From contig NZ_AP023189.1 of the NCBI RefSeq assembly GCF_012767755.2, forward strand, positions 6,450,001-6,514,000: a stretch of 64,000 nt of DNA, written 5' to 3'. Shown here piece after piece: positions 1 through 64,000 of this stretch. Position numbers and translations under genes: made by a program. Every line of letters begins with the position of its first letter. The first letter of the stretch is position 1. The stretch comes from Pseudomonas tohonis. Lineage in GTDB: Bacteria > Pseudomonadota > Gammaproteobacteria > Pseudomonadales > Pseudomonadaceae. The notes under the pieces were generated by a model. The model ran no database searches. It saw nothing but the letters and a program-made list of their open reading frames with translations, and was not told the origin of the DNA.

Positions 1-189
1 CATGTCATGCGGGTCGGTGTTGATCGCGGGGCGTGCGCTGAAGTCCAGGTGCAGGGTCTTCACCTGCTTGTAGAAGATCGACCTGGCGAACTCCGCCGAA
101 CTGTCGCCGACGCTCTGGTACAGGCCACACCCGCCCAACAGCGCGGCCAGCAGGGCCGGCAGCAAGGGCCTAAAAACGGTACGCGACAT
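1..189 (-). CDS. tssJ: TssJ, T6SS outer-membrane lipoprotein (partial, N-terminal 63 residues)
   Basis: The visible part begins MSRTVFRPLLPALLAALLGGCG, a lipoprotein signal peptide with the lipobox LGGC, so the mature protein should start at a lipidated cysteine. TssJ sits on the periplasmic face of the outer membrane and binds the periplasmic part of TssM in the membrane complex. The sequence after the cysteine (LYQSVGDSSAEFA, then KTLHLDFSARPAIN) resembles the start of the TssJ/SciN beta-sandwich. The gene overlaps the end of tssG by about 20 bases, and an AGGAAAGAGAG ribosome site lies before the ATG. The gene runs off the left edge of the window. The assignment rests on the lipobox, size class and position next to tssG, and is fairly safe. 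Confidence 0.85.
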   Translation of the reverse strand, partial: MSRTVFRPLLPALLAALLGGCGLYQSVGDSSAEFARSIFYKQVKTLHLDFSARPAINTDPHDM

Positions 190-1264
190 GCTGTGTCTCT
201 CTTTCCTGCGGATTGTTGCGAAGGCCCCGATAGCGCCCAAGCGGGATGGTCACGGTCTCCGGGAGAGGGGCGCCCCGGTCGTCGCCCTGCCCCAGCAGCC
301 CGGTCATGCCGAGCAGCAGGGTCGCCTCGCCGAGCACGGGCCGGGGCAGGCAGCGCGTCGGCAGGGAGAGTTCGAGCCGTGCCGTGCAGCGCCAGCCGAG
401 GTAGACCTGCAGCAGAACCAGCAGGTCGCTGTGCAGGTGGGCGCCCGGCAGCCAGCCCTGCACGTCCTGCGGGTCTTCGGTGAACAGCGCCAGGTGCAGC
501 TGGCTATTGGCGTCATGGCCGACACGCCCTAGCGGGGTGCCCTGCGACAGGTCCAACGGCTCGGCCGTCGACAACCCCGCCGGCCGTGCCAGCACCACCT
601 GTTGCGGACAGTGCGGCGTGACGCGGGCACGGGTTTCGGGGGCCAGCAGCTTCACCAGTGCCGCGATGCCTTCAGCATTGCGGGTGGGCAGGCGCATGAC
701 GCTGAGCAGCGCGAGAAAGCGCGAGATCGGCGTCGCGACATGCTCGGCGGTGCCGGGGATTCCCAGGCCGATGAGCCCCAGCAGGCACTGGGACGTCGGG
801 TCGGCCCCACCGGGCTCGAAGGTCGCCGGGTACGAGTACTTGCGCCAGATGCGATAGAGCTGGGTGAATACCCGGTGATTGAAGATATCGAGGAAGGCTT
901 CCAGCGCCTCGTGCCCTTCGCGGCGCTGGGCGATGTCATCCAGGTAGGCGGTCGGCAAGGGCGAGTCCACGCCATAGAGCCCCAGCAGCCGCGTGCGCAC
1001 GGTAGCCGGCACCCGGTCCGGCTCGTCGGCGAACTCGATGGCCTTCAGTTCGCCTGCCGGGAAGCCCATGCCGGGGTCGGGACGAAAGCGCACCGGGTCA
1101 TCCGAGGGGCGCTCGGTGCTGCCCAGGGGCGGCTGCCCCGGCAGCGCCCGCTCCAGCAGTTGGCAGAACCGGTAGAGGTTCGCTTCGGCAACCCGTCCTT
1201 CCAGGGCCTGCAAGAGGCCGCTGGCGTTCAGCCGGGCATGCGCTGGCTGTGGTTCTCGTTCCAT
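170..1264 (-). CDS. tssG: TssG, T6SS baseplate subunit
   Basis: This 364-residue protein matches the TssG (VasB/ImpH) family. TssG joins TssF and TssK in the baseplate wedge, on which the contractile sheath assembles in the cytoplasm. Supporting features are the N-terminal LLQALEGRVAEANLYRFCQL segment, the central FRPDPGMGFPAGELKAIE block, and FLDIFNHRVFTQLYRIWRKY. The start MEREPQPAH was chosen because it lies inside the end of tssF (36-base overlap), giving a coupled tssF-tssG unit; a longer open frame continues upstream but is only the antisense-like frame of tssF. The length is normal for the family. Confidence 0.92.
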   Translation of the reverse strand: MEREPQPAHARLNASGLLQALEGRVAEANLYRFCQLLERALPGQPPLGSTERPSDDPVRFRPDPGMGFPAGELKAIEFADEPDRVPATVRTRLLGLYGVDSPLPTAYLDDIAQRREGHEALEAFLDIFNHRVFTQLYRIWRKYSYPATFEPGGADPTSQCLLGLIGLGIPGTAEHVATPISRFLALLSVMRLPTRNAEGIAALVKLLAPETRARVTPHCPQQVVLARPAGLSTAEPLDLSQGTPLGRVGHDANSQLHLALFTEDPQDVQGWLPGAHLHSDLLVLLQVYLGWRCTARLELSLPTRCLPRPVLGEATLLLGMTGLLGQGDDRGAPLPETVTIPLGRYRGLRNNPQERETQHVAYRF

Positions 1265-2991
1265 CTCAGGCTCTTCCCGGTGGGTTGCAGGATCAGCGTC
1301 AGCTGGTTGAACAGGTGGATGTCGGCGTACAGGGCGAAGAAGCGGCTGAGCATCTCGCCGAACAGGCCGATGTCCCCTTCGCCGCAGAAGCCGTTGGCAT
1401 CCAGCGTGACTTCGATATCCACGCCACGCAGCAGGAAGCCTCGCTCGAAGCGCTGGATCAGGTGGTGGCGCACGTCGACGATGGCCTCCAGGCGACGCCG
1501 GTTCAGCTCGTTGCCGGTCCAGTCGTAGAGCGCCAGGGTGCCGCGCAGCACGTCGGCGCTGCCCAGCATGGGCAGGAAGTTCGAGCCCAGGTGGCTGAGC
1601 ACCCGCCAGTGGAAGCGGTCGCGGCTGGGCGGGTAGCAGGGCAGCGTCGGCGCACACAGGTTGCGCACCCGCAGGCCGGTCTGGGTGGACTGCACCAGCG
1701 TGTCGAGCAAGGTGCTCTGCAACGCCTTGCGCGGCAGCTGGCCGTTGGTGCCGGTGAGGCGCAGCGACAGGCTTTCGCCGGCCGCCAGGCGGTCGACGTC
1801 GAACCCCTCGCCGCCGAGAATCAGCCAGGTGTCGTGGAGTCCGTTCGCCGCGCGCTTGAGGTGGGTATGGAAATAGCGCTCCGGGGCGTCGTCGCGCAGC
1901 ATTCCGCCCTTGTGCCGGAAGCTGGTGAACGGGACGTAGTCCTCGCGTTCGGCGTTCTTCGAGGCGGTGACCTGGTCCACCGAATAGATTTCCGTATGCC
2001 CATCCTGCAGGCGCATGGGACGCAGCAGGTAATCGCTCTGCAGCGGGTCCAGGCGCAGGGGGTCGGCCTCCAGCGTGAACAGGTTAATCACCGGTACGGC
2101 ATGCAGTCGGACATGCTCGGCGCGTGGCTCGAAATCGTGGGGCCAGCCCTCGGCGAGCACCACCTCCAGTTCCAGCCAGGGCACGCCCTCGGGCAGGCTC
2201 AGCCGCTCCAGGCCATGCAGGGTGACGAACATGAACTTCTCGCGAAAGCCGAAGTACTCCAGCAGCAGCTGGTAGCCACTGAACGCGCTGTCGCCTTTGG
2301 GCCAGAGCCGATCCTCCTCGGCGAACCCCCGGGCCGCGAAATGCCCCTGCAGGGGCCTGCGCTCGGGCACCCCGGGCAGGCGCACGTAGAGCGCATGCAC
2401 CTGCCGGGTCAGCGCCAGGTGCAGGGCGCTGGCCAGCGGGGCCTCGGCGTTCAGGTACAGCGGCAGAGCGCTCAGGTCCACCTGCGACCACTCGGCCAGG
2501 GGGCCGCAGGCCAGTCGCAGGCGCAACAGCGAACGGCCATCCGGCTGGTAGGCCAGCCGCAACGACTCCACCGCCAGGGGCTGCAGGGCGACATCCTGGG
2601 TGGTGGTGTAGCGGCAGCGGGTCCGCTGGGCTCCCACCGGCTGGGACAGGACCTCGAACCCCCGCTCGATGCGCTCGCTGCGCTTCATCTGCTGCAGATC
2701 GGGCGTCAGTTCGAGTATCGACAGCGAGGGAATCGTCCGCAGGTAGTGCGGCCAGAGCAGGCTGACCAGCCCTTCGGTCAGCTCCGGGAGGTCATCGTCG
2801 AGCTTCTCGCGCAGGCGCCCCATGAGGAAGGCGAAGCCCTCGAAGAGGCGTTCGACGTAGGGGTCGCGCGCGCCCGGTCGATTCAGGTTCAGGTGCGCCG
2901 CCCGGTCGGGGAAGGCTTCGGCGAACTCCTGCCCGGCTTCGCGCAGGTAACGCATTTCCGCGTCGAAATAGCGCAGCGTCCGGTTTTCCAT
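1228..2991 (-). CDS. tssF: TssF, T6SS baseplate subunit
   Basis: The protein (587 residues from this start) belongs to the TssF (VasA/ImpG) family, the scaffold of the baseplate wedge. It shows the typical opening MENRTLRYFDAEMRYLREAG, then EAFPDRAAHL and RDPYVERLFEGFAFLMGRLREKLDDD, followed by LWPHYLRTIPSLSILEL. The start at 2991 matches where family members usually begin. An ATG twelve bases earlier (3003) and a TTG at 3021 are in frame; the AGGAAG motif lies very close to the 3003 ATG, so the exact start is uncertain by a few codons. The gene follows tssA closely and overlaps tssG. Confidence 0.93.
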   Translation of the reverse strand: MENRTLRYFDAEMRYLREAGQEFAEAFPDRAAHLNLNRPGARDPYVERLFEGFAFLMGRLREKLDDDLPELTEGLVSLLWPHYLRTIPSLSILELTPDLQQMKRSERIERGFEVLSQPVGAQRTRCRYTTTQDVALQPLAVESLRLAYQPDGRSLLRLRLACGPLAEWSQVDLSALPLYLNAEAPLASALHLALTRQVHALYVRLPGVPERRPLQGHFAARGFAEEDRLWPKGDSAFSGYQLLLEYFGFREKFMFVTLHGLERLSLPEGVPWLELEVVLAEGWPHDFEPRAEHVRLHAVPVINLFTLEADPLRLDPLQSDYLLRPMRLQDGHTEIYSVDQVTASKNAEREDYVPFTSFRHKGGMLRDDAPERYFHTHLKRAANGLHDTWLILGGEGFDVDRLAAGESLSLRLTGTNGQLPRKALQSTLLDTLVQSTQTGLRVRNLCAPTLPCYPPSRDRFHWRVLSHLGSNFLPMLGSADVLRGTLALYDWTGNELNRRRLEAIVDVRHHLIQRFERGFLLRGVDIEVTLDANGFCGEGDIGLFGEMLSRFFALYADIHLFNQLTLILQPTGKSLRWNENHSQRMPG

Positions 2992-3024
2992 ATCCACAAG
3001 CATGCTTCCTGTCTTGATCAATGC

Positions 3025-4608
3025 TCAGCGACACAACACCGCGGCGCGCACCGGATCGATGCTGACCAGCTCGGCCAGCAGCGCCTCCTTGCGACGCCCG
3101 AGCGCGGGCTTGTCCACATCGGTGCGTTGGGATTTCAGGCGCAGCAGCTTGAGCAGGCGCGCCTGCACCTCGAAGCTCAGGTCGGGCTCCCATTGCTCGA
3201 GGGCCTGGCGCCTGGCCGTGACCTTCAGCTCCGCCAGCAGGTGGATGGCCAGGTCGGTCTTGCCGCACTGTTCGGCGACCCGGGCCATGAGCAGGCGCAG
3301 CAGCCAGCGCTGTCGCCCGCCCTGCGCGCCGGGTTGCGTCCCGAGCCAGGCGATGGCCGCCTCCACCCCCTCGCTGTCGGCCTGGGCCAGCGCCTTGGCT
3401 TCCAGGGCGAGGATGTCGACATCCACCGGATCGGGCGTCGCCGGCGCCGGCAGCCATTGCGGCGACTGGTTACCGCTCACGTGCTGGGCGATCCAGTTGC
3501 GCGTGACCTCGTCGGCAAACGGCGAGCCATCGTTCCAGCGCAGGGACTCCAGGCCCGGCAAGCGGTCGAGAAGCATGCCCAGGTCGCGCTTGACGATGTC
3601 GGCCCAGCCATCCTGCGGCGGCGCCTGCCGGCTCAGCGCCTGGCAGAGGTACCACTGCAGGTCGAGCCAGAAATGGTTCACGCCTTCGGCGTAGATGCGT
3701 TCGACCTGGTCGAGCAGCTCGCTCCAGCTCTGCTGCAGGTGCAGCCGCCGCAACTGGGCCCGGTAGTCGCTGCGGGGCGGCGCCAGCCGGGTCGTGCCGC
3801 TGCCCTCTGCGGGTGGCAGCTGGTGCACCGTGTCCCAGCGCAGGCTTTTCATCAGCCGGTGCGCCGCCAACCAGCCCAACGGCTGCTCGCGCAGGTAGCC
3901 GGCCAGGACGCGCCCGCCATCGAGCAGGTCGCGGCCGGAGCGGATGGGGGTGAGCGATGGCGTGGCGCCCTGCCGGCCCGCTTCGTGGGCCGCGCTGTTC
4001 TGCGGCACCAGGGCGTCCACCCCGCCGGATTGCGCCAGGCGGTTGGTCAGCGCGGTATAGAGCGCTCCCAGCGACGGCCGCTGTTCCTCCGGCCAGGTTT
4101 CCAGGGTCCGGTTCAGCCAGGCCAGCGCGGCGACCGTCCGCTCCGCCTCGATCTTCACCACTTCGGGGTAGAGCGACAGCCCATCCAGCACCTTGCCGCT
4201 GGCCAGCCACTCCAGCGCCATGCGCCGGCTGTTCGGCCGGCTCGGCAGGATGTCGTCGCCGAAGCGTTCGAGCAGCGCGGCCAGCAGGCTCAGCCCATCG
4301 GCGAGCCCCGCCTCGCCATCCATCTGCATGCGCGCCCAGAGGTAGTAGGTCGCCACCCGCAGGTCCTTGCAGCGCTGCTTGATCAGCGCTTCCGCCAACT
4401 GCGCGACCCGCTCGGTATCGGCGCCGGAGAGCTTGTTCACCTCCTCGCGCATGTGCTGGAAGTCGTCGTCGTAGCCCGGGTCATCCCCCACCACGGACGA
4501 CGGGCCGACCGGCTGCAGCCAGGCTTCCCAGCCAGGGGCCTCGCGGCGGGCCATCTCCAGCGCGTCACGCGCGCCCAGGCAGCTGGCGATTAGGGCGGAC
4601 AGGCTCAT
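3025..4608 (-). CDS. tssA: TssA, T6SS cap/organiser protein
   Basis: This 527-residue protein has an ImpA_N domain in its first ~150 residues (GPSSVVGDDPGYDDDF, then KDLRVATYYLWARMQMDGEAGLADGLSLLAALLERFGDDILPSRPNSRR). The C-terminal half is a helical VasJ-like region. TssA proteins prime tail polymerisation at the baseplate and, in long forms, stay at the growing sheath end. Length and C-terminal type place this among the long TssA proteins. The start codon overlaps the stop of tssM in an ATGA arrangement, so the two are translationally coupled. Confidence 0.9.
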   Translation of the reverse strand: MSLSALIASCLGARDALEMARREAPGWEAWLQPVGPSSVVGDDPGYDDDFQHMREEVNKLSGADTERVAQLAEALIKQRCKDLRVATYYLWARMQMDGEAGLADGLSLLAALLERFGDDILPSRPNSRRMALEWLASGKVLDGLSLYPEVVKIEAERTVAALAWLNRTLETWPEEQRPSLGALYTALTNRLAQSGGVDALVPQNSAAHEAGRQGATPSLTPIRSGRDLLDGGRVLAGYLREQPLGWLAAHRLMKSLRWDTVHQLPPAEGSGTTRLAPPRSDYRAQLRRLHLQQSWSELLDQVERIYAEGVNHFWLDLQWYLCQALSRQAPPQDGWADIVKRDLGMLLDRLPGLESLRWNDGSPFADEVTRNWIAQHVSGNQSPQWLPAPATPDPVDVDILALEAKALAQADSEGVEAAIAWLGTQPGAQGGRQRWLLRLLMARVAEQCGKTDLAIHLLAELKVTARRQALEQWEPDLSFEVQARLLKLLRLKSQRTDVDKPALGRRKEALLAELVSIDPVRAAVLCR

Positions 4609-7600
4609 GGTTGCGCTCCGTAACGCGCCAGCGGACGCGAAGCGCCGCCGGGTTCGAGGAAGATCCGCGCCGGCATGCGAAAGCCGCGCAGTTGCAGCAG
4701 CGCCAGGGGTCCGGCCCCCAGATCGGTGCGCAGGTGCCAGGTCAGCCCCAGGCCATCGGGGGCGTCGAGCACCAGGCGATAGCGGGTTTCGCTGTCATCC
4801 AGCGGAGTGACCCGGGCCCGCTCCAGGAGCCGGATCAGGCCCCAGGTGCCGGGGTAGTCGCCAAGCAGCCGCTCTCCGCTCCTGGCGTGGGTCCAGCTCA
4901 GGCGCGCGCCGGGGTGATCGCTCGCGCTGGGCCAGTCGAACCGTTGCCAGCGCTCCCGCTGGTTGAAGTACGCCAGGCGGCGACCATCGAGGATCAGGGT
5001 GGTCTGCACGAGGTCGCGTACCGGCTTGGCCCGCAGTTCGAAGGCGATGCCCATGCCGCCGTCGGTGTAGAGCACGTCGGCCAGTTCGGCGAGCCGATTG
5101 ACCGCCGCGAGGAACGCGGGATCGAGGCGCAGCCCCTGGCCCTGGGCGCTCTCGGGCACCCAGCGATTGCCGTCCTTGCGCAGCACGCCGCCCAGCTGGC
5201 GGGTGAGGAAGCGGTCGATGTGCCCGCTGTCGGCGCGGATCATCTGCCCGAGCATGGGTAGCGATGCGTCGCTGGCGCTCGCAGCGAAGGGGTAGCGGCC
5301 AGCGAAGGCGCTGTTCCAGGGACCGACGATGGCGCGCTGCCAGTGGTCATTGAGCCCGGCAGCGGACGGTTGCAGGATGCGCTGCCAGGCCTGGTCCAGC
5401 GGCTGGACGAACAGTGCCCGGCCAAAGCCGGCCCATTCGCTGCCGAGGCTGGCGGCGATCAGGCTGCCATAGGACTGGGTGTCGGTGAGGTCGACGCTGC
5501 GCCCCTGGAATACGGTTTGGGCCAGGGCCTGGATCATCGCCTGGGGATCCTGGGCGGCGCTCACCTGCTGCAGCGTCAGGCGCACCCGGGTCACGCGGGT
5601 GAGGAAGGCATGCAGGCTGATGCTGTCGTCACCGCCGGAGGGCTCGTCCCCTTTGCCGAGCAGCGCCAGCAGCGGGCCGAAGCTCTCCTCCAGCGGCCCC
5701 TTCGGCAGCGCCGCCAGCTGCTCGATGACCGGTGCCTTGTCCGGCCCCATGAGGTTCTGCGCGGACTGCAAAAGCGACTCGCCCAGGGCCTGGCTGCGGG
5801 TACCGGCCCGCCCCTGGTAGGACAGGGTATTGACCAGCGCGATGAACGGCGACTGGCGCACATCGGTCATCAGGGTGAGCTGGTCGACCACATCGGCGAG
5901 GCTACCGGCCTCCTGCCAGCGCAGGCTGTTGAGCATGTCCAGCCAGGCCCGGCCGTAGTCCTGGAAGTAGCGCGCGGTCAGGCTTTCGCGCAGGGCCTCG
6001 GGGGTCAGCTCGGCGTCGATCTGGCTGCGGTCATCGCTGAGTACCCAGTCGATCTCCTCGCGGCGCGCGGCGGCGATCTCGTCGATGGCCTTGCGCACTC
6101 CGCCTTCCCAGGCCTGGCGGGTGAATACACCCGGCACCTCGGCGGCGGTGGAGAACAGCGGCTGCGCGTCGGTATCGCCGACCATCTGCTGCAGCCCCAT
6201 GGCCGGGTACTGGTTGGCGACGGCGTCGAGCACCTGCCGGTAGAGGGTGGCCTCGCCATTGCGCTGGCCGAGCTGGCTGATCAGCAGCTGGCGGGCCCGG
6301 GCGACCAGGGCCGGGTCGGTGGTGATGCGCCAGCCGGGGTGCGCCTCCAGCTGCGCGGCGTAGAAGCGCCAGAGGTTCGGCGCGATGCCCTGCCATGTGC
6401 CCTCGCCGATGCCCATGCGGGCAGGCTCGGCGGCCGCCAGCGCCTTGCCGAGGAATGACGCATCGACATTCTCCGGCCGGGCCATCATCAGGTAGGCCTT
6501 GAGCGGCTCGTAGGCCTCCCGGGCCCGGGCGGCGCGCTCGGCGCTGCCCGGCGCCAGGCTGAGCAGCGTGCGCAGCTGGCGCTCGAAGCCGGCCGCAGCC
6601 GGGTCGCGGACCAGCCGGTTGTTGGCCGCCTCGTAGCGGGGCCAGAGCGCGGCGAGCAGGCCGTCGTTCTGGCTCAGGCCGAAACGCTGGTACCAGGGCG
6701 CGCCGTGCTTGCTGCGTTGGTCGAGGCGGTCGAGCTCATGGACCAGCGCGTTAAGGGCAAGCAGTTGCTCGTCGCCTTCCCGGGGTTGGTCCAGGGTGGC
6801 CAGGACGGCCTGCATCTCGGCGATCTGGACGCGGTTGCCGGCGAAGGAGAGCAGCGTCCCCAGCCCCCAGAACGCCAGGAGGCCGAGCGCGACGGCGGTC
6901 GCGGTGCGCCACCAGGGCCACCCGTAGGGCCGGCCGCCATGCCGGTCCGCCAGCACGCCTCGCCAGGCCGCGGGCGGCAGCCAATGATGCGCCGCAGCGC
7001 CCCCAGCGCCCGGCATCGCGAGGCTGAACCAGAGCCCGCGCGGCACCACCCCATGGCTGCGCTGCAAGTGGTCCCAGGTCCGTCGCCAACGGGTGATGCC
7101 TTCGTCCCGCAGGCCCTGGGCGAGACGCAGGAGAAAATCATGGCGGATGTCGGCCTGCATCCGGGCGAGCCCCTGCTCACGCAGCGGCTCGAGCAACTGC
7201 CCCAGACGGCCTTCCAGCTGCGCCGGCCCGGCGCGAGGCGCCAGCGTGCAGCCCACCGCGGCCTCGGTGGCCGGTTGCTCCCACTCGCTGCGGCAGACCT
7301 CCCAGAGGTTCACCGGCGCCTGCCAGCGCAGCCGCCTGGCGATATCCCGCAACTGGTGCTGGTAGCGGTCCAGGTAGTCTGCATCGGCGCCCTGCTGCGC
7401 GCTGAGCGCCCAGACGATGCCATCCAGGGGACGCTGCGGACGAAGCCGGCGCCACTGCTCCAGCCACGTGGCAGCGGCGGCATCCTGGGCGGCACCGCCC
7501 CACAACAGCACCACGCCCTCACCTTCCAGCCACTGCTTTTCGGCCAGGCCGGGGGCGATGGCGACTACCTCATCAGGCTCGCCGATCACCAGTAGCAGGC

Positions 7601-7949
7601 GAGTACGGCGGCGCCAGAAGAAGCCGAGGTTGTGGCGCAGATATTGACGAGCTTCCTCCCCATTCACACCAAGAACGTCAGATTTTTGAGGCTCCGATAA
7701 GGCCTCGCCGGCATGATCCCGGCGATACAACGAATGTCCAAGATGCCAGCCTGCCACGCGATAACTTACCTCGGCGAGAAGCACCAACAAGGTGACAGCG
7801 GCTGCACTCCAAAGCCAGATGCTCTGCGCGGCACTACCAGCAATGATCCCCAGGAGGGAGGGCTTCCACCAGAGCAACAAAAGCAATCCAATGCCTGCGA
7901 ACACGACAACCCAAAGCAACACTTTCATCCACAGCAATTTCATGAACAT
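4605..7949 (-). CDS. tssM: TssM (IcmF-like), T6SS inner-membrane core protein
   Basis: This 1114-residue inner-membrane protein carries two N-terminal membrane spans (about residues 8-28 and 40-62), a cytoplasmic domain, a third span near residue 355-375, and a long periplasmic part ending in the conserved C-terminal beta domain that meets TssJ. It links TssL in the inner membrane to TssJ at the outer membrane. The position where many relatives have a Walker A loop reads VIGEPDEVVAIAPG, lacking the GxxGxGK[ST] signature, so nucleotide binding is unlikely. The stop of the preceding gene directly abuts the ATG at 7949; a second in-frame ATG lies at 7943. Confidence 0.95.
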   Translation of the reverse strand: MFMKLLWMKVLLWVVVFAGIGLLLLLWWKPSLLGIIAGSAAQSIWLWSAAAVTLLVLLAEVSYRVAGWHLGHSLYRRDHAGEALSEPQKSDVLGVNGEEARQYLRHNLGFFWRRRTRLLLVIGEPDEVVAIAPGLAEKQWLEGEGVVLLWGGAAQDAAAATWLEQWRRLRPQRPLDGIVWALSAQQGADADYLDRYQHQLRDIARRLRWQAPVNLWEVCRSEWEQPATEAAVGCTLAPRAGPAQLEGRLGQLLEPLREQGLARMQADIRHDFLLRLAQGLRDEGITRWRRTWDHLQRSHGVVPRGLWFSLAMPGAGGAAAHHWLPPAAWRGVLADRHGGRPYGWPWWRTATAVALGLLAFWGLGTLLSFAGNRVQIAEMQAVLATLDQPREGDEQLLALNALVHELDRLDQRSKHGAPWYQRFGLSQNDGLLAALWPRYEAANNRLVRDPAAAGFERQLRTLLSLAPGSAERAARAREAYEPLKAYLMMARPENVDASFLGKALAAAEPARMGIGEGTWQGIAPNLWRFYAAQLEAHPGWRITTDPALVARARQLLISQLGQRNGEATLYRQVLDAVANQYPAMGLQQMVGDTDAQPLFSTAAEVPGVFTRQAWEGGVRKAIDEIAAARREEIDWVLSDDRSQIDAELTPEALRESLTARYFQDYGRAWLDMLNSLRWQEAGSLADVVDQLTLMTDVRQSPFIALVNTLSYQGRAGTRSQALGESLLQSAQNLMGPDKAPVIEQLAALPKGPLEESFGPLLALLGKGDEPSGGDDSISLHAFLTRVTRVRLTLQQVSAAQDPQAMIQALAQTVFQGRSVDLTDTQSYGSLIAASLGSEWAGFGRALFVQPLDQAWQRILQPSAAGLNDHWQRAIVGPWNSAFAGRYPFAASASDASLPMLGQMIRADSGHIDRFLTRQLGGVLRKDGNRWVPESAQGQGLRLDPAFLAAVNRLAELADVLYTDGGMGIAFELRAKPVRDLVQTTLILDGRRLAYFNQRERWQRFDWPSASDHPGARLSWTHARSGERLLGDYPGTWGLIRLLERARVTPLDDSETRYRLVLDAPDGLGLTWHLRTDLGAGPLALLQLRGFRMPARIFLEPGGASRPLARYGAQP

Positions 7950-9191
7950 CTATCCCTGAAGATCGACAGCAATCGGTCGAATCGCCGTACACCACAGTCC
8001 TGGTGAACCTGTGCCATCCCCACAAAGGGTCAGCTGCGGACGGCCTTCCAGTTGAATCGCCTGGGCAGCTGCCGCAATCGCTAGCCAAGGTGCCGCCTTG
8101 CCACTGCGCCCAAGGATGGTGTCGAGATTGTGTTGGCCCTTTTGGGGCGTGGCTGGAACACCCAATCGCTCCAATGCCGTCCCAACATCAGCCTGGCGTT
8201 GATGATCAATACCCGACAGCCAGACTCCGTCGAGAGACCCAGGCCCAATCTGAGCCCAGTTCAGAGCCTGATGGATGGAGCTAACCAACCCATCGGTCGA
8301 GGGCTCACGCTCCTGTTCAGGACGATGCAAGTAGACATGAGGATGAGGGGAGACTCGCGATGGGCCACTACCGAACAGCATGCCCACCACTGCCTCGGTC
8401 GACTCTTCAACCACCCCGGGCGCTACTTGAAAAGCAATGATCATCAATAGCGCCTGATCGTTGGCGCGATGATCCAACCACTGATCAATCACTGCTAATC
8501 CGTTGCCCTCTGTCGCCTGCAATGCTCGCCGAATACCAGCCCCAGCCCACGCCTGCTTCCAAGCCTCCACAATTACCTTGTCCGATAGGCTGGTATTGAC
8601 GTCCAGATGCAAAGCCAAGGGAAGGTCAGGCGGGAACGATGCCAAAACCTGAGACATGTCAGCGAAGACCTGCGACAAAAGCCGCTGCAGCACATCTACA
8701 GAACGCTCCATCTCACCAATCGGCAAACGGCTATGGCGCACCGCGCTCTCGCCTTGCCATGACGCTTGTGCACGTAGAGCACTGACCTTGCCTTGCAGGG
8801 CCTTCAACTGCTGCGCACGTATGTCCTCAACTTGCTCATCGCGTAGAGCAGTATGCAAGCTGACAACCAGGACCTGCTGCGAACGTCGCCCCTGATTAAC
8901 CTTGCTCAATCGATCTTCCTCGCGAGCGGCATCCCATCCATCGGCAGCCCCCTTCTGCAAGGTGAACACCAGGGCCCGAAGCGCACCCAGCCCACACCAA
9001 GCCAGGAGAGGTAACCCGAGGGAGTGCCACCAAAAATATCCAGGCTCCTCTGTCATTGAGCTTTCAGCCAGCCAAAGAACCAGGCACACCCCCAGCACAA
9101 CACAGATCAGCAGCAGCCCGAGCCACACCCAGAGGCGCGGTGGCGCAGGTTGCGGAGCTGGAGCGGGAATCTCATCCAGTCTGACCACCAT
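7950..9191 (-). CDS. T6SS-linked two-span inner-membrane protein of unknown function
   Basis: I do not recognise this 413-residue protein with certainty. It starts MVVRLDEIPAPAPQPAPPRL and has two hydrophobic spans (about residues 22-42 and 54-75), followed by a soluble region. That region contains PLALHLDVNTSLSDKVIVEAW and a later GLVSSIHQALNWAQIG / LDGVWLSGIDHQRQADVGTALERLGVPA block. Its stop touches the tssM start and its start overlaps the PAAR stop (TGATCATG), so it is made with both. Base composition is AT-richer than tssM. It may be an adaptor loading effectors; DUF2875/Tla3-like proteins are one family worth testing, but I cannot confirm that by eye. Confidence 0.7.
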   Translation of the reverse strand: MVVRLDEIPAPAPQPAPPRLWVWLGLLLICVVLGVCLVLWLAESSMTEEPGYFWWHSLGLPLLAWCGLGALRALVFTLQKGAADGWDAAREEDRLSKVNQGRRSQQVLVVSLHTALRDEQVEDIRAQQLKALQGKVSALRAQASWQGESAVRHSRLPIGEMERSVDVLQRLLSQVFADMSQVLASFPPDLPLALHLDVNTSLSDKVIVEAWKQAWAGAGIRRALQATEGNGLAVIDQWLDHRANDQALLMIIAFQVAPGVVEESTEAVVGMLFGSGPSRVSPHPHVYLHRPEQEREPSTDGLVSSIHQALNWAQIGPGSLDGVWLSGIDHQRQADVGTALERLGVPATPQKGQHNLDTILGRSGKAAPWLAIAAAAQAIQLEGRPQLTLCGDGTGSPGLWCTAIRPIAVDLQG

Positions 9192-9193
9192 GA

Positions 9194-9457
9194 TCAGATA
9201 GCCTTTACATGCGGGAGAGACGACAAGAGAGAGCAACCACAAGCGCACCGGTGCCCATGGAAGGCCACCGGAAGTCCCGAATCACAGAAGTTCGGATTGC
9301 CTTCCACAATCACCGTTGGGCCATGGCCTGGAATCGGGCAGCTCACCGGATCGCCGACTCTGGCGACGCCGATACCATTGCAGATCATCTCAGCGGAGCC
9401 CGCCAGAACGGCCCCACCACCGGTGTTTTTATCGCCTAAGCGAATGACTCCACTCAT
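9194..9457 (-). CDS. PAAR-domain spike tip protein
   Basis: This 87-residue protein is a stand-alone PAAR protein. It opens MSGVIRLGDKNTGGGAVL and continues VARVGDPVSCPIPGHGPTVIVEGNPNFCDSGLPVAFHGHRCACGC. The repeated histidine and cysteine residues are those used by PAAR proteins to hold a zinc ion at the tip of a small beta-cone. It should sharpen the VgrG spike and may help recruit the effector. It has no extension, so it is not itself a fused toxin. Its stop overlaps the start of the following membrane-protein gene. Confidence 0.92.
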   Translation of the reverse strand: MSGVIRLGDKNTGGGAVLAGSAEMICNGIGVARVGDPVSCPIPGHGPTVIVEGNPNFCDSGLPVAFHGHRCACGCSLLSSLPHVKAI

Positions 9458-10273
9458 TTTAAATCCTACTTAATTTAATACGCGAAAAGCGACTCACTTC
9501 ATTACATAGCGTTAACAAGACAGTCTTCAGATAATGTAAGAACGACCACAAGAACTTCCACGCAATGGGGAAATACATCCACCCTAAACCACCAACGTAA
9601 CTTGGGTCATAAATCGACAGCTCTTCCAAACATATGTAACTGCGACCCCACCCGAAAAGTACGCACCACCTATTTATCTAATGGAAGACACTTCACAACA
9701 CTAGCGACATCTCTATACCCGCAGCCGGCTACTAGGCAAGCTCTCAAATCCACTCCATCGCGGCAACTGCTTAGCAAAGGATCAGGATGACCGCCACAAA
9801 ATAACCCCAGAGCGTCCAGTGCAAATTAGACACCTCAAGGCAATCCCTTTTATGCGAAAAACTATTGGAGCAGACCTCATTTCTGAACTCACCTCACCCT
9901 CATTAAACATGTCATGACCGGACACAATACTCGCATGATCATCGAGGAATATTTACCGCCCACCGAACTTATAACTCTTGCGAAAAAATACACTTCACTA
10001 CCTACAATGGATTTTTCTAGCTATGCAAGAGCTACTCAGCTGAGCTGTACAACTTATAACCGAACCACCCACTCAGTCTCGGGCCTGATATATATCTATA
10101 TCCCCAGATCACCAATTACAGCTTCAGGGGAAAAATTAATTATCGGCATATTTCATTAGCGCCACTTAAAGACACCACCATAACTTAATCACCAACTCCC
10201 ATACCCACAAGAAATCACAGCCAGCTCACGACCCCCTTGCCCACCACAATCCCAGTATCAGAGGTGGCATCCA
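9458..10273. other. AT-rich stretch without a supported gene
   Basis: About 800 bases between the PAAR gene and the immunity-gene remnant hold no reading frame that I can support on either strand. The stretch is much richer in A and T than the T6SS core and has stops in all frames at short spacing. A plus-strand frame of about 80 codons (9914-10159) has no good ribosome site and no recognisable features. The stretch probably consists of decayed cargo DNA plus the promoter for the PAAR-tssM genes. Confidence 0.6.
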
Positions 10274-10352
10274 TCAAGCACTTACTTCGCCCCCCTCATA
10301 CGCCTGATGGCTTGTATGTCCAGAACCATCACAGCCTTAATAAAAATGCGCA
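10274..10352 (-). pseudogene. C-terminal remnant of a third immunity-family gene
   Basis: Read on the minus strand, the end of this fragment gives GHTSHQAYEGGEVSA followed by a stop. The end of the intact gene at 10938-11465 gives GHAYISDQAYEGLEKEVSD followed by a stop. Nucleotides also align with small gaps from the stop codon over roughly 80 bases (for example CCCCTCATA-GC-TGAT-GCTT). An in-frame stop (10337-10339) and length differences show that the fragment is dead. It lies just downstream of the second intact family member, so the locus once held at least three tandem copies. Confidence 0.75.
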
Positions 10353-10405
10353 CACAACTAATTCAAGCATTGCCCAACCCTCTAATTCTCTGCTCAAAAA
10401 ATCAC

Positions 10406-10912
10406 TCACCACCTATTCTTTAACATAGCCTTCCCATCTAACCTAACAAGGGAGCCGACTTGCTCTTCCTTAGCACCACTTAAAAGCCTCCTCGTCCCTC
10501 CAGAGCCAATTACGACTCCAATCTCATACCTACCTTCAACTAGCCTCCAGCCTTGGAAAACGGTGTAACTAACTCCACGCCGATTGAATGACAAGGAGTA
10601 GTCCCCCATTGCATCGTTTGCCACACCTCCACCCCGTGAATAACCTGAGAAAGAAAAACCTCTCCAAGACTCACTATTCAGCTGCTCTGGATACTGCTCT
10701 TCAATATCCCCAGGCACACCAAGACGATAAACCAAATATCCTTGATTACGCCCTTCGCATAGAGAGACAAATTTTTCCGCATCAGTGACTTTAAATGAAA
10801 ACTGTATAACTTCATCACCCAAACACAAGGAGGATGCCTTCGCCTTATTAAAGCCCCCAAGCCCTACAAACAAAGTCAAAATAACAACCAGGCTATATGA
10901 CAGCCTACTCAT
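10406..10912 (-). CDS. Exported protein, probable T6SS immunity protein (paralogue 2)
   Basis: This 168-residue protein starts MSRLSYSLVVILTLFVGLGG, a signal peptide with cleavage probably after AKA, so it should act in the periplasm. It resembles its upstream neighbour along its length: SLCLGDE against SLCGDDE, a second cysteine (VSLC against ASIC), and GYLVYRLGVPGDIEEQYP against GYVQYRYGKSMRDVEITYP. The two conserved cysteines may form a disulfide. Being periplasmic and tandem after a cell-wall-targeting effector, it is best explained as an immunity protein, either a spare copy or one against a related toxin. No named family was recognised. Confidence 0.72.
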   Translation of the reverse strand: MSRLSYSLVVILTLFVGLGGFNKAKASSLCLGDEVIQFSFKVTDAEKFVSLCEGRNQGYLVYRLGVPGDIEEQYPEQLNSESWRGFSFSGYSRGGGVANDAMGDYSLSFNRRGVSYTVFQGWRLVEGRYEIGVVIGSGGTRRLLSGAKEEQVGSLVRLDGKAMLKNRW

Positions 10913-10937
10913 ATAGACCCCAGCATCACTGGAAATA

Positions 10938-11465
10938 TCAATCAGACACTTCCTTCTCCAGCCCCTCATAAGCTTGATCGCTTATATAAGCATGTCCTGG
11001 TTCATTACAGCTTTCATTAAACACCTCTTCCACCCCTTTCCTAACAACCAGTCTGTACCCCGCAATACCGCCCCCCTCAAACGAGTAAACATACTGACCA
11101 ACTTTAAATTGCAACAACTCCTTCACAGTATAAGAATTGCTTCTAGCTGCATCTGTCACCGAATAAATCTTGAATATACCCCTAGGAGGAATTTTGTTTA
11201 GTGGATATGTAATCTCAACATCTCGCATAGACTTGCCGTATCTATATTGCACATATCCCGCATCTGGACCACCATTCCCTTTTGCACATATAGAGGCAAC
11301 GTTACCCACAAAATCCGAATCACCTCGAGCCTTTATGGCACAACTGATATAAACCATTTCGTCATCACCACACAAAGAAAGACTTAAGTGATTTTCCGCT
11401 CCACCATACCCCGCAAAACAGCAGAGCAGCAGACAAACCACTAACTCTCTCTTAGACCTTTTCAT
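10938..11465 (-). CDS. Exported protein, probable immunity protein for the adjacent effector (paralogue 1)
   Basis: This 175-residue protein has an N-terminal signal peptide (MKRSKRELVVCLLLCCFAGYGG), so it is exported. Its start overlaps the stop of the 921-residue effector gene by four bases (ATGA), the usual arrangement for a toxin-immunity pair. A periplasmic location fits an effector that attacks peptidoglycan. Conserved points shared with the next gene are the SLC-GDDE motif, a second cysteine, and the GYVQYRYGK..DVEITYP block. I know no family name for it; the immunity role is inferred from position, signal peptide and duplication. Confidence 0.78.
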   Translation of the reverse strand: MKRSKRELVVCLLLCCFAGYGGAENHLSLSLCGDDEMVYISCAIKARGDSDFVGNVASICAKGNGGPDAGYVQYRYGKSMRDVEITYPLNKIPPRGIFKIYSVTDAARSNSYTVKELLQFKVGQYVYSFEGGGIAGYRLVVRKGVEEVFNESCNEPGHAYISDQAYEGLEKEVSD

Positions 11466-14227
11466 TTCAAAACCTCTTCAACCCAGAGCTGATTGAAATT
11501 CTGTTTTCTACGCGACCTACTGTCTGTATCCCTATTGACAATATCTGTGATCAAGTCAACTACAAATGGCGCCGAGCCTTTATCTGCTCTTTCATATAAC
11601 TTCTTGTCCAACCAAAAATATGCTGCTGAACGAGCAGCATATTTGGCTCTCACCAAAAAATCTGGAGACGCAATGAAATCCAGGTCGTCACTTGGCCATA
11701 GCGCACTATTTTTTTGGTGCCATTCGGTAAATTTCTGATAATTGTATCGCCCCGTTAAATGCTTTAGGCCACGTCCCCGGTATTTCCAGCCATCCCCACT
11801 TGAAACACCTGTATTACCTAGATTTTCCTGCCCCCCATAAGCACCATTCGCAATTGCTTTGAAATCCTCTATCCCCATAGCCATTCCGTCAGCTTTAATT
11901 TTCCCCTGCAAAACAACAAAACCATGCAAATTAGCTTCATCAGGATTAGACTTGAAGTAGCTAAATTTACTTATCAAAGCACTCACCCTATAACTGAGAT
12001 CCTCCTCCACTCTTAAGGATAATCCCGTTTCCTGCAGAATCTGCGCAAAAAAATGAGCGCGCCTAAGGTGAGTGTCTAACTTATAAAAAACAAGGTGAGA
12101 GTTGAGCTCTTCGGCAATATCCTGCAGGTCCTTATATCGTTCCGCTCCAAGTGCCGGATAAAGTTTACGCATAACTTCCAAGGTAAATGAAAAATCGAAT
12201 TCGCTGAAGCTTCCCATCATTCCTATTGGATGCAGATGCCAAACCTGCCCATCGGTCGGTAGGGCCAAATTCGGTGCGACCGCTTGCCACCAACTCAAAT
12301 TCTCAATCCGCTCTTTCTCCGCCAACCAGTTGATATGTGGCGCTGAACTTCGATGGCCATAAAGATCATCCAGAACATCCCACTTACCCGGTCTCCAGTA
12401 CCAGTCGCTTTCGCTATATATCGCCAGACGGGAAACGGATTGCGCTTGTGCCGGCAAGCGCAGGGCCTGCTGCAGCTGTTCGGCACTCATCACTTCACCA
12501 GGGTTAGGCCCTCGACCGATTAGATCGAACAGACGGTTTCGAATCGGGCCCCGATCTGAGAGATCGGCCAGTTGTGCGGCACGAGCACGATCTTTCTCAC
12601 TGGGCAAAATGCCCTGCACTTTCAATGCGTAGGCTTGGCAGCTTTCCAGACTGTCGCCATTGAGAATTGCTGCATAGCCACTCCAATCCCAGGGGCTATG
12701 CCACTGAGCATTGTTGTCTTCGACCCGCACCCATCCCTTGAGCAGTAAGCCCTCGACGTCGTGCAGAAGGTCATCGAGACGATACCAAGTGCAACCGTCT
12801 TCACCGTTTCGCGCGGGAATGCGAAGGGTCTTCTCGGCCCCCAAACCATCGAGCTGCTGCTTCGGCAAGTGCAGTTCAGCAGCGCTGGTCGGCGTATCTA
12901 CTCCAACGCTGGGGGGGCCAGCGACACTGAAGTACTCCTGATGCGGGACCACTGAGGTGCCTTGGGGTAGCGTCAGCCAAGTCCTTGAGCTGGCTGGCAG
13001 GTGTTTTGCCCAAGCACGACTAACGTCCATGAAGGCTTCTACATCTTCATGACTGAAGACCTCCAGGTGCAGCTGCTGTTGGGGTACTACATCCTCTAGA
13101 TCCTGATAGTTACCAAGATGACCAATAAGCTCGCCCGCACGAATAGGAACCGGCTTATCCAGGACCAGTATCCGGTCCAGAGCATCAGGCTCACGCTCGC
13201 TCATCAGTGATGCGTAATGAAGATACTGGTTTACCCGCTCGAGCTTGCGAAACTGCCCCTCTCCACTGATGGTCACTTCGGTACCTTGCGGCAACTTGAA
13301 GAGCACTTCGGAGTTGCCGTTTGGCTCGGCACGAACGTTGAGCGTGCTGTTGTCCTGATTCAGCTGGACTCGATAGCTACCGGATGCATTCGGCCGAAGG
13401 TTGCTGAAGGCTACATAGCCACGCAGGCTCCCATCAGGATTCTGCAACGCCACAGGACCTGGGCTATCGATCCATTCGCGGAAATCCCCCTGGCCATTGA
13501 TGGTCACGGCGGTCCCGTGTGGCAGCAGACCGATCACCTTGCCTCGGGTCGCTTGGTTCCTGACCCGTAGTCCTACAACACCGGGGCTACCCGCATGGGT
13601 ATCGCGGACATTGGGATTAACCTGATAGCGGGCAGCCAAGGGCCAAAAGCCAGGGCGCGATAACTCCGGCGACTCGGCATACGGCTCCCAGTCCTGCAAG
13701 TGCATGTACAGGCTGAAAAATGTCAGGCTGGGCGGGGTATCGTCTACGCCGGAGATTTCCGGAGCCTGTAACCGATGCCGCACCAAGACGAAGTTTCGCG
13801 AGAAAACTCGCTCTACTGGCTCGCCATCGAGATGGTAGGTAGTGCACGGCGACTGGGTATCTATGCGATAGGCCACAACTTCGCCGTCGGCAAGGCAGCG
13901 CACATATGCCTGGTCCATCGTCCCGGCGGTACCCACATCGAAATGCACACCGAGGTGCCAGTAGCCGTTACGCCCTAATGGGTAATAGCCTCGTTCGGCC
14001 TTAGCTTGCTGTATCAGTTGCTGTAGCGCGTTCGCGCGGGAGCCAAAAGGGTGGCACCAATTCTGGACAGACGCCAGGTGAGCGCTGGAGGGGTCGGCCA
14101 TCCAATGGCCGAGCAATGGCCTACATGTTGCCTGAGGCTCCGACTGGCGCCCGTCAGACCGAAGCTGCTCGTCCAACCATGTACTGGTTGTATCCATGAT
14201 CTGTTGAACCAAGCTCCTGGTATCCAT
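11462..14227 (-). CDS. T6SS effector candidate: M23-like / SH3 / GH19-type peptidoglycan hydrolase
   Basis: This 921-residue protein follows vgrG and is probably delivered by it. Residues 85-180 and 365-392 look like two halves of an M23 (lysostaphin-like) fold: GYWHLGVHFDVG, then ADGEVVAY, FSLYMHLQ, and QQLHLEVF. The insert between them holds two bacterial SH3 repeats (about 217-250 and 294-328: VRNQATRGKVIGLL..., LNVRAEPNGNSEVLFKL). The C-terminal third (about 700-921) resembles GH19 lysozyme/chitinase: RRAHFFAQILQETG, with Glu733 the likely acid, then YGGQENLGNTG and GWKYRGRGLKHLTGRYNY. No signal peptide is present, as expected for T6SS delivery. The M23 zinc motifs are incomplete (QLH rather than HLH), so that part may bind rather than cut. 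Confidence 0.8.
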   Translation of the reverse strand: MDTRSLVQQIMDTTSTWLDEQLRSDGRQSEPQATCRPLLGHWMADPSSAHLASVQNWCHPFGSRANALQQLIQQAKAERGYYPLGRNGYWHLGVHFDVGTAGTMDQAYVRCLADGEVVAYRIDTQSPCTTYHLDGEPVERVFSRNFVLVRHRLQAPEISGVDDTPPSLTFFSLYMHLQDWEPYAESPELSRPGFWPLAARYQVNPNVRDTHAGSPGVVGLRVRNQATRGKVIGLLPHGTAVTINGQGDFREWIDSPGPVALQNPDGSLRGYVAFSNLRPNASGSYRVQLNQDNSTLNVRAEPNGNSEVLFKLPQGTEVTISGEGQFRKLERVNQYLHYASLMSEREPDALDRILVLDKPVPIRAGELIGHLGNYQDLEDVVPQQQLHLEVFSHEDVEAFMDVSRAWAKHLPASSRTWLTLPQGTSVVPHQEYFSVAGPPSVGVDTPTSAAELHLPKQQLDGLGAEKTLRIPARNGEDGCTWYRLDDLLHDVEGLLLKGWVRVEDNNAQWHSPWDWSGYAAILNGDSLESCQAYALKVQGILPSEKDRARAAQLADLSDRGPIRNRLFDLIGRGPNPGEVMSAEQLQQALRLPAQAQSVSRLAIYSESDWYWRPGKWDVLDDLYGHRSSAPHINWLAEKERIENLSWWQAVAPNLALPTDGQVWHLHPIGMMGSFSEFDFSFTLEVMRKLYPALGAERYKDLQDIAEELNSHLVFYKLDTHLRRAHFFAQILQETGLSLRVEEDLSYRVSALISKFSYFKSNPDEANLHGFVVLQGKIKADGMAMGIEDFKAIANGAYGGQENLGNTGVSSGDGWKYRGRGLKHLTGRYNYQKFTEWHQKNSALWPSDDLDFIASPDFLVRAKYAARSAAYFWLDKKLYERADKGSAPFVVDLITDIVNRDTDSRSRRKQNFNQLWVEEVLK

Positions 14228-14252
14228 AGCGACTCCTTAATCAATGAGGGCG

Positions 14253-16625
14253 TTAACCGGAAAATGCAGCGTCGTCCTGATGCACCATTGCGGGCTCCAC
14301 CAATGGCGGCATGACCGGCATCGCGGCTGGCTGCGAGGCGCCCCCTTGTCGGTTCACTCGTGCCTTGATAATGAACTCGCCGCTACCCAACTCGACTTCG
14401 CCCGGCGCCAGAGTGAGATAGCTACCCCCACCGTTGAGAACGATCCTCTTCTTGGCGGTGATGTGGATTTCATCCTCGGTGCTGACGATGTCCAGCCCCT
14501 GGCGCGCCAGCAGTTCCAGGCGGTCGTTCTGCGCCTGGATCTGCACCGCGCCCTGGTTGGCGATGAGCTTCAGGCCGAGCTTGCGCACGAACAGGCTGAC
14601 GCCCTCCCCCACCCCGATGAACAGGCGCCTCACCACGCTCAAGGCGGCGTCCTTGCCCGCGTTGGCGATGAGGTTCCGTTCCGCGGCAAGTTGCAGGTGG
14701 CTACCACTGCTGAGCGCGATGCCCTTGGGCGCACTGAGCAGCAGGACGGATGACTTGATCTGCTCCAGGTCCTGCCTGAGCAGGTCGAGCTGCGCCTGCA
14801 CATCGGCCGGCTCGGCATGGGCAAGCTGTGCGTGCTCGGAAAGCGTCTGCATCTCCTCACCGGCGCGTTGCAGCCGGGCGAGTGTGTCCTGCATGGCCAG
14901 CACCTGCCCCTGGGCGCGAGCCTGCTCATCGGCACTGATGTACAGCCCCCTACCCGCCCGCACGGCACCCCAGCCGTCGGTGCGCAGTTCGAAGCCTTCG
15001 CCGCGTTTCTGCCGTTGCCCATCCACCAGGTGGCCGAGGTTGAGCTGGCTCTTGCCGCTGTGCTCGGTGCTGAGCTTGATGTGTTCCTGGCCACGGGTGT
15101 CGTCCAGGCGCAGCTTGTTGTTGGACGGGGTGCGCAGGACGTTGCGCTTGTAGTTCTTCAGGGTGACGAGGTCGGGGTGCCGGCTGTCGTGCAGGGCGAA
15201 GGCGATGAAGCCCCGGTCCGGGTCGCCGCGTTCGAAGGCGATGCCGACCTCGGTGCCCTGGATCAGCGGCAGGTGCAGGCCGTGGGTATCCCCGGCATAG
15301 GCGCGCGCCAGGCGCAGCCACATGCTTTCCTGGCCGGCGGGCCAGGTGTCCTGGTCGAAGAGGAAGTTGACCTTGTAGCGGCCCTCCAGGTCGATGTGGC
15401 TGTAGAGGTCGTCGGCCTGTGCGCTGGTGACGCGAGCCGGGATGGTGCCGGCGATCACGGGGCGCGGCAGCAGCGGCGGGCGAAAGCACACGCTTTCGCT
15501 GTAGGGGATGGCCTCGAAGCGGGCTTCGAAGCTGCGGTCGCGGGCGGCGACGGTGACCAGGCGGGTGATGACGGCGCCAGGGGTGAAGGCCTCGGGCGCG
15601 CCGCCCTCGATCTTCAGCACCTGCCCAGGCGCCAGGGTGGCGCTGCTGGTGCGGCCGCCGAGGCGGGTCTGGTCGTTGAGGTAGCGCTCGTGGGCGAGGC
15701 GGGCATAGAAGTAGCCGCTTTCGCTTTTCAGGTCTTCGTCGCGGGAGCCGGGGTCGTCCAGCTCGATGTAGGGCTCGCCGTAGTGATAAGCCTCGCCGTA
15801 GGTGGTCGGGTCGCCCCGGGTCTGGTCGAGGTCGCCGTCGAGGTAGGCCGTCGCGTCACGCGGGGTGTAGGCGCGGATGCGCAGGTTCCTTTCCACCACG
15901 CCGTGGCTCGATTGCAGGTCCCAGACGGCGTCCTGGCCGCTGCTGGTGGTGCCGGACTGCGGGCGGTAGGGCAGCTGGACGCCGAACCGGTAGTTGCGCT
16001 GGTCATCGTGGAACTCGACGACATCGATGCCCAGGCGCTCGTCGGCGGTGAAGCGGTACCAGATGCCGACCTCGGCCAGCAGGCGCTGGATGAAGGCCAG
16101 GTCGCTCTCGTCGTATTGCATGACCTGCTCGCGCTTGGGGTAGTCGCGCTTGAGGTCGAAGAAGAAGTCCTGCCCGGCCCAGCGGTGGCGGTCGCTGCGC
16201 AGGATCTGCTCGACGATCTCGGGCACCGAGAGGTGCTGATAGATGCGGTACTGCCGGCCTCGCCCGAGCAGGGTCAGGCGCGGCTGCAAGGTGATTTCGT
16301 AGCGGGCCTCGTCGTTGGAGCCGGAGATCCGCCGGAAGCCCGTGACCACGCCGTGCAGGGTGCGCAGCGGCTGGGCCGGCGGCACGCCCAGGCCGGCGAA
16401 GGGCACCGGTTTGGGGGGCGCGAAGAGGCTGAAGCTGGCGGGCTGCCCGACGATGCGCCTGGAGGGGAGGTCGCGCTGGGAGGAGGTGAACTCGACCTGG
16501 TAGGTGAAGGGCTGGCTGAGCGTCTCGTCCCCGACGAAGGCGAGGACGTCGAGCCCGACGTCGAGTTCGCCGACCTGCAGGCGGTGACGGCTGTGATCGA
16601 AGAAATGGCGGAGTTCGGCAAGCAT
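14253..16625 (-). CDS. vgrG: VgrG, T6SS spike protein (TssI)
   Basis: This 790-residue protein has the gp27-like N-terminal part (VGELDVGLDVLAFVGDETLSQPF..., DESDLAFIQRLLAEVGIWYRF) and the gp5-like OB region (WLRLARAYAGDTHGLHLPLIQGTEVGIAFERGDPDRGFI, SNNKLRLDDTRGQEHIKLSTE). It ends with a DUF2345-type beta-helix extension (LLSAPKGIALSSGSHLQLAAERN... IHITAKKRIVLNGGGSYLTL). It trimerises to form the spike that carries PAAR and cargo. ATG 16625 was chosen because GGAGG lies just before it; a TTG two codons upstream is in frame. No catalytic domain is appended, so toxicity should come from the effector encoded next. Confidence 0.94.
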   Translation of the reverse strand: MLAELRHFFDHSRHRLQVGELDVGLDVLAFVGDETLSQPFTYQVEFTSSQRDLPSRRIVGQPASFSLFAPPKPVPFAGLGVPPAQPLRTLHGVVTGFRRISGSNDEARYEITLQPRLTLLGRGRQYRIYQHLSVPEIVEQILRSDRHRWAGQDFFFDLKRDYPKREQVMQYDESDLAFIQRLLAEVGIWYRFTADERLGIDVVEFHDDQRNYRFGVQLPYRPQSGTTSSGQDAVWDLQSSHGVVERNLRIRAYTPRDATAYLDGDLDQTRGDPTTYGEAYHYGEPYIELDDPGSRDEDLKSESGYFYARLAHERYLNDQTRLGGRTSSATLAPGQVLKIEGGAPEAFTPGAVITRLVTVAARDRSFEARFEAIPYSESVCFRPPLLPRPVIAGTIPARVTSAQADDLYSHIDLEGRYKVNFLFDQDTWPAGQESMWLRLARAYAGDTHGLHLPLIQGTEVGIAFERGDPDRGFIAFALHDSRHPDLVTLKNYKRNVLRTPSNNKLRLDDTRGQEHIKLSTEHSGKSQLNLGHLVDGQRQKRGEGFELRTDGWGAVRAGRGLYISADEQARAQGQVLAMQDTLARLQRAGEEMQTLSEHAQLAHAEPADVQAQLDLLRQDLEQIKSSVLLLSAPKGIALSSGSHLQLAAERNLIANAGKDAALSVVRRLFIGVGEGVSLFVRKLGLKLIANQGAVQIQAQNDRLELLARQGLDIVSTEDEIHITAKKRIVLNGGGSYLTLAPGEVELGSGEFIIKARVNRQGGASQPAAMPVMPPLVEPAMVHQDDAAFSG

Positions 16626-16627
16626 GT

Positions 16628-19294
16628 TCAAGCCTCCTCGATGACCGGATGCATGTGGTCCTGCCGGTCGACGAACTGCAGGGTGATGCCTTCATCCTCG
16701 TCATGGCCGAGGATGACGCCGCGGGCGTGCTGCCGGGCGGCCTGGCGCTGGAGGAGCTGCTGGCTGAGCACCGGCAGGATCTGCTGGTTGAGCAGGCTGT
16801 CGATGTTGCGGGCGCCGGTATCCGGCAGCAGGCAGGCGGCGACGAGGGCATCGCTCAGGGCGTCGTCGACCTGGCAGCCCAGGCCGTAGTGGCGTTGCAG
16901 GCGGCGTGAAACCTGTTCGAGCTTGAGATCGACGATGCGCCTGAGTGCATCTGCCGGCAGCGGGCGATAGATCAGCGTCTGGAAGCGAGCCAGCAACGCG
17001 GGCTGGAAGTGATCGCGCAGCACCGGGCGCAGCAGTTCCTGGAGCACGCCGTCGGTGGCATCCGGCTGCACCTGCAGGCACGCCTGCAACAGGTCGCTCC
17101 CCAGGTTGGAGGTCATCAGGATGACGGTGTTGCGGAAGTCGATTTCCCGCCCCTCGCCGTCCCGCATGAAGCCACGGTCGAAGACCTGATAGAACAGGTT
17201 GAGCACGTCCGGGTGGGCTTTCTCCACTTCATCGAGCAGCACCACGCTGTAGGGCCGTTGGCGCACCGCTTCGGTCAGCACGCCACCCTGGCCGTAACCG
17301 ACATAGCCCGGCGGAGAGCCCTTGAGCTGGCTGACGGTGTGGGCCTCCTGGTACTCGGAGAGGTTGAGCGTGATCAGCGATTTCTCGCCGCCATACAGGC
17401 TGTCGGCCAGCGCCAGTGCGGTCTCGGTCTTGCCGACGCCACTGGTGCCCACCAGCAGGAACACGCCCTGGGGCGCCTGGTCTCCGGTCAGGCCCGTCCG
17501 TGCGGCTCGCAACCGCTGGGCCAGCGCGCCGAGGGCATGTTCCTGGCCGATGACCCGGCGCCCGAGTTGATGCTCCAGCTCCAGCAGGCTGGCCTGCTCA
17601 TCCTTGAGCAGGCTGCCCAGCGGGACGCCGGTCCAGTCGGCGACCACCTCGGCGACGTTGCGCGCGGTGACATCCAGGGACAGCAGCGGCTGGTCACCCT
17701 GCGCCAGCTCAAGACGCCGCTGCAGCTCGGCACAGCGTTCCGCCTGCCGTGGCGCCTCCTGGCGAGCCGCCAGGAGCTGCTGGCTCAGGTCGAGCTCGTG
17801 GCGGTACTGCTGCTCCAGCTCCGCATGGCGTCGTGCCAGAGCGGCGTGCTGTTCGGCGAGCTCGTCCAGCCGCCGGGCGGGTGCCTTTCCGCCCAGCAGG
17901 CCGTCCGCTTCCAGGGCCTGCCGCTCCAGCTCCAGGGCGACCTGCCGGGCCTTGATGCCGAGCAGCGCCTGGGGCTCGCAATCGAGGCTCATGCGCACGC
18001 GGGCGCTGGCGGTATCCAGCAGGTCGACGGCCTTGTCGGGCAGCTGGCGCCCGGTCATGTAGCGGCGTGACAGGCTGACGGCTGCGCGGACCGCGGCATC
18101 CTCGATATGCACGCCGTGATGGCTGGCATAGCGGGCCTTGAGGCCTCGCAGCATGAGGCAGGCGCCAGGGTCGTCCGGCTCGTCGACCTTGACCATCTGG
18201 AAGCGCCGCTCCAGCGCCGCGTCCCGCTCGAAGTACTGCTTGTATTCGCTCCAGGTGGTGGCGGCGATGGTGCGCAGCTCGCCGCGGGCCAGGGCGGGCT
18301 TGAGCAGGTTGGCGGCGTCCGCGCCGCCGGCCTGGTTGCCGGCACCGATCAGGGTATGGGCCTCGTCGATGAACAGCAGGATGGGCGGCTCCGCTTGCTG
18401 CACCGCGTCGATGATCTGCTTCAGGCGCTGCTCGAATTCCCCCCTGACTCCCGCACCAGCCTGCAACAGCCCCAGGTCGAGGGTCCGCACGCTCACGGGT
18501 TTCAGGCTGTCGGGTACTTCGCCCTCGGCGATACGCAGGGCCAGGCCCTCGACCAGGGCGGTCTTGCCGACGCCCGGATCGCCCACGAGGATGGGGTTGT
18601 TCTTGCGTCGCCGACTGAGGATGTCGATGACCTGGCGGATCTCGTCATCACGGCCGAACACGGGGTCGATACGCCCTTCACGGGCCTGCGCCGTCAGGTC
18701 CTGGGTGAACCGGTCGAGCAAGGCCCGGGACGGGTCGGCTGCCGAGCCCGCAGGTGGGCTGGAAGGCTGAACGACCTGACCGGGCTCGGCTTCGTCGAGG
18801 CGGGCTTCACGCTGCACATCCGGGCGCTCTTCCGAATGCCGGTCCAGCAAGGGCAACAGGCGTTGCAGCTGGGCTTCGCTGAGGCTGAGCAGCGGCCAGG
18901 CCGTCTCGCAACGCAACAGGCTGGGCGTTTCCAGCAGGGCGCCGAGCAGGTGCAAGGAACGCAGCCGGTCGTTGTCGTCGTCCAGGGAGGCCCGCAGCCA
19001 GGCGTTCTTGATCAACTGCTGCAGCTCGGCACTGAGCTGGGGTCGCTCGCGCACGCTGCGGGGCAGGCCGTCGAGATAGGCGAGCAGCCCCTGCCAGAGC
19101 GCATCGAGTTCCCAACCATAGCGCCGCGCGAGCAGGGTGAGGTCGCCCTCCCCCTGCTCCAGCAGCTTGAGCAGCCAGTGCTCGGGGGTGACCTGGGCAT
19201 GGGCGCGGCTCTGGCAGAGCGAGGCGGCGGCACTCAAGGCCCGGGCGCAATAGGGGTTCAGGCGACGAAGCAGGCTGGCGGAGTTCTGGGCCAT
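16628..19294 (-). CDS. clpV: ClpV (TssH), T6SS sheath-recycling AAA+ ATPase
   Basis: This 888-residue Clp/Hsp100 ATPase has an N domain (1-150), a first AAA+ module with Walker A GDPGVGKTA at about 238-246 and Walker B LLFIDEAHTL near 306-315, a coiled-coil M region rich in Glu/Arg/Gln (about 455-530), and a second module with GTSGVGKTE at about 616-624. ClpV extracts TssC from contracted sheaths in the cytoplasm. The start MAQNSASLLRRLNPYCARAL is preceded by AAGGAC; a longer open frame upstream runs through hcp in another frame and is not used. The gene lies directly after hcp and before vgrG. Confidence 0.95.
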   Translation of the reverse strand: MAQNSASLLRRLNPYCARALSAAASLCQSRAHAQVTPEHWLLKLLEQGEGDLTLLARRYGWELDALWQGLLAYLDGLPRSVRERPQLSAELQQLIKNAWLRASLDDDNDRLRSLHLLGALLETPSLLRCETAWPLLSLSEAQLQRLLPLLDRHSEERPDVQREARLDEAEPGQVVQPSSPPAGSAADPSRALLDRFTQDLTAQAREGRIDPVFGRDDEIRQVIDILSRRRKNNPILVGDPGVGKTALVEGLALRIAEGEVPDSLKPVSVRTLDLGLLQAGAGVRGEFEQRLKQIIDAVQQAEPPILLFIDEAHTLIGAGNQAGGADAANLLKPALARGELRTIAATTWSEYKQYFERDAALERRFQMVKVDEPDDPGACLMLRGLKARYASHHGVHIEDAAVRAAVSLSRRYMTGRQLPDKAVDLLDTASARVRMSLDCEPQALLGIKARQVALELERQALEADGLLGGKAPARRLDELAEQHAALARRHAELEQQYRHELDLSQQLLAARQEAPRQAERCAELQRRLELAQGDQPLLSLDVTARNVAEVVADWTGVPLGSLLKDEQASLLELEHQLGRRVIGQEHALGALAQRLRAARTGLTGDQAPQGVFLLVGTSGVGKTETALALADSLYGGEKSLITLNLSEYQEAHTVSQLKGSPPGYVGYGQGGVLTEAVRQRPYSVVLLDEVEKAHPDVLNLFYQVFDRGFMRDGEGREIDFRNTVILMTSNLGSDLLQACLQVQPDATDGVLQELLRPVLRDHFQPALLARFQTLIYRPLPADALRRIVDLKLEQVSRRLQRHYGLGCQVDDALSDALVAACLLPDTGARNIDSLLNQQILPVLSQQLLQRQAARQHARGVILGHDEDEGITLQFVDRQDHMHPVIEEA

Positions 19295-19351
19295 GGCGAT
19301 GCGTCCTTGTACGAAGTGCGTGGCGCTTGTGCGTCGGAATGGTTCACGAAG

Positions 19352-19380
19352 GGTCGGCGGAGCGGTGTGCTCCGCCGACC
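19352..19380 (-). promoter_or_regulatory. Strong stem-loop between hcp and clpV
   Basis: The 12-base arm GGTCGGCGGAGC (19352-19363) pairs perfectly with GCTCCGCCGACC (19369-19380) across a five-base loop. It lies just after the hcp stop codon. No U-run follows on the minus strand, so a complete Rho-independent terminator is unlikely. A 3' end stabiliser or partial terminator that lets hcp be made in excess over clpV is the likely role. Confidence 0.7.
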
Positions 19381-19389
19381 ATCCCGAGG

Positions 19390-19881
19390 TCAGGCGCTCT
19401 GACGTTCGTTCCAGGAGTCGGCATGGATGATGTTGCCGTCCTTGTAGGTCCAGGTGATCTTCTCGTAGCGCAACTCGACCTGTTCCAGGTGGTTGTGCTT
19501 CTCCTTGGACGGGTCCTTCACGTCGTGCATCTTCGGCGCGACCTTCACGACCTTGACGTTCTCCAGCTTGGTGATGAAGTACTCGACCTCCTGGCCGGCA
19601 TCGTCGATGCGGTACCACTTGAATTCGGCGCTCTTGAGGGTCTGGCCGGTGGTCACCGCCTTGTAGAGGTAGGGGCTGGAGGCATCGATTTCCTTGGTGA
19701 AGAGGAACGGGGTGTGGACCCGGGTGCCGGTCAGCTTGCCGGTGTTGTTGTCGGTGGGGATGTAGAGGCTGTGATCCTGCGCGACGACCTCGATGCTGCC
19801 TTCGCGTTTCTGCACGTCCACCGAGCCCTTGATGTCGGCTCCGCCATGGTCCTGCAGCCAGAGATAAACGGGAATTGCCAT
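19390..19881 (-). CDS. hcp: Hcp (TssD), T6SS inner-tube protein
   Basis: This 163-residue protein is an Hcp family member: MAIPVYLWLQDHGGADIKGSVDVQKREGSIEVVAQDHSLYIPTD, then GTRVHTPFLFTKEIDASSPYLYKAVTTGQTLKSAEFKWYRI, and the C-terminal KITWTYKDGNIIHADSWNE. Hexamer rings of Hcp stack into the tube that is shot into target cells, and they can carry small effectors. The ATG at 19881 has a GGAG ribosome site a few bases upstream. It has no toxin extension. A strong stem-loop follows the gene. Confidence 0.96.
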   Translation of the reverse strand: MAIPVYLWLQDHGGADIKGSVDVQKREGSIEVVAQDHSLYIPTDNNTGKLTGTRVHTPFLFTKEIDASSPYLYKAVTTGQTLKSAEFKWYRIDDAGQEVEYFITKLENVKVVKVAPKMHDVKDPSKEKHNHLEQVELRYEKITWTYKDGNIIHADSWNERQSA

Positions 19882-19894
19882 GTGAAGCTCCTTC

Positions 19895-21619
19895 TCAGAG
19901 GTTGACAGCCGCGGAGTGCGGCTGGTCCTTGCCACCCCGTGCGGCGGTGGGCGACACGCAGGCCCCCACCTCCGGCACCAGGCGGATATCGACGCGCCGG
20001 TTGGCGGCGCGTCCGATTTCGGTGTCGTTGCTGGCGATCGGCTGACCGGCACCGAAGCCCTGTACGGCAAAACAGCTTTCGGGGATGTCCCCCATCCGTT
20101 GCATCCAGTCACGCACCGCCGCGGCACGATCGCGGGACAGCTTCAGGTTGCGGTCGGCATCACCGCTGGCATCGGTATGCCCGGCAATGACGATCAGCCA
20201 GCCGGGCCTGGCCTTGACGTCGACCAGCGCGTTGATCAGGAGCCTGGTCGACTCGGGCTTGAGCGTGGCGCTGCCCACGGCGAACAGCGACAGGCTGTCC
20301 AGCCTCACCGGCTCGGGCATCCGCGGCACCTCCGTGGGTGCGTCGTGGGGCCTCCGGTAACCGGTGATGACGGCCAGCAATTCGCCCCTCAGGCGCTCGC
20401 CCTGGTACAGGCCCAACCCCAGCCAGAGCGGCTCACCCTGGCGGTAATAGCCTTCCAGCCGCGCTGCATCGGAGCGCAGCACCGCCATGGCTTCTTCACG
20501 CAGTTCGAACTCGGGCTGGTCACGGTGCTGAGCGAGGGGGATGGCCAGATAGCGATGCAGGTCCCCGCTGACCTGGCGCACCAGCTCGCGGTTGTGCCAG
20601 GCGGAACCGGCCAGGGCCGAGACCACCGCCAGAACGGATAGCCAGAGCGACGCCAGCAAGGCACGGCGCAGCGGCGTGGGGCTCACATGTGTCGGCAGGA
20701 GCGGGAGCAGCGCGTCCGGAAGGGGCAGGAGTGAAGAAACCTCGTGTTCCGGCTCGGCCGCATCATCCAGCGTCGTACGGTCACGCACCCATTGCTGCCA
20801 GAGATTCCCGGCGACGCGGCCGGGCAGGCTGGGCACCAGCGTGACGCCGCAGGCCACGGCCGTGGCGGCCGAGTCATTGCCTCCCCGGCCCAGGAGGGAG
20901 GCCTGTACATGCTGGCGCAACCAGCCGGCTACCGCGCCCAGCAGGACGCCGGTGCGGAGGCGCGATGCCGAAAGCGCCGGGTCACCGCCGAGCCTCTGCC
21001 ATTCAGCGAAGGCGGTGCAGCCCCCCGCCTCCAGCACATCGGGCTGCGAGCCATTGGCCGCCCAGCAGAACCAGGGCCCCTGGCCCCGCCCGCCTTGCAG
21101 GTAGCTGACCTGGAGCAGCGGCAGCGCCGCTCCCTGTCGGCGGGCCTGGACGAGCTGGTGGCGGAACGCACGGAGCTTTCCATCCAGCTCGGCTGCATCG
21201 CGATGCTCGTCCGGATCGATGACCAGGAGCACGCCGAGCTGCCCGCCCCATTGGGGCCGCCGAGCCAGGATGGTGCGGACCGTCAGTGGTAGGCGCTCCA
21301 GGTTATCCACAGGCAGGTAGCAGCCCTGTGTCGTCATCCTCCAGCGGGGACCTGCGGCATCGGGCTCATCGAACAGCCCCCTCTGCCCATCGCCACAAAC
21401 CAGAACCACCGGTTGCTGGAAGCCCGCAGCGGGCAGCTTCAGTTCGGCGTCGAGCGCCAGGCCCCGCTGGCCCGTCCAGCGCCAGGCCAGCAAAAGAGCC
21501 CCCAGGACGAGCGTCGCGCCCAGGAGCCGCAGCCCGCCCGCCATCGGAAAGGCGAACAACAGCGCCAGGGCAAGCAGAGCCGCCCACGCACAGAGCCCGC
21601 GCATCAGCATCCTGCTCAT
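19895..21619 (-). CDS. OmpA-domain T6SS membrane protein (TagL/TssL-partner type)
   Basis: This 574-residue protein has two N-terminal membrane spans (about residues 6-22 and 27-44), a cytoplasmic region (VLLVIDPDEHRDAAELDGKLRAFRHQ), a third span near residue 320-340 (LLASLWLSVLAVVSALAGSAW) and a C-terminal OmpA-like peptidoglycan-binding domain. The last contains FAVGSATLKPESTRLLINALVDV, IAGHTDASGDADRNLKLSRDRAAAVRDWM and GRAANRRVDIRL. It should anchor the TssJLM complex to peptidoglycan. The start MSRMLMRGLC lies just after the tssL stop. In other systems the OmpA domain is fused to TssL; here it is separate and has an extra cytoplasmic part. Confidence 0.85.
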   Translation of the reverse strand: MSRMLMRGLCAWAALLALALLFAFPMAGGLRLLGATLVLGALLLAWRWTGQRGLALDAELKLPAAGFQQPVVLVCGDGQRGLFDEPDAAGPRWRMTTQGCYLPVDNLERLPLTVRTILARRPQWGGQLGVLLVIDPDEHRDAAELDGKLRAFRHQLVQARRQGAALPLLQVSYLQGGRGQGPWFCWAANGSQPDVLEAGGCTAFAEWQRLGGDPALSASRLRTGVLLGAVAGWLRQHVQASLLGRGGNDSAATAVACGVTLVPSLPGRVAGNLWQQWVRDRTTLDDAAEPEHEVSSLLPLPDALLPLLPTHVSPTPLRRALLASLWLSVLAVVSALAGSAWHNRELVRQVSGDLHRYLAIPLAQHRDQPEFELREEAMAVLRSDAARLEGYYRQGEPLWLGLGLYQGERLRGELLAVITGYRRPHDAPTEVPRMPEPVRLDSLSLFAVGSATLKPESTRLLINALVDVKARPGWLIVIAGHTDASGDADRNLKLSRDRAAAVRDWMQRMGDIPESCFAVQGFGAGQPIASNDTEIGRAANRRVDIRLVPEVGACVSPTAARGGKDQPHSAAVNL

Positions 21620-21629
21620 CGCGCGCCCT

Positions 21630-22307
21630 TCACACCGCACCGGGCAGCAACGAGGCGACGAGGCGGGCGAGGTACTGGTCGAGCCCCCACCAGGTCCCGG
21701 CAACCAGCGCGGTCATCGCGAGCACCTGCATCGCCGGGCCGCGCAGCCAGCGCTTCATCGCATCGCCACGCTCGGCGCCGGTGCCGAGGCTCAGGTCGTC
21801 ACCTATGACCAAGGGCGGGACCCGCTCCTCCAGCGCCCTCACCAGGCCCTCCCGCTCCGGATCATGCAGGTCGTAGCGCCCCTTGAATCCCAGCAGCAGG
21901 ACGCGGTGGTACGCCGTCAGGACCCAGGGATCGGGCGCGGGCTCACGCAGGACCTCGTGCATGTCCTCGTAGAGGAAATGACCCGCCTGGTGCCGATTGA
22001 AGAACTTCACCTGCAAGGGCTCACCGGCCCAGTCGGCGTGGTCATCGTCCCGGGCGAACGCGAGCACGGTTTCATCCAGCAATGCGCATTGGGCGTAGCT
22101 GATGCAGTCGATGCTCCGCTGGCTCATGCCCCGTGCTTCGAGTTCGTGGCGCAGCGTTTCGACCTGGTGGATGCAACGCCTCCACAAGTCACGCCCATGG
22201 TCTGCCGCCCGCCCCTCGCGCAGGGTCACCACTAGCAGGTAGCTGTCCTGCAGCAGTGCGTCGATGGAGGCCGGGGCGTTGGCGCACACCTCGCTGTGCC
22301 GGCTCAT
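21630..22307 (-). CDS. tssL: TssL (DotU-type), T6SS inner-membrane protein
   Basis: This 225-residue protein is a short DotU/TssL protein: a cytoplasmic helical domain (LLQDSYLLVVTLREGRAADHGRDLWRRCIHQVETLRHELEARGMS, SYAQCALLDETVLA, PLQVKFFNRHQAGHFLYEDM, LLLGFKGRY) and one C-terminal membrane span (about 197-220). It binds TssM and links the membrane complex to the baseplate. Its start overlaps the tssK stop (ATGA). It has no OmpA extension, which fits the separate OmpA-domain gene that follows. Confidence 0.94.
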   Translation of the reverse strand: MSRHSEVCANAPASIDALLQDSYLLVVTLREGRAADHGRDLWRRCIHQVETLRHELEARGMSQRSIDCISYAQCALLDETVLAFARDDDHADWAGEPLQVKFFNRHQAGHFLYEDMHEVLREPAPDPWVLTAYHRVLLLGFKGRYDLHDPEREGLVRALEERVPPLVIGDDLSLGTGAERGDAMKRWLRGPAMQVLAMTALVAGTWWGLDQYLARLVASLLPGAV

Positions 22308-23659
22308 GAGCGCAGTACCGCGAACAGTTCGAGCCGGGCGTCGATCAGCGTGGCGGGAACGTAGAAGGCACACACGCCGGCGGCGAGCATGGCCCGCCCC
22401 TTGGGATGCCCGAGGTCCAGGGCGAAATACTGGTTCTCCAGGCGCAACGGGATCGCGGCGGGGACATGGTTGAGCGGCTGCAGCGGGATGCCGTCCAGCG
22501 CCGCGTTGACCAGGTGGTCGACGTCATCCGGGGTGCCCGCCTTGCACAGGTGGGGAAACTGGCTCTGCAGTTGCGCGGCGGAAAGTCGCGAGCGGACGGA
22601 AAGGTAGAAGTCGGCGCCATCCGGCTCGCGCAACCTGGGGTCGTGGAGCGAAACCTTCCAGCGGTTCGCCCCGCTCTCTTCCAGCTCCAGGGCGATGACG
22701 CGCGATGGCAGGCTGGCTTCGAGCAGCGTCGAGATCATGCTCATCAGCGGCGGGAACACGCGCTCCAGTTGCTCGTGCCGGTAGGCCGGCACCTGGTCGA
22801 TGTCGTGCTCCAGCGAAAAGGTCGACAGGCTGCCGGCGAGCTTCGCCAGCTCCAGGTAGACCTGCTCGGGATGACGCGCAGGATGAGCCCTGAGATCGGC
22901 CAGGATCGGCTGGTAGGTGTTGAGCGCATTGAGCAGCCAGAACAGCGACACGTCCGCCACCGCGAAATCGGCCATGCGCTGGTTGCTCTCGCGGCGCATG
23001 GCCATCAGGCGCTGGCGCTTGGCGGACAGCTGGGTGAACAGGTTGTCCAGTTGCACCAGCAGGCCCGCATGGGCGTCGAGGCTCAGCAACGGCGGTACGT
23101 AGCCGGCATCCACGGCCCAGGCTCCCTGGGTATCGCGCAGCAGGCGCACCACCGGGCAGGTCAGGTAGTCGCCGTTGTCGTCGCTGGCAAGGCGCAGGCT
23201 GAGCTGGTGCTCCATGACGCTGATGGACTGGCGCTCATCCCCATAGAGGTCCTGCACCGCCTGCCAGTTCTGGCGGTAGCGGGTGGGCCGGTCTTCGCGC
23301 TGGCCATCGAGCACGCAGTTGTTGCCATTGCCCTGTTCCAGCGGCAACGCCAGCAGCAGGGTGGCGCTCCGGGTGTCGTCGGCCAGGACGCGGGACAGCT
23401 CGAGCGCTGGCGGCAGGTGATCGGCCCGATCGGTGTCGATCAGCGTGCCGTCCGGCATGCGCACGTGAAGCCGCGATGCCTTGAGCCGGCCCATCCTCAG
23501 GGCATCGGTATCGAAGACGGCAGCCAGTACGCCCCAGGGATGGACGAGGGCGAGCCGGGCGATGCACTCGTTGGTCCAGGCTTCCCAGCGGGCCTGTTGC
23601 TGGAACTGCTGCGGGGACAGAAGTGTCCCCGCAGCCCAGAGGGGGCGGTCGATGTTCAT
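22304..23659 (-). CDS. tssK: TssK, T6SS baseplate-membrane complex connector
   Basis: This 451-residue protein is TssK, which links the baseplate wedge (TssFG) to TssL and TssM. Family features are the opening MNIDRPLWAAGTLLSPQQFQQQARW, the middle FAVADVSLFWLLNALNTYQPILADL, HPEQVYLELAKLAGSLSTFS, and the C-terminal IPLRLENQYFALDLGHPKGRAML. The length is normal. It follows tssC after 24 bases and overlaps tssL by four bases. Confidence 0.95.
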   Translation of the reverse strand: MNIDRPLWAAGTLLSPQQFQQQARWEAWTNECIARLALVHPWGVLAAVFDTDALRMGRLKASRLHVRMPDGTLIDTDRADHLPPALELSRVLADDTRSATLLLALPLEQGNGNNCVLDGQREDRPTRYRQNWQAVQDLYGDERQSISVMEHQLSLRLASDDNGDYLTCPVVRLLRDTQGAWAVDAGYVPPLLSLDAHAGLLVQLDNLFTQLSAKRQRLMAMRRESNQRMADFAVADVSLFWLLNALNTYQPILADLRAHPARHPEQVYLELAKLAGSLSTFSLEHDIDQVPAYRHEQLERVFPPLMSMISTLLEASLPSRVIALELEESGANRWKVSLHDPRLREPDGADFYLSVRSRLSAAQLQSQFPHLCKAGTPDDVDHLVNAALDGIPLQPLNHVPAAIPLRLENQYFALDLGHPKGRAMLAAGVCAFYVPATLIDARLELFAVLRS

Positions 23660-23683
23660 GACGTCGTATCCCTGGCCAATGCG

Positions 23684-25218
23684 TCAGGCCTTGGCCTTGG
23701 GCATCTGCGAGACCAGCGAGAGGTTGACGTCCATGCCCTCCACCTGGAAATGCGGTACCGCGTACAGCTTGACGCGGAAGAAGCCCGGGTTGTCGTCGAT
23801 GTCCTCGACTATCACCTTCGCTTCACGCAATGGGTGCGACGCCTGCAGGTCGTCGCTGGGGTCGGTCATCTCGGTGACGAGACCACCGATCCACTTGTTG
23901 AGCTCCAGTTCCAGTACGCGCCGGTCCTTGGTGGTGCCGATGTTTTCCCGCTGGATCAGCTTCAGGTAATGGGCGATGCGCGACAGCAGGAAGATGTACG
24001 GCAGGCGCGCGTTGATGCGGCTGTTGGCGGTGGCATCGGCGGTGTCGTACAGCGCCGGCTTCTGTGCCGAGTTGGCCGAGAAGAAGCAAGCGTAGTCGCG
24101 GTTCTTGTAGTACGACAGGGGGATGAACCCGAGGTTGGCGAACTCGAACTCCCGGGTCTCGGGAATCATCACCTCCGAGGGGATCTTCACCTGGTTGCCG
24201 GTGCCCAGGTCGTAGAGGTGGATCGGTAGGTCGGTCACCGCGCCACCCGATTGCGGGCCGCGAATCTGCACGCACCAGCCGTTGTTGATGAAGCTCTTCA
24301 CCATGTTCGCGGCGAAGGCAACGAGGCGTTGGTCCACAGGTAGCGGTCGTGGTCGGGCCCCTTCACCTTCTCCACGTAGTTGAAGTTGCGCACGGGGATG
24401 GTGTCCGGGCCATAGGGCAGCCGACCGAGGACGCGCGGCAGGGTGAGGCCGATGTAGCGGGAGTCGTCGCTGTCGCGGAAGGATTTCCACTTGATGTACT
24501 CGGCCCGATCGAAGTAGTTGCCGATGTCCTTGATGGCGGCGACTTCCTCCATCGATTCCTTGCCGAAGAAGGCCGGGCCGACGGCGCCGATGAAGGGCAT
24601 GTGCGCCGCTGCGGCGACCTTGGACAGGTTGCGCAGCAGGGCGATGTCCTGGGGGCTGGCATCGAACTCGTAGTTGGAGATGGCGGCCGCGATCGGCTCG
24701 CCGCCGGGGGTGTCGTATTCCTGGGTGTAGGTGTGGACGTAGAGGCCGCTCTGGGCGATTTCCGGCGCATCCTCGAAGTCCTGCACCAGGTGGTCCTTGC
24801 TGATGTCGAGCAGTTCGATGCGGACGTTCTGGCGGAAGTCCGTCTGGTCGATCAGCGATTTCACGCCGCGCCAGGTGGACTCCACGCGCTGGAACTCCTC
24901 ATGGTGCATGACCGCGTCGAGCTGGCGACTGATCTGCGCGTCAAGGGAGGCGATGTGCTCGTCGAGCAGCGTCTTGTCCAGGCGCTCGACCTTCTGCGCC
25001 GACTGCTGGAGCAGGTCGAGGAAGACGCTGACCGCCGCCGTGACGCGCTCGTCAGCGGACGCTTCGGACAGCGCCTCGTTGTTCTGGAATGCATCCAGGC
25101 CGCTCAACTCGCTGATCGGGCTGAGGTTGATCTTGCTGAACAGCGCCGCATAGACGCCCTGGCTTTCATCGAACGAGGTGGCCCCACGAGGGGCTGCGGA
25201 GGTGTGTTCTACGGACAT
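23684..25218 (-). pseudogene. tssC: TssC, T6SS sheath large subunit, split by a one-base frameshift
   Basis: The first frame starts MSVEHTSAAPRGATS and reads as TssC through FNYVEKVKGPDHDRYLWTNAS, then turns into LPSPRTW and stops at 24298. The second frame picks up with AFAANMVKSFINNGWCVQIRGPQSGG and runs normally to the end at 23684. The break lies at 24319-24321, where TCGTTGCC stands where a TCGTTYGCC-like sequence is expected, so one base is missing. The full span of 1535 bases plus one would give 511 residues, normal for TssC. TssC and TssB form the contractile sheath, so the system cannot fire if the shift is real and not bypassed. It may instead be a sequence error. Confidence 0.9.
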
Positions 25219-25248
25219 GGGAAACCTTCCTGTGGATATCCGGATGCG

Positions 25249-25752
25249 TTAAGAGGCGTCTTGGGGAGCGAGCGCGGCGAGCTCGGTGCGCAACTCGTCG
25301 CTGAGGGCGTCGTCCTTGAGGATGCGTTCCAGTTCCTGGCGGAAGGTCGCGTTGTCCAGGAGGTTCGACTTGAGGTCGCGCAGCAGATTGCGCATGGCCA
25401 GGAGGGCGCGTAGCTGGGGAATCTGGCGAGCCACCTGCTCGGGCTCGAAATCCTTCATGCGGTGGAAGGCCAGCTCGACCGAGGTTTCCGAATCGTCATC
25501 GGCCAGGGTGTTCTCCACGGCCAGCTTCATGCGGGGGGCGAACTCGGCGAGCACGCTGTCGAAGTTGTTGCGGTTGATGTTGACCTTGGCGCGCTCGGAC
25601 AGGGGGCGCGCCTCCCGGCCGTTGCTGTAGTCGCCCATCAGCATCAGCTTCAGGGGAAGCTCGACTTTCTTCTGTGCACCGCCGGTGTGCAGGTCGAGCT
25701 TGATGTTGACCCGTGCCTTGGGTACCTCGTTTTGGAAACTGTTCGATGCCAT
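25249..25752 (-). CDS. tssB: TssB, T6SS sheath small subunit
   Basis: This 167-residue protein is TssB (VipA): MASNSFQNEVPKARVNIKLDLHTGGAQKKVELPLKLMLMGDYS, then VNINRNNFDSVLAEFAPRMKLAVEN, LAFHRMKDFEPEQVARQIPQLRALLAMRNLLRDLKSN. It interlocks with TssC to form the contractile sheath. GGAG lies seven bases before the ATG. It is the first recognised tss gene of the cluster and precedes tssC by 30 bases. Confidence 0.96.
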   Translation of the reverse strand: MASNSFQNEVPKARVNIKLDLHTGGAQKKVELPLKLMLMGDYSNGREARPLSERAKVNINRNNFDSVLAEFAPRMKLAVENTLADDDSETSVELAFHRMKDFEPEQVARQIPQLRALLAMRNLLRDLKSNLLDNATFRQELERILKDDALSDELRTELAALAPQDAS

Positions 25753-25782
25753 GACTACTCCAGATGCCTCCCCAGCGGGGGG

Positions 25783-25869
25783 TCAGATGAAAGCCGTCGA
25801 GCAGGAATTCATGACCGCAGCCGAGCCGGTGCTCGTGCTGTCGGTCAGGTCGAAGTGAGTGAATTCCAT
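25783..25869 (-). CDS. Possible 28-residue peptide upstream of tssB
   Basis: An ATG-started frame of 28 codons encodes a peptide that opens MEFTHFDLTDSTSTGSAAV and ends in STAFI, finishing 30 bases before tssB. The peptide is rich in Ser and Thr and has one Cys. The ribosome site is weak (ACGAGTGCGAA). It could be a leader peptide whose translation affects tssB, a small cargo, or chance. I know of no family, and confidence that it is expressed is low. Confidence 0.3.
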   Translation of the reverse strand: MEFTHFDLTDSTSTGSAAVMNSCSTAFI

Positions 25870-26257
25870 TTCGCACTCGTTGCTTGGGCGGTCGCCACGC
25901 TGGCGGGCCGGCGGCTATTCAGGCCGATAAGCCCAAGGCGGCGAAAGAGGAAAAGTCCGAGAAGCGCGGCGAACGGTCTGAGGCCGTCAACGCGTGCGGA
26001 TGCAAGCGCTTCGATGCAGGCGTCCCGCGCAGCGACGGAATCCCGTTCGGAGCGGGAGGTGGGAACGCGTTGCGTGCGGGGGGATCGGTGGGCGGCAGGT
26101 CACCCCGCGCCATGCGCCCGGGGCACTTTGTCCGCGTCAGGCGGAGAGAGGAAAACCGCGTGCTTCCGGAAACCCGTGGAGCACGAGCGGGATGCGCGAT
26201 GGGGTTGCGATCAGGCCAGGATCGGCCCGTCGCGTTCGCTCATCGATGGGAGCGGTC
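25870..26257. other. Gene-free stretch upstream of the T6SS genes
   Basis: Nearly 390 bases separate the T6SS leader region from the glutathione S-transferase gene. The stretch must include the T6SS promoter on the minus strand. A TGGCGAC...CAAGC arrangement on the minus strand has the wrong spacing for a sigma-54 site. Long plus-strand frames here look like GC-driven artefacts. Nothing else is supported. Confidence 0.5.
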
Positions 26258-26878
26258 TCAGGCCAGCCCCTCGACCCCCAGCGCCTCACGCACCGCAGCC
26301 CGGCCAAGGAAGGCCTGGCGCAGACGCGCCACGGCGGTGAGCTGCTCGAACTCGCCGCCGATGCGACCGAGCCACAGGCTGAACACGCCCAGGTAGGCGT
26401 CGGCGAGGGTGAAGCGCTCACCTACCAGCCAGGTGCGGTTCTCGAGGTGGCGCTCGATATGTTCGAAGGCGCGATAAAGCTGCACCCGAGCCTGCGCCCG
26501 GATGCCGTCGTGGGCGCCGGTATCGGCGGAGTAGCGTTCGGGGCGGTTCAGCGGGCGGAAGGAGGCGGCGTGCACCTCCGCCGCCAGGTAGCCGAGCCAG
26601 CCCTGGATCTGCGCGCGCTCGACGCTGCCAGCCGGAGCGAACAGCGGCGTGCCCGGCACCAGGTCGGCGAGGTACGGGAGGATGGCGCTGTTCTCGGTGA
26701 GCACGGTGCCGTCGTCCAGTTGCAGGGCCGGCACGCGGCCCAGCGGGTTGATGGCGTGGATGGGCGAATCAGCGGTGCGCAAGGCCACGCGCTCGACCTG
26801 GATCGGCAGCGCCAGCTCGCGCACCGCGACATGGGAGGCCAGCGAGCAGGCGCCCGGGGAGATGAACAGGGTGGTCAT
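26258..26878 (-). CDS. Glutathione S-transferase family protein
   Basis: This 206-residue protein has a thioredoxin-like N-terminal domain (MTTLFISPGACSLASHVAVRELALPIQVERV, then the cis-proline block INPLGRVPALQLDDGTVLTENSAILPYLADL) and an all-helical C-terminal domain (HLENRTWLVGERFTLADAYLGVFSLWLGRIG). The SPGACSL motif with a cysteine near the start matches the beta-class, bacterial GST type. The enzyme should conjugate or reduce substrates with glutathione in the cytoplasm; the substrate is unknown. The start at 26878 agrees with the domain start. It lies downstream of exbD, separated by a terminator, so it is probably transcribed on its own. Confidence 0.88.
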   Translation of the reverse strand: MTTLFISPGACSLASHVAVRELALPIQVERVALRTADSPIHAINPLGRVPALQLDDGTVLTENSAILPYLADLVPGTPLFAPAGSVERAQIQGWLGYLAAEVHAASFRPLNRPERYSADTGAHDGIRAQARVQLYRAFEHIERHLENRTWLVGERFTLADAYLGVFSLWLGRIGGEFEQLTAVARLRQAFLGRAAVREALGVEGLA

Positions 26879-26892
26879 TGCGCGTCCTCGAA

Positions 26893-26932
26893 TAAAAAAG
26901 GCCACCCTCCCCCTGCCTGAAGGCGGGTGGCC
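26893..26932 (-). terminator. Rho-independent terminator after exbD
   Basis: On the minus strand GGCCACCC pairs with GGGTGGCC (outer arms 26925-26932 and 26900-26907), with an inner GCCT/AGGC pairing, and the stem is followed by a run of six T. It lies a few bases beyond the exbD stop and ends the tonB-exbB-exbD transcript. Confidence 0.85.
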
Positions 26933-26938
26933 AAATGC

Positions 26939-27340
26939 TCAGCGGGCGGTGATCACCGCCAGCTTGGTGATCCCGGCGCGCTCGATGGAGGCCATGGCCT
27001 TGGCCACCGCGCCGTAGTCGACCTTGTCGTCCGCCTGCAGCTGCACGCGCAGCTCCGGGTCCTTGGCCTTGGCGGCCTCCAGGTTGCCCTGCAGCAGGTC
27101 CGGCTGGATCTCGTCCTTGTTGATGAACAGCTTGCCTTCGCCGTCGATGCTCACCACCAGCGGGTCCTTCTGGTCCGGCGGGGCGACCGCTTCGGTCTTC
27201 GGCAGGTTGATCGGGATGGCGTTGGTGAGCAGCGGCGCGGTGACGATGAACACCACCAGCAGCACCAGCATCACGTCCACCAGCGGGGTGACGTTGATCT
27301 CGGAGAGAACCTCGTCGCTGTCTTGTGTGGAGAAGGCCAT
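26939..27340 (-). CDS. exbD: ExbD, TonB-system energy-transducing protein
   Basis: This 133-residue protein has a short cytoplasmic N terminus, one membrane span (about residues 17-38, INVTPLVDVMLVLLVVFIVTAP) with the conserved membrane aspartate, and a periplasmic TolR/ExbD domain (INLPKTEAV, LVVSIDGEGKLFINKDEI, VQLQADDKVDYGAVAKAMASIERAGITKL). It works with ExbB to couple the proton gradient to TonB. It follows exbB with one base between. The set resembles the tonB2-exbB1-exbD1 genes that I recall in PAO1. Confidence 0.94.
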   Translation of the reverse strand: MAFSTQDSDEVLSEINVTPLVDVMLVLLVVFIVTAPLLTNAIPINLPKTEAVAPPDQKDPLVVSIDGEGKLFINKDEIQPDLLQGNLEAAKAKDPELRVQLQADDKVDYGAVAKAMASIERAGITKLAVITAR

Positions 27341-27341
27341 G

Positions 27342-28055
27342 TCAGGACGCCTCCTTCACTTTCTGGGCGGCGCCTTGCTTGCCGGCGGCGGGGTTGACGA
27401 TGACCTTGAAGGCGCTCTTCTGGGCCAGGCTGTAGAAGTCGTGGGCGAAGTCGTCGAGGTCGGCGGCGGTCAGCTTGAGGCTGCGCAGGAAGTAGTTGTA
27501 GACCAGCACCGCGGGCACCGCGACGGCGATGCCGACGCCGGTGGCGATCAGCGCCGCGCCGATGGGGCCGGCGACGGTTTCCAGGCTGGCGGAACCGGCC
27601 AGGCTGATGCCCTTGAGCGCTTCCATGATCCCCCACACGGTGCCGAACAGGCCGATGAAGGGCGAGGTGGAGCCGATGGAGGCGACCACCGCGAGGCCCG
27701 ATTCCAGGGAGCGGCGCTCACGCTGGATCTGCTGGCGCAGGGCGCGCTCGAGGCGGTCCTGGTGGTTGATCGCCTGGCTCAGGTCGCCGGGCTGGCCGCC
27801 CTGCACCTGGATCGCGGCGAAACCGGCCTGGGCCACGTGGGCGACGGCACCGGCGTGGTCCTGCACCAGGTCGGCGGCGCTGTCCAGGCTGGTGGCGCTC
27901 CAGAACAGCTTCTGGAACTTGCGGTCCTGGTGCTTGAGACGGGCGAACTGGATGCCCTTGACCAGGGCCAGGCCCCAGGTGACGACCGAGAAGCCGATCA
28001 GCAGCCAGATGACGAGGTGCTCGACCGAGCCGAAGGGGTTGTTGAGTAGGTCCAT
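27342..28055 (-). CDS. exbB: ExbB, TonB-system proton-channel protein
   Basis: This 237-residue MotA/TolQ/ExbB protein has three membrane spans: about residues 15-35 (LVIWLLIGFSVVTWGLALV), 135-158 (SIGSTSPFIGLFGTVWGIMEAL) and 170-195 (IGAALIATGVGIAVAVPAVLVYNYF). The glycine-rich GLFGTVWGIM motif is the family signature. GGAGGATCG precedes the chosen ATG (28055); a longer frame starts five codons upstream. It lies between tonB and exbD in one operon. Confidence 0.94.
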   Translation of the reverse strand: MDLLNNPFGSVEHLVIWLLIGFSVVTWGLALVKGIQFARLKHQDRKFQKLFWSATSLDSAADLVQDHAGAVAHVAQAGFAAIQVQGGQPGDLSQAINHQDRLERALRQQIQRERRSLESGLAVVASIGSTSPFIGLFGTVWGIMEALKGISLAGSASLETVAGPIGAALIATGVGIAVAVPAVLVYNYFLRSLKLTAADLDDFAHDFYSLAQKSAFKVIVNPAAGKQGAAQKVKEAS

Positions 28056-28092
28056 GTTGCGATCCTCCAAGTGCGCCGGGGCGCGAATCTGT

Positions 28093-28902
28093 TCAGTTCA
28101 ATTTGAAGTCGATGGGCACGCTGACCCAGCCATCCTGGGCCACGTCGCCGCGCTTGGCGGGTACGAAGGTCCAGCGTTTGACGGCCTTGATCGCCGCCTC
28201 GTCGAGCAGGTCGCGACCACTGCTCTTCTGTATCTGCACCTCGCTGGGCGAGCCGCTGGCCAGTACGTGCACCCGCAGCAGCACCGTGCCTTCCCAGCCG
28301 CGACGCTGGGCGAAGGAGGGGTACTCCGGCGCCGGGTTGCGCAGGTAGCCGGCGTTGGCCGAGGGCGGCGTGACCGGTGCCGGCGCGGGTGGAGCCGGGG
28401 GGGCCGGGGGCGCGGGCGGCGCTTCCACCTTGGGCGGCGGGGGCGGCGCCTCCACCGGCTTGGGTGCCGGCTTGGGCACGGGTTTCGGCTTCGGCTTGGG
28501 CACCGGCTTGGGCGGCGGCGGCTTGACCGCGAGCTCCTCCACCACGGGGGGCGGCGGCTCGACGACCGGAGGCGGTGGCGGCTCGGGCGGCGGCGGTTCC
28601 ACCACGGGCGGTGCCGGCGTGGTGAATTCGATGGTCATGGGCGGAATCTCGGGCGGTACCTCGGGCAGCGCCGGAGTGGGCTTGTTGCTCACCCAGTAAA
28701 GAACGCCGGCATGCAGCACCAGGGCGAAGGCGCCCAGCAACAGCGCTTCGCGACGACCGAGCACACGACCGTCGCCGCCCTTGAAGCGCGACGCGCCGAG
28801 GGCATGGCGCAGCGGCACGCCGAGGTCACGCACTTCGCCAGGGCTGCGCGCTTCACGCCACAGCAGGTCGCTCGCGCTGTCGGCTTTGAGGACATTGCCC
28901 AT
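28093..28902 (-). CDS. tonB: TonB, energy transducer to outer-membrane receptors
   Basis: This 269-residue protein has a cytoplasmic N-terminal extension of about 50 residues, a single span (REALLLGAFALVLHAGVLYWV), a very long Pro-rich spacer with Glu-Pro and Lys-Pro repeats (about 80-185), and a C-terminal TonB domain (RNPAPEYPSFAQRRGWEGTVLLRVHVLASG, EVQIQKSSGRDLLDEAAIKAVKRWTFVPA). It crosses the periplasm to drive TonB-dependent receptors. The extended N terminus is usual for Pseudomonas TonB proteins. The start MGNVLKADSAS has GGGAG upstream. Its placement beside a receptor gene and ats genes suggests use in sulfate-ester uptake. Confidence 0.93.
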   Translation of the reverse strand: MGNVLKADSASDLLWREARSPGEVRDLGVPLRHALGASRFKGGDGRVLGRREALLLGAFALVLHAGVLYWVSNKPTPALPEVPPEIPPMTIEFTTPAPPVVEPPPPEPPPPPVVEPPPPVVEELAVKPPPPKPVPKPKPKPVPKPAPKPVEAPPPPPKVEAPPAPPAPPAPPAPAPVTPPSANAGYLRNPAPEYPSFAQRRGWEGTVLLRVHVLASGSPSEVQIQKSSGRDLLDEAAIKAVKRWTFVPAKRGDVAQDGWVSVPIDFKLN

Positions 28903-29019
28903 CGGCAAGACTCCCGGTTGGAAAAAATCCGGCCTGTGCACCGGAAAGTGATCGGAGGGCAGCTGCGGAGCTGCATGAGGGCCATTCCAGAGCGGTCGGC
29001 CACGGGGAAATGATTGGTT

Positions 29020-29125
29020 TTGCGGCTTATCCCATAAAGTAATTTTTAATGATTCATCAATTACCTAATGGAATATAAATTTCTAACTTTATGAAAAATA
29101 AGGATTTTTAATTTCGGATGCCTTG
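29020..29125. promoter_or_regulatory. AT-rich promoter region upstream of tonB-exbB-exbD
   Basis: The 100 or so bases here are strikingly rich in A and T (CTTATCCCATAAAGTAATTTTTAATG, AATGGAATATAAATTTC) in a GC-rich genome. The CTTATCC(C)ATAAA motif also occurs in the atsR-atsB promoter near 36746. This probably holds the promoter for tonB-exbB-exbD and perhaps a sulfur-linked operator. Confidence 0.5.
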
Positions 29126-29178
29126 TAGGCATCGAAAATATGCCGGGAAGGCATTGAAAGCGGTGCTGGCGGCGGGCA

Positions 29179-29555
29179 CAGCGAGGCCCAACGCATTGGC
29201 TCGAGTCCTTCGCGAATGAATTCGCTCCTACGGAAGAGCCGGGCCGTGCGTAGGGTGGACGTCGCTTTTTACGTCCACCAGCGGAGTCACGGTCGGCTCC
29301 GCGTGGTGGACCGATGAAGCGTGGTCCACCCTACGTCCGGCCACGCACCGAGCCCGTAGGGTGGCGCCGAGCGCAGCGAGGCCCAACGCATAGGTGTCGA
29401 TCCTTCGCGAATGAATTCGCTCCCACTGAAGAGCCAAACCGCTGCGTAGGGTGGACGTCGCTCTTTACGTCCACCAGCGGAGTTACGGTCGGCTCCGCAT
29501 GGTGGACCGGTGAAGCGGGGTCACCCTACGTCCGGCCATGCATCGAGGCCGTGGG
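29179..29555. repeat. Two tandem copies of a ~195-base mosaic of intergenic palindromes
   Basis: A unit beginning CAGCGAGGCCCAACGCAT at 29179 returns at 29374 in the same order. Each unit has CTTCGCGAATGAATTCGCTC, then GCGTAGGGTGGACGTCGC, ACGTCCACCAGCGGAGT, TCGGCTCCGC and GGTGGACC..GAAGCG. The unit spacing is 195 bases. Single elements recur at five other places in the window. Confidence 0.85.
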
Positions 29556-29567
29556 TTGCCGGCAGGA

Positions 29568-30473
29568 TCAGAACGGGCGGCTGCCGCTCAGGCTGATGCG
29601 CTTCATGCGGCGTTTTTCGGTGGCGGGGAAGCCGTTGCGGGCGTGGAGGACGGCCTGGTTGTCCCACCAGACGATATCGCCGGCGCGCCAGGCATGGGCG
29701 TAGTGGAAGCGCGGGTTTTCCAGGTGCTCGCGCAGGCGGCCGATCAGCGCCTTGCCGTATTCGGGGTCGGCGCCGGGGATTTCCACTTCCGTGTGCACGC
29801 CGAGGAACAGCAGGCGCTTGCCGCTTTCCGGGTGGGTGCGCACCAGCGGGTGCTCGGTGCCCTGGATGGCGGGGATATCCGGCGTGCGGTAGGTGACGAA
29901 GCCGCCGTTGTAGCCACCGTTCTTGAGGCGGATGAAGGGGTTGTAGGTGATCAGCCGCAACGGGTCGATCTCGCGGCGGGTGGCCTCGTCCAGCGCGCTG
30001 TAGGCCAGGGCCAGGTTGGTGAAGCGGGTCTCGCCGCCCTTGGAGGGCACTTCCAGGGCATAGAGGAAGGAGCCGGAGGACGGCGTCGGCGTCCAGTGGT
30101 GGTCGGCGTGGGCGGGGATGGCGGTGTTGCCCAGTTCGCCGTCCTCGGTGTTGGCCACCTTGACGATCTCCGGCGCCTTGCCGTCGACGCCGGAAGACAG
30201 CACCGGGATGTCCGCCGGCGGCTGGAACACGGCGCCGAAGTGGGTGGCGAAGGCCAGGTACTGGGCATCGTCCAGGTGCTGGTCGCGGAACAGCAGGATG
30301 TGGTGTTCGCGCTGGGCCTGCTTGAGGGCCAGCACCTGGGCGGGGGTGATGCGGGTGGCGTCGAAGCCGCTGACCACCGCCCCCAGGGGCGCGGCCAGGG
30401 GCGTGATGGCGAAGGGGGCGTCGTGATGCAACGGTGCGGCGGGTTCTGCCTGGGTGTGGGTGGCCAGGGTCAT
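29568..30473 (-). CDS. TauD/TfdA-family Fe(II)/2-oxoglutarate dioxygenase
   Basis: This 301-residue enzyme uses 2-oxoglutarate and oxygen to hydroxylate its substrate, often releasing sulfite or sulfate from organosulfur compounds. The iron-binding triad is visible: His122-x-Asp124 in IPAHADHHWTP and distal His277 in DNQAVLHARNGF, with arginines near 288-292 that would hold 2-oxoglutarate. The start at 30473 has GGAG upstream. It lies downstream of atsK in the same direction, so it may serve a second sulfonate or sulfate ester. It is not close enough in sequence to atsK to share its name, and true taurine specificity cannot be told by eye. Confidence 0.88.
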   Translation of the reverse strand: MTLATHTQAEPAAPLHHDAPFAITPLAAPLGAVVSGFDATRITPAQVLALKQAQREHHILLFRDQHLDDAQYLAFATHFGAVFQPPADIPVLSSGVDGKAPEIVKVANTEDGELGNTAIPAHADHHWTPTPSSGSFLYALEVPSKGGETRFTNLALAYSALDEATRREIDPLRLITYNPFIRLKNGGYNGGFVTYRTPDIPAIQGTEHPLVRTHPESGKRLLFLGVHTEVEIPGADPEYGKALIGRLREHLENPRFHYAHAWRAGDIVWWDNQAVLHARNGFPATEKRRMKRISLSGSRPF

Positions 30474-30547
30474 GGTCGGTCTCCTGTCATGGGGTGGGAT
30501 GGCTCGGCGGGCCCGCGCATCCGCGAAGGCCCGCCGCACGCCTCGCG

Positions 30548-31453
30548 TCAGCCCTTGCGGGTGGTGCGGCTGCGCTGGCCGTCGATGCCCACCGGCACGT
30601 CGCCGGCCAGGGTCACGCGGCGCACGATGCGCGGCTGGGTGTCGTAGTCGTCCACGGCGTAGTGCTGGGTGGAGCGGTTGTCCCAGATGGCCACGTCACC
30701 GGGCTGCCAGCGCCAGCGCACGGTGTTCTCCAGGCGCGTCACGTAGCCCTGGAGGACGGCGAAGATGTGCGCCGAGTCGGACTGGGACAGGCCCTTGAGG
30801 CGTTTGACGAAATGCCCCAGCAGCAGGCTGCGTTCGCCGCTGACGGGGTGCACGCGCACCACCGGGTGCTCGGTCTCGTAGACGGTGGAGGTGAACACCT
30901 TGCGGTACTCCTCCAGCTTTTCCACCGGCGCGTTGGGGCGCACGCCGGCGTAGTCGTATTCGTTGCTGTGGATGGCCCAGAGCTTGTCGGCCAGTTCGCG
31001 CAGTTCGCCCGGCAGGTCGGCGTAGGCGGTGGCGGTGTTGGCCCAGACGGTGTCGCCGCCGGCGGCCGGGGCCACCACGTTGCGCAGGATGGAGGCCTTG
31101 GGGTAGGCGTCGACGAAGGTCACGTCGGTGTGCCAGGAGTTGGCCCGCTGGCCTTCGGCGCCGTCGAGCTGCAGCAGGTAGCGGGTGCCTTCGCGCACCG
31201 GCACGGTGGGGTGGGCGACGGGGTCGCCGAGCAGCTTGGCGAAGGCCTCCTGGCCCTGGTCGTCGAGGTGCGTCTGCCCACGGAAGAAGATCACCTTGTG
31301 ACGGACCAGGGCGGCCTGGATGGCGTCCACGGTGGCGGCGTCCAGCTCGGCGGAGAGGCTGATGCCACGGATCTCGGCGCCGATGCGCCCGGCGATGGGG
31401 TGGATGTCCAGCTGGATCTCGGGCTGCTGGCTGGCCAGTGCTGCGTTGCTCAT
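30548..31453 (-). CDS. atsK: AtsK, alkylsulfatase (Fe(II)/2-oxoglutarate dioxygenase)
   Basis: This 301-residue protein closely matches the remembered AtsK of P. putida S-313, including its length. AtsK cleaves alkyl sulfate esters by oxidising the carbon next to the ester oxygen, giving aldehyde and sulfate. The residues known in that enzyme fall at the same positions: His108 and Asp110 (NSWHTDVTF), His264 (STQHYAVDD), Arg275 and Arg279. The gene lies between the TonB-dependent receptor and a second TauD-family gene, all on the minus strand, divergent from a LysR regulator. It is very probably made under sulfate limitation. Confidence 0.93.
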   Translation of the reverse strand: MSNAALASQQPEIQLDIHPIAGRIGAEIRGISLSAELDAATVDAIQAALVRHKVIFFRGQTHLDDQGQEAFAKLLGDPVAHPTVPVREGTRYLLQLDGAEGQRANSWHTDVTFVDAYPKASILRNVVAPAAGGDTVWANTATAYADLPGELRELADKLWAIHSNEYDYAGVRPNAPVEKLEEYRKVFTSTVYETEHPVVRVHPVSGERSLLLGHFVKRLKGLSQSDSAHIFAVLQGYVTRLENTVRWRWQPGDVAIWDNRSTQHYAVDDYDTQPRIVRRVTLAGDVPVGIDGQRSRTTRKG

Positions 31454-31489
31454 GGTGCGGTCCTCGCGTTGGGTGGGTGCTGCTGGGGG

Positions 31490-33850
31490 TCAGAAGTCGT
31501 AGCGCAGGGAGACGCCGGCGGTGCGCGGGGCGCCCACCGAGGCCGTGTAGGCGCCGTTCAGGTAGGCGAAGGCGCTCAGGTAGTAGTCGGTGTCGGTGGC
31601 GTTGCGCACCCAGATGGAGGCGTCCACCTGGCCGTCGCCCAGGTCGCGGCGCACGCCGGCCGAGAGGTTGACCAGGCCGTAGCCGTCGATCTTGGAAAGG
31701 TCGGAGTTGTCCAGGGTGCCTTCGGCCTCGGAACGGTAGGCGTAGCTGGCGGTGAGGTAGGGCTCGATGCGGTTCTCCAGCTGCCACCTGTATTCGCCGC
31801 TGAGGTTGGCGATCCATTTCGAGGCGCCGACCACGCGTTCGCCGGTGAGGTCGCAGGTGGCCGGCGCGCCGGGGGCGGTGCTCACCTCGCCGGGGCACGG
31901 GGCGTCCTTGAAGCTGAGGTAGGTGACGTCGTTGTAGGAGCCGTTGAAGTTCAGGGTCAGGCCGCGCACGGGCAGCGCGGTGGCTTCGAACTCCAGGCCG
32001 CGCGAGCGCACGCTGCCGGCGTTGGCCAGCACCTGCACGACGTTGGGGGAGCCCGGCGCCTGGTACAGGGTGGTGGCCTGGTAGCCGTGGATGCCGGTCC
32101 AGAACAGGTTGGCGTTGAGCAGCAGGCGGCGGTCGAGCAGCGTGCTCTTGAAGCCCAGTTCGGCATCGTTGGCGCGCTCGGGGCCGACCAGCAGCGAGTC
32201 GGCGCCGGCCACCGGGGCCGAGCCTACGGCCAGGTTCACCCCGCCGGATTTCTCGCCATGGGCCAGGGAGGCGTAGCCCAGCAGGTCGTCGTCGAATTTG
32301 TAGGCCAGGTTCAGCAGGAAGGAGGGCGCGGCGTTGTGCAGGCTGAGGTCGCCCGAGTCATAGGCCCCCAGTTGCGCCGCGCGGATGGCGGCGGCCTGGC
32401 CGGTCACCGCCGCACCACCGACCGGTGCGAAGCGCTGCACGTTGGCGTCCTTTTCCTCGTAGGTGCCGCGCAGGCCGGCGGTGAAGTCGAGGCGGTCGGT
32501 GAGGTGCCAGGTGCCCTGGGCGAACAGCGCGTAGCTGTCGGTCTCGATCTTGCCGTTGGCCTTGGTGCTGACGTTGTTGATGGCGCCCAGGTTGGCGCCG
32601 AGCAGGAACAGGTCGGCCCGGGAGCCGTAGTCGGTGAAGTTCTTGTTGCCCAGGTTCTGGTTGAACACGTAGGCACCGACCACGTAGTCGAAGGCGCCGC
32701 CGGTGGGCGAGGCCAGGCGGATCTCCTGGGAAAACTGGCGGTCGTGCACTTCCACGCCGGTGTTGAGCAGCGCCGGCACGTTGAGGCTCTCGTCGTTGGC
32801 CGGGGTGAAGTGCCAATAGCGGTAGGCGCTGATGGAGGTCAGCTTGTAGCCGCCGGCGAGGTTCCAGTTGGCCTCCACCGAGCTGCCGCCCTGGTGCACG
32901 CTGACGTTCTGGCGGCCGTCGATGTTGACCTTCTTGTCGTCCGGGTCGCGCACCGGCGAGGCACCCGCCAGGGCCGCGCGCTGCCAGTAACGGGCCGGCG
33001 CGCCGTAGACGACCATGGTGCCGGTGCTCGAATCCTCCTCGTTGTAGTCGTTGATCCAGCGCAGGCTGAAGTCCTCGTTGGGCTCGAAGAGGAACTGCCC
33101 GCGCACGCCCTGGCGTGCACCACCGTTGAGGTCGTTGCCGTCGTGGATGTTCTTGATGAAGCCGTCGTCACGGGTGCGGTAGGCCGACAGGCGCGCGGCG
33201 AGGGTTTCGGTGAGGGCGCCGTTGACCGTGCCCTTGGCCTGGAAGTAGCCGTCCTGGCCGCCGGAAACCTCCACCGTGCGCTCGGGGCTGAAGGTGGGCG
33301 CGCGGGTGCTGATGTTGAGCACGCCGGCGGTGGTGTTCTTGCCGAACAGCGTGCCCTGGGGGCCACGCAGCAGTTCCAGCTGCTCGATGTCCAGCAGGTC
33401 GAACACTGCCATGCCCGGGCGACCCAGGTAGACGTTGTCGAGGTAGACCCCGGCGCTGCCTTCGAGGCCGTCGCTCGCCGGGTTGTTGCCGATGCCGCGC
33501 ACCGCGACGCTGGACTGGCGGGCATGGATGAAGGCGACGTTGACGCTGGGCAGCACCTGCTGCAGGTCCTGCACCTTGTAGATGCGCTGGGTCTCCAGGG
33601 CGCTGCCGCTGAGGGTGGTGATGGGCGTGGGCACGTCCTGCACGTCTTCCTCGCGGCGGCGGGCGGTGACGGTGACCTTCTGCAGGGCGACATCCTTGTC
33701 CACTTGCTGCTCGGTGTTGCCCTCGGCGGCCCAGGTGCTACCGGCGCCCAGGGCCAGCAGCAGGGTCAGTGCATAGTCCACGGCGGCCAGGCGCTGCAGC
33801 GCCAGCGGTCGAGCGAGGGGCGAGGGGATGGCGGTACGGCGTTGGCGCAT
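31490..33850 (-). CDS. TonB-dependent outer-membrane receptor, probable sulfate-ester transporter
   Basis: This 786-residue protein has a signal peptide (to about residue 42, ending AWAAEG), a TonB-box-like segment (LQKVTVTARRREEDVQDVP), a plug domain (SSVAVRGIGNNPASDGLEGSAGVYLDNVYLGRPGMAVFDLLDIEQLELLRGPQGTLFGKNTTAGVLNI) and a 22-strand-type barrel ending in SLRYDF with a terminal Phe. The neighbours (atsK, ats genes, tonB set) point to uptake of sulfate esters or sulfonates rather than iron. It may correspond to the sftP product of P. putida S-313, but I recall that name only loosely. Start 33850 has AAGGATC upstream. Confidence 0.9.
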   Translation of the reverse strand: MRQRRTAIPSPLARPLALQRLAAVDYALTLLLALGAGSTWAAEGNTEQQVDKDVALQKVTVTARRREEDVQDVPTPITTLSGSALETQRIYKVQDLQQVLPSVNVAFIHARQSSVAVRGIGNNPASDGLEGSAGVYLDNVYLGRPGMAVFDLLDIEQLELLRGPQGTLFGKNTTAGVLNISTRAPTFSPERTVEVSGGQDGYFQAKGTVNGALTETLAARLSAYRTRDDGFIKNIHDGNDLNGGARQGVRGQFLFEPNEDFSLRWINDYNEEDSSTGTMVVYGAPARYWQRAALAGASPVRDPDDKKVNIDGRQNVSVHQGGSSVEANWNLAGGYKLTSISAYRYWHFTPANDESLNVPALLNTGVEVHDRQFSQEIRLASPTGGAFDYVVGAYVFNQNLGNKNFTDYGSRADLFLLGANLGAINNVSTKANGKIETDSYALFAQGTWHLTDRLDFTAGLRGTYEEKDANVQRFAPVGGAAVTGQAAAIRAAQLGAYDSGDLSLHNAAPSFLLNLAYKFDDDLLGYASLAHGEKSGGVNLAVGSAPVAGADSLLVGPERANDAELGFKSTLLDRRLLLNANLFWTGIHGYQATTLYQAPGSPNVVQVLANAGSVRSRGLEFEATALPVRGLTLNFNGSYNDVTYLSFKDAPCPGEVSTAPGAPATCDLTGERVVGASKWIANLSGEYRWQLENRIEPYLTASYAYRSEAEGTLDNSDLSKIDGYGLVNLSAGVRRDLGDGQVDASIWVRNATDTDYYLSAFAYLNGAYTASVGAPRTAGVSLRYDF

Positions 33851-34214
33851 GGGGCGATCCTTGTTCGGGGCCCGGCTTTTTCCGGGCGGAGCGGGCCCGC
33901 ATCGCACGCAGGGCGACGGTCGGGGCGGCGTGGGTTCGGGGGAGCGTCAGGTGGCGCGCGAGGCCACCGGGCTCAGGGTCCGGCTGTCAGCGACAGGCGC
34001 ACATGAGCGGCGCGAGGAGCCGGGTCATGGCGAGGGCGGGAAATCGTGCTGGCGTGGTCATCGGGTATCCCCCTTCGGTCTGGGCCATATACTTATTCCT
34101 TTTTAATCTTATTTATCTAAACAAGCTTCGTTGACGGAATAAGAGCCTGCATTTAAAACCAGCACCCAGATGGGGGCAAATGCCTTCGACCTATATTTTC
34201 GATGCCGGTAAAGC
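33851..34214. promoter_or_regulatory. Divergent promoter region between the receptor gene and the LysR gene
   Basis: The space holds no gene. An AT-rich core (34085-34165) contains an inverted repeat, CTTATTCC (34092-34099) and GGAATAAG (34136-34143), with a 36-base spacer. These are plausible arms for the adjacent LysR-type regulator or CysB. Both flanking genes start away from this region. Confidence 0.5.
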
Positions 34215-35147
34215 ATGATGGACCTGCGCCAACTCCGTTACTTCATCGCCCTCGTGGAACACCGCAGCTTCGTCCGCGCGGCCGATGCCATGGGCATCAC
34301 CCAGCCGGCCTTCAGCCGCAGCATCCAGGGCCTGGAGCAGGCCTTCGGCTGCCAGCTGGTCGACCGGGGCAACAAGGACCTGCGCCCCACGCCGGAAGGC
34401 CAGGTGGTGCTGCAGCACGCCCTGCGCCTGGTGCAGGGGGCGAGCAACCTGGCGCGGGAAATCGACCAGATGACCAAGCTGGATGCAGGCGAGCTGCACT
34501 TCGGTTGCGGCCCGGCGCCGGCGGCCAAGCTGGTGCCCGACGCCCTGGCCGAGTTCATCGCCCGCCATCCGCGCATCAACACCCGTTTCGAAGTGAACAA
34601 CTGGGAAACCCTGGGCCGCCTGCTGGCCCGCGACGAAATCGAGTTCTTCATCGCCGACATCCGCCAGTTCGAGATCGACCCCAACTTCCAGACCCGCGAA
34701 CTGACTCCGCGCAACGGTCGTTTCTTCTGCCGTCGGGGGCACCCGTTGCTGGCCAAGGAAAGCCTCTCCACCAACGACATGTTCGACTACCCGCTGGCCG
34801 CCACGCGGCTGCCGGCGGGCATCCGCAAGCTGCTGGCAGGCTTCAGCGGCAAGGCCGACTTCACCCTCAACCTGGAATGCGAGCATGTGCCCGCGTTGAT
34901 GCAGGTGGTGCGCCGCACCGACGCCATTGGCGTGGGCATGCTGGAGACCCTGGCACCGCTGCTGGAGAGCGGCGAGCTGGAGCTGCTGCGCTTTCGCAAC
35001 CTGCCGGAAAACCTGGAAAGCCTCTCCGCCCGCTGCGGCATCGTCACCCGCACCGGCTACCGCCTCTCCCCGGCAGCGCGCGCGCTGATCGAAATCGTCG
35101 TCGAACTGGACGGCGCCGAGGCCGCAGAGGCCCGGCGCATCGCCTGA
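34215..35147 (+). CDS. sftR: LysR-type regulator, SftR-like
   Basis: This 310-residue LysR regulator has an N-terminal helix-turn-helix (LRQLRYFIALVEHRSFVRAADAMGITQPAFSRSIQGLEQAFGCQLVDRG) and a substrate-binding effector domain (LDAGELHFGCGPAPAAKLVPDAL and onward). In P. putida S-313 a LysR regulator named SftR controls sulfate-ester genes including atsK; the position here, divergent from the receptor-atsK genes and next to atsR, supports that assignment. ATG 34215 and ATG 34218 are both possible starts. The symbol is inferred from context rather than from detailed sequence recall. Confidence 0.75.
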   Translation: MMDLRQLRYFIALVEHRSFVRAADAMGITQPAFSRSIQGLEQAFGCQLVDRGNKDLRPTPEGQVVLQHALRLVQGASNLAREIDQMTKLDAGELHFGCGPAPAAKLVPDALAEFIARHPRINTRFEVNNWETLGRLLARDEIEFFIADIRQFEIDPNFQTRELTPRNGRFFCRRGHPLLAKESLSTNDMFDYPLAATRLPAGIRKLLAGFSGKADFTLNLECEHVPALMQVVRRTDAIGVGMLETLAPLLESGELELLRFRNLPENLESLSARCGIVTRTGYRLSPAARALIEIVVELDGAEAAEARRIA

Positions 35148-35154
35148 CAGGCCC

Positions 35155-35480
35155 TCGGCGAGGCGCGGTGCACATCGGTCCACCCTCGAGGCCACCCGCG
35201 ACTCCGCCGGCTCTTCTGCAGGGGCGAATTCATTCGCCCAGGTCGCGTGCAGCGGGCCGAGCAGCACGGGTTTCGCTGCGCTCTACCCATCCTGCGGGCT
35301 ACCTCTTCTGTGGGAGCGAATTCATTCGCGAAGAGGCACGAGGTATCCCGGAATCTAGGGTGGACCACGCTTCATCGGTCCACCCTCGGGGCCACTCGCA
35401 ACTCCGCTGGTGGACGTGAAGAGCGACGTCCGCCCTACGCACGGTTCAAGCTTCTCTGTAGGGGCGACTTCAGTCGCCCG
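35155..35480. repeat. Cluster of dispersed intergenic palindromes
   Basis: Between the LysR gene and atsR lie two GCGAATTCATTCGC-type palindromes (near 35224 and 35318), GGTGGACCACGCTTCATCGGTCCACC with its partner GTGGACGTGAAGAGCGACGTCC, and GGGGCGACTTCAGTCGCCC (35462). No gene is seen. The two genes converge on this cluster, so it may also help stop transcription. Confidence 0.8.
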
Positions 35481-35486
35481 GGCGGC

Positions 35487-36536
35487 TCAGCGCGATGCCT
35501 GCACCTGCTCCTTCAGCGCCGCATCGAGGAAGCGCGGCTCGACCCAGTCGCTCACCTGGAAGGGTTTGCGGATCAGCCGCTGTTCGGCGGCGAAGTCCAC
35601 GCCCTTCTGCAGGCGGGCGAGGAAGGCGGGGTCCAGCTGCGGGTCGAAGATGTCCTTGAAGCTGTCGTCCTTGAGGTCGGTGCCGAGGATCACCGGCGGG
35701 TAGCTGGCCAGGCGCGAGACCAGCTCGACGTAGGCCTGCTTGTGGTCTTCGTCGCGCAGCCAGGTCACCGCCTGCTGCTGGGCCTTGACCAGGCGCGCGG
35801 TGACCTCGGGGTAGTCGCGGACGAAGGCGCCCGTGCCCACCAGCACCGCCTGGGTGCTGCCGGCGCCACCCAGGTCGCGGGTGCTGAGCGGCAGTTCGGC
35901 GAGCCCCTTCTCACGCAGGGCGATGAGCCCGGCCAGGCCCCAGGAGGCATCCACCTGCTTGGCCGCGAGGGCCGCATTGGCGGCGTTGAAGTCGAGGTTG
36001 ATCACCTTGTAGTCGCGCTCGGAGAGGCCACGGCTGGCCAGCGCGTTGGCGAAGGACAGCTGGTTGGCGGTGCCGCGGAACACGGCGACGCGCTTGCCCT
36101 TGAGGTCTTCCAGGGTCTTGATGCCCGAGCCGGGTACAACGCCCAGGTAGCTCTTGACGCCGCGCGCGGTGGCACTGAGCAGGCGGGTGTCGAGGCCGCT
36201 GGCCTTGCCGATGATGGCGGCCAGGTCGCCCAGGTAGGCGAAGTCCACCTGGCCGTTGGCCAGGGCTTCGTTGATCACGGGGCCTGCACCCTTGAAGAAG
36301 CGCCACTGGATCTCGATGCCTTCCTTGGCGAATTCCTGTTCGAGGATCTGCCGGCTGCGCAGCACGTCCACCACGCCACCGCCGCTGTGTTCGCTGCCGG
36401 CGCTGAGGTCGGGCACGGCGATGCGGATTTCCTTGGGTGCCTCGGCCGCCTGGGCGAGCAGCGGAGCCGCGCCGAGCACGCCCGCCAGCAGAGTGGGGGC
36501 GAAGAGCCCGAGGACACTGTTGATCAGGGTTTTCAT
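35487..36536 (-). CDS. atsR: AtsR, sulfate-ester/sulfonate periplasmic binding protein
   Basis: This 349-residue protein has a signal peptide (MKTLINSVLGLFAPTLLAGVLG...AQAAEA) and a periplasmic SsuA/TauA-type binding fold: IRIAVPDLSAGSEHSGGGVVDVLRSRQ, IEIQWRFFKGAGPVINEALANGQVDFAYLGDLAAIIGKASGLDTRLL, GVVPGSGIKTLEDLKGKRVAVFRGTANQLSFANAL. It should hand aryl or alkyl sulfate esters to the AtsBC transporter. It is transcribed away from atsB-atsC-atsA across a shared promoter region. AGGAG precedes the ATG. I recall PAO1 having atsR next to atsBCA; the divergent layout here differs from a single operon. Confidence 0.88.
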   Translation of the reverse strand: MKTLINSVLGLFAPTLLAGVLGAAPLLAQAAEAPKEIRIAVPDLSAGSEHSGGGVVDVLRSRQILEQEFAKEGIEIQWRFFKGAGPVINEALANGQVDFAYLGDLAAIIGKASGLDTRLLSATARGVKSYLGVVPGSGIKTLEDLKGKRVAVFRGTANQLSFANALASRGLSERDYKVINLDFNAANAALAAKQVDASWGLAGLIALREKGLAELPLSTRDLGGAGSTQAVLVGTGAFVRDYPEVTARLVKAQQQAVTWLRDEDHKQAYVELVSRLASYPPVILGTDLKDDSFKDIFDPQLDPAFLARLQKGVDFAAEQRLIRKPFQVSDWVEPRFLDAALKEQVQASR

Positions 36537-36748
36537 GGATGGGCGCTCCTGCGCGACGGTTCGGTGAGGGCGCCAGATAGGCACAGGAAGAAATCGAAAT
36601 TAAATACTAAAAATTCATTTTTTAATGACTGGATCGCATAAATCAGGGCCACAGCGGCTTCCAGCACGCTATGCAGGAAATGCATAAAAAATATTCGGCA
36701 AAGGCATTTGCCGCTCTCCGGCCCCTTCCCTATCTAATGACGCCTCTT

Positions 36749-36766
36749 ATCCATAAATAAATGGAT
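36749..36766. promoter_or_regulatory. Perfect inverted repeat in the atsR-atsB promoter
   Basis: ATCCAT and ATGGAT face each other across AAATAA, giving an 18-base operator-like element. It lies about 60 bases before the atsB start, inside the AT-rich 36537-36825 space shared by the divergent atsR and atsBCA genes. SftR, CysB or another sulfur regulator could bind. No other gene is seen in this space. Confidence 0.55.
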
Positions 36767-36825
36767 TTTGAGTTTTTATATTCCACACGGAAATAACGTT
36801 AGAGCCCTGGCGCCGGGAGACACCG

Positions 36826-38420
36826 ATGAGCAAGATCCAGACGCTGCCGAGCCTGCGGCCTCCCGCCCGGCTCCATCTGCCGGCCATCGGCGCCGGCATC
36901 CTCGACCGGGCCCTGCCCTGGCTGCTGCCCGTCGGGCTGTTCCTGCTCTGGTGGCTGGCCGCCAGGCACCATTGGATGTCCGAGCAGATCCTCCCCGCCC
37001 CCGCCTTGGTAGGGCAGAGCGCATTGGAATTCGGTTCCGGCGAACTCTGGGGGCACCTGTGGATAAGCCTGCAGCGCCTCGGCATCGGCCTGCTCGCCGG
37101 TATCGCTGGCGGGGTGCTGCTCGGTGCCTGGCTGGGCCTGTCGCGCCGGGCCGAGGCGCTGGTCTACCCGAGTTTCGTGGCCCTGGCGCAGATCCCGACC
37201 CTGGCCTGGATTCCACTGTTCATGCTGTTCTTCGGCATCGGCGAAACCCTCAAGCTGGTGGTGTTGGTGAAGGCCGTGGTGGTGCCGGTGACCCTGCATA
37301 CCCTGGTTGGCGTGCGTGACGCCCAGCCGCGCCTGCGCGAGGCGGCGGCGGTGCTGCGCCTGCCGCCGCACCTGCTGGCCTGGCGCCTGGTGCTGCCGGC
37401 CGCCCTGCCCGCCTTCATGGCCGGGTTGCGCCTGGCCCTGGCCACCGGCTGGACCTCGCTGCTGGCGGTGGAGCTGCTGGCCTCCAGCGAGGGCATCGGC
37501 TACCTGATGGTCTGGGGCCGCCAGCTGTTCATGCTCGACCTGGTGTTCGTCTGCATCCTGGTGATCGGCCTGGTGGGCGCGCTGATGGATCGCGGCATCA
37601 ACCGCCTCGATTCGCTGCTGTTGTTCTGGCCCCACCCGGCCACCGCCGAGCGCCCGCGCGGTCCGCGCCTGCATGGCTGGCAGCGGCTGCAGGCGGCCTT
37701 GCTGCCCCTGGCGTTGCTGGCCCTGTGGCAGGCCAGCAGCGCCCTGGCCTGGGTCGACGCCAATATCCTCGCTTCCCCGCTCGATGTGTTGCGCGCCCTG
37801 CACCAGGGACTGCTGGATGGCAGCCTGCCGAAGGCCCTGGGCGCCAGCCTCGAGCGCACCGTGGCAGGCCTGGCGCTGGGCGGCGGCACGGGGCTGGCGC
37901 TCGGCCTGCTGCTGGGGCTCTCGAACCGCGCCGAGCGCATCGCCGGGCCCAGCCTTTCGGCCCTGCGCCAGGTGGCGATCTTCGCCTGGGTGCCGCTGCT
38001 CACGGCCTGGTTCGGCCTCGGCGAGGCGGCCAAGCTGGCCTTCGTCGCCCTGGCCGCCTTCTTCCCCCTGTTCATCGCCACCCAGCGCGGCGTCGCCGGC
38101 CTCTCGCCACAGCTTGGCGAAGCGGCGCGGGTGATGCGCCTCGGCCTGGGCAAGCGCCTGCGCCTGCTGGTGCTGCCGGGCGCCGCACCGGCCATCTTCG
38201 CCGGCCTGCGCCTGGCGCTGATCTACGCCTGGCTGGGCACCATCGGTGCCGAATACTTCATGCCCTCGGACGGCGGCATCGCCAGCTACATGCTCGGCGC
38301 GCAGCAACTGTTCCGCATGGACCAGGTGATGGCCGCCATGGTCCTGGTGGGCCTGGTCGGCGCCCTGCTGGGCACCCTCGGACAACGCATCGAAGCGCGC
38401 GCGACGCGCTGGAGAACCGC

Positions 38421-38424
<4 letters not shown>
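36826..38424 (+). CDS. atsB: AtsB, fused double ABC permease for sulfate esters
   Basis: This 532-residue inner-membrane protein contains two complete SsuC-type permease halves in one chain. The first half (about 25-270) has ALAQIPTLAWIPLFMLFFGIGETLKLVVL and the loop REAAAVLRLPPHLLAWRLVLPAALPAFMAGL. The second (about 290-530) has ALRQVAIFAWVPLLTAWFGLGEAAKLAFVAL and GEAARVMRLGLGKRLRLLVLPGAAPAIFAGL. The repeated EAA loops are where AtsC docks. One chain can thus supply both permease subunits. It overlaps atsC by four bases (ATGA). Confidence 0.9.
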
Positions 38425-40905
<2,481 letters not shown>

Positions 40906-40919
40906 GGGAAAGAACGGTA

Positions 40920-41150
40920 CGTGTGGGGGCGTAGGGTGGACCCCGCTTCACCGGTCCACCGTCGGTGCTCACCCGGGGCTCCGCTGGTGGACGTGAAAAG
41001 CGACGTCCACCCGACGGGGGCCGTCTTGGCGATGGACCTGTAGGGGCGAATTCATTCGCCCAAGGACCGCATAGCGGTCCCATGGACTCCGAAGGGCGGG
41101 CCTGCGGGCCGCTTGGCGGCTGAAGCCGCCCCTACGGCACGAAGCCCGAC
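40920..41150. repeat. Cluster of dispersed intergenic palindromes
   Basis: After atsA lie GTAGGGTGGACCCCGCTTCACC, GTGGACGTGAAAAGCGACGTCC, GGGGCGAATTCATTCGCCC (41043) and GGCGGCTGAAGCCGCC (41113). The same elements recur elsewhere in the window. The cluster sits between two convergent genes. Confidence 0.8.
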
Positions 41151-41162
41151 ATGGCCGGGTGG

Positions 41163-42140
41163 CTAGATCTGGACGATCTGGTTCTTGCCGCTGCGCTTGG
41201 CGGTGTACATGGCTTCGTCGGCGCGGGCGTAGAGCTGTTCCAGGGTGTCGCCGGGGCGCAGGGTGGTCAGGCCCTGGCTGAGGGTGACGCTGAAGATCTG
41301 GCCGGCGGCGCTGAACGACAGGCGCTGCACTTCGCGCTCCAGGCGCTCGGCCACCTGCAGGGCCTGGGCCGGGTCGCAGCCGGGGAACACGGCGGCGAAT
41401 TCCTCGCCACCGATGCGCCCGAAATGGTCGACCCGCCTCAGGGCGCCGGCGCCGCACTGGGCGATGCGCTGCAGCACCAGGTCACCGACCTGGTGGCCGT
41501 AGGTGTCGTTGATCTTCTTGAAGTCATCGATGTCCAGCAGCAGGAACGCCAGGGGCCGTTCATAGCGCTCGGCGACATCGAACTCGCGCTGGGCGCATTC
41601 GAAGAAGTGCCGACGGTTGCTGGTGCCGGTCAGCACGTCCGTGGTGGCCAGGCGCTGCAGCTCGGCCTCCAGGGTCTTCTTCTCGGTGATGTCCTCGGCG
41701 ATGCCCACCACCAGGGTGCTCTGCCCGGCCTGGCCCTGGCGGCTGACGAAGCACTTGTCGCTGAGCCAGCGCACCTGGCCGTCGCCACGGATGATGCGGT
41801 ACTCGCGCACCTCCACCGCGCCCTTGGTGAGCACCTCGGCGAGGCTGCGCGCGGCGTACTCGACGTCATCGGGGTAGATGCAGTTGCGCCACTCGTTGAA
41901 GTCCACCATCAGCAGCTCGGCCGGGCGGCCGAACATGCGCTCGTAATGGGGGCTGACGTAGATGATCTTCTGCTCGTCCCAGTCGAAGGCCCAGAGCACG
42001 GCGTTGACGCTGCCCAGCAGGCTGTTGAACAGCAGTTCGCGTTCGCGCAGGCGTTCCACCTCGCCGCGGCTGTGCAGCAGTGCCAGGGTGAGCTTTTCCA
42101 GCTCGCTGGGTGTTTCCTCGAAGTTTTCCATCCGGCCCAT
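41163..42140 (-). CDS. PAS-GGDEF diguanylate cyclase
   Basis: This 325-residue cytoplasmic protein has a PAS domain (about 35-155, VLWAFDWDEQKIIYVSPHYERMFGRPAELL, then a PAC-like REYRIIRGDGQVRWLSDKCF) and a GGDEF domain (about 165-325). The active loop reads RIGGEEF, with LLLDIDDFKKINDTYGHQVGDLVL upstream, so cyclic-di-GMP synthesis is expected. An RxxD autoinhibition site (RVDHF) is not clearly in the usual place. No membrane span is present. The signal sensed by the PAS domain is unknown. It is transcribed alone and is convergent with atsA. Confidence 0.92.
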   Translation of the reverse strand: MGRMENFEETPSELEKLTLALLHSRGEVERLRERELLFNSLLGSVNAVLWAFDWDEQKIIYVSPHYERMFGRPAELLMVDFNEWRNCIYPDDVEYAARSLAEVLTKGAVEVREYRIIRGDGQVRWLSDKCFVSRQGQAGQSTLVVGIAEDITEKKTLEAELQRLATTDVLTGTSNRRHFFECAQREFDVAERYERPLAFLLLDIDDFKKINDTYGHQVGDLVLQRIAQCGAGALRRVDHFGRIGGEEFAAVFPGCDPAQALQVAERLEREVQRLSFSAAGQIFSVTLSQGLTTLRPGDTLEQLYARADEAMYTAKRSGKNQIVQI

Positions 42141-42206
42141 AGCCTGCCTTCGCGTATTCGGGTCACGTTACGCCCACGACGAAGCGGCGGGCATGAGTGG
42201 CCGGCG

Positions 42207-43232
42207 TCAGGCATGACTCTGGTGACGAATGGCTGCAAAACGGTTGAACAGGCGGTGCAGGACGAACACCGCAAGCAGGGTGATGAATACCGCAACGCAA
42301 ACCGAACTGAGCCGATAGGCCAGGCTGAACATCATGTCGTGACTCGGCGTCAGGTATTGACCGAAAACGATGGCCAAAGTTGTCAGCGCACCGAAGCCGA
42401 TTCCCTGCGCACCCTCCAATACGTGCACTCGGGCACAGAAAAAGGCGGCTATCCAGTACAGCGAGGCGACGAGCGGTAGCACGTCGTAGTGATCGTAGAG
42501 CAGCAGTTGCAGCACCAGGGCGATCAGGCAGCCGAGCATGGTGCCGAGGGCGCGGATGCGTCCGGCGAAACGGATGCCGTTCCAGTGCATGGGAAACAGC
42601 ACCAGGATCGAGGCGATCTGCGCGGACAGCGAATCCTTCAGGTCGAAGGTCTGGAACAGGATGAACGACAAGGTGGCGATCGAGGCGCCGAGCAGGGCCT
42701 CGTGGCGCTGGCTGGGCAGGTCCCTGGGAGCGGCGGCGCGGGGCTCGCGGGGCTCGGCGTCGGGGAAGAGGAAGAACATCAGCCAGGCGATCAGCACCGT
42801 CAGTGCGGCGGCCACCAGGTTGCTGGCCACCAGGTCGTAGAGGTGGGTCTCGGGGTAGCTGGCGAAATGCAGCTGCATGGAGAGGAACACGCAGCCCAGG
42901 GCGCCGAACATGAACAGCGGGCCGCGCGCCATGAGGCTGAAGCGCCAGAGGAAGGCGCCGAACACCAGCGGCACGATGAGCAGCGGACGGTCGCCGAACA
43001 GGCCGTAGATCACCAGCGTCTCCAGGCTCACCAGCACCGCCTGGGCGAGGAACTGGCGGATCACATGGGCATTGATGGTGGGCACCAGGCCCAGCAGCAG
43101 CATGGGGTAGACGCAGAAGAACGAGCCGTTGTCCCAGTCCATCAGCTTGCACACGAACAATCCGAGGGTGCCGCCGCAGGCCAGCCGCAGGCACTGGCGC
43201 AGACCGTTCTCGCTGAGGGCCGGGCGCTCCAT
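42207..43232 (-). CDS. DUF2955 inner-membrane protein, efflux partner
   Basis: This 341-residue protein has about ten hydrophobic segments in two groups separated by a charged loop (FPDAEPREPRAAAPRDLPSQRHE). It resembles DUF2955/FUSC-type transporters related to AaeB. Its start overlaps the stop of the HlyD-type gene by one base (TGATG), so the two are coupled. Together they probably export aromatic acids or similar small toxic compounds. No symbol is assigned because several such pairs exist per genome. Confidence 0.82.
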   Translation of the reverse strand: MERPALSENGLRQCLRLACGGTLGLFVCKLMDWDNGSFFCVYPMLLLGLVPTINAHVIRQFLAQAVLVSLETLVIYGLFGDRPLLIVPLVFGAFLWRFSLMARGPLFMFGALGCVFLSMQLHFASYPETHLYDLVASNLVAAALTVLIAWLMFFLFPDAEPREPRAAAPRDLPSQRHEALLGASIATLSFILFQTFDLKDSLSAQIASILVLFPMHWNGIRFAGRIRALGTMLGCLIALVLQLLLYDHYDVLPLVASLYWIAAFFCARVHVLEGAQGIGFGALTTLAIVFGQYLTPSHDMMFSLAYRLSSVCVAVFITLLAVFVLHRLFNRFAAIRHQSHA

Positions 43233-44293
43233 CAGTAGATGTAGTGCAGCAGGCTGATGAGGCGGATCTGCACCCGGCCGAAGAACGCGGCCAGGGGCGA
43301 CTCGTGGGGGTAGAGCTGCACCGTGGCCTTGGCGCCGCTGGGCAGGGGCGCTTCCGGAGGCGCATCGAGCAGCACGTGCAGGCGCTGGCGCTGGGCGTCG
43401 CGCACCCAGCGGTCGGAGGTGGCGGGGGCGGCGAGGTCGCCGTTGGCGTCCAGCTGGCCTTCCTTGACGCCCGCGTCGATGGCGCTGACCCGCGCGGCGA
43501 AGATGCGCCCGGGCAGGGCGTCGAACACCACGCTGGCGCCATCGCCCAGGCCCACGTAGCGCAGGGCTTTCTCGCGGAAATCGGCGCTGACGTCGGCCTC
43601 ATCGGCGACCAGGGCAGCCACCGGGCTGCCAGCGGCGACGAAGGCGCCGGGGGACAGCTGCAGGTTGCTGAGGGTGCCGGCGCGCTCGGCGCGGACTTCG
43701 CTGTACTGCAGTTGCAGGCGCGCCTGGTCGAGGGCGTTGCGGGCCTGGCGCAGGCGCAGGTTGCCGTCGCCCGCCGCGCCGCGCTCGGCGGCCAGCTGGT
43801 GGATGCGCGCGGTGGCGGCGGCCACCTTGGCGCGGGCGGCGGCGCGCTGCGACTGGGTCTGTTCGAACAGCTGGCGTGAGACGTGCTGGCTGGCCATCAG
43901 CTTGCCGAGGCGCTCGGTCTCGCGCGCGAGCTCCTGCGCCGAGGCCTCGGCGGCGAGCTTGTCGGCGCGGGCGGCGGCGAGGCTGGCGTCGAGCTCGGCG
44001 TTGTCCTGGGCGGCCTGCTCCAGCGCCAGCTCGGCGGCGTTGACGGCGAGGAGGAAGGGTTCGGGGTCGAGGCGGAACAGCAACTGCCCCGCCTCGACAT
44101 GGGCGTTGTTGGTCACGGCGATGTCCAGCACCTGGCCGCTGATCCGGGGCGCCAGGCGCAGCACCGGGCGGGTCAGCTGGGCCTGGGGGGTGATGGGCAT
44201 CCACAGGTCGGCCGCGAGGAAGTAGGCGAAGAGCAGCACGAAGGCCACGATGGCGCTCCGCACCCGGCGGGCGAACCTTTGGTCGGGGGTCAT
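43232..44293 (-). CDS. HlyD-family membrane-fusion (adaptor) protein
   Basis: This 353-residue protein has a short cytoplasmic tail, one span (about 12-32, AIVAFVLLFAYFLAADLWMPIT), a biotinyl-lipoyl-like half motif (LAPRISGQVLDIAVTNNAHVEAGQLLFRLDPEPF), a long Ala-rich coiled coil (70-185), and the second half (VRAERAGTLSNLQLSPGAFVAAGSPVAALV). It should connect the DUF2955 protein to the outer membrane. A LysR gene is divergent, an arrangement like aaeR-aaeXAB. Confidence 0.9.
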   Translation of the reverse strand: MTPDQRFARRVRSAIVAFVLLFAYFLAADLWMPITPQAQLTRPVLRLAPRISGQVLDIAVTNNAHVEAGQLLFRLDPEPFLLAVNAAELALEQAAQDNAELDASLAAARADKLAAEASAQELARETERLGKLMASQHVSRQLFEQTQSQRAAARAKVAAATARIHQLAAERGAAGDGNLRLRQARNALDQARLQLQYSEVRAERAGTLSNLQLSPGAFVAAGSPVAALVADEADVSADFREKALRYVGLGDGASVVFDALPGRIFAARVSAIDAGVKEGQLDANGDLAAPATSDRWVRDAQRQRLHVLLDAPPEAPLPSGAKATVQLYPHESPLAAFFGRVQIRLISLLHYIY

Positions 44294-44460
44294 GGATACC
44301 TCGGCAATGCAGGGCGGATCGGCAGGGCCACGAGCCCGCAGGCGGGGCGATGGGCGGTGATCCGGGAAGACGGCAAACAGCTCAGGGCTGGCAGTATATT
44401 TACCGGCGTTTCCTGGATAATCAGCGCCCTTCGAGAATCAGCCTTGCGCGAGGAGTAACA

Positions 44461-45417
44461 ATGGACACCCTGAACAGCATGCGCGTGTTCACCCGCGTCA
44501 TCGAGACCGGCAGCTTCACCGCAGCGGCGCAGGCGCTGGATCTTTCCACCGCGCAGGTTTCCAGGCTGGTCTCGGAGCTGGAGCAGCAGTTGCAGGCGCG
44601 GCTGCTGCACCGCACCACCCGGCGCCTGGCGCTGACCGAGGTGGGCGAGCGCTACCTGCAACGCTGCCGCTCGATCCTCAACGAGGTGGACCAGGCCGCC
44701 GCCGAGGCGCGCGGCGCGCACCTCAAGCCCAGCGGCCGGCTGCGGGTGCACACCATGACCGGCCTCGGCCTGCAACACGTCACCGCGCTGGTGGCGCGCT
44801 ACACCGCGCTGTACCCCGAGGTGGTGATCGACCTGACGCTGTCGCAGCGCAACCCCGACCCGCTGGAGGATGGCCAGGACGTGGTGCTGACCTTCGCCCG
44901 CGAGCTGCCGGACTCGCAGATGGTGGCGCAATCCCTGGGGCAGATGTACAGCGTGGTCTGCGCGGCGCCCGCCTACCTGGAGCAGCATGGCGTGCCCACG
45001 GGGCCGGCGGACCTGCGCCATCACCGCTACCTGCGCCTGCTGGACCCGCTCTACCAGGACAACTGGGTGCTGCAGGACGAAGACGGCGAGTACGACGTGC
45101 TGCCGGCGGAGGCCTTCCAGGTCAACGTCGCCGAATCCCTGGCCCGCGCCGCCCAGGCGGGCATGGGTTTCTGCCTGCTGCCCTCCTTCGTCGCCTGCCA
45201 GCCGCTGCGCGAGGGCACGCTGCTGCGCCTGCTGCCGGAGCACCGCCTGCGCGAGCGCAACATCTACGCGGTGTATCCGTCACGGCGTTTCCTCGACGCC
45301 AAGACCCGGACCTGGGTGGATTTCCTCAAGGCCGAGCTGCCGCCCCTCTTCGCCCAGGACGATGCCGTGCTGGACGATCCCCGCCACTGGGCGGTGCGCA
45401 CGCAATTGTTGCGTTAG
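44461..45417 (+). CDS. LysR-type regulator divergent from the efflux pair
   Basis: This 318-residue regulator has a helix-turn-helix in residues 1-60 (LNSMRVFTRVIETGSFTAAAQALDLSTAQVSRLVSELEQQLQARLLHRTTRR) and an effector domain of the CrgA/YhjC type. The start at 44461 has GAGGAG upstream. The 167-base space to the HlyD gene is a shared promoter region. It probably senses the compound exported by the HlyD-DUF2955 pair and switches on that operon. Confidence 0.88.
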   Translation: MDTLNSMRVFTRVIETGSFTAAAQALDLSTAQVSRLVSELEQQLQARLLHRTTRRLALTEVGERYLQRCRSILNEVDQAAAEARGAHLKPSGRLRVHTMTGLGLQHVTALVARYTALYPEVVIDLTLSQRNPDPLEDGQDVVLTFARELPDSQMVAQSLGQMYSVVCAAPAYLEQHGVPTGPADLRHHRYLRLLDPLYQDNWVLQDEDGEYDVLPAEAFQVNVAESLARAAQAGMGFCLLPSFVACQPLREGTLLRLLPEHRLRERNIYAVYPSRRFLDAKTRTWVDFLKAELPPLFAQDDAVLDDPRHWAVRTQLLR

Positions 45418-45513
45418 AAGCAATTGTGATTCACCTGGGCCGCGGTTTTTCACCACCGGCCCGGCCCCTAAGATGGCCTCGGTTTCCAGATGCATCCCGC
45501 CGAGGATCACGCT

Positions 45514-45711
45514 ATGCAACGCAATCTCTTTGTTACTGCCGCCTTCACCGCTTTCGCCCTGTCCTTCACCCAGTTCTCCTTCGCCGAAGAGTCGTCCGCC
45601 TTTGTTGCGCGAAATGCGCAGTATGAGCAGCGCGCCCAGGACGCCGCCCAGCAGCAGGCCGTCGCCAAGCAGGGCACCGAGCGCAAGGCCGACGCCGACC
45701 AGGACAGCTGA
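45514..45711 (+). CDS. Small exported protein of unknown function
   Basis: This 65-residue protein begins with a clear signal peptide (MQRNLFVTAAFTAFALSFTQFSFA) and leaves a mature part of about 41 residues rich in Gln, Ala, Glu and Lys (SSAFVARNAQYEQRAQDAAQQQ). That part is probably helical. GAGGA lies before the ATG, and a strong terminator follows, so it is a separate unit. No family was recognised. Confidence 0.8.
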   Translation: MQRNLFVTAAFTAFALSFTQFSFAEESSAFVARNAQYEQRAQDAAQQQAVAKQGTERKADADQDS

Positions 45712-45777
45712 TCGACCCGCACCTCCTCCTTACCTCCTGACGTCGATGCGATTGCTCCTTTCGACGTCTTGTTCCAG

Positions 45778-45803
45778 CCGCCCTCCCCCGGGCGGTTTTT
45801 TTT
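45778..45803 (+). terminator. Rho-independent terminator
   Basis: CCGCCC (45778-45783) pairs with GGGCGG (45790-45795), followed by eight T. It ends the transcript of the small exported protein. Confidence 0.92.
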
Positions 45804-45874
45804 GGCTGCGTTTCAGGTGCAGGCGTACGCGGGCGGTACAGGCAGGAGGGGCAGGGAGACGGCGGCGAGTCTTT

Positions 45875-46145
45875 CGCGGCTGAAGCCGTTCCTACAGATG
45901 GCACGGCGCGGAGCACGGCCCAACCCCGCAGCGGTGGACCCGTGAAGCGGGGTCCACCCTGCATCGCCTGACAGCTCGTGCCCGCACGGACTTCCCCGCT
46001 GGGTAGGGTGGATAGCGCTCTTCTATCCACCAAGCGGACTCGCCCCACACACCAACGCCTCGCCCCTGTCCCGTAGGAGCGAATTCATTCGCGAAGGGGC
46101 GCCAGCGGGCCTCGCTGCGCTGGGCCTCGCGGGCTCGGCGCCAAC
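45875..46145. repeat. Cluster of dispersed intergenic palindromes
   Basis: The stretch holds CGCGGCTGAAGCCG (45877), AGCGGTGGACCCGTGAAGCGGGGTCCACC (45932), GGGTAGGGTGGATAGCGCTC (46000), and GGAGCGAATTCATTCGCGAAGG (46077). No gene is seen. A nearly identical arrangement occurs at 56340-56530, showing that whole mosaics are copied. Confidence 0.8.
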
Positions 46146-46161
46146 CTGCGGGGCCCAAATG

Positions 46162-46186
46162 AAAAAGGCCGGCGATGGCCGGCCTT
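46162..46186 (-). terminator. Terminator after desA
   Basis: AAGGCCGG and CCGGCCTT form an eight-base stem with a six-base loop; on the minus strand a T-run follows it. It lies 18 bases past the desA stop. Confidence 0.82.
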
Positions 46187-46203
46187 CTTCGGGGTTGCTG
46201 CGA

Positions 46204-47391
46204 TCAGGCCGCGACGGCCGGGCGCAGCGAGTAGGTCTTGAGCTGCTCGGCGAAGTCGCGCAGGGACTGGATGCCGCTGGCCTCGGCCTCGTGCACCCAC
46301 TGCTTCATGGCTTCGAGCATGTCGTGGCCGTTGGCGCTGGTCTTGACCCAGATGTGCTGCAGGGCGAGACGGCGCTCGTAGATCACCTTCAGCGCCTGGC
46401 TCTGCTCCAGCATGGCGGCGATGCGCGCGTGGTGGCGCTCGTCCAGCAGGCTGGTCTCGCGGGACAGCAGGCGCTTGGCGCGACGGAACAGGTGGCGCAC
46501 CGACTCGTCGGCCTTGGCCAGTTCCTGTTTCACCAGGGGCGCGATCACCAGCTTGCGGTACTGCGCCATGATCTGGAAACGGTTGTTGAGGATGGCCATG
46601 GCGGTGTCCATGTCCAGGCTGCCCTTGCCTTCCACGCGGTGGGCGATGGGCGCGACGCGCTGCACCTTGGCCAGGCGCAGGAAGCTGAACAGCTTGATCC
46701 AGGCCCAGCCCAGGTCGAACTCCCACTTCTTCACCGACAGCTTGGCCGAGTTCGGGTAGGTGTGATGGTTGTTGTGCAGCTCCTCGCCGCCGATGAGGAT
46801 GCCCCAGGGCACCAGGTTGGTGGCGGCGTCGCGGCATTCGAAGTTGCGGTAGCCGACGGCGTGGCCGAGGCCATTGATGACGCCGGCGGCCCAGACCGGG
46901 ATCCACATCATCTGCACGGCCCAGATGGTGATGCCGCCGACGCCGAACAGGGCGAGGTCGATGGCCGCCATCAGGGTCACGCCACCGATGGGGTAGCGCG
47001 AATAGACGTTGCGCTCGAGCCAGTCATCCGGGCAGTTCTTGCCGTAGATGCGCAGGGTCTCCTCGTTCTCGGCTTCCTCGCGGTACAGTTCCGCGCCGCG
47101 CCGCAGCACGGTGCCCAGGCCCTTGATCACCGGGCTGTGCGGGTCGTCGACGGTTTCGCACTTGGCGTGGTGCTTGCGGTGGATCGCGGTCCATTCGCGG
47201 GTGTTCATCGCGGTGGTCAGCCACAGCCAGAAGCGGAAGAAATGCTTCAGCGCCGGGTGCAGTTCGAGGGAGCGATGGGCGGAATAGCGGTGCAGGTAGA
47301 CCGTGACGCCGACGATGGTGATGTGCGTCATCACCAGGGTGACCGCCACCAGTTGCCACAGCGACAGGTCGAGAAAACCGTAGTACCACAT
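46204..47391 (-). CDS. desA: DesA-type fatty acid desaturase (membrane phospholipid delta-9)
   Basis: This 395-residue membrane enzyme has the three histidine boxes of acyl desaturases: HRYSAHRSLELH, HRKHHAKCE and HNNHHTYP, set among hydrophobic spans. It introduces a double bond into saturated acyl chains and so adjusts membrane fluidity. The position, divergent from a PAS-GGDEF-EAL gene and close to oscA-sbp-cys, matches what I recall of PAO1 desA; the related DesB lies elsewhere in that genome. The start MWYYGFLDLSLWQ was preferred to an upstream in-frame TTG at 47436 because family members begin there. Confidence 0.88.
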   Translation of the reverse strand: MWYYGFLDLSLWQLVAVTLVMTHITIVGVTVYLHRYSAHRSLELHPALKHFFRFWLWLTTAMNTREWTAIHRKHHAKCETVDDPHSPVIKGLGTVLRRGAELYREEAENEETLRIYGKNCPDDWLERNVYSRYPIGGVTLMAAIDLALFGVGGITIWAVQMMWIPVWAAGVINGLGHAVGYRNFECRDAATNLVPWGILIGGEELHNNHHTYPNSAKLSVKKWEFDLGWAWIKLFSFLRLAKVQRVAPIAHRVEGKGSLDMDTAMAILNNRFQIMAQYRKLVIAPLVKQELAKADESVRHLFRRAKRLLSRETSLLDERHHARIAAMLEQSQALKVIYERRLALQHIWVKTSANGHDMLEAMKQWVHEAEASGIQSLRDFAEQLKTYSLRPAVAA

Positions 47392-47556
47392 GGAGTGCGT
47401 AGCCTCGGGGGGAAGGAAGACGAGGTTGTCGGACAAACACCGGCATTATCCCCATGAATTGTGAGAAAACCATCCCGTTCTTTAGATAAGAAAGAGATGA
47501 ATCTCCATTCATCTATAATGCGAAACCGATCACATCCGGCACGGCATCCATCACCT

Positions 47557-49497
47557 ATGAAACCCAAGCTCAGCGCCATGAAACTGGTGCTGCCCTACTT
47601 CCTCCTCGCCAGCGCCTGGATCCTCTTCAGCGACCACCTGCTCCAGGTGCTGAGCCCCGATGGCAGCCACCTGAACGCACTGCAATCCGCCAAGGGCCTG
47701 CTCTTCGTGGTGATCACCAGCGGCCTGCTGTACCTGCTGGTATGCCTGCACATGCGCCGCCTGCGCGCCTACCTGCAGGCGCGCCGCGAACAGGAAAGCA
47801 GCCTGCGCCAGGCAGCCGCGGTGTTCGATGCCACCCAGGAGGGGGTGCTGGTCACCGACGCCGAGCAGCGCATCGTCCACGTCAACCGCGCCTTCGCCCG
47901 CATCACCGGCTTCGAGGAGCGCGAGGTGCTGGGCCAGACGCCGGTGCTGTTCAAGTCCGGCCGCCACGACGAGGCCTTCTACCAGTCGATGTGGAACGCG
48001 TTGAAGAACCGCCATGCCTGGAGCGGCGAGGTGTGGAACCGCCGCCGCAACGGCGAGGTGTACCCGCTGTGGCAGAACATCCGCGCCATCCACGATGAAG
48101 ACGGCGTGCTGACCCACTACGTGGCGGTGTTCTCCGATGTCAGCGCCATCAAGCGCTCGCAGAACGAGCTGGACTACCTGGCCCACCACGACCCCCTGAC
48201 CAACCTGCCCAACCGCCTGCTGTTCACCGAGCGTGTCGAGCACGCCCTGGAGCGCGCGCGCCGGGAAGGCCGCGAAGGCATCGTCATCCTGCTCGACCTC
48301 GACCACTTCAAGCACATCAACGAAAGCCTCGGCCACAACCACGGCGACCTGCTGCTCAAGGCGGTGGGCGAGCGCCTGGCCACGCTGATGGCCGGCGGCA
48401 TGACCCTGGCGCGCCTGGGCGGCGACGAGTTCGGCCTGCTCTGCGAGGACTTCAGCCCGGAACAGGCCACCGATCTCGCCGGGCGCATCCAGCGATGCCT
48501 CGCCGCGCCCTTCCACCTGTCCACGCAGAACCTGTTCATCAGCGCCAGCCTGGGCATCAGCCTCTTCCCCGGCGCCGCGGAGAACGTCGAGCAGGTGCTG
48601 CGCAACGCCGACTCGGCGCTGTTCAAGGCCAAGAGCGTGGGCCGCGAGACCTTCGCCTTCTACAGCCAGGAACTGACCGAGCAGGCACGCCAGCGGGTCG
48701 AGCTGGTCACCGCGCTGCGCCAGGGCCTGGAGCAGGACGAACTGCGCCTGGTGTTCCAGCCCATCCACGACCTGGCCGATGGCCGCCTGATCGGCGTCGA
48801 GACCTTGGTGCGCTGGCAGCACCCGCAGCGTGGCCTGGTGCCGCCGGCGGAGTTCCTGCCGGTGGCCGAGGAAAGCGGCCTGATCGGCGCCATCGACGCC
48901 TGGGTGCTGGAGCGCGCCTGCCGGCAGATGCGCGACTGGACCGAGCGCGGCCTGCAGCTGTCGTTCATCGCGGTGAACGTCTCCTGCCGCCTGTTCAGCC
49001 GTGGCGAGCTGGACACCCGCGTCGCCCGCGTACTCGCCGACACCGGCCTGGAGCCGGAGCGCCTGGAGCTGGAGATCACCGAGAGCGCGGTGATGGAGGA
49101 CCCGGACACCGCCCTGGAGCTGCTCGACCGCCTGTGCAAGCTCGGCGTGCGCCTGTCCATCGACGACTTCGGCACCGGCTACTCGTCGCTGCAGCGCCTC
49201 AAGCGGCTGCCGGTGCACAAGCTGAAGATCGACCAGAGCTTCGTGCACAACCTGCCCGACGACCGCGACGACATCGCCATCGCCAAGGCCGTCACCGCCC
49301 TGGGCCACAGCCTGGGGCTGCAGGTGCTGGCCGAAGGCATCGAGCACCAGCGCCAGGCGGACTTCCTCCGGGGCCTGGGCTGCGACCATGGCCAGGGCTA
49401 CCTGTTCAGCCGCCCCCAATCGGCCCTGCAGCTGGAGGAAGCCTGGCAGCTCGCCCCTGCCGGCGCCGCCAGCCCGCAGCAGATCAGCCTGCTCTGA
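47557..49497 (+). CDS. Membrane PAS-GGDEF-EAL cyclic-di-GMP protein
   Basis: This protein (646 residues from this start) has two N-terminal membrane spans (about 10-25 and 43-62), a PAS domain (about 85-200, GVLVTDAEQRIVHVNRAFARITGFEEREVLG), a GGDEF domain with RLGGDEF, and an EAL domain whose signature reads ETLVR, with the DDFGTGYSSL loop and key acidic residues intact. Both synthesis and breakdown of cyclic-di-GMP are thus possible; proteins of this layout often act mainly as phosphodiesterases. The start is uncertain: ATGs at 47497, 47518 and 47557 are in frame, and a TATAAT box at 47514-47519 favours the last. Confidence 0.9.
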   Translation: MKPKLSAMKLVLPYFLLASAWILFSDHLLQVLSPDGSHLNALQSAKGLLFVVITSGLLYLLVCLHMRRLRAYLQARREQESSLRQAAAVFDATQEGVLVTDAEQRIVHVNRAFARITGFEEREVLGQTPVLFKSGRHDEAFYQSMWNALKNRHAWSGEVWNRRRNGEVYPLWQNIRAIHDEDGVLTHYVAVFSDVSAIKRSQNELDYLAHHDPLTNLPNRLLFTERVEHALERARREGREGIVILLDLDHFKHINESLGHNHGDLLLKAVGERLATLMAGGMTLARLGGDEFGLLCEDFSPEQATDLAGRIQRCLAAPFHLSTQNLFISASLGISLFPGAAENVEQVLRNADSALFKAKSVGRETFAFYSQELTEQARQRVELVTALRQGLEQDELRLVFQPIHDLADGRLIGVETLVRWQHPQRGLVPPAEFLPVAEESGLIGAIDAWVLERACRQMRDWTERGLQLSFIAVNVSCRLFSRGELDTRVARVLADTGLEPERLELEITESAVMEDPDTALELLDRLCKLGVRLSIDDFGTGYSSLQRLKRLPVHKLKIDQSFVHNLPDDRDDIAIAKAVTALGHSLGLQVLAEGIEHQRQADFLRGLGCDHGQGYLFSRPQSALQLEEAWQLAPAGAASPQQISLL

Positions 49498-49601
49498 CCC
49501 CTTCCCGACGGGCCCCGCCCGCCCCCGCACCCCGGCCGCCAAGCGGCTGGGCGCGCCGTCTCGCTGGCGCCGGCACCATGCGAACAAATGGTTATATAAA
49601 A

Positions 49602-49626
49602 ATTCTTAAACAGTATTTTTAAGAAT
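49602..49626. promoter_or_regulatory. AT-rich inverted repeat upstream of oscA
   Basis: ATTCTTAAA (49602-49610) and TTTAAGAAT (49618-49626) are perfect nine-base arms. They lie about 80 bases before oscA in an AT-rich promoter region. A CysB-type or other sulfur-limitation regulator is the likely user. It could also partly terminate the upstream gene. Confidence 0.6.
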
Positions 49627-49707
49627 ATTCGTGTCCTGATTAAGATGCGCCCACGCCACGCGAAACCCCGACCACCGACGCGGGCATCCCATCCAAGGAG
49701 CACGACC

Positions 49708-49890
49708 ATGAGCGCAACACTTCGCAGCCTAGAAGGCCAGGACGAAGCCAGCATCCTGCGTGAAATCCAGAGCGCCCTGCACGGCCTGCGTTTCGGTGCC
49801 GTCGAGATCACCGTCCATAACGGCCAGGTGGTGCAGATCGAGCGCAAGGAAAAATTCCGCCTGCAGCCACCCGCCGGCAAGAACAGCTGA
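49708..49890 (+). CDS. oscA: OscA-like small protein (YezD/DUF2292 family)
   Basis: This 60-residue protein (MSATLRSLEGQDEASILREIQSALHGLRFGAVEITVHNGQVVQIERKEKFRL) has the family layout of a short helix followed by beta strands ending in QIERKEKFR. OscA is made under sulfur limitation and is needed for use of organosulfur compounds in Pseudomonas. AAGGAG lies eight bases before the ATG. It is directly upstream of sbp and probably shares its transcript. Confidence 0.88.
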   Translation: MSATLRSLEGQDEASILREIQSALHGLRFGAVEITVHNGQVVQIERKEKFRLQPPAGKNS

Positions 49891-49949
49891 CCCGAACACC
49901 CGACCGGGTCGCCGGAGGGGTCAACCCGAGACGCGAACCGAGTCGACTG

Positions 49950-49974
49950 CGACGGGCGCCGTGAACGCCCGTCG
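49950..49974 (+). promoter_or_regulatory. Stem-loop between oscA and sbp
   Basis: CGACGGGCG (49950-49958) pairs perfectly with CGCCCGTCG (49966-49974) over a seven-base loop. No T-run follows, so it is more likely an RNA-stability or attenuation element setting sbp levels relative to oscA. Confidence 0.6.
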
Positions 49975-50031
49975 TGCCTGAAAGACAAACTAGCCAACAC
50001 CATAAGAACCCGGAATTCAGGAGCTCCATCC

Positions 50032-51042
50032 ATGTCGATTCGCCGCTTCGCCCTGGCCACCCTGGCCAGCGCCCTGCTCACCACCCTGGTCGCCGGCCCC
50101 GTCGCCGCCGCCACCGAGCTGCTCAACGTCTCCTACGACCCGACCCGCGAGCTGTACCAGGAGTACAACGCCGCCTTCATCAAGCACTGGAAGGCCCAGG
50201 GCGGCGACGACCTCAAGGTCCAGCAGTCCCACGGCGGCTCCGGCAAGCAGGCGCGAGCCGTGATCGACGGCCTCAAGGCCGACGTGGTGACCCTGGCGCT
50301 GGCCGGCGACATCGATGAGCTGCAGAAACTCGGCAAGCTGATCCCCGAGAACTGGCAGGCGCGCCTGCCGGACAACAGCACCCCCTACACCTCGACCATC
50401 GTGTTCCTGGTACGCAAGGGCAACCCCAAGGGCATCAAGGACTGGGGCGACCTGACCAAGGAAGGCGTGGAAGTCATCACCCCGAACCCGAAGACCTCCG
50501 GCGGCGCCCGCTGGAACTTCCTGGCCGCCTGGGCCTGGGCCAAGAAGCAGTACGGCAGCGATGCCAAGGCACAGGAATACGTGCAGGCGCTGTACAAGCA
50601 CGTTCCGGTTCTCGACACTGGCGCCCGCGGTTCGACCATCACCTTCGTCAACAACAACATTGGCGACGTGCTGCTGGCCTGGGAAAATGAGGCCTTCCTG
50701 GCACTCAAGGAACAGGGTGGCGAGAACTTCGAGATCATCGCGCCGAGCCTGTCGATCCTCGCCGAGCCGCCGGTTTCCGTGGTCGACAAGAACGTCGACA
50801 AGAAAGGCACCCGCAAGGTCGCCGAAGCCTACCTGCAGTACCTGTACAGCGAGGAAGGCCAGCGCATCGCCGCGAAGAACTTCTACCGTCCCCGTGACGC
50901 GAAGGTCGCCGCCGAGTTCGCCAAGCAGTTCCCGAAACTGGACCTGGTGACCGTCGACAAGGACTTCAACGGCTGGAAGGAAGCGCAACCGAAGTTCTTC
51001 AACGACGGCGGCATCTTCGACCAGATCTACCAGGCGCAATAA
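50032..51042 (+). CDS. sbp: Sbp, periplasmic sulfate-binding protein
   Basis: This 336-residue protein has a signal peptide ([27 protein letters not shown]) and the sulfate-binding fold: [78 protein letters not shown], and a C-terminal [18 protein letters not shown]. It captures sulfate (and possibly thiosulfate) for CysTWA. AGGAG precedes the ATG. Confidence 0.96.
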
Positions 51043-51046
51043 GCCG

Positions 51047-51077
51047 AAGCTGCAAGCTGCAAGCTGCAAGCTGCAAG
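51047..51077. repeat. Heptamer tandem repeat AAGCTGC x4 after sbp
   Basis: Four perfect copies of AAGCTGC (51047-51074) plus a partial copy begin five bases after the sbp stop codon. The remaining sbp-cysT space (to 51196) holds no gene. Confidence 0.9.
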
Positions 51078-51196
51078 AAAATGGGTGGGGCGCAGGCCCC
51101 GCCCGGACAAGGGGAAGCGCGAGCTTCCCTTTGCCGTGCCCGGGCCGGTGATATTCCGGTGGCGGGCTTGAGCGTTCCAACGCAGAAAAAGGACAG

Positions 51197-52018
51197 ATGA
51201 TGTCTCGACGTATCTCCCCGGTCATACCCGGCTTCGGGCTGACTCTGGGGTACACCCTGGTGTATCTCAGCCTGTTGGTGCTGATTCCCCTGGGCGCCAT
51301 GTTCCTCAGGACTTTCGACCTCACCTGGGTGCAGTTCTGGAACATCATCAGCGCACCCCGCGTACTCGCCGCACTCAAGCTCAGCTTCGGCACCGCGCTC
51401 GCCGCCGCCGTGCTCAATGGCCTGATCGGCACCCTGCTGGCGTGGGTGCTGGTGCGCTACGACTTCCCCGGCCGCAAGATCATCGACGCGATGATCGACC
51501 TGCCCTTCGCCCTGCCCACCGCCGTGGCCGGCATCGCGCTCACCGCGCTGTACGCGCCGGCCGGCCTGGTCGGCCAGTTCGCCACCGACCTGGGCTTCAA
51601 GATCGCCTACACCCCGCTGGGCATCACCCTGGCACTGACCTTCGTCACCCTGCCCTTCGTGGTGCGCACGGTGCAGCCGGTGCTGGCCGACATCCCCCGC
51701 GAGGTGGAAGAGGCCGCCGCCTGCCTGGGCGCCAGGCCGCTGCAGGTGTTCCGCCACATCCTCCTGCCGGCGCTGCTGCCCGCCTGGCTCACCGGCTTCG
51801 CCCTGGCCTTCGCCCGGGGCGTGGGCGAGTACGGCTCGGTGATCTTCATCGCCGGCAACATGCCGATGAAGACCGAGATCCTGCCGCTCTTGATCATGGT
51901 CAAGCTCGACCAGTACGACTACACCGGCGCCACCGCCATCGGCGTGCTGATGCTGGTGGTCTCCTTCATCCTGCTGCTGCTGATCAACCTGCTGCAGCGC
52001 CGCATCGAAACCCCCTGA
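51197..52018 (+). CDS. cysT: CysT (CysU), sulfate ABC permease
   Basis: This 273-residue inner-membrane protein has six predicted spans and the permease EAA loop ([32 protein letters not shown]). The [19 protein letters not shown] segment is typical of CysT. It pairs with CysW in the sulfate/thiosulfate transporter. AAGGAC lies before tandem ATGs at 51197 and 51200, either of which could be used. Confidence 0.95.
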
Positions 52019-52031
52019 GGAGGCCGTCGTC

Positions 52032-52904
52032 ATGAGTAGTGCAACCCTGACCGCCGCCGCCTCCGCCAACGCTGCCCGCCGGGGCAACGTCTGGGGTCGC
52101 CGCGCGCTGATCGTCGCCGCCTGGCTGGTGTTCGGCCTGTTCCTGCTGCTGCCGCTGTACATCGTGCTGAGCGAGGCACTGAAGCAGGGCTTCGGCACCT
52201 TCTTCAGCGCCATCTTCGAGCCCGACGCCCTCTCCGCGCTGAAGCTGACGGTGATCGCCGTCGCCATCTCGGTGCCGCTGAACCTGGTGTTCGGCGTGGC
52301 CGCCGCCTGGTGCGTGAGCAAGTTCGAGTTCCGCGGCAAGAGCATCCTGGTCACCCTGATCGACCTGCCCTTCTCCGTCTCCCCGGTGATCGCCGGCCTG
52401 ATCTACGTGCTGCTGTTCGGCGCCCAGGGCTACTTCGGCGGATGGCTGAGCGAGCATGACATCCAGATCGTCTTCGCCATCCCCGGCATCGTCCTGGCCA
52501 CCATCTTCGTCACCGTGCCCTTCGTCGCCCGCGAGCTGATCCCGCTGATGCAGGAACAGGGCACCCAGGAAGAGGAAGCCGCGCGCCTGCTGGGCGCCAA
52601 CGGCTGGCAGATGTTCTGGCACGTGACCCTGCCCAACATCAAATGGGGCCTGATCTACGGCGTGGTGCTGTGCACCGCGCGCGCCATGGGCGAGTTCGGC
52701 GCGGTGTCGGTGGTCTCCGGCCACATCCGCGGCGTCACCAACACCCTGCCGCTGCACGTCGAGATCCTCTACAACGAGTACAACCACGTCGCTGCCTTCA
52801 GCGTCGCCAGCCTGTTGCTGATCCTCGCGCTGGTCATCCTGCTGCTCAAGCAGTGGAGCGAGGCCCGCCTGTCCCGTCTTAAATCCAGCGCTGATGAGGA
52901 GTGA
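52032..52904 (+). CDS. cysW: CysW, sulfate ABC permease
   Basis: This 290-residue permease has six spans and the EAA loop ([31 protein letters not shown]). [21 protein letters not shown] is the CysW counterpart of the CysT membrane motif. It follows cysT by 13 bases, with GAGG before the ATG. Confidence 0.95.
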
Positions 52905-52907
52905 GTC

Positions 52908-53897
<990 letters not shown>

Positions 53898-53917
53898 TCG
53901 CCGCGCTGCAACGAACA

Positions 53918-53942
53918 AGCCCCTCCTGCGAGGGGCTTTTTC
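53918..53942 (+). terminator. Rho-independent terminator after cysA
   Basis: AGCCCCTC (53918-53925) pairs with GAGGGGCT (53930-53937) over a four-base loop, followed by five T counting the last stem base. It ends the sbp-cysTWA transcript. Confidence 0.92.
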
Positions 53943-53964
53943 ATGGGTGCGAAACGCAGGTTGG

Positions 53965-54103
53965 CGGTACGTAGGGGGAACCCCGCTTCCCCGGTCCACC
54001 AAGCGAGGCCATGCGGGACTCCGCCGGTGGACGTAAAGAGCGACGGCCACCCTACACACGATCCCGGCCTTTGGTGGGAGCGAATTCATTCGCGAAAAAG
54101 GGG
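53965..54103. repeat. Cluster of dispersed intergenic palindromes
   Basis: Elements seen are GTAGGGGGAACCCCGCTTCCCCGGTCCACC, GGTGGACGTAAAGAGCGACGGCC and GGGAGCGAATTCATTCGCGAAAAAGG (54079). They fill the space between cysA and the convergent membrane-protein gene. Confidence 0.78.
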
Positions 54104-54508
54104 TTATCCACAGACCGCTTCGGCCGAGCGCTTGAGCCCGAGGAACTGCAGTTCGGCGAACAGCACCACCGCCAGCGCCTGGGCGATCACGAAGGCCTGG
54201 CCCAGCAGGGTCGGCTGCACCCAGCCGCCGGCCAGCAACAGGACGCTGTCCACCACCCACACGGCATTGACCGCGATCACCGCCCACACCGCGCGACGGT
54301 CAAGGGTGTCGCGACGGGCGAGCCACAGCAGCACGGCGCACCAGGGCAGCATCGACAGGCCGGCGCCGGTGAGCAGCGTGGCAGGCAGGGCCAGCAGGGC
54401 GGACAGCGGGCCGGCGCCCAGGGTCATCAGCAGGCCGGCGGCGCCGCTGACCAGGGCATCGAGTTGCAGGGCGCGGCGCAGCAGGGGGGAGGGTTGCACG
54501 GTGGTCAT
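54104..54508 (-). CDS. Small four-span membrane protein
   Basis: This 134-residue protein (MTTVQPSPLLRRALQLDALVS...) has four hydrophobic segments (about 15-38, 44-63, 74-92, 100-122) and no recognised catalytic motif. GGAG precedes the ATG. It is divergent from an XRE-family regulator with a perfect palindrome between them, so that regulator probably controls it. No function can be named. Confidence 0.82.
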   Translation of the reverse strand: MTTVQPSPLLRRALQLDALVSGAAGLLMTLGAGPLSALLALPATLLTGAGLSMLPWCAVLLWLARRDTLDRRAVWAVIAVNAVWVVDSVLLLAGGWVQPTLLGQAFVIAQALAVVLFAELQFLGLKRSAEAVCG

Positions 54509-54586
54509 GGCGTATCTCCTGGACAGGGCGGCCCGGCGGTTGCCGGTGCCTGGTCGCCAGGATTCGCCGAACGGAGAATCGCGTCG

Positions 54587-54603
54587 ATTACCTGCCAGGT
54601 AAT
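54587..54603. promoter_or_regulatory. Perfect 17-base palindrome, probable XRE-regulator operator
   Basis: ATTACCTGCCAGGTAAT is symmetric about its central C. It lies between the divergent membrane-protein and XRE regulator genes, 35 bases before the regulator start. That position suits an autoregulatory operator acting on both genes. Confidence 0.78.
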
Positions 54604-54638
54604 GGCCGGGCCTCACCGGCTCGACTATCGTCGCTGCC

Positions 54639-55427
54639 ATGAACGCACCCACCCACCCCGTCGGCGCCCTGTTGCGCCAGTGGCGCCAGCGCCGCCGCCT
54701 CAGCCAGCTCGACCTCGCCTGCGACGCGGAGATCTCCACGCGCCACCTGAGCTTTGTCGAGACCGGGCGCGCCCGGCCCAGCCGCGAGATGCTCCTGCAC
54801 CTGGCCGAGCAGCTGGACATCCCCCTGCGCGAACGCAACCGCCTGCTGGCCGCTGCCGGCTACGCACCGCTGTTCCCCCAGCGCACCCTGGACGACCCGG
54901 CCCTGGCCGGAGCGCGCCAGGCCATCGAACAGCTGCTCAAGGCCCACGAACCGAACCCGGCGCTGGCCATCGACCGCCAGTGGAACCTGCTGGCGGCCAA
55001 CGACGCGGTGCTGGCGCTGATCGCCGGCGTCGCCCCTGAACTGCTCGGCCCACCACTCAACGTGCTGCGCCTGACCCTGCATCCGCAGGGCCTGGCGCCG
55101 CGCATCGCCAACCTCGGCCAATGGCGCGCCCACCTGCTGGAACGCCTCCGGCACGACATCGAGGTGAGCGGCGATGCCGAGCTGCAGGCACTGTACGACG
55201 AACTCGCCGCCTACCCGGCCCCGCCCGCACCCGATGCCCTGGTCGCCGATGGCGTGCTGGTGCCGCTGCAACTGGACACGCCGCTGGGGGTGATCAGCTT
55301 CATCAGCACCATCACGGTGTTCGGCACCCCGGTGGACGTGACCCTTTCGGAGCTGGCCCTGGAGACCCTGTTCCCCGCCGACCCGGAGAGCGCCGAACGG
55401 CTGAAGCAGATCCTCCGGATGGGATGA
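54639..55427 (+). CDS. XRE-family regulator with MmyB-like ligand-binding domain
   Basis: This 262-residue protein has an XRE helix-turn-helix in residues 5-70 (LLRQWRQRRRLSQLDLACDAEISTRHLSFVETGRARPSREMLLHLAEQL) and a C-terminal MmyB-type domain (LLKAHEPNPALAIDRQWNLLAANDAVLALIAGV... LNVLRLTLHPQGLAPRIANLGQWRAHLLERLRHDI). Such domains are thought to bind a hydrophobic ligand such as a fatty acid. It is divergent from the small membrane-protein gene. Confidence 0.9.
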   Translation: MNAPTHPVGALLRQWRQRRRLSQLDLACDAEISTRHLSFVETGRARPSREMLLHLAEQLDIPLRERNRLLAAAGYAPLFPQRTLDDPALAGARQAIEQLLKAHEPNPALAIDRQWNLLAANDAVLALIAGVAPELLGPPLNVLRLTLHPQGLAPRIANLGQWRAHLLERLRHDIEVSGDAELQALYDELAAYPAPPAPDALVADGVLVPLQLDTPLGVISFISTITVFGTPVDVTLSELALETLFPADPESAERLKQILRMG

Positions 55428-55452
55428 TTTATCGCCCGACCGTCATAAATCA
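55425..55452 (+). promoter_or_regulatory. Inverted repeat at the end of the XRE gene
   Basis: TGATTTAT (55425-55432, containing the stop codon) and ATAAATCA (55445-55452) can form an eight-base stem. It may be a weak terminator or part of the promoter region of the next gene. Confidence 0.4.
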
Positions 55453-55568
55453 CTCTTTCGGGTAATACCCTCCAGGGCCCGGCGCAGTAGGCTGGGCGCG
55501 CACCGATTGGTGCCCACACAACCCACCGCTTTGTCTGCTCACAACAACAACAAAAGGAGCACGCCGGG

Positions 55569-56309
55569 ATGCTTTCAGACGCTCTATCACGCGCTTTCAT
55601 CGGATTGCTGCTGGGCCTCGCCGGGGCCGGGATGGCCCTCGCCGCCGAACTCGCGCCCATCGACCAGGTGCAGGTCCACGCCTGCCGCGCCACCAGCAGC
55701 CTGCTGCTGTTCCGCGGCGAAGGTTTCCAGGAAACCCACAAGACCCGCTTCGATGCCGACATCAAGGCACTGGATACCGCGTTCCAGAGCGTGCCGCAGC
55801 CCAGCGACGGGCTCCGGCAGAAGTACCGCGCGCTTGTTACCCAGCTGCAGCAAGGTGTTTCCTACGGCCACAACGAAGAGGACGTGCCCTGGCGCTTCCC
55901 CCAGGAACTGGCCAAGTCCCTGCGCGACTTCCTCATCGCCGCCCGTGCCACCCCCGGCAACACCGCCGAGGGCGAACTGCCGGCCAAGGTGGAATACCTC
56001 GCCGTGCAATACCTCAGCCGCGCCTACATCGGCACCTTCGAGATCGCCCGGGAAAGCAACGACACCTACATCGGCCAGGACGAACGCACCCTGCTGCCGG
56101 CCATCGACGCCCAGCTGCAGCCGATGGACAAGAGCGACCCGGCGGTGGGCAAGCTGAAGACCCGCTGGAGCTTCCTCAAGACCGCCCTCAGCGACATGAA
56201 CAGCCAGAGCAACACCCTGGTCAGCGCCTCCGGCCGGCCCTACGCGCCGATGATGGTCGACCGCCATGCCCGCTCGATGAGCGCGCAGCTGCTGGCCGCG
56301 GGCGGCTGA
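55569..56309 (+). CDS. Exported protein of unknown function
   Basis: This 246-residue protein starts with a signal peptide (MLSDALSRAFIGLLLGLAGAGMALAAE). The mature part is mostly helical, with FQETHKTRFDADIKALDTAF, LRQKYRALVTQLQQGVSYG and KLKTRWSFLKTALSDMNSQSNTLVSASGRPYAPMMVDRHARSMSAQLL. The last block resembles histidine-kinase-less sensor helices but is not diagnostic. A single Cys lies near residue 39. AAGGAG lies ten bases upstream of the start. No family is assigned. Confidence 0.82.
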   Translation: MLSDALSRAFIGLLLGLAGAGMALAAELAPIDQVQVHACRATSSLLLFRGEGFQETHKTRFDADIKALDTAFQSVPQPSDGLRQKYRALVTQLQQGVSYGHNEEDVPWRFPQELAKSLRDFLIAARATPGNTAEGELPAKVEYLAVQYLSRAYIGTFEIARESNDTYIGQDERTLLPAIDAQLQPMDKSDPAVGKLKTRWSFLKTALSDMNSQSNTLVSASGRPYAPMMVDRHARSMSAQLLAAGG

Positions 56310-56339
56310 GGCAAGGGGCAGCGCGGGTTATCCACAGGC

Positions 56340-56600
56340 GGCGGAGCCCGGCCCAACACCGTAGCGGTGGACCGGTGAAGCGCGGTCCACCCTGCATCGC
56401 CTGGCACCTCTTGCCCGCACGGACGTCTCCGCCGGGTAGGGTGGATAACGCTCTTTTTATCCACCGGCGGACTCGCCCCAAACACCAACGCCACGCCCCG
56501 CTCCCGTGGGAGCGAATTCATTCGCGATGGAACTGCCGGCCACCCGCAGCCGAGAGCCGGCGGCGAGCCTTTCGCGGCTGAAGCCGCTCCCCCAGGGGGA
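56340..56600. repeat. Cluster of dispersed intergenic palindromes
   Basis: The order is AGCGGTGGACCGGTGAAGCGCGGTCCACC (56363), GGGTAGGGTGGATAACGCTC (56434), GGGAGCGAATTCATTCGCGATGG (56507) and CGCGGCTGAAGCCGC (56572). Much of this is nearly identical to 45932-46090, including the spacer GCACGGACNTC(T/C)CCGC. No gene is seen. Confidence 0.8.
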
Positions 56601-56622
56601 GGCGGCCCAACCGCGCACCACG

Positions 56623-57147
56623 TCACGCGGTGGCTTTCTTCTCGCGGATGCAGGTCGGGCCGGCGCGGTGTTCGATGGCCTGCTCGACCTCTTTGCGCAT
56701 GCCGAGCATGAAGCCCAGTTCGGCGACCACGAACAGCGGGCCGACCACCAGCCCCATCAGGTCGTCGACGAACGCCGGCTTGCGGCCCTCGTAGTAGTGG
56801 CCGACGAACTGGATCACCCAGCCCACCACGAACAGGCCGAGGCCGGCGCTGAGCCACAGGGCGGTGGACTGCACGGCCAGCGCGGCGCCGGCCCAGAGGC
56901 TGAGCCAGAGGAGCGCGGTCATCACCAGGCCGAAGCGCAGGTCGAGGCGGAAGTAGAAGACGGCGGAGGCCAGCGCCACCAGGGCGGCCGGAGATATCCA
57001 CAGGCCGGCGGCAACCAGGCCGGGACGCGACAGCAGCACGGCCACGGCGACGACGATCAGCGGGATGCCGATGAAGTGGCTGAAGATGTTGCGCCGGTCG
57101 CGGTGGTATTCGGCGTACTGGGAGAGATGATCGACGAGGGTTTTCAT
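56623..57147 (-). CDS. Mpo1-like (DUF962) membrane protein
   Basis: This 174-residue protein belongs to the Mpo1/YGL010w-like family: LSQYAEYHRDRRNIFSHFIGIPLIVVAVAVLL at the start, then QFVGHYYEGRKPAFVDDLMGLVVGPLFVVAELGFMLG. The conserved histidines (H15, H24, and HYYEGRKPAF) match the iron-binding residues of the yeast enzyme, which shortens 2-hydroxy fatty acids by alpha-oxidation. Whether bacterial members do the same is inferred. It is divergent from the Crp/Fnr-type gene. Confidence 0.85.
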   Translation of the reverse strand: MKTLVDHLSQYAEYHRDRRNIFSHFIGIPLIVVAVAVLLSRPGLVAAGLWISPAALVALASAVFYFRLDLRFGLVMTALLWLSLWAGAALAVQSTALWLSAGLGLFVVGWVIQFVGHYYEGRKPAFVDDLMGLVVGPLFVVAELGFMLGMRKEVEQAIEHRAGPTCIREKKATA

Positions 57148-57208
57148 TGTTATGTCCTCAGGTTGCAGGCAGTTGCGCCGATAATGGCGCCTGTCCTGAC
57201 CTATCCTC

Positions 57209-57224
57209 TGTCAGCTAGCCGACA
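57209..57224. promoter_or_regulatory. Near-perfect palindrome upstream of the Crp/Fnr gene
   Basis: TGTCAGCTAGCCGACA is symmetric except for one base pair. It lies 14 bases before the regulator start, in the space shared with the Mpo1-like gene. An autoregulatory site is plausible. Confidence 0.5.
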
Positions 57225-57238
57225 AAGCCCATCGCCCG

Positions 57239-57928
57239 ATGCCCGAACTTTCCGACTGCCGCACCTCCCTGCTCACCGGCCACTGGTTCGCCGGCCTGCC
57301 CGCACGCCTGCAGGACGCACTGGTGAGCCAGGCACGCCCATTGAACCTGGCAGCGGGCGAATGCCTGTTCCGCCGGGGCGACCCGCCCTGCGGGCTGTAT
57401 GCGGTGATCGAGGGCGCGGTGCGCGTTGGGGTCAGCGCGGAGAACGGCAAGGAGGCGCTGCTGGCCCTGGTGGAGCCGCCCCACTGGTTCGGCGAGATCT
57501 GCCTGTTCGACGGCCAGCCACGCACCCATGACGCCTTCGCCGAAGGCCCGACGCAGTTGCTCAACGTGCCCCAGGCGGCGCTGCAGAAGATGCTGGAGGC
57601 GGAGCCGGCCTGGTGGCGCGAGTTCGCGCAGCTGATGAGCCAGAAGCTGCGCCTGGCCTTCATCGCGCTGGAGGAGATGAGCCTGCTGCCGGCGCCGCAA
57701 CGCCTGGCGCGGCGGTTGCTGATGATCGCCGAGGGCTATGGCGAGACGAGCGGCCGGCGCCGGGTCATCCACCTGGCCCAGGAGCAACTGGCGCTGATGC
57801 TGGCGGTGTCGCGGCAGACCACCAACCAGATCCTCAAGGAACTGGAAGCCCAGGGCGTGGTGCACCTGAACTACGGCGAGATCGAGATCCTCGACCTCGT
57901 CGGCCTGCGCCAGGCGGCGAGGCTGTGA
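57239..57928 (+). CDS. Crp/Fnr-family transcription regulator
   Basis: This 229-residue protein has an N-terminal cyclic-nucleotide-binding-like beta barrel (LNLAAGECLFRRGDPPCGLYAVIEGAVRVGVSAENGKEALLALVEPPHWFGEICLFDGQPRTHDAFA) and a C-terminal winged helix (HLAQEQLALMLAVSRQTTNQILKELEAQGVVHLNYGEIEILDL). It lacks the Fnr cysteine set, so it is not an oxygen-sensing iron-sulfur type. The ligand is unknown. Confidence 0.9.
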   Translation: MPELSDCRTSLLTGHWFAGLPARLQDALVSQARPLNLAAGECLFRRGDPPCGLYAVIEGAVRVGVSAENGKEALLALVEPPHWFGEICLFDGQPRTHDAFAEGPTQLLNVPQAALQKMLEAEPAWWREFAQLMSQKLRLAFIALEEMSLLPAPQRLARRLLMIAEGYGETSGRRRVIHLAQEQLALMLAVSRQTTNQILKELEAQGVVHLNYGEIEILDLVGLRQAARL

Positions 57929-57940
57929 GGCTGTGAGGGG

Positions 57941-58927
57941 TCAGGCCGGCCCGCGCAGGGCCTCGGCGAGCTGACGGCCCAGCGCCACCGCATCTTCCAG
58001 CCGGGCTTCCAGGCGCGCCATCTCCTGGCGCCAGGCCTGCTGGTTCTCGTGCTGCAGCGCCCAGTGATCCGGCAGCGGCGCCAGCGCCTCGCGCAACTGC
58101 GCACCCTGCCCGTCCAGGCCGGCCATCCGATCGCCCAGGGGCTCCAGTGCGGCCACGCCTCCGGCCAGCCCGGCATCCTGCCCGGCCAGGTGGGCGACGG
58201 CGGCGGCGGTCTGCTGCTGGATGTCCTCGGCCATGCGCCCGACTTCCTCGGTGGCAACGGCGGTGCGCGCGGCGAGATTGCGCACCTCGTCCGCCACCAC
58301 GGCGAAACCACGCCCGGCGTCACCGGCACGAGCAGCCTCGATGGCGGCGTTGAGCGCCAGCAGGTTGGTCTGGCTGGCGATGGACTGGATGCTCTGGGCG
58401 ACCTTCTGGATCTCGCCGCTGCGCTCGGCCAGGGCCTGGACGCGCTCGCGGCCGGTGCCGCTCTCGGCGAGCAGCGCGGCGAAGGCCTGGCGGGCCTGGT
58501 CCAGCTCGGCGCGGCCCTCGGTGCCGGCCTGCTGCAGCTGCGTGGCCAGTTGTTCGAGGCGGTCGAGATCGGGCGGCACCACCCCGGCGTCCTGCCGCTG
58601 CAGCCAGATCGCGCCGTCCTCCAGGCGCTGGCGCAACAGGCTGTCGAGCTGGCTGGCGAGGCCTTCCAGGCGCAGGCGCTCGGCGGCGTGGCGGTCGGCC
58701 TGCACCGCCAGTTCGGCCAGGCGCGGGGCCTGGTCCTCCAGCGGCTCGTCACGCGGTTCCTCCGGTACTTTCCAGGGCCCCAGCCAGGGCCACAGCGCCA
58801 GCACCAGGTAGGCCGGGATGCTCCAGGCGGGCGGCACCTGCCAGCGCGTGTAGACCAGCATCAGCAGGGCCAGGCCCAGGGTGTGGAACGCGACGGCATA
58901 GGGATGGCGAGCGTAGGCAGGACGCAT
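57941..58927 (-). CDS. Methyl-accepting chemotaxis-type signalling protein
   Basis: This 328-residue protein has two spans close together (about 14-30 and 34-52), no periplasmic sensing domain, and a cytoplasmic signalling coil whose hairpin tip reads [41 protein letters not shown]. That tip contacts CheA and CheW. The missing periplasmic domain and short length suggest sensing of a cytoplasmic or membrane cue. The start [10 protein letters not shown] was preferred over a longer frame. It is convergent with the Crp/Fnr gene. Confidence 0.92.
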
Positions 58928-59040
58928 GGGCTTCTCGGGTGGTTCTTGTAGTGGAGGGATTCTGGCCGTTCGGCCGGCGACTGGCCAGTTCTGGCACGCA
59001 TGCGAAGAGCCTCTGGAGCGCGGATGCGTTGCGTGAAGGC

Positions 59041-60051
59041 TCAACGCCCCAGGCTTTCGCGGTACTGGCTCGGCGCCTGGCCCGTCCAGCGCTTGAAGGC
59101 GCGGCTGAAGCTGCTGGTGTCGGCGAACCCGAGCAGGTAGGCGATCTCGCTGATGGAGCAGCGCGGGTCGCGCATGTGCACCAGGGCCAGGGCCTGGCGG
59201 GTGTCGCCAAGCAGTTGCTCGTAGCTGCTGCCCTCTTCCGCCAGGTGGCGTTGCAGGCTGCGCAGGCTCAGGTGCAGGGACTGGGCGATACGCTCGGCCG
59301 AGGGTTCGCCATTGGGCAGCTGGGCTTCCAGGCAGGCGCGCACCTTGCGCGCCCAGGTGGGCACCTGCAGTTGTTCCAGGGTGCGCTTGAGCACCGTCTC
59401 GTTGTGCTCGGCCAGCTCGGCGTTGGCGTCTTCCAGGGGCCGTTCGAAGTCCTCGCAGGCGAATTCGATCAGGTCTTCCGGGGCGCCGAAATGCAGCGGG
59501 CAGCGGAACACCTGGTGCCAGGGTGCCGGGTCGGCCGGTTGCGGGCGACGCAGGTGCACGGCCAGCGGCGCGTAGTCGCGGCCCAGGCGGTTGCGGCAGG
59601 TGCGCACGTAGATGGCGGCGAAGGCGTCGACCGCCTCGGGCGCCGGCGAGGGCCCTTCCTCGGGCACCTGGAGGCGGAACTCGTAGCGCTCGCCGCGCCG
59701 GCTCAGCTGCAGGGCGAGCGCGTCACTGACCACCTGGTGGTAGCGCTCGATGCGCTCGAAGACCTCGCGCAGGCTGGCGCTGGCGATCAGCGCGTAGCCC
59801 AGGGCGTGGAAGGTGGTGGGGCTGACGTAGCCGGAAATCTTCAGGCCCAGTGCCGGGTCGCCGCTGGCCTGGACCGCCAGTTGCCACAGGCGCGTGGTGG
59901 CGGAGAGCGGGTAGCGGGCGTTGGGGTCGTCCATCAGCGCCGGGTCGAGGCCGGCCTGGCGGCACAGGCCGTCGCTGTCGAGGCCGAGGGCGTCCAGCTG
60001 CTTGCGCAGGGCTCGGGTCCAGCTGGCGAGGGTTGAGGGCTCGTCGCTCAT
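59041..60051 (-). CDS. AraC-family regulator with Arabinose_bd-type N-terminal domain
   Basis: This 336-residue protein has the OruR/ArgR-like ligand-binding domain ([57 protein letters not shown]) and a C-terminal AraC DNA-binding domain ([77 protein letters not shown]). It is divergent from a desaturase-family gene, with two 21-base-phased direct repeats just before its start. It probably activates the desaturase in response to a fatty acid or similar compound. Confidence 0.92.
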
Positions 60052-60052
60052 G

Positions 60053-60084
60053 CAGGTTGGCGTATCCGGTCAACAGGTTGGCGT
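60053..60084. promoter_or_regulatory. Direct repeats CAGGTTGGCGT, probable AraC-type operator
   Basis: The 11-base element occurs at 60053-60063 and 60074-60084. The copies are exactly 21 bases apart, two helical turns, as expected for the two helix-turn-helix motifs of AraC-family dimers. It sits between the divergent AraC and desaturase genes. Confidence 0.75.
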
Positions 60085-60150
60085 TCAGGGTCAGGCGTGG
60101 CGCGCACCGCCTCGGCAGAGTGGGCACACGACGAGCAAGAGGATGTAAGC

Positions 60151-61218
60151 ATGTCCCCGACTACCGCAAGCCCCGCAAAGCTGAATGATCAACAGCGATC
60201 AGCCCATATTCGTGAAGTGGTGATGGCCCACGGCGCAGCGCTGCGCCAGCGCTACCCGATCCTCAACCGCCAGGACCTGATCGGCGCCGGCATTCTCGCC
60301 TTCGCCCTCGCCGGCATGGTCGGCTCGGCGGTGCTCTACCTGAACGGCGCAATCGCCTGGTGGGCCTGCCTGCTGGTCAACGCCTTCCTCGCCTCGCTGA
60401 CCCACGAGCTGGAGCACGACCTCATCCACAGCATGTACTTCCGCAAGCAGAAGGTGGCGCACAACCTGATGATGGCGCTGGTGTGGCTGGCGCGGCCGAG
60501 CACCATCAACCCGTGGGTCCGCCGCCACCTGCACCTGAACCACCACAAGGTCTCCGGCACCGAGGCCGACATGGAGGAGCGCGCCATCACCAACGGCGAG
60601 CCCTGGGGCATCGCCCGGCTGCTGATGGTGGGCGACAACGTGATGTCCTCGCTGATCCGCATGCTCCGGGCCAAGAGCTGGGAGCACAAGAAGCTCATCC
60701 TGGTGCGCACGCTGAAGGTCTATGCACCGCTGGCGCTGATGAACTGGAGCGCCTGGTACGTCTTCCTCGGCTTCCACGCCATCAACGGCGTGAGTGCGCT
60801 GCTGGGCGCGCCGGTGGCCTGGTCGGACACCACCCTGGCGGTGATGCAGGGTGTGGATATCGCGGTGGTGGTGCTGGTCGGCCCCAACGTGCTGCGCACC
60901 TTCTGCCTGCACTTCGTCAGCTCCAACATGCACTACTACGGCGACGTGGAGCCGGGCAACGTGATCCAGCAGACCCAGGTGCTCAACCCCTGGTGGCTGT
61001 GGCCGCTGCAGGCGTTCTGCTTCAACTTCGGCAGCACCCACGCGATCCACCACTTCGTGGTCAAGGAGCCCTTCTACATCCGCCAGATGACCGCCCCGGT
61101 GGCACACAAGGTGATGCGCGAGATGGGCGTGCGCTTCAACGACATCGGCACCTTCGCCCGCGCCAACCGCTGGCGGGCGCAGCCGCAACCGGCGACCGAG
61201 CGCGCACAGACCGCCTGA
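60151..61218 (+). CDS. Membrane fatty acid desaturase/hydroxylase family protein
   Basis: This 355-residue di-iron membrane enzyme has the histidine boxes HELEHDLIHS, HLHLNHHKVSG and THAIHHFV, plus NMHYYGDVEPGN, which resembles the AlkB NYxEHYG motif. Four hydrophobic spans are visible (about 45-85, 110-125, 190-210, 235-255). The fold introduces double bonds or hydroxyl groups into alkyl chains; the exact substrate cannot be told. A rubredoxin gene follows at 166 bases and could supply electrons. GAGGA lies before the ATG. The divergent AraC gene is the likely regulator. Confidence 0.88.
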   Translation: MSPTTASPAKLNDQQRSAHIREVVMAHGAALRQRYPILNRQDLIGAGILAFALAGMVGSAVLYLNGAIAWWACLLVNAFLASLTHELEHDLIHSMYFRKQKVAHNLMMALVWLARPSTINPWVRRHLHLNHHKVSGTEADMEERAITNGEPWGIARLLMVGDNVMSSLIRMLRAKSWEHKKLILVRTLKVYAPLALMNWSAWYVFLGFHAINGVSALLGAPVAWSDTTLAVMQGVDIAVVVLVGPNVLRTFCLHFVSSNMHYYGDVEPGNVIQQTQVLNPWWLWPLQAFCFNFGSTHAIHHFVVKEPFYIRQMTAPVAHKVMREMGVRFNDIGTFARANRWRAQPQPATERAQTA

Positions 61219-61383
61219 CGCCTGCCCCGTAACCCCAAACCTAAGATGGGCCGCCTCGCGGCCCTTCTGCGCCTACTATCGCCGCCATTCCGCCAACGAC
61301 AGCGCCCGGACCACCCACGGCCCGGCAGGTATCGCGCCGCGGAAAATCCGCTCAACCGTGAAGAAGAACGAAGAGGTACCGGC

Positions 61384-61548
61384 ATGAAAACCTGGATCTG
61401 TGTGGTCTGTGGCCTGATCTACGACGAAGCCAAGGGCTGGCCCGACGAGGGCATCGCCGCCGGCACCCCCTGGGCGGACGTGCCCGAGGACTGGATCTGC
61501 CCCGACTGCGGCGTGGGCAAGATGGATTTCGAGATGCAGGAAATCTGA
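61384..61548 (+). CDS. rubA: Rubredoxin
   Basis: This 54-residue protein is a rubredoxin with both CxxC pairs: CVVCG near residue 6-10 and CPDCG near residue 39-43, which bind one iron atom. It carries single electrons in the cytoplasm, typically to AlkB-type hydroxylases via a rubredoxin reductase. GAAGAGG precedes the ATG. The neighbouring upstream di-iron enzyme is a possible partner. Confidence 0.95.
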   Translation: MKTWICVVCGLIYDEAKGWPDEGIAAGTPWADVPEDWICPDCGVGKMDFEMQEI

Positions 61549-61558
61549 GGGCACGGCC

Positions 61559-61589
61559 GGGAAGTCCGCCCGCAGGGCAGGGACTTCCC
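61559..61589 (+). terminator. Possible terminator after rubredoxin gene
   Basis: GGGAAGTCC (61559-61567) pairs with GGACTTCCC (61581-61589), followed by a weak AGATTT tail. It begins 11 bases after the stop codon. Confidence 0.6.
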
Positions 61590-61639
61590 AGATTTACCGG
61601 ATATCCCGCACACACCGCGTGGGGCGCCTGCCCCGCGTA

Positions 61640-62227
61640 TCAGAGCGGCTGTGGATCACCCTGGCCGCGCCGCTCCAGCGCCTGCATCAGCAATTGGCGA
61701 CCAGCGCCGAGAACCTCTTCCTGCAAGGGCTCGCTGGCGAGCATGCGCGCGATCACCAGGGCGCCGACGCACTGGGAGATCACCGCCCAGGCCAATTCGC
61801 CGTCTTCGAGGATTTCCGCCCAGGCCTGCTGCAGTTGCAGCATCCAGTGCTCGGCGGTCTCGCGCACCGGCAGGCCGGCACGGGCAATCTCGGCGCCCAG
61901 TGCGGGAATCGCGCATCCGCCTTCGGCATTGCGCACATGGGCCATGCTCAGGTAGTGCTCCAGGCAGCGCTGCAGCCGCGCCTGGTCGAAGCCTTCACCC
62001 TGGGCGACCTGGCCGATCAGGCTGCGTGACAGCTCGCGCTCGACGATGGCGGTGAACAGGTCGTCCTTCGACGGGAAGTGGCTGTAGAAGGCGCCGCCGG
62101 TGAGGCCGATGGCTTTCATCAGGGCATCCACGCCGGTGCTGGAGAAGCCGCCGGCCTTGGCGATGGCGCCGCTGCTTTCCAACAGTTTCTGCCGGGTTTC
62201 TTCCTTGTGGGTGGGGGAATAACGCAT
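61640..62227 (-). CDS. TetR-family repressor
   Basis: This 195-residue protein has the TetR helix-turn-helix near the start (KLLESSGAIAKAGGFSSTGVDALMKAIGLTGGAFYSHFPSKDDLFTAIVERELS) and a helical ligand domain with a family-like CAIPALGAEIARAGLPVRE segment. It is divergent from an SDR gene, and twin AACGNNCGTT boxes lie between them. The start MRYSPTHKEE was chosen over a longer frame because it places the helix-turn-helix at the usual distance. Confidence 0.9.
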   Translation of the reverse strand: MRYSPTHKEETRQKLLESSGAIAKAGGFSSTGVDALMKAIGLTGGAFYSHFPSKDDLFTAIVERELSRSLIGQVAQGEGFDQARLQRCLEHYLSMAHVRNAEGGCAIPALGAEIARAGLPVRETAEHWMLQLQQAWAEILEDGELAWAVISQCVGALVIARMLASEPLQEEVLGAGRQLLMQALERRGQGDPQPL

Positions 62228-62275
62228 GTCGACCTCCGCAAGACACACTGCTTGACGCGGGTTGGACTGTAGCAT

Positions 62276-62300
62276 AACGTCCGTTCAGCTAACGACCGTT
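62276..62300. promoter_or_regulatory. Twin AACGNNCGTT boxes, probable TetR-type operator
   Basis: AACGTCCGTT (62276-62285) and AACGACCGTT (62291-62300) are 15 bases apart centre to centre and each is symmetric at four bases per arm. They lie between the divergent TetR and SDR genes, 18 bases upstream of the SDR start. Confidence 0.78.
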
Positions 62301-62318
62301 TAGTTAAAGGTGACTGCC

Positions 62319-63059
62319 ATGAATACCGAATCGAACAACAACAAGGTGGTGCTCGTGATAGGCGCCGGTGATGCCACCGGCGGTGCCATCGCCCGGCGTT
62401 TCGCCCGCGAGGGCTACATCGCCTGCGTGACCCGGCGCAGCGCGGACAAGCTGCAGCCGCTGGTGGACAGCATCCGCGCCGAAGGCGGCCAGGCCCACGG
62501 CTTCGCCTCCGACGCGCGCAAGGAAGAAGAGGTGGCCGAGCTGGTGGAACGGATCGAGCGCGAGATCGGCCCGATCGAAGCCTTCGTCTTCAACATCGGC
62601 GCCAACGTGCCCTGCAGCATCCTCGACGAGACCGCGCGCAAGTACTTCAAGATCTGGGAGATGGCCTGCTTCTCCGGCTTCCTCACCGGCCAGGCCGTGG
62701 CCCGGCGCATGGTCACCCGTGGGCGCGGCACCATTCTCTTCACCGGCGCCACGGCGGGCCTGCGCGGCGCGGCCAACTTCGCCGCCTTCGCCGGCGCCAA
62801 GCACGGCATCCGCGCCCTGGCGCAGAGCATGGCGCGCGAGCTGGGGCCTCGGAACATCCACGTCGCCCACGTGGTGGTGGACGGCGCCATCGACACGGAT
62901 TTCATCCGCGACACCTTCCCGGACATCTACGCCCGCAAGGAGCAGGACGGCATCCTCGACCCGGAGCACATCGCCGAGAACTACTGGTTCCTGCATAGCC
63001 AACCCCGGGACGCCTGGACGTTCGAACTCGATCTACGCCCCTGGATGGAACGCTGGTAG
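62319..63059 (+). CDS. Short-chain dehydrogenase/reductase family protein lacking the usual Tyr
   Basis: This 246-residue Rossmann-fold protein has the nucleotide-binding motif VIGAGDATGGAIAR near residues 14-27 and VFNIGANVP (NxxAN-like). The catalytic region reads FTGATAGLRGAANFAAFAGAKHG, so the YxxxK tyrosine is Phe while the Lys is kept, and the usual Ser is Thr or Ala. It may bind NAD(P) but use a different mechanism or act as a regulator. AAAGG precedes ATG 62319; a GTG at 62310 is in frame. TetR control is likely. Confidence 0.88.
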   Translation: MNTESNNNKVVLVIGAGDATGGAIARRFAREGYIACVTRRSADKLQPLVDSIRAEGGQAHGFASDARKEEEVAELVERIEREIGPIEAFVFNIGANVPCSILDETARKYFKIWEMACFSGFLTGQAVARRMVTRGRGTILFTGATAGLRGAANFAAFAGAKHGIRALAQSMARELGPRNIHVAHVVVDGAIDTDFIRDTFPDIYARKEQDGILDPEHIAENYWFLHSQPRDAWTFELDLRPWMERW

Positions 63060-63218
63060 TTGTGCAGTCGGCCGGCTGCGCGACGCTCAGGCGTTGTTGG
63101 CGATCCCGTGCGAAATGCTCATTGGCAGAAGCCAACTCCGCTTTCACCCGGGTCCGCCGCCTAGCCTGAACGTAGCTCGCGCGGCCTCACGAATTCGCTG
63201 ACAAGAAAGAGAAAAACC

Positions 63219-63809
63219 ATGAACAAGAGCGTCGAATTCTTCTTCGATCTGGGCAGCCCGGCCAGCTACCTGGCCTGGACCCAGCTACCTGCCCTGTGTG
63301 CCCGCAAGGGCGCGACCCTGGTGTATCGGCCAATGCTGCTGGGCGGGGTGTTCCAGGCCACGGGCAATGCCTCGCCCAATGCGGTGCCGGTGAAGGGCCG
63401 CTATTCGATGATCGACCTGGACCGCTACGCCAGGCGCTATGGCGTGCCGCTGGTGTTCAACCCGCACTTTCCCATCAACACGCTGACGCTGATGCGCGGC
63501 GCCATCGGCATCCAGCTGCACCAGCCGGAGCGCTTCGAGGCCTACCTGGAGGCGATGTTCAGGGCGATGTGGCAGGAGCGGCGCAACCTGGGCGACCCGG
63601 CGATCCTCGGCGCGACCCTGGTCGAAGCCGGTTTCGATCCGCAGGCGCTGCTGGCGCTGGTGGGTGACCAGGCGGTGAAGGACGCCCTGAAGGCAGCCAC
63701 CGAGGAGGCGGTGAAGCGCGGGGTGTTCGGGGCGCCGACCTGCTTCGTCGGCAACGACATGTTCTTCGGCCAGGACCGCCTCGACTTCATCGAGGAGGCC
63801 CTGGACTGA
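63219..63809 (+). CDS. 2-hydroxychromene-2-carboxylate isomerase family (DsbA-fold) protein
   Basis: This 196-residue protein belongs to the HCCA isomerase family, glutathione-dependent enzymes of the DsbA/kappa-GST fold. The active-site stretch FFFDLGSPASYLAWTQLP holds Ser instead of a CxxC pair, as in NahD-type isomerases. Later motifs are FNPHFPINTLTLMRGAI and GVFGAPTCFVGNDMFFGQDRLDFIEE. Since no aromatic-degradation genes are near, the substrate is unknown. It may be co-transcribed with the SDR gene 160 bases upstream. Confidence 0.9.
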   Translation: MNKSVEFFFDLGSPASYLAWTQLPALCARKGATLVYRPMLLGGVFQATGNASPNAVPVKGRYSMIDLDRYARRYGVPLVFNPHFPINTLTLMRGAIGIQLHQPERFEAYLEAMFRAMWQERRNLGDPAILGATLVEAGFDPQALLALVGDQAVKDALKAATEEAVKRGVFGAPTCFVGNDMFFGQDRLDFIEEALD

Positions 63810-63813
63810 GGCC

Positions 63814-64000
63814 TCAGGCGGCCTGCAACAGCCGGGCGGGCAGACGCCGCAGCAGGTCGGGGTCGAGGCGCAGCAGGCGCGCGGCGCGCTCTTCCAGCAG
63901 CGCGCCGACATCCTGCCCCACGGGCAGGCGCAGCAGCCCGGCACAGAGGTTCATCACCAGCGCCTCGCGGGAGAAGACCCCGGCCCCCAGGCCGTAGAAG
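63814..64000 (-). CDS. C-terminal end of an unidentified gene
   Basis: A minus-strand frame is open from the window's right edge to a stop at 63814-63816. Its end is Leu- and Arg-rich (VMNLCAGLLRLPVGQDVG, EERAARLLRLDPDLLRRLP, LLQAA). The codon use matches that of the neighbours. Too little is visible to name it. Confidence 0.55.
   Translation of the reverse strand, partial: FYGLGAGVFSREALVMNLCAGLLRLPVGQDVGALLEERAARLLRLDPDLLRRLPARLLQAA

What the first reader, a model, noticed from the sequence alone, without database searches (positions are those of the whole stretch)
11462..14227. Effector joins a split M23-like domain, tandem SH3 repeats and a GH19-type lysozyme
The N-terminal M23-like halves (HLGVHFDVG and LHLEVF) are about 290 residues apart, with two SH3 repeats between them, and a GH19-like domain with QETG and GWKYRGRGLKHLTGRYNY closes the protein. 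Such a three-part wall-degrading layout is unusual for a T6SS cargo. The zinc motifs are imperfect, which suggests that the M23 part became a wall-binding module.
Basis: partly seen in the sequence, partly recalled or inferred. Interest (0 to 1): 0.75.

Follow-up and report, generated by a model that had tools for sequence, protein, structure and literature searches.

The report
Two-blade wall-cutting T6SS effector
This Pseudomonas gene encodes a likely antibacterial weapon of a recently described kind, carrying a zinc-site domain interrupted by wall-binding modules and a lysozyme-like tail; it is a well-preserved member of a known class rather than a new sort of protein.

Summary
The minus-strand ORF 11462-14227 (921 aa) has two halves of an M23-like domain (H91/H95 and H387), two SH3b repeats between them and a GH19-type lysozyme tail (E733, E742). 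It lies in a T6SS locus after vgrG and before two signal-peptide-like genes and a PAAR gene. The layout is not new: BCAL1166 of Burkholderia cenocepacia was tabulated in 2019 as M23 + SH3_3 + lysozyme-like T6SS cargo, and the TseP dual-function family and the WHIX class were described in 2025. The WHxxxH motif, bipartite N-domain, swappable wall-degrading tails, low-GC tail and vgrG linkage fit that class. Decay of the M23 part to a binding module is not supported: five His and one Glu are invariant in 37 of 37 aligned sequences and match, in order and kind, six residues whose mutation lowers TseP amidase activity. One uninterrupted relative beside vgrG passes Pfam's M23 cut-off, so the WHIX core appears to be an M23 fold opened by an insertion; the searches named found no paper saying so. 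Amidase activity remains inferred: the first His of M23's HxH was absent in all 86 ORFs scored, WHIX alone was reported non-toxic, and Foldseek gave no credible M23 match.

The parts
11462..14227 (-). T6SS cargo effector ORF, 921 aa (P0001), WHIX/TseP-type
13628..13999 (-). First half of the split M23-like core (WHIX region 1), residues 77-200
   Evidence: residues 77-181 align to an uninterrupted relative that passes Pfam M23; modelled strands 94-177
13943..13960 (-). WHxxxH motif W90-H91-L-G-V-H95 (two predicted zinc ligands)
   Evidence: H91 and H95 in 37 of 37, W90 in 36 of 37; motif named in PMC12135965
13700..13702 (-). H176 of LYMHL, equivalent by register to the M23 Y-x-H histidine
   Evidence: 37 of 37; 9 of 9 in distant alignment A3
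13379..13591 (-). SH3b repeat 1, residues 213-283
   Evidence: matches repeat 2, shuffle control; strands in model
13193..13372 (-). SH3b repeat 2, residues 286-345
   Evidence: Pfam SH3_3 33.2 bits over residues 294-323
13013..13192 (-). Second half of the split M23-like core, residues 346-405, with H370 and the third zinc-ligand candidate H387 (QLHLEVF)
   Evidence: hhalign to 35 M23 domains in register, E 7.4e-4, best control segment 6.6e-3; invariants
12215..13012 (-). Rest of WHIX region 2, residues 406-671, with E606, a degenerate EF-hand loop and the closing WHLHP motif
   Evidence: alignments; EF-hand_6 in 20 of 37 rows at E 0.1, not in P0001
11465..12214 (-). GH19-type lysozyme tail, residues 672-921, probable catalytic pair E733/E742
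   Evidence: 8xcl TseP C-domain E 1.6e-18, Foldseek, both Glu in 44 of 44
10938..11465 (-). P0002, 175 aa, signal-peptide-like; probable cognate immunity to the GH19 tail
   Evidence: homologues directly downstream of 3 of the 5 tails over 40% identical and of a 51% identical tail in B. stagnalis; two further homologues lie near other tails
10406..10969 (-). P0003, 187 aa, diverged paralogue of P0002; possible orphan immunity against a muramidase-type tail
   Evidence: its two strong homologues lie beside tails of the PF11860-type cluster, 2 of 4 such loci
9194..9457 (-). PAAR spike-tip gene
   Evidence: PF05488 E 2.6e-23
14253..16631 (-). VgrG, likely carrier, directly upstream (start codon not checked)
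16628..19618 (-). ClpV/TssH-like ATPase
   Evidence: AAA_2, ClpB_D2-small and Clp_N matches

Best explanation
The protein is a WHIX/TseP-type T6SS cargo effector of a Pseudomonas. Its N-terminal domain (about residues 56-671) is a WHIX domain. Its core is an M23 (LytM-like) zinc fold opened between the Y-x-H strand and the final strand by two wall-binding SH3b repeats. The domain loads the protein on the neighbouring VgrG and, by analogy with TseP, probably also acts as a Zn-dependent peptidoglycan amidase. The low-GC GH19 tail cleaves glycan strands in the target periplasm. P0002 protects the producer from the tail; P0003 is a leftover or spare immunity gene for another tail type. Shown here by sequence: domain order, conserved residues, tail polymorphism, association of P0002 with like tails. 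Inferred: VgrG loading, wall binding, zinc binding, amidase and lysozyme activity, immunity.
For: WHxxxH and bipartite order as published. Locus order clpV-vgrG-effector-P0002-P0003-PAAR. Tail matches TseP-C 8xcl by sequence and fold; E733/E742 in 44 of 44 tails of its cluster. Six invariant residues match the six TseP-N amidase residues in order and kind. An uninterrupted relative (L148, 755 aa, directly after a vgrG confirmed by Pfam, before a signal-peptide-like gene) passes Pfam M23 at 30.1 bits against 28.7 and aligns to residues 77-181 at E 6e-8. GC of the N-domain is 57.2%, of the tail 42.7%, of vgrG 67.5%; N exceeds C in 84 of 84 relatives with a tail of 100 aa or more (2 of 86 left out), a pattern reported for TseP (PMC11893102). 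Relatives carry tails of GH19, pesticin, muramidase, VgrG3-C, SLT and GH108 types.
Against: The first His of M23's HxH is absent (0 of 86 ORFs scored). PMC12135965 reports that WHIX alone was not toxic in the E. coli periplasm; PMC11893102 says TseP toxicity was mitigated by lysozyme mutations. D608 is Glu in 36 of 37 rows. H370 and E606 are not kept in the most distant relatives. Profile alignment of the first half with M23 (E 0.067) is worse than that of both SH3 control segments (0.021, 0.0066). Foldseek gives no credible M23 match for the full model (lysostaphin rank 14, E 0.055, prob 0.08 or less, rmsd 20). P0002 homologues also occur near tails of other clusters (L054, L063), and 2 of the 5 closest tails lack one. 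The TseP full sequence was not aligned; the residue match is by order, kind and spacing.
Confidence: 0.7

Rival explanations
1. The M23-like part is a dead, purely structural secretion chassis (VgrG cap); only the GH19 tail is toxic and the SH3b repeats bind the wall.
For: First His of HxH absent in 86 of 86 scored ORFs; WHIX reported non-toxic alone; the only immunity association found here follows the tail.
Against: Five His and one Glu kept in 37 of 37; equivalent residues matter for TseP amidase activity, which needs zinc.
Confidence: 0.28
2. One reading: the M23 part has decayed into a wall-binding module in this protein.
For: Imperfect match to HxxxD/HxH.
Against: The changed motif is shared by all aligned relatives, so it is not a local decay; the SH3b repeats already supply a likely binding module.
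Confidence: 0.06
3. The N-domain keeps an M23 endopeptidase activity rather than amidase activity.
For: An uninterrupted relative passes the Pfam M23 model; most characterised M23 enzymes are endopeptidases (recalled).
Against: TseP-N releases tri- and tetrapeptides as an amidase (PMC11893102); HxH altered.
Confidence: 0.12

Closest known systems
TseP of Aeromonas dhakensis (PMC11893102; PDB 8XCL for the C-domain)
   Same: N-domain residues of the same order and kind (five His, one Glu), an EF-hand as in 20 of 37 rows of A2, a GH19-type lysozyme C-domain with two Glu, higher GC in N than C, vgrG carrier
   Different: Two SH3b repeats in the split N-domain here (SH3 does not occur in the TseP paper's text); EF-hand loop degenerate here; immunity protein not compared with TsiP
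WHIX effectors, subclass I (PMC12135965)
   Same: WHxxxH, bipartite N-terminal domain, chitinase/lysozyme-like C-terminal toxin, vgrG neighbour, downstream signal-peptide-like gene
   Different: SH3 does not occur in that paper's text; two downstream immunity-like genes here
BCAL1166 of Burkholderia cenocepacia (PMC6612558 Table A6)
   Same: M23 + SH3_3 + lysozyme-like C-terminus, beside tssI, predicted immunity gene
   Different: Sequence not compared here; in silico prediction in that table

Membership tests
WHIX class of T6SS effectors | WHxxxH motif in region 1 | tested here: met
   W90-H91-LGV-H95; H91/H95 37 of 37, W90 36 of 37
WHIX class of T6SS effectors | Bipartite domain with an intervening sequence | tested here: met
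   spacing from Y-x-H to LH-x-E 133-261 in 86 scored ORFs, the window's own included
WHIX class of T6SS effectors | RPS-BLAST match to the published WHIX PSSM | not testable with these tools
   PSSM not held
WHIX class of T6SS effectors | C-terminal peptidoglycan-targeting domain and flanking signal-peptide gene | tested here: met
   signal peptide judged by eye, no predictor run
WHIX class of T6SS effectors | T6SS-dependent secretion | not testable with these tools
   experiment needed; vgrG neighbour
TseP family | TseP-C type lysozyme with two catalytic Glu | tested here: met
   8xcl E 1.6e-18, Foldseek rank 1, E733/E742 44 of 44
TseP family | N-domain with the six amidase residues | tested here: inconclusive
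   same order and kind, 37 of 37; TseP sequence itself not aligned
TseP family | Zn-dependent amidase activity of the N-domain | not testable with these tools
   assay needed
Peptidase M23 (PF01551) | Pfam model above cut-off in this protein | tested here: not met
   no M23 hit at E 1; domain is split
Peptidase M23 (PF01551) | HxxxD and HxH zinc/catalytic motifs (motifs recalled) | tested here: not met
   HxxxH and QxH here; relatives alike
Peptidase M23 (PF01551) | Homology to a domain that passes the Pfam model | tested here: met
   L148 relative, 30.1 bits over cut-off 28.7, aligned to residues 77-181 at E 6e-8; covers the first half only
Peptidase M23 (PF01551) | Fold match to solved M23 structures | tested here: inconclusive
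   Foldseek on the whole model: lysostaphin rank 14, E 0.055, rmsd 20; model of the domain alone not obtained
GH19-type lysozyme/endolysin | Fold and catalytic Glu pair | tested here: met
   Pfam GH19 itself not reached

The most novel reading that the evidence does not exclude
WHIX, published as a secretion domain, and TseP-N, published as an amidase, are one domain: an M23 zinc fold opened by an insertion (SH3b repeats in pseudomonads). WHIX effectors would then carry a built-in second blade in their loading domain. The sequence between the WHIX halves, whose role PMC12135965 leaves open, would be a wall-targeting module.
Probability: 0.5. Interest if true: 0.62.

Novelty: new member of a known kind. 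Interest (0 to 1): 0.36.

Why it matters
The protein itself is ordinary for its class. Its value is that it may tie two 2025 descriptions together: a WHIX paper that left open whether the domain is active and what separates its halves, and a TseP paper that found a zinc amidase without naming WHIX in the parts I read. If the link holds, the class (4,434 unique accessions in PMC12135965) should be re-examined for a second enzymatic activity and for matching immunity. The tail/immunity association and the partial cassettes in a relative also show how these effectors may change their payload.

Tried and rejected
Considered and rejected: a chance motif match for M23 (register, invariants and the L148 relative argue otherwise); an artefactual fusion of two genes (the L002/L021, L037, L041, L044 and L048 proteins join the same N-domain to a tail of the same cluster); P0003 as a second immunity for the M23 half (its two strong homologues lie beside tails of the muramidase cluster, L012 and L061, 2 of 4 such loci; its other hits, L063 at E 5.8e-5 and L098 at 5e-4, are weak).

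Led nowhere: Pfam, NCBIfam and PHROGs for P0002 and P0003 (no hits). Profile alignment of the first half alone with M23: right register, but E 0.039 and 0.067, and worse than the SH3 control segments. The class-wide genome search gave 2 of 369 genomes, one being the window's own. A second structure job, for residues 56-405, was never accepted. The first tail clustering contained an error (three proteins concatenated as P0001) and was redone. In alignment A3 the L102 row lacks its N-terminus because of my coordinates, so HxxxH was seen there in 8 of 9 rows. The Fisher tests (p 4e-4 for P0002, 1.7e-3 for P0003; n = 85 loci) used hand-entered counts, a post hoc strength threshold and only the 1.5 kb downstream, so they leave out the L054 and L063 hits; loci are related; they are only indicative.
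Full report
What is there. The ORF at 11462-14227 on the minus strand encodes 921 aa from an ATG. Upstream in the same direction lie vgrG (14253-16631) and a clpV/tssH-like gene (16628-19618). Downstream lie two small genes with signal-peptide-like starts, judged by eye (P0002, P0003), and a PAAR gene at 9194-9457; a TssM/IcmF gene lies further on. The 80 kept relatives named are Pseudomonas and close genera plus one unclassified gammaproteobacterial MAG; the best, P. boanensis, has 63% identity over the N-domain. So the window is taken to be Pseudomonas (inference).

The tail. Residues 704-913 match the crystal structure of the TseP C-domain, 8XCL, at E 1.2e-17. The isolated tail matches it at 1.6e-18, and phage-type endolysins follow. 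The AlphaFold2 model (pLDDT 81.4, pTM 0.67, 37 sequences) gives 8XCL as first Foldseek hit (E 2.1e-7) and a P. aeruginosa GH19 endolysin second (E 2.4e-7). E733 and E742 are Glu in 44 of 44 tails of the GH19 cluster, P0001 included, which fits a catalytic pair.

The N-domain. Pfam sees only SH3_3 over its cut-off. HLGVHFD, LYMHL, GELIGHLG and QLHLEVF follow the order of M23 motifs. The aligned relatives carry HxxxH, not HxxxD (37 of 37), and the first His of HxH is absent in all 86 ORFs scored (88 unique ORFs, the window's own included; 2 were not scored because my pattern missed the motif). H91, H95, H176, H370, H387 and E606 are invariant in 37 of 37.

Is it M23? Profile alignment to 35 M23 domains from the same bacterial family places the second half in register at E 7.4e-4, better than every control segment (best 6.6e-3). 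It places the first half in register at only E 0.067, worse than both SH3 segments. Better evidence came from a search of 25 genomes of the family with the M23 model. One hit over the cut-off lies in the same protein that the effector itself had found weakly. That protein (L148, 755 aa) directly follows a gene with VgrG domains and precedes a signal-peptide-like gene without Pfam hits. It has WHGGVH and YMHL followed after 34 residues by IHFE (35 in a standard M23 protein of the window's genome), so it has no insertion. It scores 30.1 bits against a cut-off of 28.7 for M23 over residues 42-163. It aligns with P0001 residues 77-181 at E 6e-8, and weakly around the start of the tail (E 6e-4). 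Thus the split domain is best read as an M23 relative into which SH3b repeats were inserted. Foldseek on the whole model gives no credible M23 match (lysostaphin rank 14, E 0.055, rmsd 20), so the fold claim rests on homology, not on a fold match.

What the N-domain does. PMC12135965 (abstract, sections 6, 9, 12 and 26 and passages seen) defines WHIX by WHxxxH and a bipartite domain, shows it suffices for T6SS secretion, and leaves open its activity and the role of the sequence between its halves. PMC11893102 (abstract, sections 6, 9 and 11 and passages seen) shows that TseP-N is a zinc-dependent amidase whose activity is significantly reduced by mutating H19, H23, H109, H339, H359 or E539. 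The invariants here have the same order and kind, with the HxxxH spacing identical. TseP is also predicted to have an EF-hand, as are 20 of 37 rows of A2; here that loop is degenerate. I conclude that WHIX and TseP-N are probably the same domain. Searches for papers holding both names (one paper, the WHIX paper, naming TseP once) and for WHIX with type VI secretion (two papers) found none that says so in the parts I saw; the library's note says that no bioRxiv preprints are held. The TseP sequence was not in hand, so this is not an alignment result.

Against activity: WHIX alone was not toxic in E. coli, TseP toxicity was mitigated by lysozyme mutations, and D608 departs from Glu in this protein.

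Polymorphism. Among 86 unique relatives plus P0001, tails fall into 10 clusters by linkage at E 1e-4: 44 GH19-like including P0001, 24 of a second type, and eight smaller ones, one of them a 48-aa stub (stub length). Of seven non-GH19 tails scanned, four pass a Pfam cut-off (pesticin, muramidase PF11860, VgrG3-C, SLT) and three do not. GH108 is seen in Paraburkholderia. P0002 homologues lie directly downstream of 3 of the 5 tails over 40% identical (not L037, L091), about 1.1 kb downstream in L051, and weakly in L012 and L039 (85 loci with downstream sequence). Over whole loci, further P0002 homologues lie in L054 (E 1.1e-32) and L063 (E 3.8e-17), some kilobases from tails of other clusters, and in the named loci L107 (E 1e-14) and L106 (E 6e-8). 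In L107 (B. stagnalis) the tail is 51% identical over 244 residues while the N-domain is 28% identical, with the P0002 homologue just downstream. So tail and immunity appear to travel together. P0003 homologues lie beside 2 of 4 tails of the muramidase cluster (one member, L042, tested by Pfam) and weakly in L063 and L098. P0002 and P0003 are diverged paralogues (E 1e-7). In one relative (L117) the full effector is followed by two partial copies, each a WHIX-region-2 fragment with another tail of the same broad cluster. The tail is 14.5 GC points below the N-domain here, and lower than the N-domain in 84 of 84 relatives with a tail of 100 aa or more, median 14 (2 of 86 left out).

Prior art. 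BCAL1166 of B. cenocepacia was tabulated as M23, SH3_3 and lysozyme-like CTD beside tssI (PMC6612558, Table A6 passage). SH3-containing T6SS effectors are noted in Stenotrophomonas (PMC13340143 and PMC13055248, passages). The finding is therefore a new member of a known kind, with one potentially useful unifying inference.

Noticed in passing
L117 (unnamed relative), about 1629-2798 and 3538-4755: Two tandem partial copies follow the full effector, each a WHIX-region-2 fragment with a different tail of the pesticin-like cluster and small genes between: an apparent orphan toxin cassette array.
   Followed up: partly
window 10406-10969: P0003 looks like an orphan immunity gene for a muramidase-type tail; no such tail was found in the window.
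   Followed up: partly
window 9470-10405: About 0.9 kb of 44.8% GC without an assigned gene between P0003 and PAAR, in a 66.3% GC window; no tail remnant found with the tails in hand.
   Followed up: partly
L107 (Burkholderia stagnalis plasmid), 5699-6448: GH19 tail 51% identical to this one although the N-domain is only 28% identical: the tail is far better conserved across genera than the N-domain, suggesting transfer of tail plus immunity.
   Followed up: partly
L115 (Rahnella aceris plasmid pRAHAQ01), 3497-6985: A 1162-aa WHIX-motif protein with an N-terminal extension, preceded by a YbjP/YqhG-family gene and vgrG, resembling the published subclass II layout.
   Followed up: no
window 12404-12406 (residue 608): Asp in the conserved ESEW motif, where 36 of 37 rows have Glu.
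   Followed up: no
window 7950-9248: 432-aa ORF inside the T6SS cluster with no Pfam match over a cut-off.
   Followed up: no
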